A stretch of 64,000 nucleotides of DNA. Origin: Sulfurimonas autotrophica DSM 16294. Lineage in GTDB: Bacteria; Campylobacterota; Campylobacteria; Campylobacterales; Sulfurimonadaceae. Shown in pieces: positions 1 to 64,000 of this stretch. Positions within the stretch are counted from its first letter, which is position 1, and each line of letters starts with the position of its first letter. Where the stretch lies: the NCBI RefSeq assembly GCF_000147355.1, contig NC_014506.1, positions 1,798,001-1,862,000 of the forward strand. Direction: 5' to 3'. Made by a program: the position numbers and the translations under genes. Below the pieces are notes generated by a model that was not told the DNA's origin, did not search any database, and worked only from the letters and a program-made list of their open reading frames with translations.

Positions 1-87
1 GACAAAATTCACTGAATACTCCGTACTTACCTTTGCAAAAAGCAGTGAACTTGCAAATAATGCCCCTATTATTATTTTCTTTAACAT
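1..87 (-). CDS. Secreted or membrane protein, N-terminal fragment cut by window edge
   Basis: Only the first 29 codons are in the window. They read MLKKIIIGALFASSLLFAK and then continue off the edge: a positively charged start, a hydrophobic core and an A-K boundary that looks like a Sec signal peptide. An AAGGA ribosome binding site lies just upstream of the ATG. The gene follows the DUF89 gene by nine bases on the same strand, so it is probably the next gene of that operon. Function cannot be judged from this fragment. Confidence 0.6.
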   Translation of the reverse strand, partial: MLKKIIIGALFASSLLFAKVSTEYSVNFV

Positions 88-96
88 CTTTGTTCC

Positions 97-954
97 TTAT
101 ATGAGTTTACAAATAATATCGCCGACTTCTTTACTTAAAGAGTTAGCCACCACATTACATTTGACTTTGAGCAAAAAACAGATATTTTTTCTGTGGCTTG
201 GACTGAGGCATTCATAATTTCCCATACCCTTGCTTATCACCAAATCTGCCTCATCAAAAAGTTTTTGCGCCTCTTTTGTCGCACGGCTGTATACAAATCC
301 CGGCGTGTTCACACCGCTGTCAACAAGATTGCAAAGCTTCTCAAAACCTGCCTCTTTTGCCTCTTTACATGTAACATCATTTATGATTGGTGTGCCGCGT
401 ACCATGTAGTTACATGTAAGCTTAGGGTAGAGTTCTTGCAAGGTTTGTATAAACAAATAGTCAAAAATGTGTTCTCCGACATTATCGCCCAGAATTACAA
501 CACTTTTTGCCGATTCCAGCTCTGTTTGCAAATCTTCAAAATCATTATGTGAAAACTCAGTATGAAATACTTTGTCAAGTTCTTCATTCAAATCAAATTC
601 AACCTGCGCTGCCAAATCTATAACATTACCGGCAACGGCAATTTTCGTAGCTGTCAGCAGTTTGTCTTTACATGTAAAGAGCTTTTCTTCTAAAGATGGT
701 ACAAATGAGCGTGCTTTTTGTGTAGAGAGTGCTTTTACCTCATCATACAAATCTTGCTTTTCTGCAATTTGAGACATTTTTTCATATACGTCTGCGGCAA
801 TTTCAGGAGGAGTTTTTGAAAAAGAAAAATTTTTACTCATATCTTCTACTGTAGATACAAGTGTTCTTTTCAAAGCTTCCTCTGCACCAATAGCATCAGC
901 CACTTTTACACTTTGATTGATTATACAGCCGACACATTCATTATCAATCGTCAT
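97..954 (-). CDS. DUF89 / ARMT1-like metal-dependent phosphatase
   Basis: A 285-residue protein of the DUF89 family, whose characterised members are metal-dependent damage-control phosphatases acting on phosphorylated metabolites or cofactors. Visible features are the N-terminal CVGC motif (residues 7-10), the central VVILGDNVGEHIFD segment around residue 152, where the family places metal-binding Asp/Asn, and the late DLVISKGMGNYE segment. The length suits the short prokaryotic branch of the family. Its ATG overlaps the stop of the upstream DUF3972 gene by four bases, so the two are translationally coupled. The gene contains three copies of TTACATGTAA within about 310 bases. The substrate is unknown. 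Confidence 0.8.
   Translation of the reverse strand: MTIDNECVGCIINQSVKVADAIGAEEALKRTLVSTVEDMSKNFSFSKTPPEIAADVYEKMSQIAEKQDLYDEVKALSTQKARSFVPSLEEKLFTCKDKLLTATKIAVAGNVIDLAAQVEFDLNEELDKVFHTEFSHNDFEDLQTELESAKSVVILGDNVGEHIFDYLFIQTLQELYPKLTCNYMVRGTPIINDVTCKEAKEAGFEKLCNLVDSGVNTPGFVYSRATKEAQKLFDEADLVISKGMGNYECLSPSHRKNICFLLKVKCNVVANSLSKEVGDIICKLI
365..677. repeat. Three copies of the palindrome TTACATGTAA
   Basis: Exact copies lie at 365-374, 410-419 and 668-677, all inside the DUF89 gene, where they encode Thr-Cys-Lys or Thr-Cys-Asn. The copy at 667-678 extends to the 12-base palindrome TTTACATGTAAA. This is the densest cluster of the motif in the window. Confidence 0.8.
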
Positions 955-1430
955 GATTTGTCTGTATGCTCATTTATAGCTTTGTTCCACATAAGCTTGT
1001 ATTTGCGACGCATAAATTCAACTTCCTGCTGTGAAAGTTGGAGTTGCTCTTGCAGTGTATGAATCGTTTTCCTGTCTTCATCATAAAGTTCTTGCAAAGA
1101 TGCAAGTGCTTCACGTAAAAACTCATTTTCCACACGTACGGCTTCAAGTGTTTCATCTTTTGCATCCAAAACTTTTTCATGTAAATTGATGATAGTTCCG
1201 ATTGTTTTTTCGACAAACTCAGGCTGTACAAGCATCTCTTGCGTGTTTTTTTGAGAGAGTTCTTGAAGTTTTGCCGGGACAACTGCTTCAATCGCACCTT
1301 TAGATGGGTCAATATAGCGAATGCCATCTTCAATTTTTACAGTCAGTTTGCCTCTTTGAATTAAATCTTCAATAGAGGAAATGTCTAATCCTGTGAGTTG
1401 GCTATATTCGTCATCACTCATCCACTTCAT
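951..1430 (-). CDS. DUF3972-like coiled-coil protein
   Basis: A 159-residue protein resembling the DUF3972 family known from Campylobacterota. The N-terminal 50 residues look like a MerR-type or excisionase-type helix-turn-helix (MSDDEYSQLTGLDISSIEDLIQRG pattern, split here as a helix, a turn and a helix). Residues from about 75 to 150 are a long Glu/Gln/Lys-rich coiled coil. I chose the ATG at 1430 because AGGGAG sits seven bases upstream; a TTG two codons earlier is possible. It is coupled to DUF89 downstream. No function is known. DNA binding is an inference from the N-terminal pattern only. Confidence 0.7.
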   Translation of the reverse strand: MKWMSDDEYSQLTGLDISSIEDLIQRGKLTVKIEDGIRYIDPSKGAIEAVVPAKLQELSQKNTQEMLVQPEFVEKTIGTIINLHEKVLDAKDETLEAVRVENEFLREALASLQELYDEDRKTIHTLQEQLQLSQQEVEFMRRKYKLMWNKAINEHTDKS

Positions 1431-1455
1431 TGTCAAACTCCCTTGTCTTTTGTAA

Positions 1456-1953
1456 CTATTTTATAATAGTTTCTATCTCTAAAGAATCCATTTCAACTTT
1501 TTTTGCTTTTGCAATACGGTCTTCTTTTAGTTTTATGCTTAGTTCTTCATTATCAAGCGCTAATATTTGCATTGCAAGATATGCAGAGTTAATTGCTCCT
1601 GCTTTGCCTATGGCAACAGTTGCGACAGGCATGCCAGCAGGCATTTGAACAGTTGAAAGTAGTGCATCTATGCCACTAAGCGCAGATGCCGACATCGGTA
1701 CACCTATAATAGGTTTGATAGTTTTTGAACTTAAAACACCTGCTAAGTGTGCGGCCATTCCCGCAGCCCCAATAAATACTTGTGCTCCCTTTTTTTCAGC
1801 CTCTTCAATATACTCTTTTGTACGTTCAGGAGAACGGTGAGCAGATGATATAACCATTTCATAACTAACGCCAAACGACTCTAATGTGTCAGAGCATGAC
1901 TTCATTACCTCATAATCACTTTTAGAACCTATTACTATTGATACAAACTTCAT
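1456..1953 (-). CDS. purE: PurE, N5-carboxyaminoimidazole ribonucleotide mutase
   Basis: Class I PurE, 165 residues, the family's usual length. It moves the carboxylate of N5-CAIR to C4 in de novo purine synthesis in the cytoplasm. The active-site motifs are all present: GSKSDYEVM (residues 9-17), SSAHRSPERT (36-45) and GAAGMAAHLAGVL (62-74), with GVPM at about 85. The start is the ATG preceded by AAGGG. It stands between the U32 gene and the DUF3972 gene on the same strand with gaps of only 25-37 bases, so it is probably in a polycistron with unrelated genes. The other purine gene in the window, purF, is 49 kb away. Confidence 0.95.
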   Translation of the reverse strand: MKFVSIVIGSKSDYEVMKSCSDTLESFGVSYEMVISSAHRSPERTKEYIEEAEKKGAQVFIGAAGMAAHLAGVLSSKTIKPIIGVPMSASALSGIDALLSTVQMPAGMPVATVAIGKAGAINSAYLAMQILALDNEELSIKLKEDRIAKAKKVEMDSLEIETIIK

Positions 1954-1990
1954 TTTACTTTACCCTTGTTTTTAGTTTTAAAATTATACA

Positions 1991-3286
1991 TTATTTAGGA
2001 GCTGTATTCATATCTGCATTCGCCGGTATTCTAAAAAATGTATACGATGGAAATTTTGTCGGAAGCTCTATCGGATTTATATTTCCGCTGTGAACTTCTT
2101 CCCATATTTTGCCGTTTTGCGCCTTGAGCTGTTTGAGTTTAACAAAGAACTTGCCATCTTTTTCATACGTCGTGCCAATTTCATTGTCAACAATCTCTAT
2201 TTCACTCCCTAAAGGAGATACGACTTCCATTTCATCCCCGGGCAAAGTTTTATATTTACATAAAAAATGTGTTCCCTCAGCATTGACGACACCACTGACC
2301 TGATGTGTACCAAGCTGCATAGTAAAATCCAAACTTTGTGTGTCATGTTTTTCAAACGGCCTAGAAATAAGATAAGCATCTGTATAACCGCGATTTTGCA
2401 AAGACTGCAGTTCATACTGGTAACGCTCACTGTCAAGCTTATCTTCATAGTAATCATCTATCGCCATTCTATATGCTTTTGCAGTTGTAGCTGCATAATA
2501 TGTTGTTTTGGTACGCCCTTCTATCTTTATAGAATCCACTGCACCACTGTCCAAAATCTCTTGCATATGCGAAGCCAAATTCAAATCTTTTGAATTCATA
2601 ATGTACGTACCCACACCTGCATCCTCTTCCAGTTTAAAAAGAGTACCGGTTTCAGGATTTGCCGCATACATTTCATAAGGAAATCGACAGTCATTTGCAC
2701 AACTGCCGCGATTTGGCACACGACCGCTTTGCAGGGTTGAAATCAAACAGCGTCCGCTGTATGCAAAACACATAGAACCGTGTACAAATACTTCAAGTTC
2801 CAAATCAGGCAGAGCCGCTTTAATCTCTTTTAAATCACGCAAAGAAATTTCACGTGCAGTTATAATCCGTGTTGCTCCCATTTCATGATAAATCTGTGCA
2901 TCAAGCACATTCATAACATTTGCCTGTGTTGAGAGATGCAGCGGCATATCCGGTACTAAATCATGACACAGTTTAAGTACACCCGGTGTTGCAACGATGA
3001 ATGCATCAGGCTTAAGCTCACCCATTTTTAGTATATGTTTTTTAAGTAAATTAAGCTGTGAGTTAAAAGGAAACCCGTTTATCGTCGCATAAACTTTTTT
3101 ACCTCTATCATGCGCATACTTGATACCCTCTTCAAAGTCCTCAAAACTAAACTCTTTTCCAGAACGAATACGCAGCGAAAAATGGCTTACTCCGCCATAA
3201 ACGGCATCTGCACCAAAGTCAAGCGCAATTTTTAATTTCTCCAAGGTTCCTGCAGGAGAGAGCAGTTCTACTTTTTTATTATTCAT
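1991..3286 (-). CDS. Peptidase U32 family protein (TrhP-like tRNA hydroxylation type)
   Basis: A 431-residue protein of the collagenase-like U32 family. Characterised bacterial members (TrhP, RlhA) act in RNA hydroxylation rather than proteolysis, in the 5-hydroxyuridine pathway of tRNA in the case of TrhP. The N-terminal ELLSPAGTLEKLKIALDFGADAVY-type TIM-barrel start is present (described in parts: ELLSPAG at 8-13, GADAVYGG at 25-32), as are four cysteines C173, C180, C196 and C200 in the U32 signature, thought to hold an Fe-S cluster. Its ATG overlaps the stop of the CheZ-like gene (TAATG). The substrate assignment is by family and is not proven here. Confidence 0.85.
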   Translation of the reverse strand: MNNKKVELLSPAGTLEKLKIALDFGADAVYGGVSHFSLRIRSGKEFSFEDFEEGIKYAHDRGKKVYATINGFPFNSQLNLLKKHILKMGELKPDAFIVATPGVLKLCHDLVPDMPLHLSTQANVMNVLDAQIYHEMGATRIITAREISLRDLKEIKAALPDLELEVFVHGSMCFAYSGRCLISTLQSGRVPNRGSCANDCRFPYEMYAANPETGTLFKLEEDAGVGTYIMNSKDLNLASHMQEILDSGAVDSIKIEGRTKTTYYAATTAKAYRMAIDDYYEDKLDSERYQYELQSLQNRGYTDAYLISRPFEKHDTQSLDFTMQLGTHQVSGVVNAEGTHFLCKYKTLPGDEMEVVSPLGSEIEIVDNEIGTTYEKDGKFFVKLKQLKAQNGKIWEEVHSGNINPIELPTKFPSYTFFRIPANADMNTAPK

Positions 3287-3972
3287 TATTGTCCAAACTG
3301 TTCTAAAAGCGCTTCTATATCATCCGTCGAAGCAAGTTCGTTATGAGTATCTCCGGCTATATGTACTGCTGATGATACGCGTTTTTCATCCTCTATTTTA
3401 CCCTCAAAGAGTGTATTCATATATTTTGAAAGTGCCCGCATTACATTAATGACACGTTCTATTTTTTGTCTGTGAATGTCTTGATACTGCATAATATCCA
3501 TGACACTCATAATAGAGTCACCACTGTTTTGGAGAACTTCAAGCACAGTATTGACATTTTCAAGCGCTGTTTTATTTTTTTCTAATTGTTCTTGAAATGT
3601 TTGAACATCGGGAAATTTTTCGCATAAAGTAGCAAAAAGTTCTATATTTGAGTTTAAAACTTCAACAACGTTTTGTAAATCTTCTTCTTTATCCATCAAA
3701 TCGCTACTGATATTTTCAATAATATCAAAAATTTCACTTGCTTTTTCTTCGCTCTCTTTTGTTACATCATCAAGCTGATGCACCATTTTATTTTCATCTG
3801 TAGCAGGATGCGGAAGTTCAGCCGCTTCGATGCCGGCTGTTATTGGGTCAGTAGAGGATATGGCTTCATCATCATTTTGATTTTGGGCCTCTTGAGTATT
3901 TGCAGTATCTTCAGGCACTTCGTCCATATCTATGTCACCACCCATTAAGGCATCAAGTTCTTCTTGCGTCAT
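3286..3972 (-). CDS. cheZ: CheZ-like CheY-P phosphatase with FliM-like N-terminal peptide
   Basis: A 228-residue acidic, helical protein. Residues 164-174 read QDIHRQKIERV, matching the CheZ catalytic helix with Asp165 and Gln169 in the D-x3-Q spacing of E. coli Asp143/Gln147. The C-terminus (DDIEALLEQFGQ) resembles the CheY-binding tail of CheZ. The first 13 residues (MTQEELDALMGGD) resemble the CheY-P-binding peptide at the N-terminus of FliM. Residues 15-65 are a disordered acidic Asn/Gln/Glu linker and 70-190 a long helical hairpin. Expected role: dephosphorylating CheY-P at the flagellar motor. It heads an operon running into the U32 gene; GGAG lies upstream of the ATG. Confidence 0.75.
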   Translation of the reverse strand: MTQEELDALMGGDIDMDEVPEDTANTQEAQNQNDDEAISSTDPITAGIEAAELPHPATDENKMVHQLDDVTKESEEKASEIFDIIENISSDLMDKEEDLQNVVEVLNSNIELFATLCEKFPDVQTFQEQLEKNKTALENVNTVLEVLQNSGDSIMSVMDIMQYQDIHRQKIERVINVMRALSKYMNTLFEGKIEDEKRVSSAVHIAGDTHNELASTDDIEALLEQFGQ

Positions 3973-4045
3973 AAATAGTCTCCATAATTGAATAATTTAT
4001 TAATTAACACTATAATAGCATAAAATATACAATACGAGAACAAAT

Positions 4046-4825
4046 ATGAAAGTAGATCTACATAACCATACGCCACTGTGTAACCATGCAGAGGGTACAA
4101 TAAATGAGTACATAAATACTGCAATAAACAAAAATACCGAAATATTTGGTTTTTCTGACCATGCACCCATGGACTTTGATCCAAAATATAGAATGTCATT
4201 TGCAGACATGAAAAAGTACGAAGAAGAGATCATGGATGCAAAGAGAAAATATGCAGAAAAAATCACTATTTTACTTGGCTATGAAGTAGACTATCTTGAG
4301 GGACATATGGATGAAAGAGTCCTTAATGCCAATGTTGATTATTTGATCGGTTCTGTACACTTTATTGATGAATGGGGATTTGACAATCCGGAATTTATCG
4401 GACGTTATGAGAATGAAGATATTAATGAAATTTGGCAAAAATATTTTGATACTGTAGAATCTATGGCAAATACAAAACTTTTTGATATTGTCGGGCACTT
4501 GGACCTCATAAAAGTATTTAAATTTATGCCGAGTAAAAATATCACAGAGATTGCAAAAAATGCACTTAGAGCAATTAAAAATAATGATATGGTTTTAGAG
4601 ATAAATGCGGCAGGCTACAGAAAACCTATAGGTGAGGCCTACCCTTCTAAAGAGCTTTTAGAAGAAGCCTACAAGCTAAATATTCCTATAACATTCAGCT
4701 CCGATGCGCATAAACCTGAACAGGTCGGTATGTTTGACAAGGAAGTCACAAAACTTGCCAAAGATGTCGGTTACACACAGTGTGCCTACTTTATAAATAG
4801 AGAGAGAAAATTCTTAGAGTTTTAA
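4046..4825 (+). CDS. PHP-domain histidinol-phosphatase family protein
   Basis: A 259-residue PHP phosphoesterase of the HisJ/HisK type, which hydrolyses L-histidinol phosphate in histidine synthesis using a trinuclear metal site. The metal-ligand motifs appear in order: DLHNHTPLCNHA (residues 4-15), GFSDHAP (35-41), GYEVDYLEGH (about 78-87), GSVHFID (about 102), VGHLDLIKVF (about 149) and SSDAHKPEQVG near 220. It is a single gene divergent from the CheZ-like operon and overlaps the 3' end of the globin gene by four bases. Other PHP phosphatase substrates are possible. The ribosome binding site is weak. Confidence 0.8.
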   Translation: MKVDLHNHTPLCNHAEGTINEYINTAINKNTEIFGFSDHAPMDFDPKYRMSFADMKKYEEEIMDAKRKYAEKITILLGYEVDYLEGHMDERVLNANVDYLIGSVHFIDEWGFDNPEFIGRYENEDINEIWQKYFDTVESMANTKLFDIVGHLDLIKVFKFMPSKNITEIAKNALRAIKNNDMVLEINAAGYRKPIGEAYPSKELLEEAYKLNIPITFSSDAHKPEQVGMFDKEVTKLAKDVGYTQCAYFINRERKFLEF

Positions 4826-5265
4826 CTCTTTGTATTGACCACCCACATAGAAAACAGGTCTAAATAGTTCCAAAACGATTCTATATACTCCGGGCTGATT
4901 CCTTCTGTCTCAAGTGCTTCTAAAAGCGGAATGTAAAGCTCAAGCCAGGTTTTTCTCGCTTTTTCATCTATGCGAAAAGGCGCATGACGCCCGACCATTT
5001 GATGCTCTCCCCTGGTTTGTATAAAATAATCAGGACCGCCGGAGATTTCTATCAAAAAATCTGCCGCATGTTTTTGAGCCTCTGCAAAATCATCATCATC
5101 AAAAACGGGAAATAAAAATGCAATATCACTTGTTTTGATAGACTCATAATGATCAAAAACAAGTTTTCTAAATCTTTCTTCACCTACTTCGTGAAAAAAA
5201 CCGGGATACGGCTTCGCAACCGATGGTCGTATATCAATTTCTCCATCCGTAATTTGCAAGTTCAT
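4822..5265 (-). CDS. Truncated haemoglobin, group II-like
   Basis: A 147-residue globin of the truncated (2-on-2) class. The segment RGEHQMVGRHAPFRID (residues 85-100) matches the group II F-helix signature, with His94 as the probable proximal heme ligand. The aromatic pattern PGFFHEVGEERFRKLVFDHY (20-39) fits the A/B helices. Such proteins bind O2 or NO and are linked to protection from oxygen or nitrosative stress. It is transcribed away from trxA and converges with the PHP gene. About 25 residues at the N-terminus precede the globin fold. Confidence 0.75.
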   Translation of the reverse strand: MNLQITDGEIDIRPSVAKPYPGFFHEVGEERFRKLVFDHYESIKTSDIAFLFPVFDDDDFAEAQKHAADFLIEISGGPDYFIQTRGEHQMVGRHAPFRIDEKARKTWLELYIPLLEALETEGISPEYIESFWNYLDLFSMWVVNTKS

Positions 5266-5357
5266 TAAGTGCTTCCTTTATTGGGTAATAAATTTGCGCT
5301 AATTATACAAATTATAGCTATAAATAAATTTAAAGTTTGAATTAATGATAGCGCTTG

Positions 5358-5363
5358 TATAAT
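5358..5363 (+). promoter_or_regulatory. -10 element of the trxA promoter
   Basis: A perfect TATAAT lies 34 bases upstream of the trxA ATG. TTGAAT at 5337-5342 could be the -35, with a short 15-base spacer. The site lies in the 131-base divergent gap between the globin and trxA genes, and an AAAAAGGA ribosome binding site follows. Confidence 0.55.
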
Positions 5364-5396
5364 ACTTACATAACAAACAATAAAAAGGATTTACTA

Positions 5397-5717
5397 ATGG
5401 GTAAATATATAGAATTAACTGGTGCAAATTTTGAAGAAACTCTTGCAGAGGGTGTATCTCTTGTTGACTTTTGGGCTCCGTGGTGTGGACCTTGTCGTAT
5501 GATTGCTCCTGTAGTTGAAGAACTCGCAGAAGACTATGACGGGAAAGCTAAAATCTGTAAAGTCAACACTGATGAAGAGCAAGATATTGCTGTGAAATTT
5601 GGTATTCGTTCAATTCCAACTATCATGTTTTTCAAAAATGGTGAAATGGTAGATCAAATCGTAGGAGCTCAATCTAAACAAGCTCTTGCGGAAAAACTTG
5701 ACGCTCTTTTAGCGTAA
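5397..5717 (+). CDS. trxA: Thioredoxin
   Basis: A 106-residue classical thioredoxin, a cytoplasmic dithiol reductant recycled by the thioredoxin reductase two genes downstream. The active site is WCGPC with Cys30 and Cys33, preceded by VDFWAP, and the cis-proline motif SIPT follows. The start is the ATG at 5397, where AAGGA stands eight bases upstream; an in-frame ATG 42 bases earlier has no such site and adds residues absent from the family. It opens a plus-strand run of trxA, a membrane thioredoxin-like gene, trxB, haemerythrin, DUF2249 and a polytopic membrane gene. Confidence 0.97.
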   Translation: MGKYIELTGANFEETLAEGVSLVDFWAPWCGPCRMIAPVVEELAEDYDGKAKICKVNTDEEQDIAVKFGIRSIPTIMFFKNGEMVDQIVGAQSKQALAEKLDALLA

Positions 5718-5733
5718 TTGCAGGTTATTTAGA

Positions 5734-6216
5734 GTGGCTAGAAAAGGAGGTAAAAGCCTCTTTTCTCTCTCCACTTTGCTTGCTTCTTTCTTTGGTGCCG
5801 CAATGGTTGCAGGTGCTTTTGCTTACTTTAATTATAAATTTTCAGAGTACAAATTCATTGATTTTAAAGATTTTGTATATTATGAAAAAAGTGACATTTT
5901 TAAACCAAGCAAAAAAGAATACATCATTGTTTTTTACTCTTCAAGAGAAAAGGGGACGATGGACAAACTTGCAAATTTAAATCTCAATCTGCCGATTCTT
6001 GCCATAGACTACTACAACAGAGTGCGAACAAATACAAGCAAGACTACATTTTTAAGAAGCGGAACAAATACATCGCTGAAGTTTATACAACGGTTTAATA
6101 TATACGATTCACCATCTATTTTTTTTATAAAGAAAGTAAAAGATTCTCTTTATAAACAAGATAGTATGATACGAAAACTTGATAATTTAGATGAATTAGA
6201 GGAGCAAAAATTATGA
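5734..6216 (+). CDS. Membrane-anchored thioredoxin-like protein without CXXC
   Basis: A 160-residue protein of unknown function starting with GTG. Residues 12-34 form one transmembrane helix after a KxGGK start, so the rest is probably outside the cytoplasm or tethered to the membrane. Residues 62-132 look like a degenerate thioredoxin fold: strand YIIVFYS, then [10 protein letters not shown], then [12 protein letters not shown], where Pro127 occupies the cis-proline place. No cysteine pair is present. It sits between trxA and trxB, and its stop overlaps the trxB start by four bases, so coupling to the thioredoxin system is likely. The fold is inferred from pattern only. Confidence 0.7.
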
Positions 6217-7154
6217 TATTAGATTGCGCAATTATAGGCGGAGGACCGGCTGGTCTTACTGCAGGACTATACACAACACGCGGTGGACTTGAAAACGTAA
6301 CAATGTTTGAAAGAGGAATGCCCGGCGGGCAAATTACCCAAAGTTCCGAGATAGAAAACTATCCAGGTGTTACAGGTGACATTACCGGAATGGATTTAAT
6401 GATGCCATGGCCCGAGCAGTGTCAAAAATTTGGTCTTAAGCATGATATGGCAGAAGTAAGCCGTATCAGTAAAGACGGCGATATTTTTACTGTTACAAAG
6501 TCAGACGCAACAACAATTGAGGCACACAGCGTCATTGTTTGCACAGGCTCATCTCCACGCCGCGCAGGCTTTAAAGGTGAAGATATATTTTTTGGTAAAG
6601 GTGTCAGTACCTGTGCTACATGTGACGGATTTTTTTATAAAGGCAAAGAAGTAGCAGTCATCGGCGGTGGAGACACAGCGTTAGAAGAGGCACTTTATTT
6701 GGCAAAAATTTGTTCTAAAGTTTATCTTGTTCATAGACGTGACAGTTTTCGTGCCGCACCTAACACTGTAAAACGCGTTAAAGAAAATGAAAAAATAGAA
6801 CTTATTTTAAACTCAGTACCAGAAGAAGTCTATGGTGATGCAAGCGGTGTGAACGGTTTAAAAGTTAAAGACAAAGATGAAAATATTAGAGATATTACAG
6901 TCCCAGGCGTTTTTACTTTTGTAGGCAATGATGTAAATAATCAGACACTTATACAAGAAGACGGCAGTTTTTTATGCGATGTCAATGAGCAGGGACAGGT
7001 TGTTGTGACATTGAGCATGAAAACATCTGTGCCCGGTCTATATGCCGCAGGTGACATGCGAATAGAAGCACCGAAACAGGTTGTTTCAGCAGCAGGTGAC
7101 GGTGCTGTGGCAGCCCTCTCAGCAATTTCATACGTTGATGAATTATTAGGATAA
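6213..7154 (+). CDS. trxB: Thioredoxin reductase
   Basis: A 313-residue low-molecular-weight FAD/NADPH thioredoxin reductase, the partner of TrxA. The FAD-binding motif [14 protein letters not shown] spans residues 7-20, the redox pair CATC is Cys134-Cys137, the NADPH motif [15 protein letters not shown] with HRRDSFRA follows, and the C-terminal FAD segment [10 protein letters not shown] is intact. The length is typical. Its ATG lies inside the last codons of the upstream membrane gene (ATGA). Flavodoxin- or ferredoxin-type TrxB relatives exist, but the HRRD signature favours NADPH. Confidence 0.95.
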
Positions 7155-7164
7155 GGAAATAACA

Positions 7165-7605
7165 ATGACTATAAAAGATTTTATGACAAACAAGCATAGG
7201 GAATGCGATCATCTCTTAACGCAGGCGGAAGATTTCCTTGATAACGGGGAGTTTGATGAGGCACTTGGTAAATATATAGCATTCAAAAATGAAACCCTGC
7301 TGCACTTTGCAATGGAAGAAGAGTATCTTTTCCCAATGCTTGAAGAAAAATCAGGTATGGGAAATATGGGCCCGACAAACGTCATGCGCATGGAACATAC
7401 TCAGGCAAAATCACTCTTTGAAAAAATGGATGAAGCTTATAATGCAAAAGATAAAGAACGAGCGTTTGCGCTTGGCGAGTCTATGAATATATTACTGCAG
7501 CAACATAACCTTAAAGAGGAGCAGATGCTCTATACAATGATGAATAATACTCTAGCCCAAGATGCTCAAGAAATAGTTGAAAAACTACAAGACTATGGGA
7601 ACTAA
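7165..7605 (+). CDS. Haemerythrin HHE-domain protein
   Basis: A 146-residue four-helix haemerythrin-like protein with a non-heme di-iron site expected to bind O2 or NO. Candidate ligands are His16, His47, Glu51, His78, His114 and Glu118 or Glu119, in the sequence contexts HRECDH, LLHFAMEEE, MRMEH and QQHNLKEE. It lies ten bases after trxB with AAGGAAA as ribosome binding site and overlaps the DUF2249 gene. The pairing with DUF2249 and a heme-copper-like membrane protein suggests a role in oxygen or nitric oxide handling; that role is inferred. Confidence 0.88.
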   Translation: MTIKDFMTNKHRECDHLLTQAEDFLDNGEFDEALGKYIAFKNETLLHFAMEEEYLFPMLEEKSGMGNMGPTNVMRMEHTQAKSLFEKMDEAYNAKDKERAFALGESMNILLQQHNLKEEQMLYTMMNNTLAQDAQEIVEKLQDYGN

Positions 7606-7819
7606 AAAAGAGATTATTTTAGATGTAAGCGAGCTGGAAGCGCCTTATCCTCTTGTCGAAGCCATCAATGCCTTAAACAGTTTACAAGATGAAGAAGTAT
7701 TAATATTTCGCCATCGCATGAATCCTCAAATGCTTTTTCAAAATATTTTGGCATTGGGATTGCACTATGAAATTACAAAAGAAGATGAAAATGAGTTTGA
7801 AATGAGGATTTACAAATAA
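7595..7819 (+). CDS. DUF2249 (TusA-like) small protein
   Basis: A 74-residue protein of the DUF2249 group, which has the small alpha/beta fold of TusA. Visible marks are the start LDVSELEAPYPLVEAINAL, the central EEVLIFRHRMNPQMLFQNI and the late hydrophobic strand. I prefer the ATG at 7595, inside the last codons of the haemerythrin gene; an upstream in-frame ATG at 7577 would add six residues. The catalytic cysteine of TusA is absent. DUF2249 genes commonly lie beside haemerythrin and nitric oxide genes, and the context here agrees. Confidence 0.8.
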   Translation: MGTKKEIILDVSELEAPYPLVEAINALNSLQDEEVLIFRHRMNPQMLFQNILALGLHYEITKEDENEFEMRIYK

Positions 7820-9072
7820 TGTTTCAAGGCTTATCACTTGAGCAGGCTCCGCCTTATACCATACCAATAAAATTTTACCTCACAGCTGCATTGTATCTCA
7901 TTGCACTCTCAATAATAATACTCATATACGGTTTACATGTATCTTCAAGATATGAGTATGAAGTTATCGCTCTTACACATATTTTTACTATCGGGTTCAT
8001 TACACACATAATGTTTGGTTCACTCTTTCAAATGCTGCCTGTAATGCTCGGTACGGCCTATGCAAATATTGTAAGAAATGCAAAAACAATCCATATCTTT
8101 TTAAATATCGGCATTGTCTCTTTCATCGCCGGATTTCTAACAAACAGTCCGCCATTTTTATATATCGGCGGTACTCTTTTAGCACTGACATTTCTCTATT
8201 TTTGTTTTATCTCTTTAAAAACAATTTTTTTAAGTAAGGAGATAAATGCACCTGTACAAAATTTTGCAGCTTCTTTTGCCGCACTTTTCATCGCTGTAAT
8301 TTTCGGTTTTACAGCACTTCTTGGGCATTTTGGATTCGTAGATTCTATAAAATATGGAAATGTTCATATAGCTGTTATGCTCTTTGGCTGGGTCTTTATA
8401 CTTATAATTTCTGTATCATATAAAATAATTCCTATGTTTTTTGTTGCTAAAGAGTTTCCCCTCTTTTTGCAAAAAAGACTTTATATTATCCAGCTTATAC
8501 TGCTGTTTTTATTTATATTTGCCCAGCTTCAAGAAAATATTTTACTGCTGAATGTAATAAAAATTCTTCTCTCCTGTTCAGTGATACTTTTTGCACTCTT
8601 TAGTATAAAAATTTTAAGGCAGAGAAAACGAGCAAGAAAAGATATAAGCATCAATCTTTGGTATTTTGCCATGACAAATACTGTACTCTCTTCAATACTT
8701 TTTATAACTGCCACCCTGTTACATGTAAACATATACTTGTATATTGGCTTTTTGGTTTTATTCGGTGCTATATATCCCCTAATCAATGCAATGCTTTATA
8801 AAATCATCCCTTTTTTAACATGGTTTCATTTAAGCTCAAACATGGTTTTTGACGCAGAAATGGGTAATGTTATCAGTAAGAAGAAGATGCTATATCAGGT
8901 AAATTTATATTATCTCTCTTTTTGTCTTTTTCTGTTTACGCCGTTTTGGCACTTTTTTTTAATAGCGGCCGCCATAGTATTTATGTTTTGGGCTCTTTTG
9001 CTCTTTGTAAATATCTTGAACGCTTTGAAATATTATAATGAGTATATAAAAAAGAAAGTAGTATTTGAGTAA
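7819..9072 (+). CDS. Polytopic membrane protein, NnrS/heme-copper-oxidase-I-like
   Basis: A 417-residue protein with about 12 transmembrane helices. Histidines are concentrated at helix ends in a pattern recalling NnrS and heme-copper oxidase subunit I: LTHIFTIGFITHIMFGSLFQ (about residues 53-72), GHFGFVDSIKYGNVHIAV (about 172-189) and PFLTWFH near 340. A repeated motif with Lys-Ile-Ile-Pro or Gln-Met-Leu-Pro occurs three times. Its ATG overlaps the DUF2249 stop (TAATG). A heme-binding protein of nitric oxide or oxygen metabolism is the best guess, but I cannot name the exact family. Confidence 0.65.
   Translation: MFQGLSLEQAPPYTIPIKFYLTAALYLIALSIIILIYGLHVSSRYEYEVIALTHIFTIGFITHIMFGSLFQMLPVMLGTAYANIVRNAKTIHIFLNIGIVSFIAGFLTNSPPFLYIGGTLLALTFLYFCFISLKTIFLSKEINAPVQNFAASFAALFIAVIFGFTALLGHFGFVDSIKYGNVHIAVMLFGWVFILIISVSYKIIPMFFVAKEFPLFLQKRLYIIQLILLFLFIFAQLQENILLLNVIKILLSCSVILFALFSIKILRQRKRARKDISINLWYFAMTNTVLSSILFITATLLHVNIYLYIGFLVLFGAIYPLINAMLYKIIPFLTWFHLSSNMVFDAEMGNVISKKKMLYQVNLYYLSFCLFLFTPFWHFFLIAAAIVFMFWALLLFVNILNALKYYNEYIKKKVVFE
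8719..8728. repeat. TTACATGTAA palindrome
   Basis: Exact copy within the polytopic membrane gene, encoding Leu-His-Val. A one-mismatch copy (TTACATGTAT) lies at 7933-7942 in the same gene. Confidence 0.75.
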
Positions 9073-9113
9073 TATTTTGCTATTATTAGAGCAGAAAAAA
9101 TAAGGATACAATT

Positions 9114-9881
9114 ATGATAAAAGTAGGTGTTTTCGGTGCCAGTGGTAGAGTCGGCAGACTTTTAATAGAAGATTTAAAAACAACTCAAGAAATGAGTCTC
9201 TCAAGTGTATATGTACGTAATCCCCTTGACTTTGCAATTGATCCATCTGTTTTGGTAACTTCTGATATGAAATCATTTTTAAATAACTGTGATATAGTAA
9301 TCGATTTTTCTCTACCTGAAGCATGTGAAATGTTACTGGAGGAATCTATTAATACTCCCAAACCTCTTGTAATCGGAACAACAGGCCTTAATACCCATCA
9401 GCTAAATCTCTTGAAACAGGCAAGTGAAATTATGCCTGTGCTTTATGCTACAAACATGTCAATGGGTGTTGCACTGTTAAACAAGCTTGTATATCAAGCC
9501 TCAGCAGCACTTGAAGACTTTGATATAGAGATTGTAGAGATGCACCACAGACATAAAAAAGATGCACCAAGCGGAACAGCACTCACTCTGAGTGAATCAG
9601 CGGCACAGGCAAGAGGATTGGATTTGAACAAAGTCCGTGTAAGCGGCAGAGACGGCAATATCGGTGAACGTAGTAAAGATGAAATAGCTGTTATGGCTCT
9701 TCGCGGAGGAGACATCGTTGGACGCCATACCGTAGGGTTTTACAATGACGGTGAGTTTATAGAGCTTAATCACACAGCCACTTCAAGAAATACTTTTTCA
9801 AAAGGTGCACTTCGTGCTGGAAAATGGCTTGCAGACAAAGAGCCTAGTCTTTACAATATCAGTGACTGTTTAGAACTCTAA
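9114..9881 (+). CDS. dapB: 4-Hydroxy-tetrahydrodipicolinate reductase
   Basis: DapB, 255 residues, reduces 4-hydroxy-tetrahydrodipicolinate in the lysine and diaminopimelate pathway. The nucleotide motif VGVFGASGRVGRLL spans residues 4-17, the GTTGL motif is near 89, and the catalytic stretch EMHHRHKKDAPSGTAL includes the conserved His-His and Lys. The length fits the family. AAGGATA precedes the ATG. It ends seven bases before the end of the PflA-like gene on the other strand, with an inverted repeat spanning both ends. Confidence 0.96.
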   Translation: MIKVGVFGASGRVGRLLIEDLKTTQEMSLSSVYVRNPLDFAIDPSVLVTSDMKSFLNNCDIVIDFSLPEACEMLLEESINTPKPLVIGTTGLNTHQLNLLKQASEIMPVLYATNMSMGVALLNKLVYQASAALEDFDIEIVEMHHRHKKDAPSGTALTLSESAAQARGLDLNKVRVSGRDGNIGERSKDEIAVMALRGGDIVGRHTVGFYNDGEFIELNHTATSRNTFSKGALRAGKWLADKEPSLYNISDCLEL

Positions 9882-9900
9882 ACAATTTTAAAGTTCTAAA
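9869..9900. terminator. Bidirectional terminator-like inverted repeat
   Basis: TTTAGAACT (9869-9877) pairs with AGTTCTAAA (9892-9900) around a 14-base loop. It spans the converging 3' ends of dapB and the PflA-like gene. It is AT-rich with only short T runs, so its strength is uncertain. Confidence 0.45.
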
Positions 9901-12242
9901 GCACTTTTAGCAAGTTTGGCCCAAGATGATTTTGGGTCAGCTTTTATAGCTTCATTATAAGCTTTTTTAGCTTCATCATCCCTCCACAACTTACTCAGGA
10001 CACTTCCTAATAAATACTTTTGTCGTGAGCGCAATGTATTACTTAATTTGAGTGTATCCAAAGATTGAATAACTTTTAAAGCCTTGTTATACTCTTTTTT
10101 ATCCATGTATGCTTGATAAAGTGCAAATTCTACATAAGGGCTCTGTACATGTGAATCTGACTTTTCTTGTATCTGCATAACTTTTGTTGCATATTTTATA
10201 GTCATATTGTCATCATGGCGCTCGCTTCCAAGCGTTATCATAGAAACATAACGGTCTATATCTTTATAATCAAGTCCGAAAACTTCTTCGATTTTGGCCA
10301 TGCCATCAATCATTTTATTTTTTTTCTCTAATCGCTCATAAGTATCAAAAAGATACCTGTATGCTTCTTTGTATTTTGAATTTTTATCATCTTCGATCAA
10401 GCTTATTAAATCTTTAGCAGCATCAATGACATCACTGTAATTCCCTGTTGCAAAATCAACTTTTATATAACGATAGAGCCATTTTTTACGTTCATCTAAA
10501 CTTTTTGATTTTAAATTTTTCAAGGCTATATTTTTAGAAAGCTGGAAATCTCCACCTTTCATAGCACACTCATAGATACCGTCATCCCATTTATCTGAGA
10601 GTGTAATATTATACTCGTTTGATATCACAAGAACCTGTTTACAGTTTTTATTGCGCAGTGACTCCTGCATCTCCCCTATTGCCGCATCTTGTATAATCTT
10701 TTTCACATCCTTATACTCTGTCTTATCCAAAGATTCCAACTCTTCTTTTAACCCCAGTACCGCACTGTATTTTCCTTCTTTGAGCAGCAGTTTCGCCTTT
10801 TCATAAAGCGCACGCTTGCCTATGCTGTCATTTTGGTACTCTTGTATGAGTTTATCAAATTCGGTCAATTTTGCTGTAGCATTTAAGTCGGAAACTTCAA
10901 AAAACAGAGCATCTTTAGCTATTTGCACAGCATCAATGAAATCCCCATCAGGAAATTTTTTCAAATATTCATTGATTGCTTTTAACGCCTTTTGCTTATT
11001 TTTGGTTTTTGCAAGCCACAATGCTCTGTCTTTTAGCAGCTCTTCATACTCATCATATGTCGCATCTATTTCATGCAACATTGCATCAGCAATAGCAGCT
11101 GCAGTCTTATAATATTCCTGATTTGCAAACTCCTGCATCATCTTCTGTGATGCTTTAAAATCTTCCATAAAATAGCTCGGTTTTGCCTGAACAATTTTCA
11201 TAGCATATTGAGAGGCTTCTTTTGGTCTGTATGAAAGGTACAAAGAGGCTAAATGGTATGCTGCATTTGCAGCCACTTCCAAATCTTTTGTTTCATAAAG
11301 TGCTTTTTTATAATATTTTATAGCTTTTGTAATGCCTCCGGATTCTTCAAGCATTTCACCTTTGTATATATACCCATATTGTGCAAATTTTGTATCGGTA
11401 TGCTCTGTAAAGAGACGGTCAAAAAAATAATCGGCATCTGTATTTTGTCCGAGTTTTGCATATGCCTTTGCCATCAAAGAAAGGACTTCAGCTACATTTT
11501 CGTCTGATGAGTATTCTCGCAAAAATTCTTTCGCATAACTGATGACATTATCCCAATCTTTGATCTTCGCATATACTTTTATTTTATAGTATAAGAGTTC
11601 TGCCCTAAAAAGAGTATTCGGATAGGTTTTAAGTACATCATTAACAGTTTGTAGACATGACTCATACTGTTTCTCTTTATAATATTTTTTTACTTTCAAA
11701 TACTCTTTGACATCTTCTATCTTTTTTATATGAACCGGATTTCCTTTGATATCAAGACTCCCGACATACGGCAACTTGTCTTTATCTAAATAAAAAGGAA
11801 AGTTAAGTGCAATTTGGGATACTTCTTCTTTTTTAAATAAAGGAAACTTTTTTTTATAACCTAATATGCTCCAATGATTTGAGATGTTTACATCTGCATT
11901 AAAAACTTCATTGTCTTTTGTCAGGTCAAATATTTCAGGAATTAATTTTATTTTATAAAAAGGCTTGATAACAACAAAAAATTTATCTCCTTTGACAACT
12001 GTATCCACTTTAAAAAAGTCATTTTGAATATGCTTGAGGCTTCTTGATGGTCTTTTTGAAAATGTACATAAAATCTCTTTGACTGCGTCAAAATCATTTT
12101 TTATTTCTTTACATGTAAAGGGTTTGGAGTCTCGTATGTCAAGTGTTGCATACTTTATGAAGTTGTCTTTTGCACTGTCAATTGAAATTTCGAGTGCAAA
12201 AGAGTTTGCAAGAACAAAGGTTAAGAGTATCCATTTTAACAA
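9888..12242 (-). CDS. pflA: PflA-like periplasmic TPR protein of the flagellar motor
   Basis: A 784-residue protein with an N-terminal signal peptide (MLKWILLTFVLANSFA, about 16 residues), a beta-rich N-terminal domain to about residue 175, and then many tetratricopeptide-type helical repeats to the C-terminus. Layout and length match PflA (paralysed flagella A) of Campylobacter, a periplasmic scaffold of the flagellar motor disk needed for torque. The KPFTCKEI and GSLDIKGNPV segments support the match from memory, not from an alignment. It lies 32 bases downstream of nuoN on the same strand, so it may share the end of the nuo transcript. Other TPR lipid or envelope proteins are the alternative. 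Confidence 0.6.
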   Translation of the reverse strand: MLKWILLTFVLANSFALEISIDSAKDNFIKYATLDIRDSKPFTCKEIKNDFDAVKEILCTFSKRPSRSLKHIQNDFFKVDTVVKGDKFFVVIKPFYKIKLIPEIFDLTKDNEVFNADVNISNHWSILGYKKKFPLFKKEEVSQIALNFPFYLDKDKLPYVGSLDIKGNPVHIKKIEDVKEYLKVKKYYKEKQYESCLQTVNDVLKTYPNTLFRAELLYYKIKVYAKIKDWDNVISYAKEFLREYSSDENVAEVLSLMAKAYAKLGQNTDADYFFDRLFTEHTDTKFAQYGYIYKGEMLEESGGITKAIKYYKKALYETKDLEVAANAAYHLASLYLSYRPKEASQYAMKIVQAKPSYFMEDFKASQKMMQEFANQEYYKTAAAIADAMLHEIDATYDEYEELLKDRALWLAKTKNKQKALKAINEYLKKFPDGDFIDAVQIAKDALFFEVSDLNATAKLTEFDKLIQEYQNDSIGKRALYEKAKLLLKEGKYSAVLGLKEELESLDKTEYKDVKKIIQDAAIGEMQESLRNKNCKQVLVISNEYNITLSDKWDDGIYECAMKGGDFQLSKNIALKNLKSKSLDERKKWLYRYIKVDFATGNYSDVIDAAKDLISLIEDDKNSKYKEAYRYLFDTYERLEKKNKMIDGMAKIEEVFGLDYKDIDRYVSMITLGSERHDDNMTIKYATKVMQIQEKSDSHVQSPYVEFALYQAYMDKKEYNKALKVIQSLDTLKLSNTLRSRQKYLLGSVLSKLWRDDEAKKAYNEAIKADPKSSWAKLAKSALEL
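12109..12118. repeat. TTACATGTAA palindrome
   Basis: Exact copy near the 5' end of the PflA-like gene, extended to TTTACATGTAAA at 12108-12119 and encoding Phe-Thr-Cys-Lys. Confidence 0.75.
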
Positions 12243-12274
12243 ATTCTCTCTCCCTTTATTAAGATAACTGACTA

Positions 12275-13783
12275 TTAGTATCCACTATTATATACAAAAG
12301 CCGTAATAAACTCTAATAGCGGGTTTATTGCAACAAAAGCAAATATAGTTCCTACTGCCGCTATACCGATAATAGTTTTAAGAGCCAATGTAGCATTTGC
12401 AACATACATATGCCCACCATTACCCATAACCGGTTCTTTCATAAACATATATACAATCAATTTTAAGTAATAATAACCTGCTATTGCAGAATTCAGGGCC
12501 ATAATAAGCGCAAGGACTGTATATCCGCTTGTTACTGCTGAACTGATTAAATAAATTTTACCCCAAAAGAGTGCAAATGGAGGAACACCTGCTAAACTCA
12601 ACATAAAAAGACCCATTATCATAGCAGCTACCGGTGCAGTTTTAATCATACCTGCAAATTTATCATAAGAGTGATCTGACATTTGATGTTCCGGTATACT
12701 TTTTTGACGTGATATCCACAACATAGAAAACGAACCAAGGTTAGTAAATGTAAACAGAACCCAATATAAAAAGAGTGCACTGTTGGCCTGTGTCGTCCCT
12801 ATCAAAATAGCAGCCATAACAAAACCTGCATGTGAAATAGAACTGTATGCCAGCATACGCTTCACATCTGTTTGTACCAGCGCCCACATGTTTGCTACTG
12901 TCATTGTAATAATCACAAATGCATATAAAACTATGTCTAGCCATACGATACCGCTATGCACCAAAAATTCAAAAAATCTCATAGCAACTACAAAAGCAGC
13001 TATTTTTGGTACAATTGACATATAACCTGCCATTGGTGCAGATGAGCCCTCATACACATCAGGTGCCCACGTATGAAACGGAATAAGTGAAAGTTTAAAA
13101 GCAAATGCAGCCAGCATAAAGGCAACACCGACAAGTACATAACCGATATCGGCATAACCGTTTGCAGCCAGGACTAAAGCTATTTTATTTATTTCTACTG
13201 AACCAGTTAGAGCATAAAAAATCATCGCACCAAAACTGAAAAAACCGGCTGCTAATGCACCCATTGTAAAGTATTTGACTGCTGCTTCAAAAGATTTATC
13301 ACGGTTATGCATAGCAATCAATGTATAAAGCGCTAGAGATGATGTTTCAAGCCCTACAAAGACCAAGATAATGTTATCTGTTGCCACCATAAATTGGAAA
13401 CCTGAAATCATAAACAAAAAGAGTGCAAAAAACTCAGGATATGAAAATTCATGGAAACGCTTATGTGTCAATGCCAATGGAATAAAAAGCATCGAAGCAA
13501 TAACAATCACAAACTGAGCTAAAAGAGCCAAACCGTCAACCAGCATAACATCAAACATACCTAATACGGTACCGTTTTGAGTAAACAGTGCAGAAGCATC
13601 AAGCAGTGAGAAGAAGTCCATCGCTAAAAAGAGTAAACTCAGTACTACATAGAGTGATTTGTGAAGGCCACCCTTGATAACGTCAATCACTAAGATTAAC
13701 AGTGCACCTACTACAGGTATCAGCATAGGAGCAAGAGTCATTACATTTAATGACTCCATCGAAATATTTATTGGCGCTAACAT
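12275..13783 (-). CDS. nuoN: NADH-quinone oxidoreductase subunit N
   Basis: A 502-residue antiporter-like membrane subunit of complex I with about 14 transmembrane helices. The discontinuous-helix regions show conserved Lys and Glu: FVGLETSSLALYTLIA and FKLSLIPFHTWAPDVYEGSSAP (each described over its visible span, near residues 145 and 230), and KRMLAYSSISHAGF near 308. It is the last subunit gene of the nuo operon. Its ATG overlaps the nuoM stop (TAATG), indicating tight coupling. Confidence 0.95.
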   Translation of the reverse strand: MLAPINISMESLNVMTLAPMLIPVVGALLILVIDVIKGGLHKSLYVVLSLLFLAMDFFSLLDASALFTQNGTVLGMFDVMLVDGLALLAQFVIVIASMLFIPLALTHKRFHEFSYPEFFALFLFMISGFQFMVATDNIILVFVGLETSSLALYTLIAMHNRDKSFEAAVKYFTMGALAAGFFSFGAMIFYALTGSVEINKIALVLAANGYADIGYVLVGVAFMLAAFAFKLSLIPFHTWAPDVYEGSSAPMAGYMSIVPKIAAFVVAMRFFEFLVHSGIVWLDIVLYAFVIITMTVANMWALVQTDVKRMLAYSSISHAGFVMAAILIGTTQANSALFLYWVLFTFTNLGSFSMLWISRQKSIPEHQMSDHSYDKFAGMIKTAPVAAMIMGLFMLSLAGVPPFALFWGKIYLISSAVTSGYTVLALIMALNSAIAGYYYLKLIVYMFMKEPVMGNGGHMYVANATLALKTIIGIAAVGTIFAFVAINPLLEFITAFVYNSGY

Positions 13784-15342
13784 TAGTGAACCTCCTCTAT
13801 AATAGTTTTTTCAATAACTACAACTTTTGGTTTCACTAAATTTGGAATTCTCTCTTTAGCTAACTCTGTCGTAGATTTATTATGCATTAACTGCACAATT
13901 GATTTCACACTGTTGTTGATTGGTTCCAATACAGGTTTTGGATATACACCCAGCCATATCGCTACAATCACCAATGGTATTAAACCAAACAATTCTTTTT
14001 TGTTAATATCCGGCAGATTTTTATTTTTTTCATTTGTAACTTCACCAAAAAATGCTTTTTTATATGCTGCGAGCATATAGATAGCACCGACGATAATACC
14101 GGTACCTGCTAAAAGAGTCAAAATATGTGACTGCTGATAAAAGCCGAGCAGAGATAAAAATTCACCTACAAAGTTAATTGTAAGCGGCATACCAACTGAA
14201 GCCATCATCATAATTCCAAATATTGTTGCATATCTAGGCATAACATGTGCCAAACCGCCGAATTCACTCATAAGTTTTGTATGACGTCTGTCATAAATGA
14301 CACCGACAAGCAAAAACAGCGCACCTGCTACAACACCATGACCCAGCATTAAAAAGATAGAACCTGAAATACCTTCAACATTTAAAGCAAATGTTCCCAG
14401 TATAATAATACCCATGTGAGAAATAGAAGAGTACGCAACAACCTGCTTAATATCTTTTTGCGCATAAGCAACCATTGCCGTGTAAATAACCATGATGATG
14501 GCTATAATCGCAATCGGAATCATAAAAAATGCCGATGCATCCGGAAATAACGGCAATGAAAATCTTACAAATGCATATGTACCCATCTTTAAAAGAATTG
14601 CCGCAAGAATCACAGAACCGATTGTCGGTGCCTGACCGTGTGCATATGGCAGCCACGTATGAAATGGAAACATAGGCACCTTAATAGCAAAGCCAAGGAA
14701 AAATGCCGCAAAAAGCCATAGCTGAAAAGTTTCAGGCAGTATCAGTCTGTACCAGTCTAAAAGAGCAAAACTCCAAACACCTGTTGCCTGATAATAAAAA
14801 TATGCCATAAAAAGCATACCTACAAGCATTACAAGTGAACCTGCAAAAGTATATAAAAAGAATTTTATAGAAGCATATATTCGCAATGGTCCACCCCATG
14901 CACCGATAATATAAAGCATCGGTACAAGTGAAAGTTCCCAAAATATATAAAATACAATAGCATCAAGTGCAGCAAATACACCGACCATCGTCATTTGTAA
15001 AAACAAAAGAGTAATAATCATATATTTCACTTTTGGAGTGTCCGTCAAAGAACCGATTCCAAGCAGTGTAAAAAATGCTGAGAGTATAATAATAAATACT
15101 GAAATACCGTCAACCCCTAAGGTATAATTTATTCCAAAAGAGGGAACTAACGGAAGACTTTCCATAAACTGCATACCTGATACGCTGCCGTCAAAGACAT
15201 ACCACAACCACAATGCCAGTGCAAACTCAATCGCAGCAACTGAGACACCGTATACACGCATACTCTCTTTTTGTATCATAAAACCAAACACAGCTGCTAA
15301 GGCCGGAAAGAAAATTAATAACGATAAAATATGATCTAACAT
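13783..15342 (-). CDS. nuoM: NADH-quinone oxidoreductase subunit M
   Basis: A 519-residue antiporter-like proton-pumping subunit. Marks include LGVDGISVFIIILSAF near residue 78, FWELSLVPMLYIIG near 132, with the pumping Glu, FAIKVPMFPFHTWLPYAHGQAP near 218-239 and KQVVAYSSISHMG near 303. The C-terminal tail (residues about 485-519) is charged and probably cytoplasmic. It lies between nuoL, three bases upstream, and nuoN, with overlapping codons. Confidence 0.95.
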   Translation of the reverse strand: MLDHILSLLIFFPALAAVFGFMIQKESMRVYGVSVAAIEFALALWLWYVFDGSVSGMQFMESLPLVPSFGINYTLGVDGISVFIIILSAFFTLLGIGSLTDTPKVKYMIITLLFLQMTMVGVFAALDAIVFYIFWELSLVPMLYIIGAWGGPLRIYASIKFFLYTFAGSLVMLVGMLFMAYFYYQATGVWSFALLDWYRLILPETFQLWLFAAFFLGFAIKVPMFPFHTWLPYAHGQAPTIGSVILAAILLKMGTYAFVRFSLPLFPDASAFFMIPIAIIAIIMVIYTAMVAYAQKDIKQVVAYSSISHMGIIILGTFALNVEGISGSIFLMLGHGVVAGALFLLVGVIYDRRHTKLMSEFGGLAHVMPRYATIFGIMMMASVGMPLTINFVGEFLSLLGFYQQSHILTLLAGTGIIVGAIYMLAAYKKAFFGEVTNEKNKNLPDINKKELFGLIPLVIVAIWLGVYPKPVLEPINNSVKSIVQLMHNKSTTELAKERIPNLVKPKVVVIEKTIIEEVH

Positions 15343-15345
15343 ATA

Positions 15346-17268
15346 CTAAACTCCTAAAGCTGACAAGAATGCTAAAATCTCATCAGAATATCTTGCTGCA
15401 AGTCCGAACACTACAGCGAGTGACAGCAGTCCAACGAGACCTGCTACCATCCATTTAAGCATAGTAGATAAATTACCACTTTGCATTTGCCTTGTTTTCT
15501 CACCGGTACCGTAAACAATACCTGCAATCCCATCAACAGTTGCATCAACTATTTTTAAATCAACTTTTGTCCAGAAAACTTCTGAAAGTTCTCTATACGG
15601 TTTTACTATATACTCTTCATAAAAGTAAGGAATGTAGTATTGATTGAACAATAATTTATATATAAATGAATTTTCTACCACACTTGTACCGTCTGGAACT
15701 GTAACTTTTTTGTTTGCATATTTTTTGTATGCATAAAGAATAGCCAAAGCAACAAAAATTTGTGTTCCTACAAGCATAATTAATGCTGTTGTATGAGAAT
15801 GTATATGATACTCAGCAGCACCAAGTATCTCTTCTACCATGTTAAAGAAAGGCTCTTTAAAAATTCCGGCAATCATAGCTAAAATCAGTAATGGACTCAT
15901 TGCAATAAGCATAAATCTATATGCTTCATGTGGATGAATTCCAAAAATTTTATAACGCTCTTCCCCATGAAAGATAAGTGCGACAAGTCTGAATGAATAG
16001 AATGCTGTTAAACCTGCAGTGAAAAGAAGTACACCGTAAATCACAAAGTGATGTTCTGCAAACGCAGCTTCAAGAATGGTATCTTTTGAGAAGAAACCTG
16101 CAAATGGAAAGATACCTGCCAGTGCCAATGAAGCAATCGTCATCATAATCCATGTCCACTTCATTACTTTTTTCAATCCACCCATTTTAAACGGATCAAG
16201 TTCATCATGCATAGCATGCATAACATTACCTGCACCTAAGAATAACAGTGCTTTAAAGAATGCGTGTGCCATTAGGTGAAAAAGTGCAACCCAGTAAGCA
16301 CCAAGCCCTGCTGCTGCAAACATGTAACCCAGCTGTGAAAGTGTAGAATAAGCGATAATTCTTTTCATATCACGGTTTACAAGTGCCATAGACGCTGCAA
16401 ATACTGCAACAAAAGCACCAAGAGAGGCAATAAAGAGACCTACATTTGGGATCAGGCTGTAGAGTTCATTTGAACGCACGACAAGATAAACACCCGCCGT
16501 AACCATTGTTGCTGCGTGAATAAGTGCAGATACCGGTGTAGGACCTTCCATCGCATCAGCAAGCCAAGTATGCAGTGGAAACTGTGCTGATTTACCCATA
16601 GCACCAATAAACAAAAATATTCCCATCCATGTCAATGTTGCATTATCAAGTGATGGCATTACAGCGAATGCTTCATCATACTGAAGTGTCCCTGTGTGCC
16701 AATATACTAAAAAGATACCGATAAGCATACCAAGGTCAGCGATACGATTCATAATAAATGCTTCATTGGCTGCCCAAGTAGCACTCTTTTTATGAAACCA
16801 GAAGCCGATTAGTCCCCAAGAACAAAGACCGACACCTTCCCAACCGATAAAAAGACCTGCATAGTTATCACTCATAACAAGAACCATCATTGAAAAAACG
16901 AAAGCTGAAAGCCACGCAAAGAATCTGTTAAATCCTTTGTCATGGTCCATATACCCAATCGAGTAAACATGCACAACAGTAGAAACCAGTGTTACAACCA
17001 TCATCATAGTCACAGAAATCTGATCCACCACAAAGCCAAAAGGAATGTATAAATCACCTGTAGCCATCCATGTCATCATTGTTACATGCACAGGCTCTCC
17101 GCCTTTAAGTATATACATTAAAAGTATTGTACTTGCAACAAATGAAGTTAATATCAGTAAACTTGCCACAATACCTGTAAAAAGTTTCTTTGGAGTAGCC
17201 GTAAAAAGTGCTGAGAACAAAGAACTAACAAGCGGAGCAAAGAGTGCTATATATAAATATTTTTCCAT
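15346..17268 (-). CDS. nuoL: NADH-quinone oxidoreductase subunit L
   Basis: A 640-residue distal antiporter-like subunit with about 16 transmembrane helices. The signatures GWEGVGLCSWGLIGFW (about residue 142), FPLHTWLADAMEGPTPVSAL (about 234-253) and KRIIAYSTLSQLGYM (about 308) are intact. The C-terminal part from about residue 540 contains the long amphipathic lateral helix segment and a final membrane anchor near 605-635, as in other NuoL. It sits four bases from nuoK. Confidence 0.96.
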   Translation of the reverse strand: MEKYLYIALFAPLVSSLFSALFTATPKKLFTGIVASLLILTSFVASTILLMYILKGGEPVHVTMMTWMATGDLYIPFGFVVDQISVTMMMVVTLVSTVVHVYSIGYMDHDKGFNRFFAWLSAFVFSMMVLVMSDNYAGLFIGWEGVGLCSWGLIGFWFHKKSATWAANEAFIMNRIADLGMLIGIFLVYWHTGTLQYDEAFAVMPSLDNATLTWMGIFLFIGAMGKSAQFPLHTWLADAMEGPTPVSALIHAATMVTAGVYLVVRSNELYSLIPNVGLFIASLGAFVAVFAASMALVNRDMKRIIAYSTLSQLGYMFAAAGLGAYWVALFHLMAHAFFKALLFLGAGNVMHAMHDELDPFKMGGLKKVMKWTWIMMTIASLALAGIFPFAGFFSKDTILEAAFAEHHFVIYGVLLFTAGLTAFYSFRLVALIFHGEERYKIFGIHPHEAYRFMLIAMSPLLILAMIAGIFKEPFFNMVEEILGAAEYHIHSHTTALIMLVGTQIFVALAILYAYKKYANKKVTVPDGTSVVENSFIYKLLFNQYYIPYFYEEYIVKPYRELSEVFWTKVDLKIVDATVDGIAGIVYGTGEKTRQMQSGNLSTMLKWMVAGLVGLLSLAVVFGLAARYSDEILAFLSALGV

Positions 17269-17271
17269 TCT

Positions 17272-17580
17272 TTATCCTTTCATCGTTGTTAATGCATCTA
17301 AGTCTATTGAATTATGGCGTTTATACCATACTATCAGGAGTCCAAGACCGACTGCAACTTCCGAAGCAGCAATAGCAATTACAAAAAATGCAAACATCTG
17401 CCCAGTCAAATCACCATAATAATGTGAAATAGCAGCAAAAGCCACATTGACTGCATTTAATAATATTTCAGTTGCAAAAAACAGCAAAAGAAGGTTTTTT
17501 CTACGCATAACACCCACTAAACCAATAGCAAATAAAATAGTAGATAAAACTAGATAATGGTTTAAGCCTATTTCCATCAT
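17272..17580 (-). CDS. nuoK: NADH-quinone oxidoreductase subunit K
   Basis: A 102-residue, three-helix membrane subunit of the usual length. Conserved acidic residues lie in FFATEILLNAVN (Glu near residue 37) and AIAASEVAVGLGLLI (Glu near 73), the central proton-path glutamates. Its ATG overlaps the nuoJ stop by four bases. Confidence 0.95.
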   Translation of the reverse strand: MMEIGLNHYLVLSTILFAIGLVGVMRRKNLLLLFFATEILLNAVNVAFAAISHYYGDLTGQMFAFFVIAIAASEVAVGLGLLIVWYKRHNSIDLDALTTMKG

Positions 17581-18143
17581 GAAAGCACCTTTTTATTTTT
17601 TTCTTCTTCAATCTCAGCATCGTTTATAAGCGTAATTGAAAGATCCATTTTTTTACCTGCAAGTACAATCCCGGCAACCATTGCAACAAGCAGCATAATT
17701 GCAGCTACTTCAAATGGTATAAGGTATTTTGTAAAAAGTACTAAACCGACTTCTTGCGTATTGCCGACGCCGTCAATTGCAGGATAAAGTGCTACTATAT
17801 TTTCAGACACCATAGGCGCTGCAAATATAATAACCACTAAAACTGCCGCCAATGTTGAAAGTCCAACGATGATGTATTTATTTCCCTGCTTCTCTTTGAC
17901 TTCTCTTGTCGTATCAAAAAACATCATACCAAAAGCATACAGAGCCATTACCGCACCGGTGTAAACTATTATTTGCACCGCACCTAAAAAATCAGCACCC
18001 AGAATAAAGAAAAATGCCGATATAAAAATCATTCCCGCTGCCAATGCAGTTAATGCATACAACGCCTGCTTTGTTGTTACTGTAATGTAAAACATCGCAA
18101 TCGTTAAAAATGCAAACAAGTAAAACGCTACCGCTTCAAACAT
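17577..18143 (-). CDS. nuoJ: NADH-quinone oxidoreductase subunit J
   Basis: A 188-residue membrane subunit with five predicted helices and the central conserved segment IVYTGAVMALYAFGMM, the pi-bulge helix near residues 58-73. A polar tail from about 170 (NDAEIEEEKNKKV) is cytoplasmic. It is encoded between nuoI and nuoK. Confidence 0.94.
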   Translation of the reverse strand: MFEAVAFYLFAFLTIAMFYITVTTKQALYALTALAAGMIFISAFFFILGADFLGAVQIIVYTGAVMALYAFGMMFFDTTREVKEKQGNKYIIVGLSTLAAVLVVIIFAAPMVSENIVALYPAIDGVGNTQEVGLVLFTKYLIPFEVAAIMLLVAMVAGIVLAGKKMDLSITLINDAEIEEEKNKKVLS

Positions 18144-18155
18144 AATCCAAACTCC

Positions 18156-18773
18156 TTAATATGCTAGAGGTGTTTTTTTAACACGCTCATCTTCATGTGG
18201 TGTAATCGCACCAAAACCTTCAAATTCAAGCTGTTTTCCGGCTTTCATTTTATCTATCGGTGTTAACATATCTTCAAACAGAAGAAAATGTTCCCTCTGG
18301 TCTGATGCATTCTCATACTCGCCGCCGTGTGTAATTGCAAGCTCCGGACAAACTTCTGCACAATAACCGCAGAAAATACAGCGCCCTAGGTTAATCGTAT
18401 ATTCACTTACCTCTTTACGTGAGTTTTCATCTATTCGTGTATCTATACGAATACAATCAGAGATACAGATTTTTTCACAAAGACCACAGCCGATACAACG
18501 CTCGGTATCACTTTCCCAAAGTCTTTTCATTTCATGCACTGCACGGTAGCGAGGACCGATAGGCATTTTTTCTTCCGGGTATTTTACTGTGTGAGTATCG
18601 AACCGAATCATTTCACGAAGCACAACCCATAAACCAACAAAAAGTTCACCCTTGAAACTTCTCTTTACAACACGCTTAAACTTACCCCAGCCATCGGTAG
18701 GATAATCTTCAATATCAACTAAAAAGTAACCATTATCAGCTACATTTCTGTCATTAAATTGTTCCATTTTCAT
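18156..18773 (-). CDS. nuoI: NADH-quinone oxidoreductase subunit I
   Basis: A 205-residue peripheral subunit carrying two [4Fe-4S] clusters (N6a and N6b) that pass electrons toward NuoB. The motifs CIGCGLCEKICISDC (about residues 94-108) and CIFCGYCAEVCPE (about 131-143) are complete. AAGGGG precedes the ATG at 18773; a second ATG two codons on is possible. It is located between nuoH and nuoJ as usual. Confidence 0.95.
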   Translation of the reverse strand: MKMEQFNDRNVADNGYFLVDIEDYPTDGWGKFKRVVKRSFKGELFVGLWVVLREMIRFDTHTVKYPEEKMPIGPRYRAVHEMKRLWESDTERCIGCGLCEKICISDCIRIDTRIDENSRKEVSEYTINLGRCIFCGYCAEVCPELAITHGGEYENASDQREHFLLFEDMLTPIDKMKAGKQLEFEGFGAITPHEDERVKKTPLAY

Positions 18774-18784
18774 TCATTATCCCC

Positions 18785-19774
18785 TTAAAACATCATCACT
18801 AAACCAGTGATTACTACATTAATCACGGCTAATGGCATTAAAACTTTCCAACACAACCACATAAGTTGATCCGGTCTTACATCCGGCCAAGCAGCTCTTG
18901 TCCATAAAAAGAAGAAAAAGAAAAATGCAACTTTGCCTATCAATCCTAACGCTCCTAACAGACTACCATCACCATATCCACCTAAAAAGATAAGTGGAAT
19001 TACAAATGAGATAAAGAACATATTTGCATATTCACCGATGAAGAAAAGACCCCATCTCATACCAGAATACTCTGTACCAAAACCATCAATAATTTCATGA
19101 TCATTTGCAATGAGGTGAAAAGGTGTACGACCAGTTTCAGCAAAAGCAGAGATCCAGAACAAAATAAATGCAACAGGTTGTGTCCATACTATCCAATGGC
19201 TAATACCTCCAACTTGATAATTGTTAAAATCAATCAATGATAATGAACCAACCATCATAATAGGTGCTAAAATTGCTAACCCACTCACAACTTCATAAGA
19301 GATAAACACAGCTGCTGTACGTGCTGCTGAAAGTAGAGCAAATTTATTTGCTGAAGCCATACCACCAAGGAGTGGTCCGTATAAGCCAATTGCCATTACA
19401 CCTAAAATATATAAAATACCAATATTCAAATCAGCCACAATTGGATGTACCGTATAACCAAAGATCGTAAATTGTGGAAAAAATGGAATCGCTGCTGCAG
19501 CCATGAATGCAGTTGCTGCAGTAATTACCGGTGCAAGTTTAAATACAGGTCCAACAACATTCGTAGGAATAATATCTTCTTTCGTAAAAAGTTTTACACC
19601 GTCTGCTGCAACCTGCAACAATCCGTATGGTCCAACATACATTGGCCCTAAACGGCGTTGCATAAATGCAAGTATTTTACGCTCAAAATATGTACCAATA
19701 CCCGCTAATGCAGAAAATATAAGTAAGATTACAACGACTTTTATTATCGTTTCAATTAAATATGCTGTATCCAT
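18785..19774 (-). CDS. nuoH: NADH-quinone oxidoreductase subunit H
   Basis: A 329-residue membrane subunit forming the quinone chamber with NuoB and NuoD. It shows ERKILAFMQRRLGPMYVGPYG (about residues 31-51), the GKxFTKED-like segment VKLFTKEDIIP near 60, and the loop AETGRTPFHLIANDHEIIDGF near 205-225, with the acidic quinone-site cluster. About eight helices. Gaps to neighbouring nuo genes are 3 and 11 bases. Confidence 0.96.
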   Translation of the reverse strand: MDTAYLIETIIKVVVILLIFSALAGIGTYFERKILAFMQRRLGPMYVGPYGLLQVAADGVKLFTKEDIIPTNVVGPVFKLAPVITAATAFMAAAAIPFFPQFTIFGYTVHPIVADLNIGILYILGVMAIGLYGPLLGGMASANKFALLSAARTAAVFISYEVVSGLAILAPIMMVGSLSLIDFNNYQVGGISHWIVWTQPVAFILFWISAFAETGRTPFHLIANDHEIIDGFGTEYSGMRWGLFFIGEYANMFFISFVIPLIFLGGYGDGSLLGALGLIGKVAFFFFFFLWTRAAWPDVRPDQLMWLCWKVLMPLAVINVVITGLVMMF

Positions 19775-19777
19775 ATA

Positions 19778-22264
19778 TTACCCCTTTTGAATTGAAGCTG
19801 TACTAAAACGGTATCCGTCAAAGAGTGCTTCTGAGTTTAATTTTTTGTCAAATGTCGGTAAGACTATAATGTCACCCGCAATTTTATTGTCACTTACAAC
19901 TTTTGCAGTAAGTTCACCTTTTGCAGTTTTAATTGTAACCGCATCACCCTCATTGTAATCAGTTTTAGATAAGTACTCTTCACTCATATAAATACCGCTT
20001 ACTTCATCAAGATTTTTCGTCTTGTATGTGAAACCTGTAAATTGTCTTACAGGATTAGCTAAGTAGATTATACACCCTTCAAGCTTATCTTCACTGAATT
20101 TTTCTACACTTTCATCACCACTTGGCGTGACTGCTACATTTTCTAACACATATCCTCTGACTTCTGTACCGTCATTTTCATAATGATTTGGCAGATTGTC
20201 AAACTCTTGGGCTTTAAATCCTGACGCTGTTGGAAGTTTTACCGTATAGTCAATCACATTCTGGGCTTCAAATCCAAGCGCATTAGCAATGTCGTTTAAT
20301 TCGTATCCGCCATACCCTATAGCTGCATTTGTCGGATTAACACGCTTATTTACAGATGTCAAGGTTCCCTCTTGTTGATTTATAGCCGGCATATCCAAAT
20401 CGCCGTCACCAAGACCTGAAAGTACAAAATCACCCTCTGTATTGTAACCGACGGTATAGGCACCTTTTTCATCATCAAGTTCACAAATAAGGGCAACACC
20501 GAGTGAATTTGTCAATGACGGAATCATTGTTAATTCAAAATCAGAATATTTTTCAATCAAAGCAACCAAACGCGCTAAATTCTTGGCATTTGGATGTGTA
20601 TAAAGATCCGGTCCTGCCATCAAAGCAAACGTATCTTTTTTCTTAAGATTTTTCTCTAAAACTTCCATAAATTTATCATCAGCACCAAGAATTTCTAAAA
20701 GTCTGTTATCATCAACTTCAACTTCTTTTGAAACTTTAGTAGAAACCATCTTAGATTTTTCTACTTCAACCTCTTCTTCTTCGCCTGTCTCTTCATTTAC
20801 TTTCATCTCTTTGACAATTTCCACAACTTTTTCTTTCACAACTTCTTCAACCGTTACAGTTTTTTGTGAATGAAAAGAGGCAAGATATTCGACAATATCA
20901 GACGGCAGTTTTGATTTATCTGCAAATAAGTCAAGAACAAGGTATAAAGCCGCTTCTTCTTGAAGAGGAGCATGTTCTACTGTCATAATAGATTTACCCA
21001 GACCTTCAATAATAGGGTCTTTTACCGGATGGAAATAAAGCCCTGCACCTTTATTTACCGTCATTGAATTGTTTAAAGCATATCTGGCATTCGGGTTATC
21101 GCTTTTTAAAGCACTTCCTATTGAGATAGTAAAGTTTGCATGATGTGCCGCTTCCAAATCACTGCCGTAAAGCTTTTTACCGCTGATTTGACTGTAATTA
21201 TTTAAAAATGTCTGCAATGCTTTTGCTTCATTATTTACAAGCTTATAACCGAATTTCTCTTTCATTTTCTGAAGCAGATATGCTTCTTCATTTGTAATAG
21301 TTGAAGTAAAGCAAATAGTGTCTGCCTTTTTAAAGGCTTCAACTGTATTAGCAAATGCAGCTTCATCTTTAGTAGCATCGGCATTTTGATAATCAAATCC
21401 ATATCTACCTGCACCGCACAGTGAAACATAATTCCATTCGTTCATTACACGGTAGATTTTATCTTCAGGATTCTCGATACTTGCATGTTTAACATCATAA
21501 GATATTTGACATCCTGCAGAACAGTGCCCGCAGGTTGCAGGAATCTGTTTAAGCTCCCATGCATTTGATTTATACATAAAATGTGTGTCAACCAAAGCAC
21601 CGACCGGACAAACAGCAGCACACTCTCCACACGAAGTACAATCAAGAACATCCGTACCGTTTGTCAGACCGATAAGTGATTTGTTAAGCTTATTCCACAT
21701 TGCATAAGCATCTTTTGGCATCTGACCTTTATACTCAGCATTCAGTGCATCTGCGCCGCGAGGAATTGTTTTTAATGAGTTGTCACCTATCATATCTTTA
21801 CATGTAGTCACACAACGCTCACAAACAATACAAAGACCCGGATCATAATGGAGATGTCCCCAATCATGAGAACTTCTATCTACATCTTTAACAGTATAGT
21901 GTTGTGCATCTACACCGATATGCAGTGTATAATTTTGTAATTCACACTCTCCTGACTGATCACAAACACCACATTGAAGTGGATGATTAACATCATATAC
22001 TTCCATAATCGCACGGCGTTCTTTTTCTATTGTCTCTGTAGAAGTTGTTATGCTCATACCGTCTTTGGCTTTGGCATTACAAGCATATACCTGCTTGCCG
22101 TCTGCTTCTACTAAACATATACGACAAGCCAATGTAGGACTACATCTTGTCAAATAACATATTGCAGGGATAAAAATATCATTGGCACGGGCAGCATTTA
22201 ATAAATACTCACCCTCTTGCGTTTGTACTTCTTTTCCGTCAATATTTATAGTAATTTTACTCAT
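19778..22264 (-). CDS. nuoG: NuoG-type complex I subunit, second copy with insertion
   Basis: An 828-residue iron-sulfur subunit. Cluster motifs in order: [2Fe-2S] Cys36, Cys47, Cys50, Cys62; the His-Cys3 motif HPLQCGVCDQSGEC (94-107); CIVCERCVTTC (145-155); CTSCGECAAVCP (209-220); and an N7-type CGHCSAGC (245-252) with Cys283. The molybdopterin-like domain follows. Compared with the adjacent paralogue it has about 50 extra residues at roughly 468-520, a Glu/Lys/Val repeat-rich stretch, and a longer loop at 160-205. Its start overlaps the stop of the first NuoG. Tandem NuoG genes are known from Campylobacterota. Confidence 0.93.
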   Translation of the reverse strand: MSKITINIDGKEVQTQEGEYLLNAARANDIFIPAICYLTRCSPTLACRICLVEADGKQVYACNAKAKDGMSITTSTETIEKERRAIMEVYDVNHPLQCGVCDQSGECELQNYTLHIGVDAQHYTVKDVDRSSHDWGHLHYDPGLCIVCERCVTTCKDMIGDNSLKTIPRGADALNAEYKGQMPKDAYAMWNKLNKSLIGLTNGTDVLDCTSCGECAAVCPVGALVDTHFMYKSNAWELKQIPATCGHCSAGCQISYDVKHASIENPEDKIYRVMNEWNYVSLCGAGRYGFDYQNADATKDEAAFANTVEAFKKADTICFTSTITNEEAYLLQKMKEKFGYKLVNNEAKALQTFLNNYSQISGKKLYGSDLEAAHHANFTISIGSALKSDNPNARYALNNSMTVNKGAGLYFHPVKDPIIEGLGKSIMTVEHAPLQEEAALYLVLDLFADKSKLPSDIVEYLASFHSQKTVTVEEVVKEKVVEIVKEMKVNEETGEEEEVEVEKSKMVSTKVSKEVEVDDNRLLEILGADDKFMEVLEKNLKKKDTFALMAGPDLYTHPNAKNLARLVALIEKYSDFELTMIPSLTNSLGVALICELDDEKGAYTVGYNTEGDFVLSGLGDGDLDMPAINQQEGTLTSVNKRVNPTNAAIGYGGYELNDIANALGFEAQNVIDYTVKLPTASGFKAQEFDNLPNHYENDGTEVRGYVLENVAVTPSGDESVEKFSEDKLEGCIIYLANPVRQFTGFTYKTKNLDEVSGIYMSEEYLSKTDYNEGDAVTIKTAKGELTAKVVSDNKIAGDIIVLPTFDKKLNSEALFDGYRFSTASIQKG

Positions 22265-24507
22265 TATACTACTCTCACTATTTTGGATTTTTCAAATCTA
22301 TATCTGCTGAAATCCTGACCTAAATCAAAGGTAGGATTGAGTGCTATAGTTCCTTTTAGTTCATCATCTAGCTTAAATACTCTCTGCAGAGTCTTTGATG
22401 CAAAACTAATTTGGATAACATCACCGTCCGCAATTCGTGCAGCTGCAGCAAATTGCGCCGAACCTCTCAAATTTGTATCTTTTTCCAACTGATGTGCTTT
22501 ATTTGTAAACTCATTAAACTGCAGCACAGGGTTACAATTGTAAATCACAGTACCGTTAAACTCCGGCAAATCTTCAATCGCTTCTATTTTTGAATCCATT
22601 TCACATAATACTTCATCTAAAATATAACCTCTTTTATCTTCACCGTGAGGTGTTAAGAAATTTTCCAAGTCATCAAATGCAATTGATTTAAAACCTTTAG
22701 AGGTATCTAGCTCTTTTGTATAATCAATCGTATTTTCTTTGGCTAAGCCCAACGCATTCGCTATATCATTTAAAGTATAACCCTTAAATGAAAGTGCTAC
22801 ATTTAACGGCAGTATCTGGTTGTCAACATTCACAACTGTTCCCTCTACCTGATTAAGTGCCGGCATTGCCAGGTCTGAATCTTTTAATGATGACATTATA
22901 AAGTCACCTTCAGCATTATAAGCAACAACATTGCTTATATTTTCATCAACATCAAGTTTACATGTAAGTGCAACACCTGCAGAATTAACTTCTGTTGGAA
23001 CAATAACTAATGAAAAATCAGTATATTTTTCAATTAAAGCTGCCAGTTTTGCTATATTTTTTGCACGTTTGTGAGCAAAAACATCACTCCCAATCACCAG
23101 TACATGATTTCTTGCTCTTTTAAATGACTTTGTCATCAATGTAAGTTCATCATCACCTACATTACTTTCAGCTTCAAGATAGCCTAAGTCTAAATCATCT
23201 AAAAATGCTCTTGTCTGTTCATCTACATCACTGTTTTTAAGAAGTTCATTTGCAAGGAGTGCCATAACGCCCTCTTCTGTTCCTACTTCATATTTCATAA
23301 ACTGCGTTGCAGTATTTTTCATCAAAGTATCTTCAAGCGGATGTGCATAGACAATTTTAGCGCCGTTATGCTGTGAAGCTGTTCGTACGGCATATCGTAC
23401 CATCGGATTATCAGTTGCTATTCGGGTACCAATTACTATAACAGCATCAGCCTGTTTAACAGCATCCATAGAACCGCTGTGATGCAGTTTCCCGCTCACT
23501 GTACTATATGCTGACATAAACTCACCATACAAACGTGCATCTTCATTAAAAAGTTTTATTCCTAACTTCTCTTTAAAAAGCTGTAATATATGTGCTTCTT
23601 CATTCGTAATTATAGAAGAAAAACGAATTGCATTTGCATTTTTTATCGCTTCAACAGCCTTTTTAAATGCAACTTCATCTTTACCTGCACGATTTTCAAA
23701 ATCAAAGCCGAAACGCCCTGCACCGCAGAGTGAATTAAACTCAAAATTATTCTTTACACGGTATATTGAATCATTAGCGTTAATACCGCTATGACGTGTT
23801 TCATACTCTAATGCACAACCTGCAGAACAATGCGCACAGGTTGAAGGTACACGTGAAAGTTCCCATGCATTTGCAGTGTATTTAAAATCACTGCTCACAA
23901 GTGCACCCACTGGACAAACTGCGATACACTCGCCGCAAAAAGTACAATCAAGCGTCTCAGCATTCTTAGGAATAATAACAGACGAGTATCCACCGAATTT
24001 TACCTCAATGGCATCATCTCCTATGACTTCATTACATACATGAACACACTTTTCACACATGATACATAACGCAGGGTCATAATTTATCAGTCCCCAGTCT
24101 TGAACTTTTTTAAGCTGGTCGCGTGCTGAAAATTCTTGCTGTGATACATTAAATTCCAGTGTCATATTTTGTAAATCACACTCACCTGATTTATCACACA
24201 CACCACATTCAAGTGGATGATTTACATCATAGAGTTTCATAATATTTCTACGCTCAACTTCAAGTTCAGCTGAATTTGTTTTGACTTCTATGCCTTCAGT
24301 CGGCGGTGTATTACATGAGAGAATAAACCCGTCCACGCCTTCTACTTCTACAGAACATATACGGCAAGATGCACACGGCGTTGTTTTAGAAATGTAACAC
24401 ATAGTAGGAATATAGATGTCATTTTTTCTGGCAGCCTGTAAAATTGTTTCACCTTTGGCTGCACTGACATCTTTGCCGTCAATCTTAAAATTAATAATTT
24501 TACTCAT
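22264..24507 (-). CDS. nuoG: NuoG-type complex I subunit, first copy
   Basis: A 747-residue paralogue of the following gene. The [2Fe-2S] ligands are Cys37, Cys48, Cys51 and Cys65, with Cys45 extra; HPLECGVCDKSGEC gives the His-Cys3 cluster; CIMCEKCVHVC, CTFCGECIAVCP and CAHCSAGC with a distal LCGAGR cysteine give the others, including N7. The C-terminal half is a molybdopterin-oxidoreductase-like domain without obvious cofactor ligands. In complex I this subunit relays electrons from the flavoprotein to NuoI. It lies 12 bases after the GltD-like gene. Confidence 0.94.
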   Translation of the reverse strand: MSKIINFKIDGKDVSAAKGETILQAARKNDIYIPTMCYISKTTPCASCRICSVEVEGVDGFILSCNTPPTEGIEVKTNSAELEVERRNIMKLYDVNHPLECGVCDKSGECDLQNMTLEFNVSQQEFSARDQLKKVQDWGLINYDPALCIMCEKCVHVCNEVIGDDAIEVKFGGYSSVIIPKNAETLDCTFCGECIAVCPVGALVSSDFKYTANAWELSRVPSTCAHCSAGCALEYETRHSGINANDSIYRVKNNFEFNSLCGAGRFGFDFENRAGKDEVAFKKAVEAIKNANAIRFSSIITNEEAHILQLFKEKLGIKLFNEDARLYGEFMSAYSTVSGKLHHSGSMDAVKQADAVIVIGTRIATDNPMVRYAVRTASQHNGAKIVYAHPLEDTLMKNTATQFMKYEVGTEEGVMALLANELLKNSDVDEQTRAFLDDLDLGYLEAESNVGDDELTLMTKSFKRARNHVLVIGSDVFAHKRAKNIAKLAALIEKYTDFSLVIVPTEVNSAGVALTCKLDVDENISNVVAYNAEGDFIMSSLKDSDLAMPALNQVEGTVVNVDNQILPLNVALSFKGYTLNDIANALGLAKENTIDYTKELDTSKGFKSIAFDDLENFLTPHGEDKRGYILDEVLCEMDSKIEAIEDLPEFNGTVIYNCNPVLQFNEFTNKAHQLEKDTNLRGSAQFAAAARIADGDVIQISFASKTLQRVFKLDDELKGTIALNPTFDLGQDFSRYRFEKSKIVRVV
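22958..22967. repeat. TTACATGTAA palindrome
   Basis: Exact copy in the first nuoG, encoding Leu-Thr-Cys-Lys. A one-mismatch copy (TTACATGTAG) lies near 21798 in the second nuoG. Confidence 0.75.
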
Positions 24508-24519
24508 TCACAGCCTCCC

Positions 24520-26562
24520 TTATGCCTGTACCATTGCTATATAATAACAACGCATACATCTCTCAGATTCAGTTAAAGCTTGCTCTTGGGTGAATCCAAG
24601 ATTGACTTCTGCATTATTATGTTTACGTATTTCAACATCTAATACAGATGAATGCTCACGAGGAAGCCCCGGAAGCCAGCCTGTTACTTTTTCTTTTTTG
24701 TCATAAACTTTAAGTTTACTCAAATGATCTTCCATAATCTCATCATCCGTTAAACTTACTTCACCAGTTTGAACATAACGAGACATTACCGATGCTGCAC
24801 GTTTGGCTTGACCTACTGCATTTACAATTGTCATAGGACCGTATTCACAATCACCTGAGGCAAAGATGCCTTTACGTGATGTCATATAATCTTTACCATT
24901 TGTTTTAATAGTAGCCCATGAGGTCATCTCAATGTCCCACTCCTCAGGTAATAAATCCAAATCAGCTGATTGAGAAACAGCAGGAACAAGGTAATCTGCT
25001 TCTATCGTATAAGATTCACCTTCAATTTTTACAAGTTGTGCACGTCCTCCATTTGGATCAGGTACCAGCTCAAATTTGTCAATTAGAAGTTCTGTAAGAA
25101 CATCATTTTCATCCGTTGTAATTTTATTTACAGCAGAATGGAAAAGAAATTCAACACCCTCTTCAACAGCTTCATGATACTCTTCATAAGTTGTATTGCG
25201 TATGATTGTCTTCTCATCACGGCGATAAATCATATAGACTTTTTTCGCATTTGCACGAATAGCACAACGCACAACATCCATAGATGTAAATCCACCACCG
25301 ACACAAACAACTGTCTTACCAGTCAAATCCACATAGTCAGTTGTTAAAAGATTCTCTTCTTGTTCTTCTTTTGAAATTGTGTAACCATATTTTTCATAAA
25401 GATTCACTTTATCAAGAAAATCAATAGCTCCCCAGTAACCTTTAATCTCCGGTCTTTCATTTTCACAACGTACTTTTTTTGAAATCCTAGTACCAACAGC
25501 AACCATAGTAGCGTCATACTCTTTTTCAAATCTGCGCATATCATCTGCTGAAATTCTAGAATTTGTGATGAAATTTACACCCATATCGCGGACACATTCT
25601 ATATCTTGATTATATTTATCGACAGGCATACGATATTCTGGAACACCAACGGCTACTTCACCGCCAAGAACAGGAAGGTCTTCATATACATCAACTTCTA
25701 CACCCTCAGCTGCCAAATAGTAAGCAGTAGTGAGTCCTGCAGGACCTGCACCGATAACTGCTACTTTTTTATCAACCGGTGGTTTTTTCTCCATCGGATG
25801 AAAAAATTCGTATTCATGGTCTGTTTCCCAATCTGCACCCAAACGTTTAAGTGCCATGATTGAAATAGGCTCATCAAGATTTGTTCTACGACATGCATCT
25901 TCACACGGATGTGGACATACACGTCCACACGTATGTGCAAGCGGCATTGTTTGACGTGTCGCTTCAAGTGAATCATCAAAACGCAAATCTCTTACACCTT
26001 CAATATAACCCGGAATATCAACATGTGCAGGACAGGCATCCGTACACGGTGCTGTTATCTTAGCGATATAACCGATGGAATCATCATAATGTTTCGATTT
26101 TTTCTTCTCGTTGATACATTCTAAAAATGTTTCTTCAAAGTGTGTCATTAAATCTAAAATAGGATTCGGAACTGTTTTTCCAATCTCACACTTAGAAGTA
26201 ATCTGCATACTTTTACCAATCTCTTTTAAGTGGTCTAAATCAGCTATTTCACCTTCACCACGAGCGATTTTATCAAGCTGGTCATATAAAATACGACCGC
26301 CCCATCTTCCAGGCGCACATCTTCCACATGCTTCTGAATAAACTTGATACTGTGCAGCATATTCCATTGCCAAACGGATAACATCCACATCCTCATTAAA
26401 TAACGAAACACCGTCCCAGCCTATAAAAGCTTTTGAATCGCGGTGATCATCATATTGTGCTGGTAAATTATAAGCTGATTCTTCCCACTCTTCTTGAGGT
26501 TTGCCGATGTTATTAACAAGCTCACCATTCCAAGTAGAAAAATATACTTTGCTCACATTCAA
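24520..26562 (-). CDS. NuoF-tail / GltD-like FAD oxidoreductase fusion in the NuoF position
   Basis: A 680-residue flavoprotein replacing NuoF. Residues about 55-150 resemble only the C-terminal [4Fe-4S] helical domain of NuoF. The usual CGxCxPCR motif reads CGRCAPGR (Cys79, Cys82, Gly85), with Cys125 as the distal ligand, so one N3 cysteine is missing. The FMN/NADH domain of NuoF is absent. From about 165 the protein is GltD-like: Cys173, Cys177, Cys212, Cys216, Cys220 and Cys224 for Fe-S; FAD motif IGAGPAGLTTAYYL at 270-283; a second dinucleotide motif CVGGGFTSMD; and a C-terminal CMRCYY. It probably feeds electrons from NAD(P)H or a ferredoxin/flavodoxin to NuoG. The donor is not determined by the sequence. 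Confidence 0.85.
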   Translation of the reverse strand: MNVSKVYFSTWNGELVNNIGKPQEEWEESAYNLPAQYDDHRDSKAFIGWDGVSLFNEDVDVIRLAMEYAAQYQVYSEACGRCAPGRWGGRILYDQLDKIARGEGEIADLDHLKEIGKSMQITSKCEIGKTVPNPILDLMTHFEETFLECINEKKKSKHYDDSIGYIAKITAPCTDACPAHVDIPGYIEGVRDLRFDDSLEATRQTMPLAHTCGRVCPHPCEDACRRTNLDEPISIMALKRLGADWETDHEYEFFHPMEKKPPVDKKVAVIGAGPAGLTTAYYLAAEGVEVDVYEDLPVLGGEVAVGVPEYRMPVDKYNQDIECVRDMGVNFITNSRISADDMRRFEKEYDATMVAVGTRISKKVRCENERPEIKGYWGAIDFLDKVNLYEKYGYTISKEEQEENLLTTDYVDLTGKTVVCVGGGFTSMDVVRCAIRANAKKVYMIYRRDEKTIIRNTTYEEYHEAVEEGVEFLFHSAVNKITTDENDVLTELLIDKFELVPDPNGGRAQLVKIEGESYTIEADYLVPAVSQSADLDLLPEEWDIEMTSWATIKTNGKDYMTSRKGIFASGDCEYGPMTIVNAVGQAKRAASVMSRYVQTGEVSLTDDEIMEDHLSKLKVYDKKEKVTGWLPGLPREHSSVLDVEIRKHNNAEVNLGFTQEQALTESERCMRCYYIAMVQA

Positions 26563-26565
26563 TTC

Positions 26566-26790
26566 CTATTTTTTTACTACGATAGTCCAGTCGACTTCGT
26601 TAAATTTTAATGAGTTATACAGTTCACACCCACACTCTTTTACTAAATCAGCACTTCTTTGAATCGGAGAAAAATCACCAATTTCAAAAAGGAATATTAA
26701 TGTTTCCGTCGGCTTATGAGATTCTTCTAAAATCTCTTTCATACGAGGTTCAAAATTATCTTTCAAGTGTCTTAAATCATATCGTTTCAT
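26566..26790 (-). CDS. Small complex I accessory protein in the NuoE position
   Basis: A 74-residue protein between nuoD and the GltD-like gene, corresponding in position and size to the short NuoE substitutes of Campylobacterota (HP1264-like). It has no cysteine set for a [2Fe-2S] cluster, only one Cys-Gly-Cys (CGC near residue 53), so it is not a NuoE. The strand pattern TETLIFLFEIGDFS and EVDWTIVVKK suggests a small alpha/beta fold. Its ATG overlaps the nuoD stop. Its role in docking the flavoprotein is an inference. Confidence 0.75.
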   Translation of the reverse strand: MKRYDLRHLKDNFEPRMKEILEESHKPTETLIFLFEIGDFSPIQRSADLVKECGCELYNSLKFNEVDWTIVVKK

Positions 26791-28031
26791 TATCTGTCAA
26801 CCTCACCAAATACAATATTTGTAGTACCAATGATTGATACAACATCCGGAATATAGTGACCCGGTAAAAGGTCAGTGAGTATTCCTGTATGCCAAAATGA
26901 CGGTGCGCGTAGTTTGAGTCTATAAGGATACGGTCCGCCTTGAGAATTAATGTAAAATCCGAGTTCACCTTTTGGTGATTCAGTTGGAACATATACTTCA
27001 CCTACCGGTGGTCTCATACCTTGTGTTACAAGGACGAAATGCTGCATTAATGAGTAGTTTTGTGTCATAATATCAAGCTTAGGCGCTGAAATATACTTCG
27101 GCGCATGTGCCATTAATTCAGTCTGACCGTCTTTTTCACATTTTTCATACATCTCTATACATTGGTAAAGAATCTTCGCAGATTCTCTCATCTCTTCCAT
27201 ATAAATACGGTAACGCGCAAAGTTATCACCTTTATCTGAAAAAGGAACATTAAATTCAACTTCATCATATAATTCATACGGCTCTTCTTTACGAATGTCC
27301 CATGCAACGCCTGAAGCTCTAAGCATTGGACCTGTACAACCCCATGAAAGTGCCATCTCAGTTGAAACAGTTCCGACCTCTTCCATTCTCATTAACCAAA
27401 TACGGTTAGAATCTAGTAAATCTTCATAATCTTTAATATTTTGAGGAAGTTTGTTTAAAAATACTCTTAGTTGATGTAAAAAGCTGCCTTGAATATCTAA
27501 CGGAACACCACCTATACGAATAGCCGCATGTGTAAGTCTTGCTCCACAATACCCTTCTATGATATCCATCAAATATTCTCTTTCGCGGAATGCAAAAAGG
27601 AATACTGTCATAGCACCAATATCAAGTGCAGTTGTTGCCAACCAAAAAAGGTGAGACATTAAACGGTTAATTTCTAAAAGAAGCATACGGATAACTTTCG
27701 CACGGCGAGGTACTTCAAGTCCTATAAGTTTTTCAACAGCCAAAGCAAAGCCATAGTTGTTTGAAGATGAGGCAATATAGTCCATACGGTCGGTTGTCGG
27801 CATAAACTCATTATAAATCATGTTTTCTGCCATTTTTTCCATACCACGGTGTAAATATCCGACATCTGGATGTGCTTTTACAATCTGTTCTTGCTGTAAA
27901 TGCAGCATTAAACGCAACTGCCCGTGAGCAGATGGATGCTGTGGACCGAAGTTTAGAACCAATTCATTATCGTCTCTGTCAAATGTAATATTTTCAAAAA
28001 ACGGTGTTAGTCTGTTTTTTACTTGTGCCAT
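26790..28031 (-). CDS. nuoD: NADH-quinone oxidoreductase subunit D
   Basis: A 413-residue subunit lining the quinone pocket, related to hydrogenase large subunits. It shows [14 protein letters not shown] (about residues 28-41) with the quinone-site His, [13 protein letters not shown] (about 57-69), and the C-terminal [26 protein letters not shown] ending in the conserved Asp-Arg (visible over the last 26 residues). It is a separate gene, not fused to nuoC. Thirteen bases separate it from nuoC. Confidence 0.96.
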
Positions 28032-28044
28032 ATTTTATACCACC

Positions 28045-28851
28045 CTATCTTTGTGGATCATCAATTACTTTTGATGACTCTTTATCTAATTTTGTAACCA
28101 TAAACACACCACCCTCTTCTTGATAGGATTGTGTAACTGCCGGTTCGTCACCAGTAATCTTCGTTCCTTTAGGAACTTCATGCCCAAGACGTGCAAAACG
28201 TTCAGAATCATATCTGTCTACTCTTGCAGTATCACGAAGTTCAGGTCCGATGATATCACGCGCTTCTTTTCCATAAATCTTATCAACTTCATACCAAGCG
28301 GCAAACTCATCACCTTCAAGCGGATATGTTTTAAGAAGAGGGAATCCTTCCCAGTCATACGGCATTAAAATACGTTTCATAAACGGGTGATTGTTTGCTT
28401 CAATACCAAACATATCAAACATTTCACGCTCAGCCCAATCAGCTGAACGGAAAAGTTTTTCAACAGAATCAACAGCCTGACCATTTTCAATGAAATATTT
28501 GATACGAATACGTTTACGTTTTGTCATAGAAAGCATTTGATAAAAAATTTCAAAAGTATTATCTTTTGCCAACCAGTCAATCGCCGACATTTCTGAGAGC
28601 TGTGTATATGCCAACTCATCTCTCATCAATTCAAGAACACCGTAAATGTCATGTGCATTAATATACACCACCATTTGTTCTACTTGAATATAGGCATCTT
28701 TTACTTCAAACTTTGCTTTAATAGCAGCCAAATCACTTGAAAAAACTGCATCTTCTTCAACAGACGTTTTTGGTACTTGCGGTGCAACATAAAATCTGTC
28801 TGTATAATATGCTTTTGCCTGTACATCATCTTTAGCTTTATACGCTCTCAT
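28045..28851 (-). CDS. nuoC: NADH-quinone oxidoreductase subunit C
   Basis: A 268-residue subunit with the NuoC core at about residues 80-225: MSAIDWL, RIRIKYFIE, SADWAEREMFDMFGIEANNHP and the MPYDWEGFPLLKTYPLEG segment. About 70 N-terminal residues and a 40-residue C-terminal tail flank the core, longer than in T. thermophilus Nqo5. It lies one base from nuoB and 13 from nuoD. Confidence 0.94.
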   Translation of the reverse strand: MRAYKAKDDVQAKAYYTDRFYVAPQVPKTSVEEDAVFSSDLAAIKAKFEVKDAYIQVEQMVVYINAHDIYGVLELMRDELAYTQLSEMSAIDWLAKDNTFEIFYQMLSMTKRKRIRIKYFIENGQAVDSVEKLFRSADWAEREMFDMFGIEANNHPFMKRILMPYDWEGFPLLKTYPLEGDEFAAWYEVDKIYGKEARDIIGPELRDTARVDRYDSERFARLGHEVPKGTKITGDEPAVTQSYQEEGGVFMVTKLDKESSKVIDDPQR

Positions 28852-28852
28852 A

Positions 28853-29362
28853 TTACATTAACCTCTTAGCTTTTTGTGCATTGCCTGCTTTGTTTGCACG
28901 AATTTTCTTTTGAAGTAACATTACACCGTACTGTAATGTTTCAGGACGCGGTGCACAACCCGGAAGATACAAATCAACAGGAATAATTCTGTCACATCCC
29001 TGTACTGTTGCGTATGTATTAAACATACCGCCTGTGTTTGCGCATGAACCCATGGAAATAACCCATCTAGGCTCAGTCATTTGGTCATATAAACGTTTAA
29101 TAAATTCAGCATGCTTCTTTGTTAAAGTTCCCGCAACAATCATAACATCAGCCTGACGAGGCGAAGCACGAAATATTGTTCCAAAACGGTCAAAGTCATA
29201 TCTTGAAGCACCTGATGCCATCATTTCAATACCACAGCATGCGAGACCGTAAGTCAACGCCCAAAGAGAGTTTGAACGTCCCCAGTTTACAATTTTATCT
29301 ACACTGGTAAGAGCTATTGGCAAGCCGCCGTCTTGTGTATAATTTACTTTATGTTGTGCCAT
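28853..29362 (-). CDS. nuoB: NADH-quinone oxidoreductase subunit B
   Basis: A 169-residue subunit carrying the terminal [4Fe-4S] cluster N2. The tandem cysteines are in [10 protein letters not shown], with the others in MGSCANTGG and [10 protein letters not shown] chose the ATG at 29362 because AAGGAGC precedes it by eight bases and the protein then begins MAQHKVNY; a longer frame starting at 29383 lacks such a site. The start lies inside the 3' end of nuoA, giving a 19-base overlap. Confidence 0.95.
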
Positions 29363-29733
29363 TCTAGCGCTCCTTTTTTCCATGCATATACAAAACCGAT
29401 TGCTAACAATATTATAAACATCAGCATCTCAACAAAACCGAACCAACCAAGAACTTTAAAATCTACTGCCCAAGGGAACATAAATACGATTTCAACATCA
29501 AACAGTAAAAAGAGTAATGCAAACAGATAAAACTGTGGTGAAACTCTATTTGGTTGTTTTGTAATTTCAGGTCCACATTCATAAACCGAAAGCTTAATTT
29601 TTTCGCTGTCTTTACGCGCCAATGCACGACTTGCCAATCGAGCTATTACAGTCGTCGTAATAAATGCACCAAATGTTATAACAAATAGTACAAATACCCC
29701 AAAATACGGATTTGCAGTACTAATATGCTCCAT
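29344..29733 (-). CDS. nuoA: NADH-quinone oxidoreductase subunit A
   Basis: A 129-residue membrane subunit with three helices and the conserved loop [41 protein letters not shown] (seen at about residues 49-89), with the cysteine in YECG and the acidic DVE. It is the first gene of the nuo operon. An AGGTAGG ribosome binding site lies just upstream. Confidence 0.95.
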
Positions 29734-29756
29734 ATAACCTACCTTTTATTTTACAA

Positions 29757-29768
29757 GTTATACTTATA
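29757..29768 (-). promoter_or_regulatory. Possible -10 region of the nuo operon promoter
   Basis: On the minus strand TATAAG (29768-29763) and TATAAC (29762-29757) lie 24-35 bases upstream of nuoA, in the 220-base gap before the AAA+ ATPase gene. No clear -35 is visible, which is common in Campylobacterota. This is a weak call. Confidence 0.3.
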
Positions 29769-29913
29769 AAAAGTATCCCTAGTTTTTATATTTGTCTTCT
29801 AACGATGATAAACAGCAGCCGTTTCGCGCTCTTTTTCATTTTGTTACTAGAAAAAACAGTTACTGCACTATAGCAAAATGAATATTAAAAAAAAGTTTTG
29901 TGGAGGATAACTC

Positions 29914-30075
29914 ATGCCAAATGTCACTTATCGCAACACTAGCAAAGAGAAGGTTTATTTATTTAAAAAGCCCATTGATTTTTCACTGTCAAAATTTGCA
30001 TTTTTTTCACGCTTGATTTCATCTATAAAATCTTTGAGTGTAAAAAGAGGTTTTTCTCTTACTGCAACTTTATAA
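29914..30075 (+). CDS. Possible 53-residue ORF with strong Shine-Dalgarno, antisense to AAA+ gene end
   Basis: The ATG at 29914 follows GGAGGA with seven bases between, one of the strongest ribosome binding sites in the window, within an otherwise unexplained 220-base gap. The first 14 codons lie in the gap; the remaining codons run antisense over the 3' end of the AAA+ ATPase gene. The predicted product begins MPNVTYRNTSKEKVYLF and then becomes Ser/Phe-rich, as expected for antisense sequence. It could be a leader peptide, a remnant of a lost gene or chance. I do not recognise it. Confidence 0.25.
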   Translation: MPNVTYRNTSKEKVYLFKKPIDFSLSKFAFFSRLISSIKSLSVKRGFSLTATL

Positions 30076-31691
30076 GCTGTATTTTTAACTATAAGACTGA
30101 TTTGTCCACCCGTTAGTGAGTATTCGGCAAGTGCTTCTACATTAAAGCTTTCCTCATATGGAGCTTCTTTAGGCAGCATTTTTTTCCAAAGTTCAAGTCT
30201 CTGTTGTTTATCGGGCTTTTTAAACTCAATTTTATAATTAAATCGTCTTGAAAATGCCTTATCTATATTTTCAAGTAAATTTGTTGTTGCTATAAGCATA
30301 CCACGAAAATTCTCAATCTGCTCTAAAAAGATATTTTGCATCTGATTGTGCATCTGATCTGAGCCTGTTATATTACCGCTGCTTCTCGCACCCAAAAACT
30401 GATCTGCTTCATTTAGTAACAGTATTGGCTCTGTTTTTGTTTTTTCACTGAGTTCATAAAAGGTGTCAAAAATTTTGCGAACATTTTTTTCACTTTCACC
30501 CACATACATAGAAAGAATTTTAGAACAGTCAAAAGCCAAAACCTGACGTTTAAGTGATTTTGCCAAAGAGTATGCTGTCATTGTTTTTCCGGTTCCCGCA
30601 GGTCCATAAAAAATTATGCGCGCATCTATACCGCTCTTTTTCTCTTTAATTCCCCATTTTACAAGGCGTGAAACTACATCTTTATCTACCTGTTTCATCA
30701 AGTTTTGAAGTGTCTCTTTTGTTTTGTCATTAAGGACCACATCATCTAAAGAAGTCTCAGGCTCAACAAGTTCAAAAATATCCTGTTCTTCAACTAAAGC
30801 ATTTAATTTAAGCCGTGTTACTTTTTTCGTTTTTTGAGGATGAATAATACTTTGAAGCACATCATCTACAATATAAAATGAACGGCTGATACCGCCAAAA
30901 GGATTCAACATCTCTTCATAATCTATAATACCGTTACTTAAAAGGTTTGAACCTTCCTCAAGAAGTGAGCGGTTTTTGATACGTTCATATTCATCTAAAG
31001 ATATTAAATCTATAAGTGTATTCATCTCTCTAAGCGATGAATCAGTCGAGCCATACTCTTCACGAAGCAGGGCAATAAATATTACCTGCTCATAATTACT
31101 CATTTTCTTTTGTTTGAAAAATTTATCCAAAACAAGATTTTCAGAACTCTGTTTTACCCGCTCTTCTATACGTTTTTCAAGCAGTTTAAGTTTATTTTGC
31201 AGTCTGTCAATACCAAGCGAATGTTCATGTACATTTTGACGAATCACACTCATCTTTTGATAGAGCTCTATTCTGAAAAACTGATCCTGCAGATATTCCA
31301 AATGGTCAGAATAAGGCTTTATTTCCGGTAAATCCAAATCAAGTGTTCCGTCTTGTAACAATTTTAAAAATGCAGGAGTCAGTCCCACAGCCGTATTTAA
31401 AAGTTCAAGCGGTGTCACATCTGCAATTTTAATGGGTGTAAAACTTTGCTGATGCAGCCATCCGAGTTCAAGCAAGTTTTTAAGTTCTTTAAGATGCTCT
31501 AAATGCTCATAATTTTCACTCTTATACAAATCTTGCAGCAAATCAAGAACAAGCACATCATCCTGCCCTTTCATATACCTGTGTGCTATATATTGAAGTA
31601 TTTTGGCTTCATTTATACTACACTTTAGATGTATAAATATTTCCGATTTTTCAATCTCTTTTTCGTTTAAAAAGTTAACTAATGTTTTCAA
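29955..31691 (-). CDS. AAA+ ATPase with long helical N-terminal region
   Basis: A 578-residue protein. Residues 1-300 are helical and Leu/Glu-rich with no recognised domain. Residues 305-560 are an AAA+ module: Walker A GPAGTGKT (363-370), Walker B-like ILLLNEAD (423-430) with Asn427 where Asp is usual, a sensor-like IATTN, and the arginine-finger segment FSRRFNYKIEFKKPD. Membership of the classical AAA clade is likely from the VGESEKNVRKIFD segment (second region of homology style). Its partner or substrate is unknown. It heads no obvious operon but is followed, against its direction, by the FadL-like gene eight bases upstream. Confidence 0.8.
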   Translation of the reverse strand: MKTLVNFLNEKEIEKSEIFIHLKCSINEAKILQYIAHRYMKGQDDVLVLDLLQDLYKSENYEHLEHLKELKNLLELGWLHQQSFTPIKIADVTPLELLNTAVGLTPAFLKLLQDGTLDLDLPEIKPYSDHLEYLQDQFFRIELYQKMSVIRQNVHEHSLGIDRLQNKLKLLEKRIEERVKQSSENLVLDKFFKQKKMSNYEQVIFIALLREEYGSTDSSLREMNTLIDLISLDEYERIKNRSLLEEGSNLLSNGIIDYEEMLNPFGGISRSFYIVDDVLQSIIHPQKTKKVTRLKLNALVEEQDIFELVEPETSLDDVVLNDKTKETLQNLMKQVDKDVVSRLVKWGIKEKKSGIDARIIFYGPAGTGKTMTAYSLAKSLKRQVLAFDCSKILSMYVGESEKNVRKIFDTFYELSEKTKTEPILLLNEADQFLGARSSGNITGSDQMHNQMQNIFLEQIENFRGMLIATTNLLENIDKAFSRRFNYKIEFKKPDKQQRLELWKKMLPKEAPYEESFNVEALAEYSLTGGQISLIVKNTAYKVAVREKPLFTLKDFIDEIKREKNANFDSEKSMGFLNK

Positions 31692-31699
31692 TTATTTCC

Positions 31700-32953
31700 T
31701 TAAAATTTATAACCAAGTCCGGCAGAGATGATTATAACATCGCCGTCTGTAAATTCTCCATCAAGACCATTGTCATTTACTGAAGAAGAAACGGTTCTTT
31801 TATCATGCATCGAATAGAGTGCAGATAATCCTAGGTCTATTTTATCATTTATTTTATAACGTCCGCCTAATGAAACAGATACAGTATCGGTATCGGGCAG
31901 TTCAAAACCTATGGTTTTCTCAGGGGCAGGCGCTTCATCTATAACTAAACCAGCCATAAGTGTCATATTTTTAAGTTCTTGTGTGAGACCAAAACGAAAT
32001 GTATTTGTATCTTTCCACTCTTTTGGTTTTACTGTACCAAATATCGATTTAAGCGTCGGATTTATGCTTGTATCATATGTAAAATCCAACCTTTTATATG
32101 CCGACCAATATGTTCTTTCATAAACAATTTCTAACGTTGTTTTTGTTATAAAAGTATATGCAATGGCAGCATTAATAGCCGCAGGTAAAGGAACACTAAC
32201 ATTTGCAGGGCCATTATACACTAAAGAACCGGCAGTTGAAGTGAGTTTTGCATTTCCTTCAGGATTTAAATCAATTTTAGAACGATATGTTAATCCAAGT
32301 TCTAAATTTGAAATTGGCTGATATGAAAGTGCTAAATTATATCCAAAATCAGTACTCTCTCCTGTCATATTACGAGCAACCTTACTTAAGGTTACTCCTT
32401 CACCAGGGTCAATATCTGTTGTCCCATCACTTTTTACAACACCTTTTGTATTAACAACTCTAAACCCAACTGCAAAACCAAGTTTTTCATTTATTGTAAA
32501 AGCAACCGTTGGGTTTACTTCGACAACTTCAAGAGTAAATTCTTGGGCAGAAGTTTTTGCCGGTTCTTGATTCCATTTTCTAGAAAGCCCTCCTGGAGAT
32601 ACAATACTAACTCCTACTCGGGCACTATTGTTACCAAGTTTAGGGGAAACATAATGTAGGCTAGGAATATAAAAATTTTCATTCTCCGAACGCAGTATAT
32701 TCCCAGAAGTAGGCTTATAATCTTCTTTATTAATATGAATATAATTTAAATCAGCTTCTATATGATTTTCATCAGACATAAAAATCATCTTTGCCGGGTT
32801 ATAATATGCTGCGTCTGCATTATTTTGGTTATGTGCAATATTGGCTGCACCAAGAGCGACCGCATTTGTTGAAGTTTCAGGAATTTTATATCCGCCTGCT
32901 ATTAAAAGCGAACTTACTACAGGTGACATGAACGCTATTTTTTTCATGCTCAT
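31700..32953 (-). CDS. FadL/OmpP1-type outer membrane protein
   Basis: A 417-residue predicted 14-strand outer membrane beta-barrel for hydrophobic substrate uptake. After a signal peptide it has the family start ETSTNAVALGAANIAH...ADAAYYNPAKM, with the conserved NPA motif near residue 53, and ends in the barrel-closing ISAGLGYKF with terminal Phe. AAGGA lies just upstream; the ATG at 32953 is used, and one two codons later (32947) has equally good spacing. Neighbours are the AAA+ gene downstream and nfo upstream. Its substrate is unknown; fatty acids or aromatic compounds are typical. Confidence 0.85.
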   Translation of the reverse strand: MSMKKIAFMSPVVSSLLIAGGYKIPETSTNAVALGAANIAHNQNNADAAYYNPAKMIFMSDENHIEADLNYIHINKEDYKPTSGNILRSENENFYIPSLHYVSPKLGNNSARVGVSIVSPGGLSRKWNQEPAKTSAQEFTLEVVEVNPTVAFTINEKLGFAVGFRVVNTKGVVKSDGTTDIDPGEGVTLSKVARNMTGESTDFGYNLALSYQPISNLELGLTYRSKIDLNPEGNAKLTSTAGSLVYNGPANVSVPLPAAINAAIAYTFITKTTLEIVYERTYWSAYKRLDFTYDTSINPTLKSIFGTVKPKEWKDTNTFRFGLTQELKNMTLMAGLVIDEAPAPEKTIGFELPDTDTVSVSLGGRYKINDKIDLGLSALYSMHDKRTVSSSVNDNGLDGEFTDGDVIIISAGLGYKF

Positions 32954-32988
32954 TTCTTCCTTAAAAAAATCAAACCGACCATATTACA

Positions 32989-33882
32989 CTATTTATTTTC
33001 AAGAGAGTATAAAAGTTTTATTTCCTGGGGCCATATAGTTTCATCTATTGTCTCCAGTATAAGCGGTATATCATCCATGCGCGCATCATTCATTATAAAC
33101 TTAAATGCATCAAGTCCAATTTCACCTTTACCTAAAGAGTGGTGTCTGTCAACTTTGCTGCCCAATGGCGGTTTTGAATCATTAATATGCATAGCGCTTA
33201 AATACTCAAAACCTACAGTCTCACCAAACTCATTCCATGTTTTATCATATGCTTCTTTTGTTCGTATATCATAACCTGCTGTAAACATATGGCAGGTATC
33301 TATACAAACGCCGACTCTTGATTTGTCTTCAACCCTGTCTATAATATATGCCAGATGTTCAAATTTGTAGCCAAGGTTACTTCCCTGTCCTGCCGTATTT
33401 TCTATAACTGCTTTTACATTTTGCGTTTTCTCCAGAGCAATATTAATTGACTCAGCTATAACATCTAAACATTTGTTTTCAATCTCCTGCATAAGAGCAG
33501 CATCTTCTTTTTGTTTTTTTGTCAGTTTTGCCAAATGGCTGCCGGGATGAAAGTTCAATTTATCAAGCCCGAGTGCATCACATCGTTCCAGCTCATCTAT
33601 AAAAGCCGCTCTTGATTTTTCAAGTTTTTCCTCTTCGGGATGTCCCAAGTTTATGAGATAACTGTCATGCGGAAGTACATGGCGAGGCAAAATACCACTC
33701 TCCTGCAATGCAGTTTTAAATTTTTGTATTGTCTCACTATCCAGCGGTTTTGCAACCCACTGTCTTTGATTTTTTGTAAACAGGGCAAAAGCTTTTGCCC
33801 CTATTGCTTTTGCATTAAGAGGTGCATTATAAACACCTCCGCTCGCACTTACATGTGCACCTACAAATTTACGGCTTGTCAT
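32989..33882 (-). CDS. nfo: Endonuclease IV
   Basis: A 297-residue AP endonuclease of the TIM-barrel, trinuclear zinc family, acting in base excision repair. It shows the start [15 protein letters not shown] (residues 7-21), NFHPGSHL near 95, [13 protein letters not shown] near 134, [14 protein letters not shown] near 167-180, [26 protein letters not shown] (about 206-231) and ILETI near 265. The length is typical. It abuts the lipoprotein gene stop with no gap, so the two are cotranscribed. Confidence 0.96.
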
Positions 33883-34350
33883 TTAGTTTACTTCCTTAAT
33901 TTTTATGAGTATATGATTTTGCATGTCTTTAAAATAAATTTCTCGGGAGTTTACAATATATTTTATAGTTACATCTGAAGTTTTTATTCTCTGTATAAAT
34001 CCATCATCTTGCTTTAAGCTGTTTTTGCCGTTATATATCTCTTTTGCCAAAATAATATTTTGCAGTAAAGAAGAGGGATATGCCCCGGACAAATATTCTT
34101 GATTAAAACTGCTTTTGCTCATACATCCGTTATCCACACAAATCAAATGATTTATATGAATGCGTTTATACACATGCCCTGCTACAAAAAGTTCTAATTC
34201 TATGGCATCTTTTGTATGTCTTACATAGCCTATGTCGGAGAATTTTATTTTTGGAGATTTTATGATTACTATTTTAGCACTTGTATGCTCATAATTTTTT
34301 ATGCTGCAGGCACTCAAAAAAAGAACAAAAACTACTAAAAAATATTTCAT
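33883..34350 (-). CDS. Small lipoprotein of unknown function
   Basis: A 155-residue protein with a lipoprotein signal: MKYFLVVFVLFLSACS, lipobox LSAC with Cys15 as the lipidated residue. The remainder is a beta-rich domain with a Cys pair (ICVDNGCMS near residues 86-94). It resembles uncharacterised Campylobacterota lipoproteins. It lies between a 52-residue Cys protein and nfo in a tight minus-strand run. Confidence 0.75.
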   Translation of the reverse strand: MKYFLVVFVLFLSACSIKNYEHTSAKIVIIKSPKIKFSDIGYVRHTKDAIELELFVAGHVYKRIHINHLICVDNGCMSKSSFNQEYLSGAYPSSLLQNIILAKEIYNGKNSLKQDDGFIQRIKTSDVTIKYIVNSREIYFKDMQNHILIKIKEVN

Positions 34351-34509
34351 CTATTTTTGTATGAACTTACCACATTTTTTTGTCGGAGTTCCGCCGAATT
34401 CTCTTATTTCACGTGCTGTGCCGTTTTTCGCAATAAGCTGTCTTTTACACTCATCTTTAGCAATACATTTTTCATTTAAACAACCTATATCTTCGGGTAC
34501 CTGTGCCAT
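34351..34509 (-). CDS. 52-residue four-cysteine small protein
   Basis: A short gene directly upstream of the lipoprotein gene; their stop and start are adjacent. The product starts MAQVPEDIGCLNEKC and has cysteines at 10, 15, 21 and 46 with a late TKKCGKF, which could be a small zinc or disulfide knot. No signal peptide is visible. The ribosome binding site is weak (GGATAATGCAAA before the ATG). Codon use is coding-like and the cysteine spacing is orderly, so I consider it real. I do not recognise a named family. Confidence 0.6.
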   Translation of the reverse strand: MAQVPEDIGCLNEKCIAKDECKRQLIAKNGTAREIREFGGTPTKKCGKFIQK

Positions 34510-34557
34510 TTTGCATTATCCTTCTAGCTTAAATTTTTTGAAATTATAATCAAATTT

Positions 34558-36714
34558 TTATTTATTTAACAGGTTTTCGGGCTTTCCAAAATAATAACCT
34601 TGAAATTCATCTACACCATACTCTTTTAACAAATCAAAAATCTCTTTATTCTCAACATATTCTGCAACAACCGTAATGTTTAACTCACTGGCAAAATCAA
34701 TTATACTTTTAATCAAAATTTGTGAATCTTTGTCTCTTACCACATTTTCTACTAAAGAACCGTCTATTTTTATGTAATCCGGCTTAAGCATTAAAATATG
34801 CTGATAATTGGCATATCCGCTTCCAAAATCATCAATAGCAATCAAAACACCGACTTTTCTAAACTCTTGAATCACCTGTGCAAACTTGTTGAAATCTTCC
34901 ATTCCTTCCTGTTCCGTAACCTCTACGACTATTTGATCTTTTTTTTCATAATCTTTTATGAGTTCTAAAAATATTTCTATCATACTTTCATTGTAAAAAT
35001 CATTCGGCAGAAAATTAACAGATATTTTTTCCTTTTTATCTTTAAACAGTTTCAAACTCTGTCGTAACACTTCTTTAGCTATGTCAAAATAAAGACCGCC
35101 TTTAATGGCTATATCTAAAAAGAAAAACGGTGATAAAATTTTCACTTCTCCCTTTTCAAAATCAAGAATTCTTACTAATGCCTCATATTTAACAACTTTA
35201 CCGTCTTTGTTTGTAATAGGCTGAAAAAACGGGACAACATTTTTATATTCAAGGGCGTAATGAATTTTATGTTTCATATTTAAAATTTCTTCCGACCTTT
35301 TTTTACTATCATGTGCTTCCGAATAAACGATATACGGCAAAAATTTCATTCTTGCCTTTCTTAATGCCATATGAGCATCTTCTAACGGGTTACCCCCATG
35401 TAAAACAATCCCTGAATAAATTTCAATATTTATGCTCTCCTCAAAACCGTTAATGGTAATATTTAAACCATTAACTCTTTTGGTAAGTTCATCTACCAAT
35501 GCGCAATAATCATCTTTACTTCTTTGATAATCTTCTTCTTTAAATAATACATATTCATCAGATGAAATTCTGTAAACATTAAAGTTAAACTCTTGTGCAA
35601 ATTTTTTAAACTCTTCTGCCACCTCTTTTAAAATTTGATTACCCTCATTTACACCGTATATCTCATTTAAAAGACTGAAATCTTTAATATTGCTCAAAAC
35701 CATAATACTGTTTTTTGTATTGCTGATACTTTCTTTAAGTAGCTGCCTATTTCCCAATCCGGTTAATGCATCCGTATATGCCTGTCTTTTAAAGTATTCG
35801 AGCATAATGCCGAAACCTTTATGAAGAATAATCGCTAATAAAAGCATAGCAATAACAAAAGCTATTATTAATTCAGTCATTAAATAGTTTGTTCTTTTAA
35901 CAATATTTGAGCTATCGACCCCGACAATAAGATAACCGATAGTTTCAGAGAGATGATTCTTCAAAGGAATATCCATCTTTACTCTTAAAGAATCATTATG
36001 TTTTATAAAATATTGTCGTAATTTGTCACTGCCTTTTAAAAAAGCATACTTATCATTTATGGAAAGAGCCTTTGATTGAAGCATGACATCTAATAATGAT
36101 TTATCTATTGCTATAGCAGTTTGAATTTGCATAACATCTTTTAATTCTTTTAAAAAATAGGTAGGATTCAAGCCTAATTCAACATTTCCCACATATCTGT
36201 TTTTATAAAATATCGGCTCTGTTACACGGTAAGTCAAAGCAAATTTACCGACTTCAAATCCGCTGAGTGATATTTTCAGCCTTGCGGTATCTAAAATTAA
36301 CTTCCTTTTTTTATTTAAGCTATCGCCGTAAAAATTAGGTTTATGTGCACGATAAATTGTAATATTCTCTTTAGAACGGAATGTGAAAATATTTATATCT
36401 TTATATCTGTTTTTTAATTTAATATAGCGTGAAGCCACAATGGAGTCAATTTTTTTATGATTTTTAGCAGCAACGGCAGCAGACAAACCATCAATAGATA
36501 AAATATTTTCCAATTCTAAAGACAGTTTTTCTTTTTCATTTTGCAAATCTTTAACAAAAAAGTGTGCCGCATGTTTATATGTTTCATCAACTCTGCTGTT
36601 CAGCTTTTCATTAAATTGATATTTTAAAAAGAAATAGGTCGCCACGGTTGTAAAGACCATTACCGAGAATATAAATATAAATGTATTTCTTCTTGTTTTG
36701 CTTATGATGTTCAT
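34558..36714 (-). CDS. Membrane sensor with degenerate GGDEF and intact EAL domain
   Basis: A 718-residue c-di-GMP protein. Helices at about 11-30 and 280-300 flank a periplasmic Cache-type sensor domain (roughly 35-275). The GGDEF domain (about 312-470) has SSDEY instead of GGDEF, so cyclase activity is doubtful. The EAL domain (about 485-715) keeps YEALVRI, the Asn in NFLPNDF, the Glu in VEVTEQ, IDDFGSGYANY, the Lys in YIKIDGS, VAEYVEN and FQGYYFGKP, so it is probably an active phosphodiesterase. It is a single gene divergent from the Y-family polymerase. Its target process is unknown. Confidence 0.88.
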   Translation of the reverse strand: MNIISKTRRNTFIFIFSVMVFTTVATYFFLKYQFNEKLNSRVDETYKHAAHFFVKDLQNEKEKLSLELENILSIDGLSAAVAAKNHKKIDSIVASRYIKLKNRYKDINIFTFRSKENITIYRAHKPNFYGDSLNKKRKLILDTARLKISLSGFEVGKFALTYRVTEPIFYKNRYVGNVELGLNPTYFLKELKDVMQIQTAIAIDKSLLDVMLQSKALSINDKYAFLKGSDKLRQYFIKHNDSLRVKMDIPLKNHLSETIGYLIVGVDSSNIVKRTNYLMTELIIAFVIAMLLLAIILHKGFGIMLEYFKRQAYTDALTGLGNRQLLKESISNTKNSIMVLSNIKDFSLLNEIYGVNEGNQILKEVAEEFKKFAQEFNFNVYRISSDEYVLFKEEDYQRSKDDYCALVDELTKRVNGLNITINGFEESINIEIYSGIVLHGGNPLEDAHMALRKARMKFLPYIVYSEAHDSKKRSEEILNMKHKIHYALEYKNVVPFFQPITNKDGKVVKYEALVRILDFEKGEVKILSPFFFLDIAIKGGLYFDIAKEVLRQSLKLFKDKKEKISVNFLPNDFYNESMIEIFLELIKDYEKKDQIVVEVTEQEGMEDFNKFAQVIQEFRKVGVLIAIDDFGSGYANYQHILMLKPDYIKIDGSLVENVVRDKDSQILIKSIIDFASELNITVVAEYVENKEIFDLLKEYGVDEFQGYYFGKPENLLNK

Positions 36715-36815
36715 TATTTCTCTGTATAATCATTAATATAAGACAATTATACATTTATTTTTGACAGTTTGCAATCATATTAAAGCTTTTGTTTTTCTTT
36801 TGCTAAAGTCTAAGT

Positions 36816-38081
36816 ATGAAAATTCACATAGATATAGACTGCTTTTTTGTCAGTGCTGCAAGAATTATTGAACCGGAACTTGAGCAAAAGCCTGTGGCTA
36901 TAGGTGGGCGCAGTGATACAAAAATTTTTAATAAAAATGCAAAAAATCAGACTGTAAACTTTGAAAATTCAGGTTCTTTTGTTCCGACTTTTTATTCCAA
37001 ATATGAAGAAAATGACATCAACACCTTTAAAGATGAGGATGGACGCATACGCGGCATCTTAACAACTTCAAGCTATGAAGCACGTGCTTATGGCATAAAA
37101 ACTGCCATGAGTATCCGTGAAGCCCTGCAGCTGTGTCCGCATCTCATAATTAAAGCGCCAAATATGTCATTCTACCAAGAGCTTTCTCATAAACTGCATG
37201 ACTTTTTAGCACTGAAAATTCCGCTTATTGAACAGGCATCTATTGATGAGTTTTACGGAGATTTAAGCGGCTGGGTAGAAGATGCGGATATACCTCAATT
37301 TATAGACAACTTACGGCATGAAATAAAAAAAGAGCTGAGACTACCAGTCTCTATAGGTGCTGCAAAAACACGCTATATTGCAAAACTGGCTACTACTTAT
37401 GCCAAGCCTTTTGGATGCAAAACTATTACTGAGTATGAATTTGACAAGTTTGTAAACCCTATCAAGGTCGAAAACTTTGCAGGCATTGGAAAAAGCATGA
37501 AGTATAAACTATATGCAGCACAAATCAAAACACTCGGTGAACTTAGAAACAGACGAGGCACAGTTGAGTCCTGGGGTCCTTATGCAAAAGAGTTATATAA
37601 ACGTGTCAACGGAGAAAGTGATGCCGACATTCAAACAAATCATCATCGAAAATCTATAGGAATATCAAGAACTTTTGATGCCTTATATGACAGAAGAGAA
37701 CTTCAAAGACGTATACATGTACTTGCAAGGCATCTTAGTTTTGCCATAATCAAGCTCAATGTCATTCCTACCGTATTTCATTTAAGCATTGCATATGAAA
37801 TGAATCAAAAATCTCATAGAAACATTTCACTCGCTGAAATTTTCACTGAAAAGAAATTTGACAGTTTATGTTTAAAACTTTTTTTAAAAGCAGATATTCA
37901 TAAACGCCTCAAAGTAATACGCCTTGGCATCAACTGCTCTAGTTTTACCAGAGATTCAAAAAAAGAACTCTCGCTTATAGGCTTTGAAGAGGAACAAAAA
38001 ATGCATAAGCTCACACATTCAACACAAAAACTTCGCCAAAAATATGGTATAGATACTCTAAAATTTGCAAGTGAGCTCTAA
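36816..38081 (+). CDS. Y-family DNA polymerase with insertion in the fingers
   Basis: A 421-residue translesion polymerase of the DinB/UmuC family. The metal residues are Asp6 and Asp8 in HIDIDCFF and Asp144-Glu145 in SIDEFYGDL; Phe10 or Phe11 is the probable steric gate. Palm (SIGAAKTRYIAKLAT), thumb helix-hairpin-helix (FAGIGKSMKYKL near 217) and little-finger regions are present. Residues about 33-78 are an extra stretch between the GG motif and the ILTTSSYEAR motif, where DinB has only a few residues. It follows the GGDEF/EAL gene divergently. Similar longer forms may be common in Campylobacterota. Confidence 0.88.
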   Translation: MKIHIDIDCFFVSAARIIEPELEQKPVAIGGRSDTKIFNKNAKNQTVNFENSGSFVPTFYSKYEENDINTFKDEDGRIRGILTTSSYEARAYGIKTAMSIREALQLCPHLIIKAPNMSFYQELSHKLHDFLALKIPLIEQASIDEFYGDLSGWVEDADIPQFIDNLRHEIKKELRLPVSIGAAKTRYIAKLATTYAKPFGCKTITEYEFDKFVNPIKVENFAGIGKSMKYKLYAAQIKTLGELRNRRGTVESWGPYAKELYKRVNGESDADIQTNHHRKSIGISRTFDALYDRRELQRRIHVLARHLSFAIIKLNVIPTVFHLSIAYEMNQKSHRNISLAEIFTEKKFDSLCLKLFLKADIHKRLKVIRLGINCSSFTRDSKKELSLIGFEEEQKMHKLTHSTQKLRQKYGIDTLKFASEL

Positions 38082-38088
38082 GATATTT

Positions 38089-38113
38089 TAATTATATATT
38101 ATACTTATAATTA
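38089..38113 (+). terminator. AT-only hairpin after the polymerase gene
   Basis: TAATTATA (38089-38096) pairs with TATAATTA (38106-38113) around a nine-base loop, eight bases after the polymerase stop. The stem has no G-C pair, so the call is weak. Confidence 0.25.
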
Positions 38114-38114
38114 C

Positions 38115-38262
38115 ATCTTCCATAAAGTAACATCTTAAATTATTTTTTCTTATTTCATCACTTATTTTGAGAATTATCATATCCTTAAAATAAATTTAAG
38201 TATATCTTCCATACAATAGCTCAAATATCACAAAAATATCAAAAAAATATGTAAGGAATGTG
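38115..38262 (+). promoter_or_regulatory. Tad operon upstream region with direct repeat ATCTTCCATA
   Basis: The AT-rich leader before the prepilin peptidase gene carries two exact copies of ATCTTCCATA at 38115-38124 and 38204-38213, 89 bases apart. TACAAT at 38212-38217 overlaps the second copy and could be the -10. These may be operator half-sites for the Tad operon. An AAGGA ribosome binding site follows at 38253-38257. Confidence 0.35.
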
Positions 38263-38664
38263 ATGATTATATTAGTTTACTTTATAATTATTGCTTTTAT
38301 AATTTCATATATTGATAGTAAAAAAAGAATTATTCCTGACAAGATAATCATTCCGGCCTTTGTCGGTTTACTTATCTTAAAATGGCTTGATGCAAGTTTA
38401 TCACTCAATGATGCCATTGCAGTAATATTGATTCTTGTCATATTTTTAGTTCCAATAATTTTAAATATGGCTTTTGGCGGCGGCGACTTACGATTTGGGG
38501 CTTTTTGTGCTCTTTTTGTAGGTTTAGGCTCAATCGGATACTTTATCATGCTTAGCGGCATTATTCATCTTCTGATTTTAGGTATTTTAAAAAAGAAGAG
38601 TTATGGCTTTGCTCCTGCAATGAGTGCGGCTGCAATTATTAGTTATTTTATAGGGAAATTATGA
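38263..38664 (+). CDS. tadV: Prepilin peptidase of the Tad locus (A24 family)
   Basis: A 133-residue integral membrane aspartyl protease that cleaves Flp-type prepilins. It is the short form lacking the methyltransferase half. The catalytic aspartates are in SYIDSKKRIIP (about residue 18) and the GGGD motif of FGGGDLRFGA (about 73). I use the ATG at 38263; a GTG one codon earlier is in frame. Its stop overlaps the next ATG (ATGA). It is the first gene of the Tad operon. Confidence 0.88.
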   Translation: MIILVYFIIIAFIISYIDSKKRIIPDKIIIPAFVGLLILKWLDASLSLNDAIAVILILVIFLVPIILNMAFGGGDLRFGAFCALFVGLGSIGYFIMLSGIIHLLILGILKKKSYGFAPAMSAAAIISYFIGKL

Positions 38665-38936
38665 GAAATGGGTCAGCAGCAATTGTTCCATTGTTGTTAG
38701 CAATAATGCTGTTATTTTGGTTTATTTGGTTTATGGGTGGAGAGAATGATAACCTGCATAAGGTTAATCAGCTTGAAAACTTACACCATACACAAGAAAG
38801 ACTGGTAATAGCAGCCCTGCGTAAAAAGCAGGAACTTCGAGATGCAAATGCAAGTCTTAGTGACGCAGAGTTAAATACAAAAGTGAATCAATACATTCAC
38901 AATATTATGATACTTAATAAAATTGATGAAAAATAA
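38661..38936 (+). CDS. Small one-helix protein of the Tad locus
   Basis: A 91-residue protein of unknown function. Residues 1-4 (MRNG) precede a hydrophobic segment at about 5-26, then a polar helical tail rich in Gln, Asn and Lys. The Gly4-Ser5 junction before the hydrophobic helix could be a prepilin peptidase site, which would make it a minor pseudopilin; this is inference. It overlaps the peptidase stop and precedes the 590-residue secreted protein by 12 bases. I do not recognise a family. Confidence 0.65.
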   Translation: MRNGSAAIVPLLLAIMLLFWFIWFMGGENDNLHKVNQLENLHHTQERLVIAALRKKQELRDANASLSDAELNTKVNQYIHNIMILNKIDEK

Positions 38937-38948
38937 AAAAGGGAATAT

Positions 38949-40721
38949 ATGAAAAAAAATTTGGCAACAGTACTGACTCTAGTTCTATTTACATCCATAC
39001 TCATTGCTAAAACAGTGACGGATATAAATTTATCAAATGCGCCTTATACCGAGGGAATGACAGAAAATACGTATGGCGATAAAATCATGTATCAAGACGT
39101 TACTATCAATACAAAAGATTTTAAAATTAACAACTTTTGGGGGAAATTTTCAGATACAGCGCAAGACCAATCCAATTTTACAGATATAGCGACTTGGGCG
39201 AAAATAAAACTGACAACAGAAAACTCCTTTACATGTAAAGACGGGGGCTTGCTGTCTAATGGATGTTCAGGACAAAAACCATTTTTATTAAACGAAAATA
39301 CCTTAGGCAATCCTGCTTTACAACTTGACAAGCTTGGGGCGCCTCTTGGTGAGGGAGAGTACAGAATTCCTTTTGATTCGGCAGCAAATTATGATCCTTC
39401 GCATGATGATGCCTTTTATGCACTTGATGTATTCAGAGACGCACAATATTACAAAGAACCCGCAGCAGGTGATACAGTAAACTCTACAAAACAAAAAAAC
39501 TTTTTTGGCTATGTTGTTGGTTTTTTCCAAGATTACTTTTCAAAAGATACAGCTGTTTACGGCAGTGCAATAGGCTCTCCTGAGGCAAGAGACAGATATA
39601 TGGCAAATATGATCTTTGGACTGCAAAAAGAGTACCGCATCGTAAAAGAAGATCCTATTACAACGACACAGACCAATCAGGCAAATGCCAACAAAAAAGT
39701 TACTCTTTTAGATTACAACTCATTGATTGTTGAAGAGACAACAGGCTGTGACGGACTATTCTTTTCTTATGACCCGGATTCGCTTACATGTAAGAGTATA
39801 AACTTTTTTGGCATATCGCAATGGATGCCGTTTATTAACTCAACTGACAGCAGTGCAGAGCTTAGTGTACAGTCAGACTCTGTTTTAGAAGATACAGAAA
39901 CAACCCTGCTTACTTTAGCTGGAAAACTCGACAATGTAAATTATATAGATTTAAAAACTAAAATAGACCCTTCAACAGGTAAAAAAACTTTTATACAAGA
40001 AGTTTTCAAACCTATGAGTTACATGATGGGCTCGATGTTCAGATTTTTCTTCGGAGAAAATTCAAAAAATCTTACAGAAGTTGTCTCAGCCGATTTTGAC
40101 TTTGTACATCACATGCCGTTGACATTTATAAAAACAGATGGAACAAAAGCACTTGATTTTGTCTATTTCGAGCTTTTAGGTTTAGAGAGTGTTTACGGTA
40201 CAGAAGTAGAATCATGCCGTGTCAAAAAAAGCGGATTTATATTTACATGGGATGAGAAAACTTTTACACAAGGCATCGCGACCAATACAGAATTTGACAT
40301 GGAAGCCGGTCTGTTCGGCTGGATCAATAATCCGAGTGAATACAGTGAATTAAATACTACAACCGAAACACACTTTTACTGGTTTCCAAATACAACACAT
40401 GATATCGTAAACCTTTCGACAGACGACTGGCTGGATTGGTGTAAAAGAAATCAAGGACGTCAGAAAAAAGGCTTGCTAGGCAGATTTATAGACACATTTG
40501 TCAGTTTTGTTTTAGGGGACAACAGGAGTACAACATATGACGAACAAATTGACAATCTCTTAAAAGATGAAAACTGGGAAGTCGTAGAGTATAAAGAAAA
40601 GGTTCATAAAGGTTTGATACTCCATCTTAAAAAAGTAGATATAACCGACATAAATTCTTCAACTCCGGGAACAACTACAGAGTTTAAAATTATGAAAATG
40701 ACAAGAGGACACCAAAAATGA
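38949..40721 (+). CDS. Large secreted protein of the Tad locus, unrecognised
   Basis: A 590-residue protein with a signal peptide (MKKNLATVLTLVLFTSILIA, about 20 residues). The mature part is rich in Asp, Thr, Asn and aromatic residues and has six cysteines: a pair in TCKDGGLLSNGC, then GCDG, TCKS, SCRVK and WCKRN. A hydrophobic stretch FGYVVGFFQDYF and a similar GRFIDTFVSFVLG suggest amphipathic segments. It overlaps tadZ by four bases, so it belongs to the operon. It could be an adhesin, a tip protein or a periplasmic assembly factor; nothing decides this. It contains two TTACATGTAA copies. Confidence 0.7.
   Translation: MKKNLATVLTLVLFTSILIAKTVTDINLSNAPYTEGMTENTYGDKIMYQDVTINTKDFKINNFWGKFSDTAQDQSNFTDIATWAKIKLTTENSFTCKDGGLLSNGCSGQKPFLLNENTLGNPALQLDKLGAPLGEGEYRIPFDSAANYDPSHDDAFYALDVFRDAQYYKEPAAGDTVNSTKQKNFFGYVVGFFQDYFSKDTAVYGSAIGSPEARDRYMANMIFGLQKEYRIVKEDPITTTQTNQANANKKVTLLDYNSLIVEETTGCDGLFFSYDPDSLTCKSINFFGISQWMPFINSTDSSAELSVQSDSVLEDTETTLLTLAGKLDNVNYIDLKTKIDPSTGKKTFIQEVFKPMSYMMGSMFRFFFGENSKNLTEVVSADFDFVHHMPLTFIKTDGTKALDFVYFELLGLESVYGTEVESCRVKKSGFIFTWDEKTFTQGIATNTEFDMEAGLFGWINNPSEYSELNTTTETHFYWFPNTTHDIVNLSTDDWLDWCKRNQGRQKKGLLGRFIDTFVSFVLGDNRSTTYDEQIDNLLKDENWEVVEYKEKVHKGLILHLKKVDITDINSSTPGTTTEFKIMKMTRGHQK
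39229..39238. repeat. TTACATGTAA palindrome
   Basis: Exact copy, extended to TTTACATGTAAA at 39228-39239, in the large secreted Tad gene; encodes Phe-Thr-Cys-Lys. Confidence 0.75.
39784..39793. repeat. TTACATGTAA palindrome
   Basis: Second exact copy in the large secreted Tad gene, encoding Leu-Thr-Cys-Lys. Both copies in this gene supply one of its six cysteines. Confidence 0.75.
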
Positions 40722-41911
40722 TAATTGCCTATGTATCAAAAGTAGATAAAGAGTGTTACAACGACTTAAAAGATGAGTTTACCGATGTAAAAAATTTCAA
40801 TTCTATTAATGACTTTATCAGCTTTTATGCAGCGAGTAAAAACCGTGATGTGGTACTGCTTTACAGAGTTGAGTGCTTAGAAGATATCGAAAAAATTAAA
40901 GATATACATTTTAACAATAATATTTATATGATAGTTTTAGGAAAAAACGATACAGAATTTTCTTTGCTTGCAGGAAAGATTGGTGTAGATGTTTACCTCA
41001 GTGAGGAAGAAGCTGATTCGGGACTTATTACAAACCTCATCATCAAATCGCAAAGTATTATAAAGCAGCGCCGCGGTAACAGTAATATCTCTGTATTTAC
41101 AGGTATAAGCGGCGGTGTAGGAACGACAACAATCTCTATGAATCTTGCAAAAACATTAGCACAGGAGCACCCTGATAAAAATGTTCTTTTTTTAGATTTT
41201 GCTTATACAAAAGCAATATCTAATCTGTTCTTTAATCATCCACAACCTAAAAAAACAATAGTAGATATATCGAATGTACAAAATATGGATATGCAGGAAC
41301 TATTTGAAAATGGCTTAGAAAAACTCAATGACAATCTTTATTTTGTACCGGGTGTGCAAAAACATACAGACAGAGAAGAGCTGGAAAAACCTGAAAACAT
41401 ACAAATGTTTTTAAACTTCATCATGTTTATAAAAGAGAAGTTTGATTTTATCATTATAGATGTAGGGGTATTTGAAGATGTTGATCTCGAAATTGACATT
41501 CAAGAAATCGCAGATAATATTTTTGTTATTACAGAATTTTCTATACCGTCTATGTCTGTTTTAAAAACATATATAGACATCATAGACAAAAGCGGATGGT
41601 ATTCCAAAACACATATCATAGCCAACCGTTCAGACTCTTTTGGAAGCGTCACTCACGAAGAAGCAAGAAAAATACTCTCAAAAGGCTTAAAACATAACTT
41701 TGAAATTGCTTTTGCTCTGCCAAATGATGCGATACACCTGCGAGAGTGCTGGAATGAAGCGCAGCTTGTTTGTGATGAATACCCCGATGCTCCTTTTATA
41801 GTAAAACTTAAAGAATTTGGAGAAAACTTTTTTATACATGACGCTGCCCTGTATGAAAATGCCCATAAAGGTAAAAAATCTTTTTGGGACAAGGTTAAAC
41901 AATGGCTTTAA
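40718..41911 (+). CDS. tadZ: TadZ/CpaE-type pilus localisation ATPase
   Basis: A 397-residue MinD/ParA-superfamily protein that positions the Tad machine at the cell pole in other bacteria. Residues 1-115 form a degenerate receiver-like domain. The P-loop GISGGVGTTT (129-138) has Thr in place of the usual Lys, the typical CpaE variant. VLFLDFAYTKAISNLFF and FIIIDVGVFEDVDLEI follow as the second and Walker B motifs. The C-terminus (KKSFWDKVKQWL) is basic and amphipathic, perhaps membrane-touching. It overlaps tadA by ten bases. Confidence 0.88.
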   Translation: MIIAYVSKVDKECYNDLKDEFTDVKNFNSINDFISFYAASKNRDVVLLYRVECLEDIEKIKDIHFNNNIYMIVLGKNDTEFSLLAGKIGVDVYLSEEEADSGLITNLIIKSQSIIKQRRGNSNISVFTGISGGVGTTTISMNLAKTLAQEHPDKNVLFLDFAYTKAISNLFFNHPQPKKTIVDISNVQNMDMQELFENGLEKLNDNLYFVPGVQKHTDREELEKPENIQMFLNFIMFIKEKFDFIIIDVGVFEDVDLEIDIQEIADNIFVITEFSIPSMSVLKTYIDIIDKSGWYSKTHIIANRSDSFGSVTHEEARKILSKGLKHNFEIAFALPNDAIHLRECWNEAQLVCDEYPDAPFIVKLKEFGENFFIHDAALYENAHKGKKSFWDKVKQWL

Positions 41912-43467
41912 AAGAAAAAATAAAAGAACGTCACAGCAGTAGAGAAACACATGTACAAATAAAGAGTGTATCTGCAACTGTAAATGTCGAAGAAAATCTC
42001 TGTTCGGAGTTTTGCTTTCCTCTTATTTACAGAAATGAAGAATATTTTGCTCTCGCTTGTTCTATTTATGATGCTTTTGTGGAAAAATTAAATATTAATG
42101 GTCAACTCACTGAGAGAATGATACGGGAAGTTGTCGTAAAACATATTTCAGAATTTACACTGCCAAAACCTGCACTCAAAACAGAGATAGCCGATTTTGT
42201 TATAGATAACCTGCTCAATTACGGTCCAATTTCAACGATTATGCGCCTTGCAGGGCAAGGACTAAATGATATTTTAGTCAATACAAAAGACTACATTGAT
42301 GTTATTTATAACGGACAAACAATTGCCACGCCTTTTAGATTCAGGAATGAAGAAGATTTACGCCGATTTATAAACAGAATGCTTATGGCTTCCAACAGAA
42401 AAATTGATGAATCTCATCCTATTGCTTCTGCAAAACTGCCCGACGGTTCGCGTATTGAAATACAAATACCGCCTGTTTCTGCAAATTTAGACAGTGACGG
42501 CAATCCCGGTTCTTATGTTACAGTCAGAAAATTTCGCGAGATTCCCCTGCTTTTTGAAACACTCATTGATTCAAATATGATAGATTTGAAAATGGCATAT
42601 TTTCTTATTAAAGCTATACGCGGAAAATTAAATATTGTCGTTTCAGGCGGTACATCAAGCGGAAAAACAACTTTTTTAAATGCTATCACACGTTTTATAG
42701 ACGAAGGTGACCAGCTGCTCACCATTGAAGATACAAAAGAGATGAAACCGCAAATGCCCTGCCACTCTATACGTTCATTTGAAGCCCGTCCTCCAAATGA
42801 AGAGGGAGCTGGAGCGATAACTATAGAGAATCTATTGCGTACGGCACTGCGTTCAAGTCCACGAAGAATTATTGTCGGAGAGTGTAGAGGACCTGAGATT
42901 GTCACAATGCTTAATGCTATGAATACAGGGCATCCCGGCTCTATGACAACGATTCATGCGGATGATACAAAAGAAGCAATTGTCAGAATTGAAAATATGT
43001 TTTTAGAGGCAAGACCAACAGCCAATATGACTTTTGTACGCTCTCAAATCATTTCGGCTGTTGATTTAATCATTCAGATTGTACGTTTTCCCGATGGAAC
43101 AAGACGCATCGTTAAAATTTCTGAGCCTGAAAAGCGTATAGAAGAAAACGGCGTTGTTTCCATGCTGGATTTGTTTGAATTTCAAAGGTCTGTCAATAGT
43201 GACAACCCAATGGATTCAAGCGGGAACTTTAAAGCAATTTCAGGATCTTCAAGAGCTACGCTAAAAATGATGCAAAACGGTGTCACTATGGAATCCCGCA
43301 TATTTGACAATGACTTTGTTGTCAGCAAAGAGATGATTACAAATGAGCTCAAGGAGTTTCATCCAAAACGCATGTGCGGATGGAAAGAAAATTATATGAC
43401 AGAGATTATACAAGCATCATATATCTCAAGCAAAAGCATATTAGAAAGATGGCCTAATTTAAAATAA
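41902..43467 (+). CDS. tadA: TadA/CpaF secretion ATPase
   Basis: A 521-residue hexameric ATPase that powers pilus assembly. Walker A GGTSSGKTT lies at 249-257, LTIEDTKEM is the Asp box, IIVGECRGPE the Walker B with Glu, and GHPGSMTTIHAD the His box. An N-terminal helical domain (about 30-115) is typical of CpaF. The C-terminal 100 residues after about 420 are longer than in many TadA. It is cytoplasmic and partners TadB and TadC. It lies between tadZ and tadB with overlapping ends. Confidence 0.95.
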   Translation: MALKEKIKERHSSRETHVQIKSVSATVNVEENLCSEFCFPLIYRNEEYFALACSIYDAFVEKLNINGQLTERMIREVVVKHISEFTLPKPALKTEIADFVIDNLLNYGPISTIMRLAGQGLNDILVNTKDYIDVIYNGQTIATPFRFRNEEDLRRFINRMLMASNRKIDESHPIASAKLPDGSRIEIQIPPVSANLDSDGNPGSYVTVRKFREIPLLFETLIDSNMIDLKMAYFLIKAIRGKLNIVVSGGTSSGKTTFLNAITRFIDEGDQLLTIEDTKEMKPQMPCHSIRSFEARPPNEEGAGAITIENLLRTALRSSPRRIIVGECRGPEIVTMLNAMNTGHPGSMTTIHADDTKEAIVRIENMFLEARPTANMTFVRSQIISAVDLIIQIVRFPDGTRRIVKISEPEKRIEENGVVSMLDLFEFQRSVNSDNPMDSSGNFKAISGSSRATLKMMQNGVTMESRIFDNDFVVSKEMITNELKEFHPKRMCGWKENYMTEIIQASYISSKSILERWPNLK

Positions 43468-44402
43468 TGACTGCTTTACAAATAGATATATTACTGATTT
43501 TCATCATTACATTCAGTGCTACGGCACTTGGTTATATTGTTTATGTAGAATACCAGCGCACAAAACACATTAATTACATTAAGCATGTAATATCACTGGT
43601 AGATGCCGATGAAGAAGATATTTTACAAGACAAACATATGCAAAGCAAAAATACGCTTAAAAATCAAATACAAGCCTTAATGATACAAGCAGGACTTCGT
43701 TTTTCACCATATATTTTCGCACTTATTTTTCTTGCATTCTGTTTTTTAATAGGCTCACTTTTTACGCTCTTTTTACTTCATTGGAGCGGATACTTTATAG
43801 GTATACCCTTTGGTGCCCTCATATTTTATATGATTTTGCAATCTGTAATACAAAACAGAAAAAAGAAATTCAACAAAGCATTAGCCGTTGCCATATCAGT
43901 TCTTGTTAAAATGATGAAAAACGGTATAGGCTTTGAGCAGGCACTTTCAAAATCTGTCTCTGTTTCAGGTTCAAAACTTTTTCGTGATATATTTGAAAAG
44001 TTTTTCCAAGAGAAAAACACTATCGGCGAGATGGAAGCTTTTTCAAATTTAAATCAATTTGTACATTCCAAAGAGTTGCGTATTTTTGCATTGGCTATTA
44101 AAATAGGAAGAGAGAGCGGCGGACAATTCTCAAACACCTTGGAAAAAGTCGAAAAAACAATTAATTATAGAGAAAAAATGCAAGAAAAAGTGGATGTAGT
44201 CACAAGAGAAGGCAGTGTTGGTTCTTATGTTGTAGTTCTTATCACTATCTTTTTATATTTTGCACTTAATGGAAATTTTGACGGAAAACTGCATCATTAT
44301 TTTATGGAATCGCAATATGGAAGATTTCAGCTTTTGGGTATTTCACTCTGGGTCTTTACAGGTATTATGATAAATAAGATGCTGACAAAGGTAAATAAAT
44401 GA
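43467..44402 (+). CDS. tadB: TadB inner-membrane platform protein
   Basis: A 311-residue T2SSF-type membrane protein. Helices lie at about 5-25, 75-95, 100-128, 248-268 and 285-305, with the cytoplasmic T2SSF domain between about 130 and 245 (KMMKNGIGFEQALSKSV, then IGRESGGQFSNTLEKVEKTI). It forms the assembly platform with TadC. Its start overlaps the tadA stop by one base and its stop overlaps tadC (ATGA). Confidence 0.9.
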   Translation: MTALQIDILLIFIITFSATALGYIVYVEYQRTKHINYIKHVISLVDADEEDILQDKHMQSKNTLKNQIQALMIQAGLRFSPYIFALIFLAFCFLIGSLFTLFLLHWSGYFIGIPFGALIFYMILQSVIQNRKKKFNKALAVAISVLVKMMKNGIGFEQALSKSVSVSGSKLFRDIFEKFFQEKNTIGEMEAFSNLNQFVHSKELRIFALAIKIGRESGGQFSNTLEKVEKTINYREKMQEKVDVVTREGSVGSYVVVLITIFLYFALNGNFDGKLHHYFMESQYGRFQLLGISLWVFTGIMINKMLTKVNK

Positions 44403-45235
44403 TGGAAAAATTTGCCTATATCGTACTGATTATTTCTCTTATTATACTTAGTGTTTTTGTCTTTTTATATTTTTATGACAAATACAAACATACAAAACTT
44501 CTTAGTGCAATTTTTTCTTCAGATGATAACATTATTATCAATGACAACTACAGTGCCAAAAAAGCAGAATTCAAACTGAAACTGCAAAGAGCGGGTCTTA
44601 AAAGAAAACAATTTAACGAAATTATTTTCGCAAGTATATTAGCCGGAGCTTCTTTAATATTTCTTGTTTTTATATTGGATTTAAGCTTTTTGAATGAACT
44701 TTTTTTATTTGTTATAGGAATCGGTATTGCTGTATTTATGCCTTATTTATATCTCCAAGAGCAGATTAAAGCGAGAATTAAAAGAATAGAGAATGATTTG
44801 CCTATATTTATAGATTTATTAATCATTATTCTTGAAGGTGGCGGCGGACTCAACAATGCCATAGACAAGGTAACAACAGAAGGAGAGAGTGTTTTAGGAC
44901 CTGACCTTTTAGAAGAATCTAAAAAGTTTAAAAATGAATTTATAACATACTCTAGTGATATAGCATATACCAATCTCGTCAACCGTACGGGAAGTGATTC
45001 TATTGCTACTATTGTCGGTTTTATGCGATTATCTGAAGAGACAGGTATTGGTGTCAAATCAATATTTGAAAATCAGGCACAGGAGCTCAAATCAATGGAG
45101 ATGTTAAATATAGAAAAAAAAGCTGCGACGATGAATATAGGTATTACTTTTGTGATGTTTATATTTATTTTACCGGCTGTTATAGCAATGATTGCATTTC
45201 CTATGGCAGCAGACGCACTTATGCCGGGATTTTAA
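44399..45235 (+). CDS. tadC: TadC inner-membrane platform protein
   Basis: A 278-residue second T2SSF-type platform protein. Visible are the N-terminal helix (about 4-26), two helices at 78-120, the T2SSF segment LPIFIDLLIIILEGGGGLNNAI (about 134-155) with LSEETGIGVKSIFENQAQELK, and a C-terminal helix near 245-270. The length is typical. It is followed by cpaB after 13 bases with an AGGGAG ribosome binding site. Confidence 0.9.
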   Translation: MMEKFAYIVLIISLIILSVFVFLYFYDKYKHTKLLSAIFSSDDNIIINDNYSAKKAEFKLKLQRAGLKRKQFNEIIFASILAGASLIFLVFILDLSFLNELFLFVIGIGIAVFMPYLYLQEQIKARIKRIENDLPIFIDLLIIILEGGGGLNNAIDKVTTEGESVLGPDLLEESKKFKNEFITYSSDIAYTNLVNRTGSDSIATIVGFMRLSEETGIGVKSIFENQAQELKSMEMLNIEKKAATMNIGITFVMFIFILPAVIAMIAFPMAADALMPGF

Positions 45236-45248
45236 AAAAGGGAGTAAT

Positions 45249-46127
45249 ATGAAAAATAGAAACACAAGAATAATAATGGGGATAATGGCTGGGCTTGTGC
45301 TTTTTAGCTCATCGGTGGCACTGCTTTTATATTTAAAGCAAAGTAAGCACAAAGAAACTGCCCAAAACAATATTGAAGTTTTTGTCGCCGCTAAAAATCT
45401 AAAAAAAGGGGATCTGCTCGATGCCGGTTCCATTAAAAAAGCAAAACTTCCAAAAAGTTATATATCTTTTACACCGCTTACCGACAGTGAAATTATAAGC
45501 CATTATGCACGTGTAAATATTTATAAGGATGAACCTATACGTTTGGAAAAAATATCTGCCCTAAAGCCTGTTGAGAAGATAAAACAAACAGTGAAAAAGA
45601 GCGAAACAAAAGTACAGACGACTCTAAACAAAGTGCAGCAGGTAACAGAGGATACACTCAGTGTTTCGCTCTCTGTATTTAAAAACAAAAATACGCTCTT
45701 AAGAGGGGGAGATTATGTAGATATTGCATCTGTTATTCCCTCAAGCACTAAAACCGATAACTTTAACACAAGATATATAGCCTTACATGTAAAGATAAAT
45801 AACTTTGTAAGTAATGGTAAAACTCTCAGCACACCAATTTCCTATAATGCAAAAAAACAGATTATACGAGCCGATACTATTGTTTTTCTGATGTCACCAA
45901 AAGATATTAAAAACTTTCTGGCGGTTTATTATAAAACACAGGCTCTCAATGCAAACAGAGTGTACAACACAAACAACTACGGCGGGCAATTATGGATGAT
46001 AAAAACACCCAAAGTTATAGATGAAAACCTCCAGGCACAAAAGAAGCGGCTTATGGTTGACAGAAAAGTGTATAGAAAAAGAGCAAAAAAGCAGCACCAA
46101 AAGGTAAAAATTTCTTATGAAAAATAG
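45249..46127 (+). CDS. rcpC: CpaB/RcpC pilus assembly protein
   Basis: A 292-residue protein with an N-terminal membrane helix (about 9-28) and a SAF-like domain starting IEVFVAAKNLKKGDLLDAGSIKK (about residues 43-65), typical of CpaB/RcpC, which works with the secretin in the periplasm. The start is the ATG after GGGAG; a longer frame from 45192 overlaps tadC and has no such site. Residues about 110-135 are a Lys/Gln/Thr-rich helix. It overlaps the next gene by 11 bases. Confidence 0.85.
   Translation: MKNRNTRIIMGIMAGLVLFSSSVALLLYLKQSKHKETAQNNIEVFVAAKNLKKGDLLDAGSIKKAKLPKSYISFTPLTDSEIISHYARVNIYKDEPIRLEKISALKPVEKIKQTVKKSETKVQTTLNKVQQVTEDTLSVSLSVFKNKNTLLRGGDYVDIASVIPSSTKTDNFNTRYIALHVKINNFVSNGKTLSTPISYNAKKQIIRADTIVFLMSPKDIKNFLAVYYKTQALNANRVYNTNNYGGQLWMIKTPKVIDENLQAQKKRLMVDRKVYRKRAKKQHQKVKISYEK
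45783..45792. repeat. TTACATGTAA palindrome
   Basis: Exact copy in rcpC, encoding Leu-His-Val-Lys. It uses the second of the two stop-free reading frames of the motif. Confidence 0.75.
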
Positions 46128-46539
46128 ACACAGTTTCCGCAATGCTTTTGGAATGGGACAAATTATGGCAATGCTGCTTGTGGTCCTTCCGACTCTTGCT
46201 TTTGTTATTACGCTCATGATAGATTACTGGAGTGTTATGCAAGAAGATTACAAATTGAAACTTATCGCCAATCAGACTTCTATGGTACTTGACAGCGAAG
46301 AGGATTTAGGAGCAGCTGATTTAAACACCACACTCAACAATAATGTTAACAATATCTGTCCAAGAGGAACCACGCTTAGTTTTTCCACTCCCCAAGATGC
46401 GCCTACTCTCGGTCAGGTTAATGTTACTATTGCTTATGTGCATAACGGACCTTATTTTAAAAATAAAACATTAAATACCCAGATGCAAACCTATTCATAC
46501 CATGATCAAAATATATCAATCACTGGCACATGCCAGTAA
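46117..46539 (+). CDS. TadE-like pseudopilin
   Basis: A 140-residue protein with an N-terminal helix (about 14-38: MGQIMAMLLVVLPTLAFVI) after NAFG, a plausible prepilin peptidase site at Gly12-Met13 or Gly14. A polar ectodomain with two cysteines (NICPRG near 80 and the C-terminal TGTCQ) follows, perhaps disulfide-bonded. The pattern and position fit TadE/TadF-like minor pseudopilins. It overlaps rcpC and lies 13 bases before the secretin gene. Confidence 0.65.
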   Translation: MKNRHSFRNAFGMGQIMAMLLVVLPTLAFVITLMIDYWSVMQEDYKLKLIANQTSMVLDSEEDLGAADLNTTLNNNVNNICPRGTTLSFSTPQDAPTLGQVNVTIAYVHNGPYFKNKTLNTQMQTYSYHDQNISITGTCQ

Positions 46540-46552
46540 AAAAGAGGAAAAA

Positions 46553-48250
46553 ATGAAAAAAATACTATTATTACTTGGAATTTGTCTCAGTCTTTTAGCA
46601 AATGACATTCTTGTTTTTAACAATGAGTATCAGGTTCTGCCGCTTCAAAAAAAGATTAAAAGACTCATCATCGGCAATAAAGAGACCATTAATGTTTCTC
46701 TTTTAGATGCAGTTTCTGCAAAAGGCACTTTACTGAAAATATTTGGTAAAAAAACCGGGAATACTTCTATACTTGTTATATATACAGATAATTCTATACA
46801 AAACTACCATGTATATGTAAATGAAAACCTCGGTTATATACAAAAAATGATAAATATAATTGAGCCAAACCTTAGACTCAGTAAAGTAGGAAATGATTCA
46901 ACGGTTATTGCCGGAGTCTTTAAAGATCCGCATGATAAAAAAAGAATTTATGAGATATTGCAAAAAGGCGGTATCAATACAGAAAAACTCATGGATTTGA
47001 CAAAAACACAAAAAGTCAACAAAATGATTCGTACGAAACTCTACCTGATTGCTGTTGATAATCAAAAAGCAAAAGATTTAGGCGGCGTCACAGGATTAAG
47101 CTTTTTTAACAAGTATGTAAATGCTACAGCCAATGCAGCCGCTGCAAACTCTGCAACATTCAGTGGTTTTTTGCTTGATAATTTGGGAAATTTTACCACT
47201 TCAACAGGCAATTCAGTTCTGGCAACACTCAACTTTTTACAAACCAAAGGCATTACCAATATTTTAGATGACACGGTACTTATAACAACAGAAGATAAAA
47301 ATGCAACCTTTAGAGTTGGCGGTGAGCTTTATATTCCAACAGGTATCACACAAAACGTCGGTACAGCACCTACCATTCAAGTAGAGGCTAAGGAGTATGG
47401 CTTAAAGCTGACACTCACAAGTAAGTTTATGCAGACAAATGGTTATATGCATATTAATGTAGACATTCAAGACAGTGCCATAGATGCAAATATTGCACAC
47501 AATGTTTCACTTGGTGACGGTATATCTATACCTTCATTTGTCAGTAAAAACATCAAAACAAATGTAGTTGTAAAGTCAGAACAGGTCATTGCTCTTGGAG
47601 GCAGGCTTCATAGTGAAAATTCAAAATCGGAAGAAAAAGTGCCTTTATTTGGAGATATTCCGATTTTAGGTGAACTTTTCAAACATAAAATTGAAAATTT
47701 AGGCACGACTGATTTGATTTTTTTACTTGTTCCCGAAATTGTAGATGCAAATGAAGATATAGATGACACTGATTTTTATAGAAATTTCAAAAACTCAAGT
47801 AATATTCTCCATGCAAAAGTCACAGATGTTCCAAAAGAAGAAGCCGCTGACAGGAAGACAACTGAGCAGACAGCTGAAATTACGCAGCATTCTGAGACAA
47901 ATGCTACTCTCATTACACCAGTTATTATAGAAGAAGAAAACACAAAAGAGACAAACAGCCAAACACAGCCGCCAGAGAATATTCAAGAAATAACCCTTGA
48001 ACTACCGCAGGAGGAACCCACACCCACACTCCAAACCTATGCTGTCAATGCACAAAAAATCTTTTTGAGAGAAAAACCGGTAAACGGGAAGCGAGTTAAT
48101 GTCTGGAAAGGCGGCCATAAGTTCACATCAGATGAATCACGAAAAGTTGACGGAATCACATGGCTCAAGGTCAAGCAAGACTGTTATGCTACATGTAAAG
48201 AGCTCAAAAAAGATTTATGGATATCTCAAAAATATATAAGAATATTATAA
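46553..48250 (+). CDS. rcpA: RcpA/CpaC secretin with C-terminal SH3-like domain
   Basis: A 565-residue outer membrane secretin. A signal peptide (about 1-17) is followed by the pilus secretin N-domain (about 25-95), a BON-like stretch (95-160), and the secretin core (about 160-400) with the VPLFGDIPILGELF signature at 363-376. Residues 420-495 are a Thr/Glu/Pro-rich linker, and 496-565 look like a bacterial SH3 domain (VNAQKIFLREKP, HKFTSDESRKVDGITWLKV, with Cys544 and Cys548). The SH3 part may bind peptidoglycan. The start is the ATG after AGAGGAA. An upstream in-frame ATG at 46502 lies inside the previous gene. Confidence 0.88.
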   Translation: MKKILLLLGICLSLLANDILVFNNEYQVLPLQKKIKRLIIGNKETINVSLLDAVSAKGTLLKIFGKKTGNTSILVIYTDNSIQNYHVYVNENLGYIQKMINIIEPNLRLSKVGNDSTVIAGVFKDPHDKKRIYEILQKGGINTEKLMDLTKTQKVNKMIRTKLYLIAVDNQKAKDLGGVTGLSFFNKYVNATANAAAANSATFSGFLLDNLGNFTTSTGNSVLATLNFLQTKGITNILDDTVLITTEDKNATFRVGGELYIPTGITQNVGTAPTIQVEAKEYGLKLTLTSKFMQTNGYMHINVDIQDSAIDANIAHNVSLGDGISIPSFVSKNIKTNVVVKSEQVIALGGRLHSENSKSEEKVPLFGDIPILGELFKHKIENLGTTDLIFLLVPEIVDANEDIDDTDFYRNFKNSSNILHAKVTDVPKEEAADRKTTEQTAEITQHSETNATLITPVIIEEENTKETNSQTQPPENIQEITLELPQEEPTPTLQTYAVNAQKIFLREKPVNGKRVNVWKGGHKFTSDESRKVDGITWLKVKQDCYATCKELKKDLWISQKYIRIL

Positions 48251-48270
48251 GTATTATCTATAGTTGTTCT

Positions 48271-48289
48271 AAGCAAATATTATTTGCTT
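48271..48289 (+). terminator. Hairpin between the secretin and pilin genes
   Basis: AAGCAAAT (48271-48278), a three-base loop and ATTTGCTT (48282-48289) form a perfect eight-pair stem 21 bases after the secretin stop. It may end most of the Tad transcript before the pilin. The T run is weak, and the right arm also supplies the -35 of the pilin promoter. Confidence 0.5.
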
Positions 48290-48312
48290 TAATTATATAA
48301 TAGTGATATAAT
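48284..48312 (+). promoter_or_regulatory. Extended -10 promoter of the Flp pilin gene
   Basis: TTGCTT (48284-48289), a 17-base spacer and TGATATAAT, with the -10 TATAAT at 48307-48312 and an extended TGn, form a near-consensus housekeeping promoter. A second TATAAT lies at 48296-48301. The predicted leader is about 28 bases and ends in AAAGGAGAG. Confidence 0.7.
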
Positions 48313-48345
48313 AATCACAAGTTTATCACAAAAAAAGGAGAGAAT

Positions 48346-48534
48346 ATGATAAAAAATCTATTCAAACGCATTAAGTCACAAAAAGGTATGAGCGGTGTTT
48401 TAGTTGCTCTTTTATTAGTTATAGTTGGTGTTGGACTTGCTGCAGGTTTAAACAGTTATATGACAGATGCCAAAGATGCAATGTTAACAGATGCAAATAC
48501 ATCTTTACACGCTGCTGGAGTTAGTGGATATTAA
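48346..48534 (+). CDS. flp: Flp-type (type IVb) pilin
   Basis: A 62-residue candidate major pilin. The basic leader MIKNLFKRIKSQKG ends at Gly14, then the hydrophobic helix MSGVLVALLLVIVGVGLAAG runs from 15 to 34, and a short Ala/Asp/Thr tail follows. The mature position 5 is Leu, not the Glu of canonical pilins. Placement at the end of the Tad locus, a strong AAAGGAGAG site, its own extended -10 promoter and a following terminator suggest high expression. The likely peptidase is the first gene of this locus. Confidence 0.82.
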   Translation: MIKNLFKRIKSQKGMSGVLVALLLVIVGVGLAAGLNSYMTDAKDAMLTDANTSLHAAGVSGY

Positions 48535-48557
48535 AAAACAATTAAATTGTTTTTTTT
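48533..48557 (+). terminator. Intrinsic terminator of the pilin gene
   Basis: AAAAAACAAT (48533-48542), loop TAA and ATTGTTTTTT (48546-48555), continuing into two more T: a perfect ten-pair stem ending in a T run directly after the pilin stop. Confidence 0.7.
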
Positions 48558-48589
48558 GTTTGTATGCCAATATATGTTACAATTAGTAT

Positions 48590-49531
48590 ATGGCAAATGA
48601 AAAACTTCTTGACCAGTTTCGCTCTTTTTACTTCAAAAACTACCCCGATGATATGGAAACACAGATTTCCTACTTCGCGGTATTTGGCGGACTTGACTGG
48701 GAAGTTGACACGACCCAGCCCATTTCACATCTTGTTCAAACACTCATTTTAGAAAACTTTGAAATCCTTGATGCAAAAGTCCAAGAGCTTATCATCCATA
48801 ATGAAAATAACAGACGCCTGCTTAAAGCACTTGCCATTGGTGACAGACGAATATTCTCTGCCTTTAATAAAGCCGGACTGAACAATGGAAACGGCGGAGG
48901 TATTCTTAATTTTTTACAAGAAAAAGGGCTTATTCAATTAGAATACTCAAGAGAAGAACATCCAAGATATCTCAAACCAAACGCTAAACTCAAACGAGAA
49001 GAAGCAAGACACCGCATTTCGCATAAAGTTCTTTTTACTTACCCGTTTATTCGTTTTTGGTATTACTTTATCGTTCCAAATATTAAAAACATCCAAGAAA
49101 AAAACTATGAAAAAGTTTTGCAGGATTTTGAGCAAAAGCATAACAGTTACACAAGCCTTGTGTATGAAGAGTTATCAGAAGTTCTTCTCAATTACCATCT
49201 GCGTGATTCGCATATACTCAGCAGCGGCAGTTACTGGGATGCAAAAATTGAAATAGATATTTTGACACTGACACAAAACGGCAATATTTATGTCGGCGAG
49301 TGTAAATGGACAAATCACAAAATAAATAAAAAAGAGCTGCATAAACTCAAAGAAAAATGCGAAAAACTCTCTATAGAACCTACACAAATAGTATTTTTTT
49401 CAAAAAGAGGTTATTCAAAAGAGATGATGGCACTTAGCGGCTCATCGCTTGCCTTATATGACAGTGAAGACTTTAAAGCACTACTGAAAAAAAGTTCTCG
49501 TCAAGAGAAGAGCCAGCCACTTTTTAGCTAA
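48590..49531 (+). CDS. DUF234 / PD-(D/E)XK nuclease-like protein
   Basis: A 313-residue protein. The C-terminal half resembles DUF234, usually found at the C-terminus of archaeal-type ATPases, here without the ATPase. Residues 219-239 read as a PD-(D/E)XK core: Asp223 in EIDIL, then Glu237-Cys-Lys239 in VGECKW. The N-terminal half (about 45-140) is a winged-helix-like region with HENN and NGNGGGILNFLQEKGLI. It follows the pilin terminator and overlaps the J-domain gene end. The nuclease activity is inferred from the motif only. Confidence 0.72.
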   Translation: MANEKLLDQFRSFYFKNYPDDMETQISYFAVFGGLDWEVDTTQPISHLVQTLILENFEILDAKVQELIIHNENNRRLLKALAIGDRRIFSAFNKAGLNNGNGGGILNFLQEKGLIQLEYSREEHPRYLKPNAKLKREEARHRISHKVLFTYPFIRFWYYFIVPNIKNIQEKNYEKVLQDFEQKHNSYTSLVYEELSEVLLNYHLRDSHILSSGSYWDAKIEIDILTLTQNGNIYVGECKWTNHKINKKELHKLKEKCEKLSIEPTQIVFFSKRGYSKEMMALSGSSLALYDSEDFKALLKKSSRQEKSQPLFS

Positions 49532-50327
49532 GTACTCTTAGGGCTTGATAAGCCTCTTGTAAAAGCTGAAATTTATGTGTATAATGTTCAACCAAATAAG
49601 GGCTTTCATGAAAGATTTTGTCTGGATGATAGACTTTTGTAAGTTTTTTATAACTTTTTTTCAAAGCATCCTGAGAAGCACCGATAGGACACTCCAAGAT
49701 TGTATAAAAATGCTTTTTCTCTTCTTCTGTGCTTGCTTTTGCCAAATCGCCGAAACTAAAATTTGCAAAATCAGAATAAAGTTTTGACATAAAATGATTG
49801 TCATAAGTATATTGAATTTGGTAATGTAAAATATGACGTTTATTCAGGGCTCTCTCAAGTCTCGCTTTTGCTTTAAAATCACTTACCTCAATAACCAAAG
49901 AGACATCTGTACCCCTCTCAACATAAACTTCAAGCTGTGAACGCATATAGTTAAGAACCCATGAATTTGGGCTGTCTAAGGAAATGAGCACTGTATTTTT
50001 ATCATATGCATACAGATGTACCTGAATATTTTCAGGTTCTTCGAGCTTATCGAGTTCAATTTTAATAGGCTGATTTCCAAACTTTAACATTGAACGCAGA
50101 AAAAATTCATGGTTAAAATCATGTGTCTTTGCATGGTACTCACTTAACTCTTTTATGAAATTTTCTCTGACTTTTGTGAGTGATTTGTTTTGAAATACAA
50201 GCACAGATTTGGGTAAAAATAGCATGCCACGCGAGTGATGATTTAAAAACTCTATCATCCAACTTGCATTTAAAGTTTTAAACCCGGTTGTGATAAGAAT
50301 AAGATTATTGCGTAAAACAATTTCCAT
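49524..50327 (-). CDS. Protein with C-terminal J-domain
   Basis: A 267-residue protein. Residues about 205-267 form a DnaJ domain (FYTILECPIGASQDALKKSYKK, HPD at 234-236, then FQLLQEAYQAL), so it should recruit a DnaK-type chaperone. Residues 1-195 are an uncharacterised alpha/beta region. It is not a canonical DnaJ because the J-domain is C-terminal and no Gly-rich or zinc domain exists. It is divergent from purF and overlaps the 3' end of the DUF234 gene by eight bases. Confidence 0.82.
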   Translation of the reverse strand: MEIVLRNNLILITTGFKTLNASWMIEFLNHHSRGMLFLPKSVLVFQNKSLTKVRENFIKELSEYHAKTHDFNHEFFLRSMLKFGNQPIKIELDKLEEPENIQVHLYAYDKNTVLISLDSPNSWVLNYMRSQLEVYVERGTDVSLVIEVSDFKAKARLERALNKRHILHYQIQYTYDNHFMSKLYSDFANFSFGDLAKASTEEEKKHFYTILECPIGASQDALKKSYKKLTKVYHPDKIFHESPYLVEHYTHKFQLLQEAYQALRVLS

Positions 50328-50442
50328 ACGTCCTACCTTTTATGGGAAATTTATATAGTAAATAGCAAAAATAGTTCCACTTTGAAAATAAATTATATAT
50401 ATTAATTAAGATAGCTTTGAGAATATTTATAGATATTTTGAG

Positions 50443-50448
50443 TATAAT
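50443..50448 (+). promoter_or_regulatory. -10 element of the purF promoter
   Basis: TATAAT lies 33 bases upstream of the purF start, in the 153-base divergent gap. TTGAGA at 50418-50423 is a possible -35 with a 19-base spacer. Confidence 0.5.
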
Positions 50449-50480
50449 TGCATAATTATTTTACTTGCTAAGGAAAAAAT

Positions 50481-51836
50481 TTGCGCGAAAATATGAATGA
50501 GAAGTGTGCTGTTGTTGGGATTTTTGGTCATGAAGAGGCTTCAAAGTTAGCCTATTTTTCTCTTCATTCTCTACAGCATCGTGGACAAGAAGCAGCGGGT
50601 ATCAGCTCTTCTGATGGAGAAAAACTCCATACTATCAAAGACCGCGGGCTTGTAATGAGTGTATTTAATGAAGAAAAACTTTCTACTTTAAGCGGTTCAA
50701 GTGCCATAGGTCATACCCGTTACTCTACAGCAGGGAATGATTCCATCCTTGATGCCCAGCCCGTATTTGCAAGATATGACTTAGGTGAAATGGCAATTGT
50801 TCACAACGGAAATCTTACAAATGCAGAAGAGGTAAGAGCCAGACTTATCAAACGCGGTGCGATTTTTCAAACATTTATGGATACTGAAAATCTTATTCAC
50901 CTTATAGCAAAAAGCGAGCAGGATAAACTGCTTGATCGAATTATAGATGCCGTACAAAAAATTGAGGGTGCATTTTCTCTTGTCTTTTTAAGCCGAACAA
51001 AAATGTTTGCTATGCGTGACCGTTTTGGTTTCCGTCCTTTAAGTCTTGGACGTTTACCAAACGGCGGCTATATTGTTGCAAGTGAAACATGTGCTTTTGA
51101 CCTTGTCGGTGCGACTTTTGTACGTGATGTTGAACCCGGAGAGCTTCTGATATTTGAAGAAGGAAAAGCACCGCAAAGCATTAAAGTTTTTGAGCCTACT
51201 CCAAAACACTGTATATTTGAATATGTTTATTTTGCACGCCCGGATTCTTCTGTATTTGGACAATCTGTTTATGAATCTAGAAAAAATATGGGTAAAGAGC
51301 TGGCAAACATTCAGCCTATTGAAGCAGATTTGGTTATTCCTGTACCTGACGGCGGTGTTCCCGCAGCTATCGGATATGCGCAGGAGAGTGGTATACCGTA
51401 TGAGATGGGAATTATGCGGAATCACTATATCGGCCGTACTTTTATAGAGCCTACGCAAGAGATGCGTGATTTAAAAGTAAAAATGAAACTCTCACCTATG
51501 ACAGACATTATCAAAGGCAAAAAAGTTATAGTTATTGATGATTCGATAGTACGCGGTACAACATCAAGAAGAATTGTAAGAATGCTCAAAGAAGCTGGTG
51601 CGAGTGAAGTGCATATGCGAGTATCATCTCCTCCGACAACTGATCCATGTTTTTACGGTGTAGATACACCAAGTAAAGAAAACTTAATTGCTGCAAATAT
51701 GGGTGTGCAGGAAATTTGTGACTACATTGAAGCAGATTCTTTAGCATACCTGGATGAAGCATCACTTTTAAGAAGTGTTAATGCTTCGGATGACACATAC
51801 TGTACTGCCTGTTTTACCGGAAAATATATCGTTTAA
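50481..51836 (+). CDS. purF: Amidophosphoribosyltransferase, Fe-S type
   Basis: A 451-residue glutamine-PRPP amidotransferase, the first step of purine synthesis. The nucleophile Cys9 follows a short propeptide, as in B. subtilis PurF. It has HTRYSTAG, the PRPP loop VIDDSIVRGTTS (351-362), and cysteines 244, 390, 441 and 444 matching the four [4Fe-4S] ligands of the Bacillus type. The start is TTG at 50481, eight residues before Cys9, because AAGGA lies six bases upstream of it; the ATG at 50493 is too far from that site. It overlaps the radical SAM gene by one base. Confidence 0.96.
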   Translation: MRENMNEKCAVVGIFGHEEASKLAYFSLHSLQHRGQEAAGISSSDGEKLHTIKDRGLVMSVFNEEKLSTLSGSSAIGHTRYSTAGNDSILDAQPVFARYDLGEMAIVHNGNLTNAEEVRARLIKRGAIFQTFMDTENLIHLIAKSEQDKLLDRIIDAVQKIEGAFSLVFLSRTKMFAMRDRFGFRPLSLGRLPNGGYIVASETCAFDLVGATFVRDVEPGELLIFEEGKAPQSIKVFEPTPKHCIFEYVYFARPDSSVFGQSVYESRKNMGKELANIQPIEADLVIPVPDGGVPAAIGYAQESGIPYEMGIMRNHYIGRTFIEPTQEMRDLKVKMKLSPMTDIIKGKKVIVIDDSIVRGTTSRRIVRMLKEAGASEVHMRVSSPPTTDPCFYGVDTPSKENLIAANMGVQEICDYIEADSLAYLDEASLLRSVNASDDTYCTACFTGKYIV

Positions 51837-52795
51837 TGAAACAGGTATACACTTACGGTAATTATTTAAAAAATAAATTTGGTGCAAAGGTTTACAAAGT
51901 CGGTATAAATATCTCCGGTTTTACCTGCCCCAATATTGATGGAACAGTTGCAAAAGGCGGTTGTACCTTTTGTGAAAATGATTCTTTTTCAGCGAGTACA
52001 GATGCAGTGCAGGAGCTTAAAGGCTTTCACCTAAATCTGAGTTCAGAGGAAAATCCATTTTTAGACAAACAGCTCAAACAGCTTGAACTTCAATTTGATG
52101 CCATATCAAAACGTCAGGCAAAAGAGTATGGTGCCCAAAAATTTCTTGTATACTTTCAATCTTTTACAAATACATACGCGCCCTTTGAGACACTTAAAGC
52201 TTTGTATGACAAAGCACTTTCATTCGATAATGTCGTAGGTCTTAGCATCGGTACGCGTTCAGACAGTCTAACAGACGAAACACTTGAATACCTCTCAAAA
52301 CTCTCTAAAGACAAAGAGATTTGGATAGAGTTTGGAATCCAATCTGTATATGATGAAACGTTAGAAAAGATCAATCGCGGACACGACAGCGCAAACGTAA
52401 AAGAGTGGATTATAAAGTCTAAAGAGGCCGGTTTGAATGTTTGTGGACATCTTATTTTTGGTCTGCCTGGTGAAACACAGGAAATGATGCTTGAAACATC
52501 CAAGGCAGCGTATGAATGGGGCATAGACTCTGTAAAATATCATCCGCTGTATGTCGTCAAACGAACAGCCTTGGCAAACGAATACAATCATGGGGAATTT
52601 ACTCCCATAAGTGAGCAGGAATATCTTGATGTACTCATCAAATCTATGCTTATGAAACCTAAAAACATCAGCGTACAAAGAGTTACTGCAGGCATAAATG
52701 ATGACTCGCTACTGGCACCGCAGTGGTGCCGAGATAAAAATCAACAAATAAAAAACATTAATAAAGAGTTAAAAAAAGTCGATTTAAAATACTAA
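51836..52795 (+). CDS. TIGR01212-type radical SAM protein
   Basis: A 319-residue radical SAM protein of the YhcC/TIGR01212 family. The cluster cysteines are in SGFTCPNIDGTVAKGGCTFC (about residues 28-47), where spacing is C-x12-C-x2-C. Further marks are SIGTRSDSL and GIQSVYDETLEKINRGH. The reaction is unknown; relatives act on tRNA or sulfur substrates. It overlaps purF by one base, so it is cotranscribed, and converges on the DUF2393 gene with no gap. Confidence 0.88.
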   Translation: MKQVYTYGNYLKNKFGAKVYKVGINISGFTCPNIDGTVAKGGCTFCENDSFSASTDAVQELKGFHLNLSSEENPFLDKQLKQLELQFDAISKRQAKEYGAQKFLVYFQSFTNTYAPFETLKALYDKALSFDNVVGLSIGTRSDSLTDETLEYLSKLSKDKEIWIEFGIQSVYDETLEKINRGHDSANVKEWIIKSKEAGLNVCGHLIFGLPGETQEMMLETSKAAYEWGIDSVKYHPLYVVKRTALANEYNHGEFTPISEQEYLDVLIKSMLMKPKNISVQRVTAGINDDSLLAPQWCRDKNQQIKNINKELKKVDLKY

Positions 52796-53344
52796 TTAAT
52801 GCCCGTACACTTTTGAAAATTCTGCAGTACTTCTAAAGTACGGCGGATATCTAAAATATACTCTAAAATCTTTTGCCTGACCGGGCTTAAGATTTCTTGC
52901 AACGACAAACTTTTTGGTAATAGTTTGCGGTTTATGAGAGAGCATTCCAAAACCTCCGGAGAAAAAGTTCATAAATCCGCTGGCCTTATAAAAGTTTCCA
53001 CCTTTTACATTCCCTGTAGCGTGTCCTTTATTTACCAGTTTTATTTCAAATGTAACTTTGCCTATAGGGAGTTTTCCTATATTTTTTACAATACCGTAAT
53101 AGCTGATCTCTTCTGTACTTAAAAGTCTTTTATTATGCAATTTGCTCAGTTGTACTTTTTTTGTATATTTATCTACAATTATGACAGAAAAAACAGCCAT
53201 AAAAACAGCTACAAGTGTAATAGAAAATATCATAGAATACGCAAGCTTTTTGTTTGTCTGCTTAAGTGCAGCAATAATTCCACCCACTAGCATCAAAAAA
53301 ATCAGACTCAGCACAATGTAGTGCCAATAATTAAACAGTGTCAT
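52796..53344 (-). CDS. DUF2393 membrane protein, first of pair
   Basis: A 182-residue protein with two N-terminal helices (about 8-28 and 35-58), then an extracytoplasmic beta domain containing YYGIVKNIGKLPIGKVTFEIKLVN-type strands (about 84-108). It matches the DUF2393 family known mainly from Helicobacter and Campylobacter. Its start overlaps the stop of the neighbouring paralogue. Function unknown. Confidence 0.7.
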   Translation of the reverse strand: MTLFNYWHYIVLSLIFLMLVGGIIAALKQTNKKLAYSMIFSITLVAVFMAVFSVIIVDKYTKKVQLSKLHNKRLLSTEEISYYGIVKNIGKLPIGKVTFEIKLVNKGHATGNVKGGNFYKASGFMNFFSGGFGMLSHKPQTITKKFVVARNLKPGQAKDFRVYFRYPPYFRSTAEFSKVYGH

Positions 53345-53853
53345 TTGCAGCTAGCCCCCAGGGATATATTATAGTCTTTTTGATATCTAAACGGTTCTAT
53401 AATAATTTTAAATTCTCTCATTTGCCCTTTTGGCAAATTTTGTTCTAAAATCGACATCTTTTGGAATGGCTTTAATTTAAAAAGATAATTTTTGTACTTA
53501 TTTTTAGTTACCTTATAGACTTCTGCAGTAATTTTACACTCTCCAAAATCAAATTTAGACTCATTTGTGATGGTCCCCTTAACAACAACAGCCTGCACAA
53601 AATTGAGCTTTTTTTGAGAAAGCAGTTTTGTAGAGTTTTTAAAAATATATTTGTGCATTTGTATATAGCCAAAAGTAGGGCCCAAAACAAGTGTTGCAAA
53701 TCCAAGGAAAATAAAAAAAAGTGCTACAATCAACTTTTTTCTAAGCAGCAGCGCAAAAATAATAAAAAGGATAAAGAGAATAAAAGATGCCCCAAAGAGT
53801 ATGTAATCATAGCTTATTAAGCCGTCAATAAATGCCAATAGTTTCTCTTTCAT
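53341..53853 (-). CDS. DUF2393 membrane protein, second of pair
   Basis: A 170-residue relative of the adjacent gene: two helices (about 17-35 and 42-62), then a domain with VVVKGTITNESKFDFGECKITAEVY. The two share layout more than sequence, so they may form a heteromer. It lies 11 bases after hisIE. Function unknown. Confidence 0.7.
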   Translation of the reverse strand: MKEKLLAFIDGLISYDYILFGASFILFILFIIFALLLRKKLIVALFFIFLGFATLVLGPTFGYIQMHKYIFKNSTKLLSQKKLNFVQAVVVKGTITNESKFDFGECKITAEVYKVTKNKYKNYLFKLKPFQKMSILEQNLPKGQMREFKIIIEPFRYQKDYNISLGASCK

Positions 53854-53864
53854 ACGCTAATACT

Positions 53865-54545
53865 TTAATCTTTTCTTGCGTTTTTTTCAGCAATGCCGCT
53901 CATATCAAATCTGCGCGCGAGTTCTTGTTTGATTCTGTCTGGCGATATATTTTTAGACGCAAGTGCTACAAGCATATGATAAGTTAAATCTGCTGCCTCA
54001 TACACCATCTCACTCTCATCATTGTCTTTATGTGCAAAACAGTATTCACCTGCTTCTTCGACAACTTTTTTAAGAATCGTATTTTCACCCTTGCTTAAAA
54101 GCTTTGCCGTCCATGAAGTTGCAGGATCAGCATTTTTTCTCTCTTGAATCGTATGATATAATGTGTCTATCACGCCGTATGCCGCTTCGGTATTTACTTC
54201 TACTTCAGAAGTGATTTCACCGCTTTGAAGTTCTGTAAAAAAGCATGACTTACGTCCTGTATGACACGCTACGCCTTTTTGATTGACTTTTATAAGCAAT
54301 GTGTCATTATCACAATCAAGAAAGAATGAAACTATCTCTTGAGTGTGCCCACTACTCTCGCCTTTTTTCCAAATACGCTGTTTACTTCTTGAAAAATAGT
54401 GCGCAAGTTTCGTTTTGAGTGAAAGTTCAAGTGCTTCTTTGTCCATATAGGCCATCATAAGCACTTCATTTGTACTATTGTCCTGAACAATGACAGGAAG
54501 CAGCTCTTGCTTCTCCCAGTCTACTCTGTTTATTATCTCTTGCAT
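53865..54545 (-). CDS. hisIE: Bifunctional phosphoribosyl-AMP cyclohydrolase / phosphoribosyl-ATP pyrophosphatase
   Basis: A 226-residue fusion for the second and third steps of histidine synthesis. The HisI part (about 1-115) has MMAYMDKEALELS, SRSKQRIWKKGESSGH, DCDNDTLL and the zinc CHTGRKSCF segment. The HisE part (about 125-226) has LYHTIQERK, LSKGENTILKKVVEEAGEYCFA and EAADLTYHMLVALA. Order and length are the usual fusion. It lies three bases from the SPFH gene stop. Confidence 0.96.
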   Translation of the reverse strand: MQEIINRVDWEKQELLPVIVQDNSTNEVLMMAYMDKEALELSLKTKLAHYFSRSKQRIWKKGESSGHTQEIVSFFLDCDNDTLLIKVNQKGVACHTGRKSCFFTELQSGEITSEVEVNTEAAYGVIDTLYHTIQERKNADPATSWTAKLLSKGENTILKKVVEEAGEYCFAHKDNDESEMVYEAADLTYHMLVALASKNISPDRIKQELARRFDMSGIAEKNARKD

Positions 54546-54547
54546 AT

Positions 54548-55633
54548 TTATCTAGCCGTAGTTCTTTGTTTTATATCTTTTGTATCAACCCAAATATTTG
54601 GAGTCGAACCGCCAGGTGTCAAGAAGATTTTTGCATCTTTATTTACTCTAAGTGCATCATTAAACTTCGTTTGCACTTTCATCTGTTCAAGTTGCAAGAG
54701 TTTTGGTGTCAAAGATTTTGCGATAAGCACATTTGCTTTTGCATTTGCATCTGCTTCAATGGTTACAGCATCAGCTCTACCTTTTGCTTCGATTCTCGCT
54801 TGATCTGCCACACCTTGCGCTTCAGCAGCTCGTTTTAAAGCCTCTTGTTTTGCACGCTGTACTTCTTGTTCTGCGCGTTGTACTTCTTGTTTTGCAAGTT
54901 GTACTCTCTCTATTTGATCTTTTACTTTTGACGGTAAAATAATATCACGTAATTGAATAGACTGTAAAATAACAGGAGAATTTTTCAGACTTTTTATGTT
55001 CTCTCGTATGCCTAATTCAATAGCTGCTGCTATTTTATTACGCTCTACCGGAATTGATTCTGCATCATACTTACCGATAACATTACGAACAACATCACGC
55101 ACGACAGGATTTATGATTTTATCTTCCCAGCTAAAACCCCAGTTAGAAATGGTCTGTGCTGCAAACTGTGCATTCAATCTATACTGCACTGTTAATTCTA
55201 TAGAAACAGGCAGGCCACGTTTATCTAAAATAGTAATTGAAGGTTTTGTAATAATTCCCGAAGCATTAGAGTTTGTCTCTATACGTGAAGCATAATTAAT
55301 TATACGAACTTTAGTATCAACTGTATACACTTTTTGAATCACAGGTATAATAAAATGCAATCCCGGAAGCAAAGCTTGCTCTTGATACTTTCCGTTTGTA
55401 CTTAAAATACCGCGTTCACCCTCTTGAATAATAATAAAAGGCTTTGCCAAAACAAGCATAATAACAATAGCAATGAAGAAATATGTCAGTGCTGCTTTTC
55501 CTCCGCCGAAATTAAAATTTAAATTTGGCATTTGAGGTCCTTTTGGAGTGTTTCCACCACCTGAGTTGGAGTTATTAAATCCTCCACCTTGACTTTTTTT
55601 CTTGTTAAAGTAGTCATTCATATCTGATGCCAT
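54548..55633 (-). CDS. SPFH/prohibitin family membrane protein (HflK/HflC-like)
   Basis: A 361-residue protein with a Gly/Asn-rich N-terminus (about 10-40), one helix (about 48-70), an SPFH domain (about 72-245) and an Ala/Glu/Gln-rich coiled coil (about 245-300) with QRAEQEVQRAKQEA repeats. Such proteins form ring scaffolds controlling membrane proteases. The start is ATG 55633, preceded by AAGGA at ten bases; a TTG six codons earlier would place that site inside the gene. It is alone, not an HflK-HflC pair. Confidence 0.85.
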   Translation of the reverse strand: MASDMNDYFNKKKSQGGGFNNSNSGGGNTPKGPQMPNLNFNFGGGKAALTYFFIAIVIMLVLAKPFIIIQEGERGILSTNGKYQEQALLPGLHFIIPVIQKVYTVDTKVRIINYASRIETNSNASGIITKPSITILDKRGLPVSIELTVQYRLNAQFAAQTISNWGFSWEDKIINPVVRDVVRNVIGKYDAESIPVERNKIAAAIELGIRENIKSLKNSPVILQSIQLRDIILPSKVKDQIERVQLAKQEVQRAEQEVQRAKQEALKRAAEAQGVADQARIEAKGRADAVTIEADANAKANVLIAKSLTPKLLQLEQMKVQTKFNDALRVNKDAKIFLTPGGSTPNIWVDTKDIKQRTTAR

Positions 55634-55664
55634 TAAAATATTGTCCTTCAAGTTTTGTCCCTTT

Positions 55665-56585
55665 TTAATCTATATATGTTAAATAGTGCTCGTATTTTTT
55701 GTTACGGCCAAATACAATATCAAAATATTCACTTTGAATAATTGCTGTTATCTCTCCACGAGAACCTATACCGATTTCTCTGGCATCTACTAAAGCAATA
55801 GGTGTAATTTCTGCTGCGGTACCTGTTAAAAATGCTTCATCTGCAACATACACCTCTTCTCTTGTAATACGGCGGCGTGTTACTTTGTAACCCATATCTT
55901 CAGCCATCTCGATTACTGTTTTTTGTGTGATAGAAGCTAGGGCATTATCACTTGGAGGTGTAATAATTTCACCGTCTTTTATCATAAAAAATGATGCCCC
56001 GCTTGCCTCTGCAACATAGCCCTGATCGTCGAGTAAAAGTGCTTCATCGTAGCCGCAGTCAATAGCTTCATATTTTGCCATTTGCGAGTTGAGATAATTT
56101 GCCGTAGCCTTTGCTTTACCCATATTTGAAGTATTTGCCGGCCTTGTCATAGAAACTATTTTTAAACGGATTCCTTTGCGCATTCCCTCTTCACCAAGGT
56201 AAGCACCCCATTCCCATGCAGCTACCGCAGTTTCAACAGGAGCATCTTTATGGTAAAGTCCCATCACGCCGTACCCTAAAAATGAAAAAGGACGAAGATA
56301 TACATTATCACCTGTAAATTCATTTTTACGTACCAACTCAATTTGAGCAAGATTTAACTCTTCAACCGTATAAGGGATGTCTATCAACGTCATTTTTGCT
56401 GATTCTTTGAGTCTTTTTGTGTGGTCATTCAAACGAAATATAGCATACCCTTTGTCTGTTTTATATGCCTTTGTTCCTTCAATAACACCATTACCGTAAT
56501 GAATTGTATGTGTAAGTACATGTACCTTTGCATCATCCCATGCAACGAATTTTCCATTCATCCAAATATATTTGGCTGCGTCCAT
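55665..56585 (-). CDS. ilvE: Branched-chain amino acid aminotransferase
   Basis: A 306-residue PLP-dependent class IV aminotransferase, last step of Val, Leu and Ile synthesis. It has IHYGNGVIEGTKAY, RLNDHTKRL, the PLP-lysine region MGKAKATANYLNSQMAKYEA (Lys near 160), GYVAEASGASFFM and FLTGTAAEITPI. The start is ATG 56585, preceded by GGAG at the right distance; a longer frame from 56624 has no such site. The length is typical. Confidence 0.95.
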   Translation of the reverse strand: MDAAKYIWMNGKFVAWDDAKVHVLTHTIHYGNGVIEGTKAYKTDKGYAIFRLNDHTKRLKESAKMTLIDIPYTVEELNLAQIELVRKNEFTGDNVYLRPFSFLGYGVMGLYHKDAPVETAVAAWEWGAYLGEEGMRKGIRLKIVSMTRPANTSNMGKAKATANYLNSQMAKYEAIDCGYDEALLLDDQGYVAEASGASFFMIKDGEIITPPSDNALASITQKTVIEMAEDMGYKVTRRRITREEVYVADEAFLTGTAAEITPIALVDAREIGIGSRGEITAIIQSEYFDIVFGRNKKYEHYLTYID

Positions 56586-56684
56586 TAAAATCTCCAAATT
56601 GTTAATTATTGATATTTTATCCAAAATGCTATTTACATTGTATTAAGTGTCTGATTGAGGTAGCTAGAAAAGGTTTTGTTTATG

Positions 56685-56713
56685 CATGTAAAGCCTTTAA
56701 AAGACTTTACATG
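56685..56713 (-). terminator. Hairpin after the first porin gene
   Basis: Read on the minus strand, CATGTAAAGTCTTT and AAAGGCTTTACATG pair over 14 positions with one U-G wobble; on the plus strand the same position is a C-A mismatch, so the hairpin fits minus-strand RNA, the porin direction. It lies about 47 bases after the porin stop. The T run is poor. One arm is part of a TTACATGTAA copy. Confidence 0.55.
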
Positions 56714-56716
56714 TAA
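56707..56716. repeat. TTACATGTAA palindrome
   Basis: The only exact copy outside a gene, extended to TTTACATGTAAA at 56706-56717; it overlaps the arm of the porin terminator hairpin. Confidence 0.7.
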
Positions 56717-56759
56717 ACAAAAGGGGAGGAGAAATGAAATTTGAAATTTGTGTTTTAGC

Positions 56760-57965
56760 TTAGAATCTTACTTCGGCAGTAAGCATATATGCCGTACCGT
56801 TATTTATTTCTTTCGCACTGCCTGCTTCGTTGTCAGTAATAATTGCATTGGCAACCCATTGAACATTTTTGTTCATTTCCCATGCTGCACCTATAAGATA
56901 ACCTCTATCTTCACGTTCTGCACTTACACCGTTATATGTAGTTTTAGTTTTCGGTGTCCAAGAATCATAACGAGCAAAACATCTGTACTCTTTTTCTTCA
57001 CCTAAACGATACTCTGCATTCACGCTGTAACCATCACCTGATTGTTTTGATACATTATTAGCAATATCCGAAGTATCTTTTGAGTATACATATTGCGCTG
57101 CAACTAAGAATGAAGGTTGATTATATACAGTATGTAATCCACCAAAAATTAAATCTTGTTGTTCAGTTACTGTACCCACCGTTACAGATTTATGTCCTTG
57201 ATTATACTGACCAAAGAAAGATGCATCCCAATAAGTTTTTTTCGTTTGTTTATCTTTACCGTCTACACCCATTAAGTGAGCAGTTGTTCTCCACTCAAAA
57301 CTCATACCGTTACCATTGCTTGCAGAATGGTATCCTTCACCGTTAAACAATCCATAATCAGCATCAAAATATTGTGTTCTTGTTTTAAACATCACACCGA
57401 AGTCAGCAGAGTTTGACAAGTCTGGCCCGTGTGCTTTATCTTCAATAAGAATTTTAGAAATATTACGGAAATACCAAGCATTATGCTCTTCATAATCATG
57501 CCAAGGACGGTGAGCAAGACCGATTTCAACACCTGTGTTTGCAAATACGTTATTTAAGAAAAGATATGCATATTTTGCACGTACTTTTTCATCACCTGTT
57601 ACATCTTTAGATATATCAAATGTAATGCGGTAGTATGATTTAGAGTCATCTAAAAGGTATGCTTTAAGTTGAAAGTATGCACGACGAATTTCAAATTCTG
57701 ATGTATCTTTATTCGAGTTTATTGAACCGTCTGCTAAAGTAGAATCATAATCATTATATGTATACCCTAAATATGTTAACCCTGAAAACTTTAATTTATC
57801 AGCTTTTGAAAATACTGATGTCGGAGTTTTAATAAGAGTGCGTCCCTCAGCAGATTTTGTAAATACTTGACCGTTTGCGTCTTGGTATAATTTAGTAGCA
57901 CCCGCATTTGCAGCAACTGAGCCCAGAGTTAAAGCAGCTAAAGCTGATAAAACGATTTTTTTCAT
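56760..57965 (-). CDS. Porin of the phosphate-selective (OprO/OprP-like) type
   Basis: A 401-residue outer membrane barrel. The signal peptide is MKKIVLSALAALTLGSVAANA (about 21 residues); the mature protein has EFEIRRAYFQLKAYL (about 90-104) and GLAHRPWHDYEEHNAWYFR, typical of Porin_O_P proteins, and ends in a C-terminal Phe strand (TAEVRF). A Pho-type box and -10 lie upstream, so phosphate starvation probably induces it and phosphate is the likely solute. Its first 39 coding bases are identical to those of the porin at 58577. It is read away from the small secreted gene. Confidence 0.82.
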   Translation of the reverse strand: MKKIVLSALAALTLGSVAANAGATKLYQDANGQVFTKSAEGRTLIKTPTSVFSKADKLKFSGLTYLGYTYNDYDSTLADGSINSNKDTSEFEIRRAYFQLKAYLLDDSKSYYRITFDISKDVTGDEKVRAKYAYLFLNNVFANTGVEIGLAHRPWHDYEEHNAWYFRNISKILIEDKAHGPDLSNSADFGVMFKTRTQYFDADYGLFNGEGYHSASNGNGMSFEWRTTAHLMGVDGKDKQTKKTYWDASFFGQYNQGHKSVTVGTVTEQQDLIFGGLHTVYNQPSFLVAAQYVYSKDTSDIANNVSKQSGDGYSVNAEYRLGEEKEYRCFARYDSWTPKTKTTYNGVSAEREDRGYLIGAAWEMNKNVQWVANAIITDNEAGSAKEINNGTAYMLTAEVRF

Positions 57966-57981
57966 TTTTGAATTCCTTTTT
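57927..57981 (-). repeat. Inverted copy of the porin leader repeat (left)
   Basis: 55 bases covering the ribosome binding site, start codon and first 13 codons of the first porin. It matches 58561-58615 on the other strand at 54 of 55 positions; the one difference lies in GGAATTC versus GGACTTC. Confidence 0.9.
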
Positions 57982-58002
57982 GTTTTTCGTTTGTTCGGCG
58001 GA

Positions 58003-58035
58003 AGTATAAAATGTCTAGGTTACATAAAGATTACA
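58003..58035 (-). promoter_or_regulatory. Pho-type box and -10 of the first porin gene
   Basis: On the minus strand, TGTAATC (58035-58029) and TGTAACC (58024-58018) start 11 bases apart; the -10 TATACT (58008-58003) begins after nine bases. The box takes the place of a -35, as in PhoB-activated promoters. Confidence 0.72.
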
Positions 58036-58050
58036 AAGATACTTTCATTT

Positions 58051-58083
58051 TGTAACCTTGTTGTAATCTTCTTTTTCTATTAT
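58051..58083 (+). promoter_or_regulatory. Pho-type box and -10 of the small secreted gene
   Basis: TGTAACC (58051-58057) and TGTAATC (58062-58068) start 11 bases apart; the -10 TATTAT (58078-58083) begins after nine bases. It is divergent from, and 16 bases away from, the porin box. Confidence 0.7.
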
Positions 58084-58118
58084 TGCGGCATCAATCTACA
58101 AAGGGAGCAAAGAAAGTT

Positions 58119-58415
58119 ATGACAAAAAATAAAATTAAAGAACTACTTAGTATTACTATGATTATTTTTTCTTTATTTCTTTTTGCAACTCCTAGTGTAG
58201 ATACAAGTTTTTTTGATGCAAGTAGTGAAAAAGTTTTAGATCTTGAAAACGAAACAGAGCAAGAACATGATGAAGAAAAAAAAGAGTTTACTCTTTTTAA
58301 CACTTTTTCATTTTATCGTCTCTTTACATGTAAACAAAAACCTGTATATCACGTATGCTTGCAAAGCTATCATAACAACTTATCTTTATTTAAACCACCA
58401 ATACTACACTCTTAA
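58119..58415 (+). CDS. Small secreted protein, probably phosphate-regulated, unrecognised
   Basis: A 98-residue protein with an N-terminal hydrophobic segment (about 8-25) that looks like a signal peptide or anchor, an acidic stretch (about 40-56: Glu/Asp-rich with EQEHDEEKKE) and a C-terminal part with two cysteines (FTCKQKPVYHVC). The start is the ATG preceded by GGGAG; a TTG 12 codons earlier is in frame but unlikely. Its promoter carries a Pho-type box. It lies between two porin genes. No family is recognised. Confidence 0.6.
   Translation: MTKNKIKELLSITMIIFSLFLFATPSVDTSFFDASSEKVLDLENETEQEHDEEKKEFTLFNTFSFYRLFTCKQKPVYHVCLQSYHNNLSLFKPPILHS
58324..58333. repeat. TTACATGTAA palindrome
   Basis: Exact copy, extended to TTTACATGTAAA at 58323-58334, in the small secreted gene; encodes Phe-Thr-Cys-Lys. 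Confidence 0.75.
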
Positions 58416-58444
58416 ACACTAACTATTTCATTATATTTTAAAGT

Positions 58445-58511
58445 TTGAACTCATAGATACTGTTTTCTATCTGTTTGTTCACCTTTTCGAATTCCCTGTC
58501 TATAGGTTCAA
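58445..58511 (+). promoter_or_regulatory. Leader region of the second porin with imperfect inverted repeat
   Basis: TTGAACTCATAGAT (58445-58458) and GTCTATAGGTTCAA (58498-58511) are an imperfect inverted repeat, 11 of 14 matching, separated by about 39 bases. No Pho-type box is visible between 58416 and 58576. The repeat could be an operator or a terminator for the preceding gene. Confidence 0.3.
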
Positions 58512-58560
58512 CTTTACAATATATATAAATTCAATTTTACATCTATTCAAAGCAAAATAA

Positions 58561-58615
58561 AAAAAGGACTTCAAAAATGAAAAAAATCGTTTTATCAGCT
58601 TTAGCTGCTTTAACT
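58561..58615 (+). repeat. Inverted copy of the porin leader repeat (right)
   Basis: Partner of 57927-57981. The two copies face each other across 579 bases that hold both divergent Pho boxes, the small secreted gene and the promoter region of the second porin. Confidence 0.9.
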
Positions 58616-59728
58616 ATAACAACTGCCATCAATGCAGAAACAACGACAGAGGTTTCTAATACAGAAAAAAACGTTCTAGATAGAATTCATTTCAAAGGTG
58701 ATCTGAGATTAAGATATGAAAGTAAAGAAACTTTTTATAAAGATGGAACCGAAAGTACAAACAAATCAACGTATCACAATAGATATAGATTAAGATTAGT
58801 GTCCGCTATTGATTTAACTACAAATCTAAAATTTGACGCTGGTATGAGAAGTGGCTATGGCAACCCGACTTCAGGGAATCAAACATTTCTGGATAATAAA
58901 GCTTTAAGTAATTACTTTTGGCAATCACTGAGAATCAATATTTTAGGCTTTACGTATAAAAATGGAGACTCTACAATAAAAGTTGGAAGACATCCATATA
59001 TGATATATAGACCGATTAAGTCACAACTTATTTGGGATAATGATATCTCATTTAATGGCGTAAGTTATAACTATGAAAATGACTCTTTAAGCATTAACTT
59101 AGGTATCAATCAACCAACGTATGCTGAACAGGTTACTGCAAAAGATACTATCAACCTCTATTTTGTACAATACGTACAGAAAATAAAATTAGAAAAATCT
59201 CAATTAAATGTAGGTGCAGGTATTTATTATTATGACGGTATAAAAGGAAATACACCTATTTATGGCACTAATAAAGGTACAGGTATGGGTAATACTTTGG
59301 TAAACGGTGTGTTTAAAAATGATTATCACATTGCAGAAGCATTTACAGAACTTAAGTTTAAAGATGTGTTTGGTAAACCACTTACACTCGCTGCCGGAAT
59401 GGCATATAATACTGCAGCCAGTGATAAAAACTTTGGGTATGATTTGGCATTTCAAGTAGGTAAAGCAAAAAAAGTTCATGATTGGCAGGTAAAGTATTCT
59501 TATACTGATCTTCAAGCAGATGCAGTACTTGGTGCTCACAGCGACTCTGATAATTTTGGTGGTGGTACTGCTGCTAAAGGACATGCAATTAGAACAAAAT
59601 ATAAATTTGGCAAAAACACATACCTTGCTGGAACATTCTTTTTCAATACACTTTATGCAGGCAAAAAAGATGGTAAACCAGAAGCAGATTATGAACGTGT
59701 ACAATTGGATGCTATCATAAAGTTTTAA
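58577..59728 (+). CDS. Putative outer membrane porin
   Basis: A 383-residue barrel with signal peptide MKKIVLSALAALTITTAINA and mature start near ETTTEV. It has HFKGDLRLRYESKETF (about 38-53), NRYRLRLVSAIDL, KVGRHPYMI and the C-terminal strand YERVQLDAIIKF with terminal Phe. This resembles alternating-strand putative porins of Campylobacterota and differs from the first porin beyond the leader. AAGGA precedes the ATG. The substrate is unknown; its place beside pst suggests phosphate or a related anion. Confidence 0.75.
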   Translation: MKKIVLSALAALTITTAINAETTTEVSNTEKNVLDRIHFKGDLRLRYESKETFYKDGTESTNKSTYHNRYRLRLVSAIDLTTNLKFDAGMRSGYGNPTSGNQTFLDNKALSNYFWQSLRINILGFTYKNGDSTIKVGRHPYMIYRPIKSQLIWDNDISFNGVSYNYENDSLSINLGINQPTYAEQVTAKDTINLYFVQYVQKIKLEKSQLNVGAGIYYYDGIKGNTPIYGTNKGTGMGNTLVNGVFKNDYHIAEAFTELKFKDVFGKPLTLAAGMAYNTAASDKNFGYDLAFQVGKAKKVHDWQVKYSYTDLQADAVLGAHSDSDNFGGGTAAKGHAIRTKYKFGKNTYLAGTFFFNTLYAGKKDGKPEADYERVQLDAIIKF

Positions 59729-59748
59729 TACACAAATTTCAAATTTTA

Positions 59749-59781
59749 TGTAATCAATTTGTAACCAAACTACTTTATACT
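59749..59781 (+). promoter_or_regulatory. Pho-type box and -10 of pstS
   Basis: TGTAATC (59749-59755) and TGTAACC (59760-59766) start 11 bases apart; the -10 TATACT (59776-59781) follows after nine bases. The pstS ATG is 30 bases further on. Confidence 0.78.
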
Positions 59782-59811
59782 TTCACAACTTAAATTTAAA
59801 AGGTGTAATAA

Positions 59812-60816
59812 ATGACAAAAGTAATCAAACTCGCTCTTGCTGCTTCAGTACTTGTCGGTGGACTTAGTGCAAACGATGTAATCAAAGGAAGCGGTGCTTC
59901 TTTTCCATACAGCGTTTATCAAAAATGGACAAAAGCTTACTATAAAGCAACCGGTATTAAAGTTGACTATATTTCTAAAGGGTCTTCTAAAGGTATCAAA
60001 GATGCAAAAGCAAGACAAGTTGATTTTGCCGGTACTGATAAACCTTTATCACCTAAAGCGCTTAAAAAGTACAATTTATACCAATTTCCTGGTGTTGTCG
60101 GTGCAATTACAATGGGTTACAACCTTCCGGGTGTTTCTAACTTAAAATTAAGCAGAAGTGCAATCGTTGCCATTTCTGAAGGTAAAGTAAAATACTGGGA
60201 TAACAAGCTTATAACTAATGCGAACAAAGACTTACATCTTCCACACGAAAAAGTTACTTTCGTTCACCGTGCAGACGGTTCGGGTACGACTTTTAACTAT
60301 ACATACTTCTTAAGTAAAGTTTCTAAAAATTGGAGACACACATATGGTGCTAAGAAATCTCTTAACTGGCCTGGTCGCCAGCATATAGGCGGAAACAAAA
60401 ACACAGGTGTCGCAAGTTTAATTAAGCAGACTCCTTACTCTGTCGGTTATATTGACTATGCTGATGCACAAAAAAACGGCATCATTATGGCTGCAGTTGA
60501 AAACAAAGCTGGCAAATACATTAAACCTGAATTAAAAGCATTTCAAACAGCGGCTGCAAAAGCGAGTTTAGACCCTAAAAAAGATTTTTATTCAGTAATT
60601 GCCGACCCTGCAGGTGCTAACTCTTACCCGATTGTAGCGGCTACATTCATCTTAGTTCCTGCAGAAAAACCCCAAATGGATAAAAAAGTTACAGCATTTT
60701 TTGACTGGTCATACAAAAACGGTCAAGAGATTGCAAAAAGCTTAGGTTTTGTTCCATTACCAGATAGTTTAACTAACAAAATTAGCAAATACTGGGAACA
60801 AAAAGAAATTAAATAA
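59812..60816 (+). CDS. pstS: Phosphate-binding periplasmic protein
   Basis: A 334-residue high-affinity phosphate receptor of the PstSCAB transporter. It has the signal peptide MTKVIKLALAASVLVGGLSA (about 20 residues), then the pstS start IKGSGASFPYSVYQKW with the phosphate-binding Gly-Ser-Gly-Ala-Ser, DFAGTDKPLS, VHRADGSGTTFNYTYFL and VGYIDYADA. The protein is basic and has no cysteine. It is followed by a hairpin that may limit read-through into pstC. Confidence 0.95.
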   Translation: MTKVIKLALAASVLVGGLSANDVIKGSGASFPYSVYQKWTKAYYKATGIKVDYISKGSSKGIKDAKARQVDFAGTDKPLSPKALKKYNLYQFPGVVGAITMGYNLPGVSNLKLSRSAIVAISEGKVKYWDNKLITNANKDLHLPHEKVTFVHRADGSGTTFNYTYFLSKVSKNWRHTYGAKKSLNWPGRQHIGGNKNTGVASLIKQTPYSVGYIDYADAQKNGIIMAAVENKAGKYIKPELKAFQTAAAKASLDPKKDFYSVIADPAGANSYPIVAATFILVPAEKPQMDKKVTAFFDWSYKNGQEIAKSLGFVPLPDSLTNKISKYWEQKEIK

Positions 60817-60840
60817 ATTTCAAATTTCATTCTCTCTTTA

Positions 60841-60867
60841 TTATGTCACACTTCTCATGTGACATAA
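60841..60867 (+). terminator. Hairpin between pstS and pstC
   Basis: TTATGTCACA (60841-60850) and TGTGACATAA (60858-60867) form a perfect ten-pair stem with a seven-base loop, 25 bases after the pstS stop. A weak T-rich tail follows. It would allow more PstS than PstC to be made. Confidence 0.65.
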
Positions 60868-60881
60868 ATTTATTCTCCTTA

Positions 60882-60914
60882 TGTAATCTCTTTGTAATTA
60901 AATTTTTATATAAT
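60882..60914 (+). promoter_or_regulatory. Pho-type box and -10 of pstC
   Basis: TGTAATC (60882-60888) and TGTAATT (60893-60899) start 11 bases apart; the -10 TATAAT (60909-60914) follows after nine bases. It lies directly after the pstS hairpin, so pstCAB-phoU probably has its own phosphate-controlled start. Confidence 0.72.
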
Positions 60915-60946
60915 ATCATATTAATTTAATTCTAGGGTTTTCTTGC

Positions 60947-61894
60947 ATGGAAAAAATATTTCAAAAGCTCTCTTTTTCAAGTGCTTCTCTTGTACTAATT
61001 CTTCTGATTGGTATATTCATTACATTGTTTAATGCTGCCAAACCTGCGATTGATGAGTTTGGACTGCATTTTCTTGCTGATCCTACATGGAACAAAGAAG
61101 TTGTCATCGACACACCAAACACGACTGCATCGGCTGCAATGAGTAATGACATTGCCGATGAAGACGATATGCTGCTTGATGAAGATGATGAAGATTCTTT
61201 AAACACAAAAACAATATACGGCGGACTTGTACCGATAATCGGAACAATACTCTCTACACTGATTGCTCTGCTTTTTGCTCTGCCTATTGCTATGGGTATT
61301 GCTGTATTTTTAGCTGAAATCGCATCAAAAACAGTCTCAAAATTTGTCGGCATGGCCATTGAGCTTTTGGCTGCGATTCCAAGTATCATATTCGGTATGT
61401 GGGGGCTCTATTATTTTGCACCGATTATCGCAAATACTTTCGGCGGTTATCAAGTATCACTTCTCACTGCAGGACTTGTGCTTGGTGTTATGATTCTTCC
61501 GTTTATGGCAGCTATTACTCGTGATAGTATGAACACAACGCCTGATGTACTCAAAGAATCTGCTTATGCTTTGGGGGCAACTAAATTTGAGGTAGTAAAA
61601 GATGTTATCTTTCCTTACTCGAAAGTCGGTATTATCGGTTCGATTATTTTAGCACTCGGACGTGCTTTGGGTGAGACAATGGCGGTTGCTTTTCTTATCG
61701 GTGCGGTTTATTCTCTGCCTGAGAAGATTACAGATCCGACTATTTCCATCCCTGTTGCTATGGCTGTAAACTTTGGTGAAGCCAGCGGACTTGGTGAGAG
61801 TGCCCTGTTTTACTTAGGTCTCATACTCTTTGTCATGAGCTTTATTATCATTTCAGTTGCTAAATTTTACTTTTTAAAAAGGGTTAAAGTATGA
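60947..61894 (+). CDS. pstC: Phosphate ABC transporter permease PstC
   Basis: A 315-residue permease with six helices. A BPD_transp segment is visible: EVVKDVIFPYSKVGIIGSIILALGRALGETMAVAFLIG (about 204-241). Residues about 54-86, between the first and second helices on the periplasmic side, hold an acidic insert (EDDMLLDEDDEDS), longer and more acidic than usual. Its start follows the hairpin and box described before it. Its stop overlaps the pstA ATG by four bases. Confidence 0.93.
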   Translation: MEKIFQKLSFSSASLVLILLIGIFITLFNAAKPAIDEFGLHFLADPTWNKEVVIDTPNTTASAAMSNDIADEDDMLLDEDDEDSLNTKTIYGGLVPIIGTILSTLIALLFALPIAMGIAVFLAEIASKTVSKFVGMAIELLAAIPSIIFGMWGLYYFAPIIANTFGGYQVSLLTAGLVLGVMILPFMAAITRDSMNTTPDVLKESAYALGATKFEVVKDVIFPYSKVGIIGSIILALGRALGETMAVAFLIGAVYSLPEKITDPTISIPVAMAVNFGEASGLGESALFYLGLILFVMSFIIISVAKFYFLKRVKV

Positions 61895-62697
61895 GACTTG
61901 TATTAAACAAAATATTTTTAGCTCTTTCTGTACTTTCCGCACTCCTTGGGCTAGGCTTTTTAGGCTGGATACTTGTTACACTTTTTATTGAGGGGCTCTC
62001 ATCACTGCATTTTAGCCTTTTTATCAATGACCTGGTTGACGGTGGACTTAGAAACCTTATTGTAGGGCAGCTTATACTTGCATTTTTAGCCGGTGCTATC
62101 GGTATACCTCTTGGAATGCTTGCAGGAATTTATATTAGAGAATACGGCAGAGGAAAATATGCGGAGTTTATCAGAGATTTAAGTGATATTATGATGTCTG
62201 CACCGTCTATTGTTATCGGTGCTTTTGTATATGCCATAGCCGTTGCACCTTTTGGCGGAGCAAACGGTTTTGCCGGGATATTGGCACTTTCTATTATGAT
62301 GATACCTATCATCATCAACACAACAGACTCAATGCTTTCCCTTGTTCCAAAAGAGCTTCGCGAAGCCGGAATTGCACTCGGCGCTTCAAAATACAGAGTT
62401 ATTTTGGATATTGTCATAAAAGCTGCTAAAGTCGGGATTATGACCGGAGTTTTACTTGCCTTTGCAAGAATTGCCGGAGAAACTGCACCGCTGCTCTTTA
62501 CAAGTGAAACAAGTAACTACTTTAGTCTGGACTTAACACAAAGTTTTCCGTCTTTGACTGTCAGTATCTATAACCTTGCAAATGAACCTGAAGAGTCAAG
62601 CCGTGATTTAGCATGGGCTGCATCATTTATACTTACTATGATGGTTTTAGTTATCAACTTAGTAGGTCGATTTATCACAAGAAACAAACATAAATAA
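61891..62697 (+). CDS. pstA: Phosphate ABC transporter permease PstA
   Basis: A 268-residue permease partner of PstC with six helices. It has the EAA-type loop [32 protein letters not shown] (about 155-186) and [18 protein letters not shown] (about 188-205), typical of PstA. The length is normal. It is followed by pstB after 13 bases, with an AAGGAAA site. Confidence 0.94.
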
Positions 62698-62710
62698 GGA
62701 AATAATAATT

Positions 62711-63493
62711 ATGCCTGTAATGAATATTAAAAAATTCTCTTTTACATACCCAGGGGTAGATGAACCCTCACTTAAAAACATAACTCTACCTATAGAAAAA
62801 AACAAAATTACGGCGCTTATCGGTCCCAGTGGCTGCGGTAAATCTACACTTTTGCGTTCAATGAACCGAATCCATGACCTCTATCCGGGAAATAAATATG
62901 ACGGAAAGATTGAACTGCTTGATGAAGCGAGCGGAAAATACAAAAACATTCTTGAAATAAAAAAAGAGAACGAGTTTATAAAACTGCGCCAGCAGGTCGG
63001 AATGATTTTTCAAAAACCGACACCGTTTCCTATGAGTATTTTTGACAATGTAGCATATGGGCTAAAAATTGCAGGTATTAAAAACAAAAGTGAACTCGCC
63101 GACCGCGTTGAAGCAGCACTTAAAGGCTCAGCTCTATGGAAAGAGGTGTCAGACAGACTAAATAAATCTGCTATGGGACTCTCAGGCGGGCAGCAACAAC
63201 GTTTATGTATAGCCCGTGCAGTTGCAGTAAAGCCTGAGGTACTTTTGTTTGATGAGCCGACCTCTGCTCTTGATCCGATTTCAACTGGTGCGATTGAAGA
63301 ACTGATAGTCGAGCTCAAAAAAGATGTCAGTATTGCCATAGTTACACATAACATGCAGCAAGCTTCTCGAATAAGTGATTATACTGCTTTTATGTATCTT
63401 GGAGATTTAATAGAGTTTGATAAAACTGAAAATATCTTTTTAAATCCGAAAGAAAAAAGAACCGAAGACTACATTACAGGTAGATTTGGATAG
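62711..63493 (+). CDS. pstB: Phosphate ABC transporter ATPase PstB
   Basis: A 260-residue ATPase. Walker A is GPSGCGKST (38-46), the Q-loop [14 protein letters not shown], the signature [14 protein letters not shown], Walker [14 protein letters not shown] and the switch His in IVTHNMQQ. The [18 protein letters not shown] segment is PstB-specific. It is cytoplasmic and partners PstC and PstA. phoU follows after 27 bases. Confidence 0.97.
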
Positions 63494-63520
63494 ATTATAA
63501 AAAATTAAGGAGCCGGACAA

Positions 63521-64000
63521 ATGTTACCGACATTTAAAACAAACCTAGACGACATAAGAGAAAAAATTACAAATATTGGAGAGAGTCTTGTAACTGCCAA
63601 TACACTCATTCTTCAAGCACTGCAAGGTTGTGATGAAGCAAAGTTCAATGAAGCAAGAAACAGTATTAAAAACATTACATCCAAAACAGATGAAATTGAC
63701 AATGCCATTATTAAAGTGCTTGCACTTTTTACACCTGAAGCAAAAGATTTGAGGCAGGTTGTTGCTTACTTCAAAATCACCAATGAACTCGCACGTGCCT
63801 GCTCAAACACAAGAAGTTTTATCCGCGGGTTTACTGATGTCTGCAAAGAACTTGACGTAAAAGAGATTAATGAGTACGCAATACTTATGCAGACCTCAAC
63901 CGTAAAAGCTATTCAAACAACCGTTAAAATGATAAACATTGATGACACGGATGAACTCCAAGAGATGTATGAAGAGGTACTTATAGAAGAGAATAAAGCT
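63521..64000 (+). CDS. phoU: PhoU-like phosphate regulator, cut by window end
   Basis: The first 160 residues of a PhoU-family helical protein. It starts MLPTFKTNLDDIREKI and has the three-helix pattern TNIGESLVTANTLILQAL, then KTDEIDNAIIKVLALFTPEAKDLRQVVAYFKITNEL, where Glu/Asp of the metal site lie (about 63-95). The ATG follows AAGGAGCCGGACAA, a good ribosome binding site. PhoU normally keeps the PhoR-PhoB pathway off when phosphate is plentiful. The C-terminus lies outside the window. Confidence 0.85.
   Translation, partial: MLPTFKTNLDDIREKITNIGESLVTANTLILQALQGCDEAKFNEARNSIKNITSKTDEIDNAIIKVLALFTPEAKDLRQVVAYFKITNELARACSNTRSFIRGFTDVCKELDVKEINEYAILMQTSTVKAIQTTVKMINIDDTDELQEMYEEVLIEENKA

Follow-up and report, generated by a model that had tools for sequence, protein, structure and literature searches.

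The window analysed here, a 64,000 nt stretch of the Sulfurimonas autotrophica DSM 16294 chromosome, ends within a phosphate-uptake (pst) operon, upstream of which stand two porin genes and a gene for a small protein. The features of the locus, with the candidate regulatory sites between the genes, are as follows.

56760..57965, minus strand: porin1, an outer-membrane protein gene of 401 aa, its start signal-peptide-like by eye
58035-58003, minus strand: candidate Pho box and -10 of porin1, TGTAATC TTTA TGTAACC TAGACATTT TATACT
58051-58083, plus strand: candidate Pho box and -10 of the small gene, TGTAACC TTGT TGTAATC TTCTTTTTC TATTAT
58119..58415, plus strand: small protein of 98 aa, its N-terminal segment hydrophobic by eye
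58577..59728, plus strand: porin2, 383 aa, putative porin (PF16930)
59749-59781, plus strand: candidate Pho box and -10 of pstS, TGTAATC AATT TGTAACC AAACTACTT TATACT
59812..60816, plus strand: pstS, phosphate-binding protein (TIGR00975, 318.7 bits; cut-off 205)
60882-60914, plus strand: candidate Pho box and -10 of pstC, TGTAATC TCTT TGTAATT AAATTTTTA TATAAT
60947..61894, plus strand: pstC (TIGR02138, 258.2 bits; cut-off 196.45)
61891..62697, plus strand: pstA, an ORF named from gene order, which is kept in relatives
62711..63493, plus strand: pstB, likewise an ORF named from gene order kept in relatives
63521..64000, plus strand, continuing beyond the window end: phoU (best model TIGR02135 PhoU, 63.5 bits, below the cut-off of 130)
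L046:7181-8560, after phoU and outside the window: PhoR-like kinase of the pst operon, with no adjoining response regulator

Neither a Pfam family nor a PDB entry matched the window's own copy of porin1, and PF07396 (phosphate-selective porin O and P) matched one of 11 aligned members of its family (1.4e-13), so that porin1 is at most a candidate relative of OprP. The 98 aa small protein had no match in Pfam, and an Rfam scan of the window at the gathering score found no RNA family. Porin2 has no box of its own in this genome, and a porin2 relative in genome G060 does.

The first-pass annotation described a 33-base architecture common to four promoters, and its coordinates and strands proved right to the base, with the form TGTAAYC-N4-TGTAAYC-N9-TANNNT. 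Seven of the eight half-sites are TGTAAYC, as it had claimed; the exception is the second half-site of pstC (TGTAATT), which is one letter off. The boxes of porin1 and the small gene are divergent, with a gap of 15 nt between them. When the window was shuffled 200 times with its dinucleotides preserved, the strict 33-nt pattern never appeared, against three observed sites, and a relaxed pattern, in which the seventh half-site letter was left free so that pstC is included, occurred with a mean of 0.01 and a maximum of 1, against four observed.

Across the genome (2,153,198 bp), the 33-nt pattern has three sites without a mismatch, two with one, two with two and 31 with three, and the same pattern written backwards as a control has 21 in all at up to three mismatches. 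All five sites with no more than one mismatch lie in a single 12 kb stretch around pst (G000:C1:1856003-1867832), where they stand before porin1, the small gene, pstS, pstC and the ornithine-lipid synthase gene olsF. The motif is thus not common at random positions. The count of four given earlier is correct for the window but one short for the genome, as the olsF box (G000:C1:1867800-1867832), which has the same architecture, lies beyond the window end. Looser matches did not extend the set. The 38 18-mers (TGTAAYC-N4-TGTAAYC) with two mismatches were rejected as further regulon members because they are at background level (45 matches at up to two mismatches, 40 for the control), and both 33-mers with two mismatches fall inside coding frames. 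One such 18-mer before a regulator gene (L055:5431-5448, gene at L055:5466) was also set aside: it would end 18 nt before the start codon, its -10 position reads AATAAC, and part of it coincides with the beginning of the divergent gene.

A PhoB-type Pho box replaces the -35 element, about 9-10 nt from a sigma-70 -10, and all five sites of this genome occupy that position, nine nt from the -10. Phosphate-starvation genes lie behind them, and they are built as two 7-nt direct repeats with a 4-nt spacer in an 11-nt register, which is how a Pho box is described in the excerpted text of PMC4415409. The suggestion of PhoB-type spacing was well founded, as the E. coli phoA promoter (TGTCATA AAGT TGTCACG GCCGAGACT TATAGT) has the same 7-4-7 direct repeat and the same 9 nt to the -10. 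For the same reason, the 33-base architecture is common to the boxes but not special to them, since phoA has exactly 7-4-7-9-6. The half-site does differ from that of E. coli, as was also claimed: in TGTAAYC, compared with TGTCAY, the fourth letter is A and the seventh a conserved C. Because the Pho-box consensus differs among species (PMC4415409, in excerpt), this spelling marks a variant rather than another kind of element. The Sulfurimonas box is a real signal, but it is a new spelling of the known E. coli phosphate-hunger switch.

Our data are most consistent with a model, to which we assign a probability of about 0.87, in which the four sites are minimal PhoB-type Pho boxes, and in which the kinase of the pst operon and a PhoB-like regulator encoded elsewhere (L049:2627-3301) would be the most likely pair. 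Two 7-nt half-sites 11 nt apart would replace the -35 nine bases upstream of the sigma-70 -10. In phosphate limitation, the PhoR-like kinase would most likely phosphorylate the PhoB-like protein, a dimer of which would bind head-to-tail on both half-sites and recruit RNA polymerase. Predicted targets are porin1, the small gene (perhaps with porin2), pstS, pstCAB-phoU-kinase and olsF. Whilst the sequence itself shows the boxes, how they are conserved, which genes they precede and that the regulator is an ortholog, we infer binding, phosphotransfer between the two proteins and low-phosphate induction.

The response regulator that the first-pass annotation had asked for is likely to be this PhoB-like protein (G000:C1:579627-580301), which lies about 1.28 Mb from the pst operon and is orthologous to pst-adjacent regulators in the order. 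Its best match among the NCBIfam models listed is PhoB (TIGR02154) at 188.3 bits, below the equivalog cut-off of 296.2, and it is therefore named PhoB-like only. The regulator profile found matches in 56 of 121 genomes of the phylum, one apiece in 54. Of 40 stretches around the orthologs, pst or phoU homologs occur in 26, and a kinase like that of pst lies alongside in 38; the orthologs therefore show the linkage to pst/phoU and a PhoR-like kinase that is typical of PhoB, whereas the regulator of this genome stands apart.

That separation leaves some room for another OmpR-type regulator, one of the other 14, to bind the boxes: the genome has 15 Trans_reg_C matches, and the proposed regulator neither adjoins the pst kinase nor has a box before its own gene (best 10/14, with none in the other eight clade members scored either). 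We consider this unlikely. With a profile built from six Sulfurimonas regulators, of which three adjoin pst, only one regulator of this genome passes E 1e-44. It is matched at 53-54% by the regulators located between phoU and the kinase in loci L063 and L065, which match the next regulator of this genome at about 31%. Moreover, where Sulfurimonas orthologs retain their kinase, the regulator gene is itself preceded by a box in nine of 20 loci, although six of these nine lack a -10 at nine bases, which counts against the Pho-box explanation.

For the pst-operon kinase, the best model listed is PhoR (TIGR02966), at 138.7 bits against an equivalog cut-off of 334.2, so that kinase and regulator both differ from E. 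coli PhoB/PhoR in scoring below the equivalog cut-offs. The regulator's own kinase appears cut down to a membrane stub of 129 aa, and the PhoR-like kinase of pst has no adjoining regulator; the pair therefore looks rewired. In loci with the second type of kinase, that kinase lies behind the regulator in nine of 12. There may be a chimeric phosphate two-component system in one Sulfurimonas clade, this genome included, that joins the native regulator to the kinase of a second-type pst operon, a proposal that we judge evenly balanced between true and false. The native PhoB-like regulator would have lost the sensor and catalytic domains of its kinase, of which a short TM1-TM2-HAMP remnant would be kept in most members at the same overlapping gene position under purifying selection, and the driving kinase would have arrived with a pst operon of the second type that has lost the regulator it once had. 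If true, this would make the stub a novel type of membrane adaptor, lacking a kinase, in Pho signalling.

The boxes are conserved within the genus. The exact 18-mer is present in 101 of 135 Sulfurimonas genomes, with 165 matches in all, against one for the backwards control; its absence from the other 34 counts against the Pho-box explanation. All six named Sulfurimonas loci fetched by PstS homology alone (L060-L065) have boxes, each time before pstC. Across 28 genus loci, 29 of 34 boxes precede porin1-family genes, pstS, pstC, olsF, a PiT transporter, the regulator or the small gene, and porin1 relatives are preceded by exact boxes in 13 of the 28. The divergent porin1/small-gene pair of boxes recurs in locus L080, and in L092 the partner is pstS itself. 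Beyond the genus, 14 of 26 box loci in family f7 precede pstC or pstS by BLAST, and two more precede a PstS-like gene by eye.

We regard it as improbable that the sites are ordinary sigma-70 promoters sharing an upstream element that has nothing to do with phosphate, such as one for a different stress regulator. That reading could draw on a few boxes found elsewhere (at a DUF3450 gene and at a receptor-like one). The five of 34 genus boxes whose genes have no clear tie to phosphate, the nine of 26 f7 box loci with no phosphate gene behind the box, and a further f7 locus (L114) in which phoU lies 200 nt off count against the Pho-box explanation. However, in several families the boxes are specific to phosphate-uptake genes, olsF and the PhoB-like regulator: among 22 loci (families except f2, f3 and f5), 25 of 72 phosphate-related genes had a box, compared with one of 258 other genes, where a box was scored as at least 12 of 14 letters together with 4 of 6 letters of a -10 nine bases away. 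The 47 boxless phosphate-related genes also weigh against our explanation, though part of them are boxless because another gene leads their operon. Recent copying of one promoter without selection by a regulator would suit five boxes clustered within 12 kb, but this disfavoured reading has very little chance of being right, given that the five sites differ in spacers and flanks and that half-sites and spacing are kept in f7 before pstC genes just 33-37% identical to a Sulfurimonas pstC.

The wider suggestion of a candidate Campylobacterota motif did not hold for the phylum as a whole: the exact 18-mer occurs in 78 of 177 sampled genomes outside families f2 and f3, and in 13 of 220 within them. 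The TGTAAYC box is not phylum-wide and is rare in these two large families, some genomes of which have TGTTTC-N-AAAA-TGTTTC, or nearly so, in an unchanged register. The consensus for the PhosR Pho box of C. jejuni, which Wosten reportedly gave in 2006, is GTTTCNAAAANGTTTC; it fits the TGTTTCC-AAAA-TGTTTCC sites of f3, with equal register, but not the sites of S. autotrophica, where the half-site is TGTAAYC. Family f3 is probably the Campylobacter family, and its g15 regulators score 2e-60 to 2e-55 with the regulator profile, compared with 7e-89 or better for the best matches in f1 and f7-f12. To our knowledge, C. jejuni alone within the order has a Pho-box definition, and searches restricted to PMC full text found none for Sulfurimonas among the papers listed. 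The present sites give Sulfurimonas and related families a definition that can be tested. In both organisms the pst genes would answer to a phosphate-sensing kinase and regulator, PhosS/PhosR in C. jejuni (PMC9449129 and PMC3197622, as excerpted).

This suggests that the half-sites drifted (TGTAAYC, TGTTAYC, TGTTTCC) whilst the layout of the promoter did not change, which offers a natural series in which to study how OmpR-type regulators shift their specificity. The regulator of this genome keeps R201, T194 and V197, as in E. coli PhoB, and differs from it in the recognition helix, where N replaces D196 and A replaces H198. D196N is not sufficient as the cause of the C-to-A change in the half-site, because loci with TGTTAYC or TGTTTCC have N196 too and because the base contacts given in the excerpt of PMC3973317 are R201, T194, V197 and R219. 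Residue 197 may fit the half-site change somewhat better, being V with TGTAAYC or TGTTAYC and I or T with TGTTTCC, a pattern drawn from three loci (L182, L184, L191) in which such a box precedes a pstS close to the regulator gene.

The fifth box connects phosphate limitation to membrane composition. The boxed gene is an olsF by equivalog NF052615, the bifunctional ornithine lipid synthase (823.4 bits, positions 1-570 of 570; cut-off 620), with domains PF19576 and PF13444, and the OlsF enzyme makes phosphorus-free membrane lipids. Within the genus, 17 of 30 olsF genes, this one included, have a box; the 13 under the box threshold, and the second OlsF gene of this genome, which has no box, count against the Pho-box explanation. 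There is a close likeness in Vibrio cholerae, where, according to PMC12186959, olsF (VC0489) is controlled by PhoB for ornithine-lipid synthesis in phosphate limitation, and where one of two OlsF genes serves that condition. V. cholerae is of another lineage, and control of the Sulfurimonas olsF is a prediction based on the box. On this sequence-based prediction, ornithine lipid would be produced under phosphate limitation by those Sulfurimonas species whose olsF has a box, and this may be relevant to one S. gotlandica culture for which 40% ornithine lipid is reported (PMC9789136, in excerpt).

On direct reading, four promoters of the phosphate region match exactly the pattern reported in the first-pass annotation (TGTAAYC, 4 nt, TGTAAYC, 9 nt, −10), the sole half-site deviation being the second half-site of pstC, TGTAATT. 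That observation is right, and the interpretation of the sites as Pho boxes is very probably right as well. Their −10 elements are TATACT, TATTAT, TATACT and TATAAT, and a fifth box was found 5.8 kb beyond the window end.

Window 58035-58003, minus strand: box of porin 1
Window 58051-58083: box of the small gene
Window 59749-59781: box of pstS
Window 60882-60914: box of pstC
G000:C1:1867800-1867832: fifth box, TGTAACC TCCT CGTAATC TCTGTTTAA TATAAT

When any seventh half-site letter was allowed, which brings in pstC, the 33-nt pattern averaged 0.01 occurrences in 200 shuffles of the window, against four seen. The genome scan proposed in the annotation covered a single contig of 2,153,198 bases, on which the window spans G000:C1:1798001-1862000. 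At up to two mismatches the 18-nt double half-site gave 45 sites and its backwards control 40, which puts loose matches at background level; the exact 18-mer occurs three times, always in the pst region of the window. With the −10 included there were three sites with no mismatch, two with one, two with two (both within coding frames) and 31 with three, compared with 21 control sites in total. These counts indicate that the motif is not common at random positions, and the five sites with at most one mismatch all lie between G000:C1 1856003 and 1867832. The porin 1 and small-gene boxes (window 58003-58083) are divergent and 15 nt apart. As the divergent partner of porin 1 in a related locus (L092) is pstS itself, the small gene and the second putative porin may be an insertion separating porin 1 from pstS.

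The E. coli phoA promoter (NC_000913) reads TGTCATA AAGT TGTCACG GCCGAGACT TATAGT, a geometry identical to that of the Sulfurimonas boxes. The PhoB-type spacing and the departure from the E. coli half-site claimed earlier both stand, the fourth letter being A for C and the seventh a conserved C, but the geometry is not new. Our literature search, which covered PMC full text, showed no Pho-box definition for Sulfurimonas among the papers listed. Sequence, conservation, targets and orthology were observed directly; every biochemical step of a PhoB-like mechanism we infer. Low phosphate would be sensed via Pst/PhoU and the kinase, most likely as with PhoB, and the phosphorylated regulator would bind the two half-sites head-to-tail and substitute for the −35 contact.

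The response-regulator search, also suggested in the annotation, yielded a PhoB-like candidate, L049:2627-3301 (G000:C1:579627-580301), the closest to E. coli PhoB (36%) of 15 Trans_reg_C matches in the genome; its best model is TIGR02154 PhoB (188 bits, cut-off 296). The PhoR-like kinase gene L046:7181-8560 (best model TIGR02966, 139 bits, cut-off 334) adjoins phoU, with no response regulator beside either in this genome. Two related loci (L063 and L065) place a regulator sharing 53-54% identity with the candidate between phoU and the kinase, and an epsilonproteobacterial draft genome is described with phoU and phoB beside pst (PMC4674564). A profile of six regulators of this type hit 56 of 121 phylum genomes, 54 of them with a single match; across 40 stretches around such matches, pst/phoU homologs were present in 26 and a kinase like the pst one adjoined the regulator in 38. 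The PhoB residues reported to contact DNA bases, R201 (guanine) and T194 and V197 (thymines) (PMC3973317), are retained in the candidate (TVNVAINRLK versus TVDVHIRRLR of PhoB).

PstS relatives at 84-91% identity are named Sulfurimonas. Of 135 genomes of this genus, 101 contain the exact 18-mer, with 165 copies in total, against one copy of the backwards pattern. PstS homology alone retrieved six loci (L060-L065), each with a box ahead of pstC. A survey of 28 loci, one per genome (L067-L094), gave 34 boxes, two triple half-site sites being counted twice. Behind 29 of these were relatives of porin 1 (13), pstC (6), pstS (3), olsF (3, one 260 nt away), a PhoB-like regulator gene (2), a PiT phosphate transporter (1) and the small gene (1). 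Of the remaining five, two were at a DUF3450 gene and one each at a receptor-like and an unknown gene; the last lies at a distance of 341 nt from what by eye resembles msrAB. The triple half-sites, at 11-nt spacing before the DUF3450 gene and pstC (L081:1490-1518 and L083:901-929, reverse-strand coordinates), suggest extended boxes. The receptor-like gene, whose HAMP match falls just below cut-off, has an exact box about 28 nt ahead (L088:1501); given that C. jejuni Tlp2 is reported to mediate phosphate chemotaxis (PMC6250842), phosphate taxis may belong to the Pho regulon of some Sulfurimonas.

The fifth box ends 28 nt before a 570-codon gene matching the bifunctional ornithine lipid synthase OlsF (NF052615, 823 bits, cut-off 620). 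A second OlsF match in the same genome (G000:C1:904405-906129, L327; 635 bits, 40% identity to the first) has no Pho box. OlsF is present in 62 of 135 Sulfurimonas genomes, and 17 of the 30 best-scoring olsF loci of the genus, our own included, are boxed when 12 or more of the 14 half-site letters and 4 of the 6 −10 letters are required. Ornithine lipids are phosphorus-free and account for 40% of lipids in S. gotlandica on nitrate (PMC9789136); the mentions of phosphate retrieved from that paper concern buffer, lipid headgroup or references, and olsF has no occurrence. Vibrio cholerae is described as having two OlsF proteins, of which the PhoB-controlled VC0489 is solely responsible for ornithine lipids in phosphate limitation (PMC12186959). 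Two proteins are encoded between the pst operon and olsF (L046:8557-12023, minus): by eye, one of 728 aa resembles a sensor kinase and the other, of 427 aa, is a response regulator with a GGDEF-like part. Between the latter and olsF lies a Lys-/Ala-rich repeat-like frame that by eye resembles histone H1-type proteins (L046 ~12133-12393, minus).

The proposal of a Campylobacterota-wide motif proved too broad. Among 397 genomes in the phylum sample the exact box occurs in 91 (128 matches, control 10), and families f2 and f3, by size and number only probably those of Helicobacter and Campylobacter, contribute 13 of 220 genomes versus 78 of 177 for all others.

Genomes with an exact match, by family
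f1 33/51; f7 26/42; f10 7/22; f8 5/11; f4 3/30
f9 2/2; f12 1/1; f5 1/9; f6 0/4; f11 0/4; f13 0/1
f3 6/120; f2 7/100

The 26 box loci of f7 include 14 ahead of pstC/pstS by BLAST, two more ahead of what by eye is a PstS-like gene, one 200 nt upstream of phoU and nine without a phosphate gene; in f3 none of four lies ahead of pstC/pstS. In 16-kb stretches around the regulator from 40 genomes, a box with −10 precedes 25 of 72 phosphate-related genes versus 1 of 258 others outside f2, f3 and f5 (22 stretches, of which 16 have one or more such genes), 1 of 22 versus 0 of 66 in f5, and 0 of 26 versus 0 of 155 in f2 and f3. The f5 half-site is TGTTAYC or a close variant, and three f3/f2 stretches carry TGTTTCC-AAAA-TGTTTCC or a close variant with the 7-4-7-9-6 register retained. 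The C. jejuni PhosR box is reportedly GTTTCNAAAANGTTTC, which would fit this register. Eleven of 120 f3 genomes carry TGTTTCNAAAATGTTTC, at 14 sites in total (control 1): nine sites precede pstS by BLAST, one a PstS-like frame by eye, three an unnamed 348-369 aa protein and one nothing. Because these variants share one register, the half-site seems to drift within a promoter geometry that stays constant throughout the order. At the unnamed protein (position 1501 of L229, L238 and L239) the variant TGTTTCT-AAAA-TGTTTCY stands about 28 nt ahead in two loci and overlaps the longest possible frame in the third.

The olsF box, this half-site series and an apparently rewired kinase–regulator pair are additions to the earlier annotation. 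Across 60 Sulfurimonas genomes (E 1e-60, up to 27 candidates scored per genome, so that further ones could be missed), 56 had one PhoR-type kinase match: in 18 genomes it belongs to the pst-operon type (56-100% identity) and in 38 to a second type (36-41%). This second type follows the regulator directly in 9 of the 12 such loci read. A regulator directly precedes seven of the 18 pst-operon-type kinases, with phoU before it in four, and L311 has two regulators in tandem there; 11 of the 18 genomes, our own included, have phoU and kinase without a regulator. At the regulator locus of ten of these 11 (all but G074), no full kinase follows the regulator; eight have instead a short frame of 115-133 aa in the same overlapping position, and G010 and G018 have neither.

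L049:3295-3684 (G000:C1:580295-580684): own stub, 129 aa, overlapping the PhoB-like regulator gene, with 115-133 aa relatives at the same place in seven other genomes

Other regulator loci of the genus have a kinase in 20 of 20 cases (19 of 463-464 aa, one cut by a contig end). The stubs align over TM1, TM2 and a HAMP-like end and lack the sensor and catalytic portions, as if a sensor kinase had been cut down to TM1-TM2-HAMP. Stub pairs from G015, G013 and G121 (dS 0.85, dN 0.03; dS 1.59, dN 0.11) point to purifying selection there; substitution is close to saturated in more divergent pairs. Nine of the regulators from the genomes whose phoU and kinase lack an adjacent regulator, including those of G010 and G018, group in a single clade (support 99/95); those of the pst operons fall in another, near f7 and f12. 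We infer a single event: the native pair encountered a pst operon that carried a kinase and regulator of its own, and each pair lost one member. Regulator genes are boxed in 0 of 9 scored in this single clade versus 9 of 20 others, and six of those nine boxes have no −10 at nine bases. Some Sulfurimonas genomes (G001, G078, G029 and others) carry two or three members of the PhoB-like regulator family, and a third regulator type, L064:78-758, lies near porin 1 with a box ahead.
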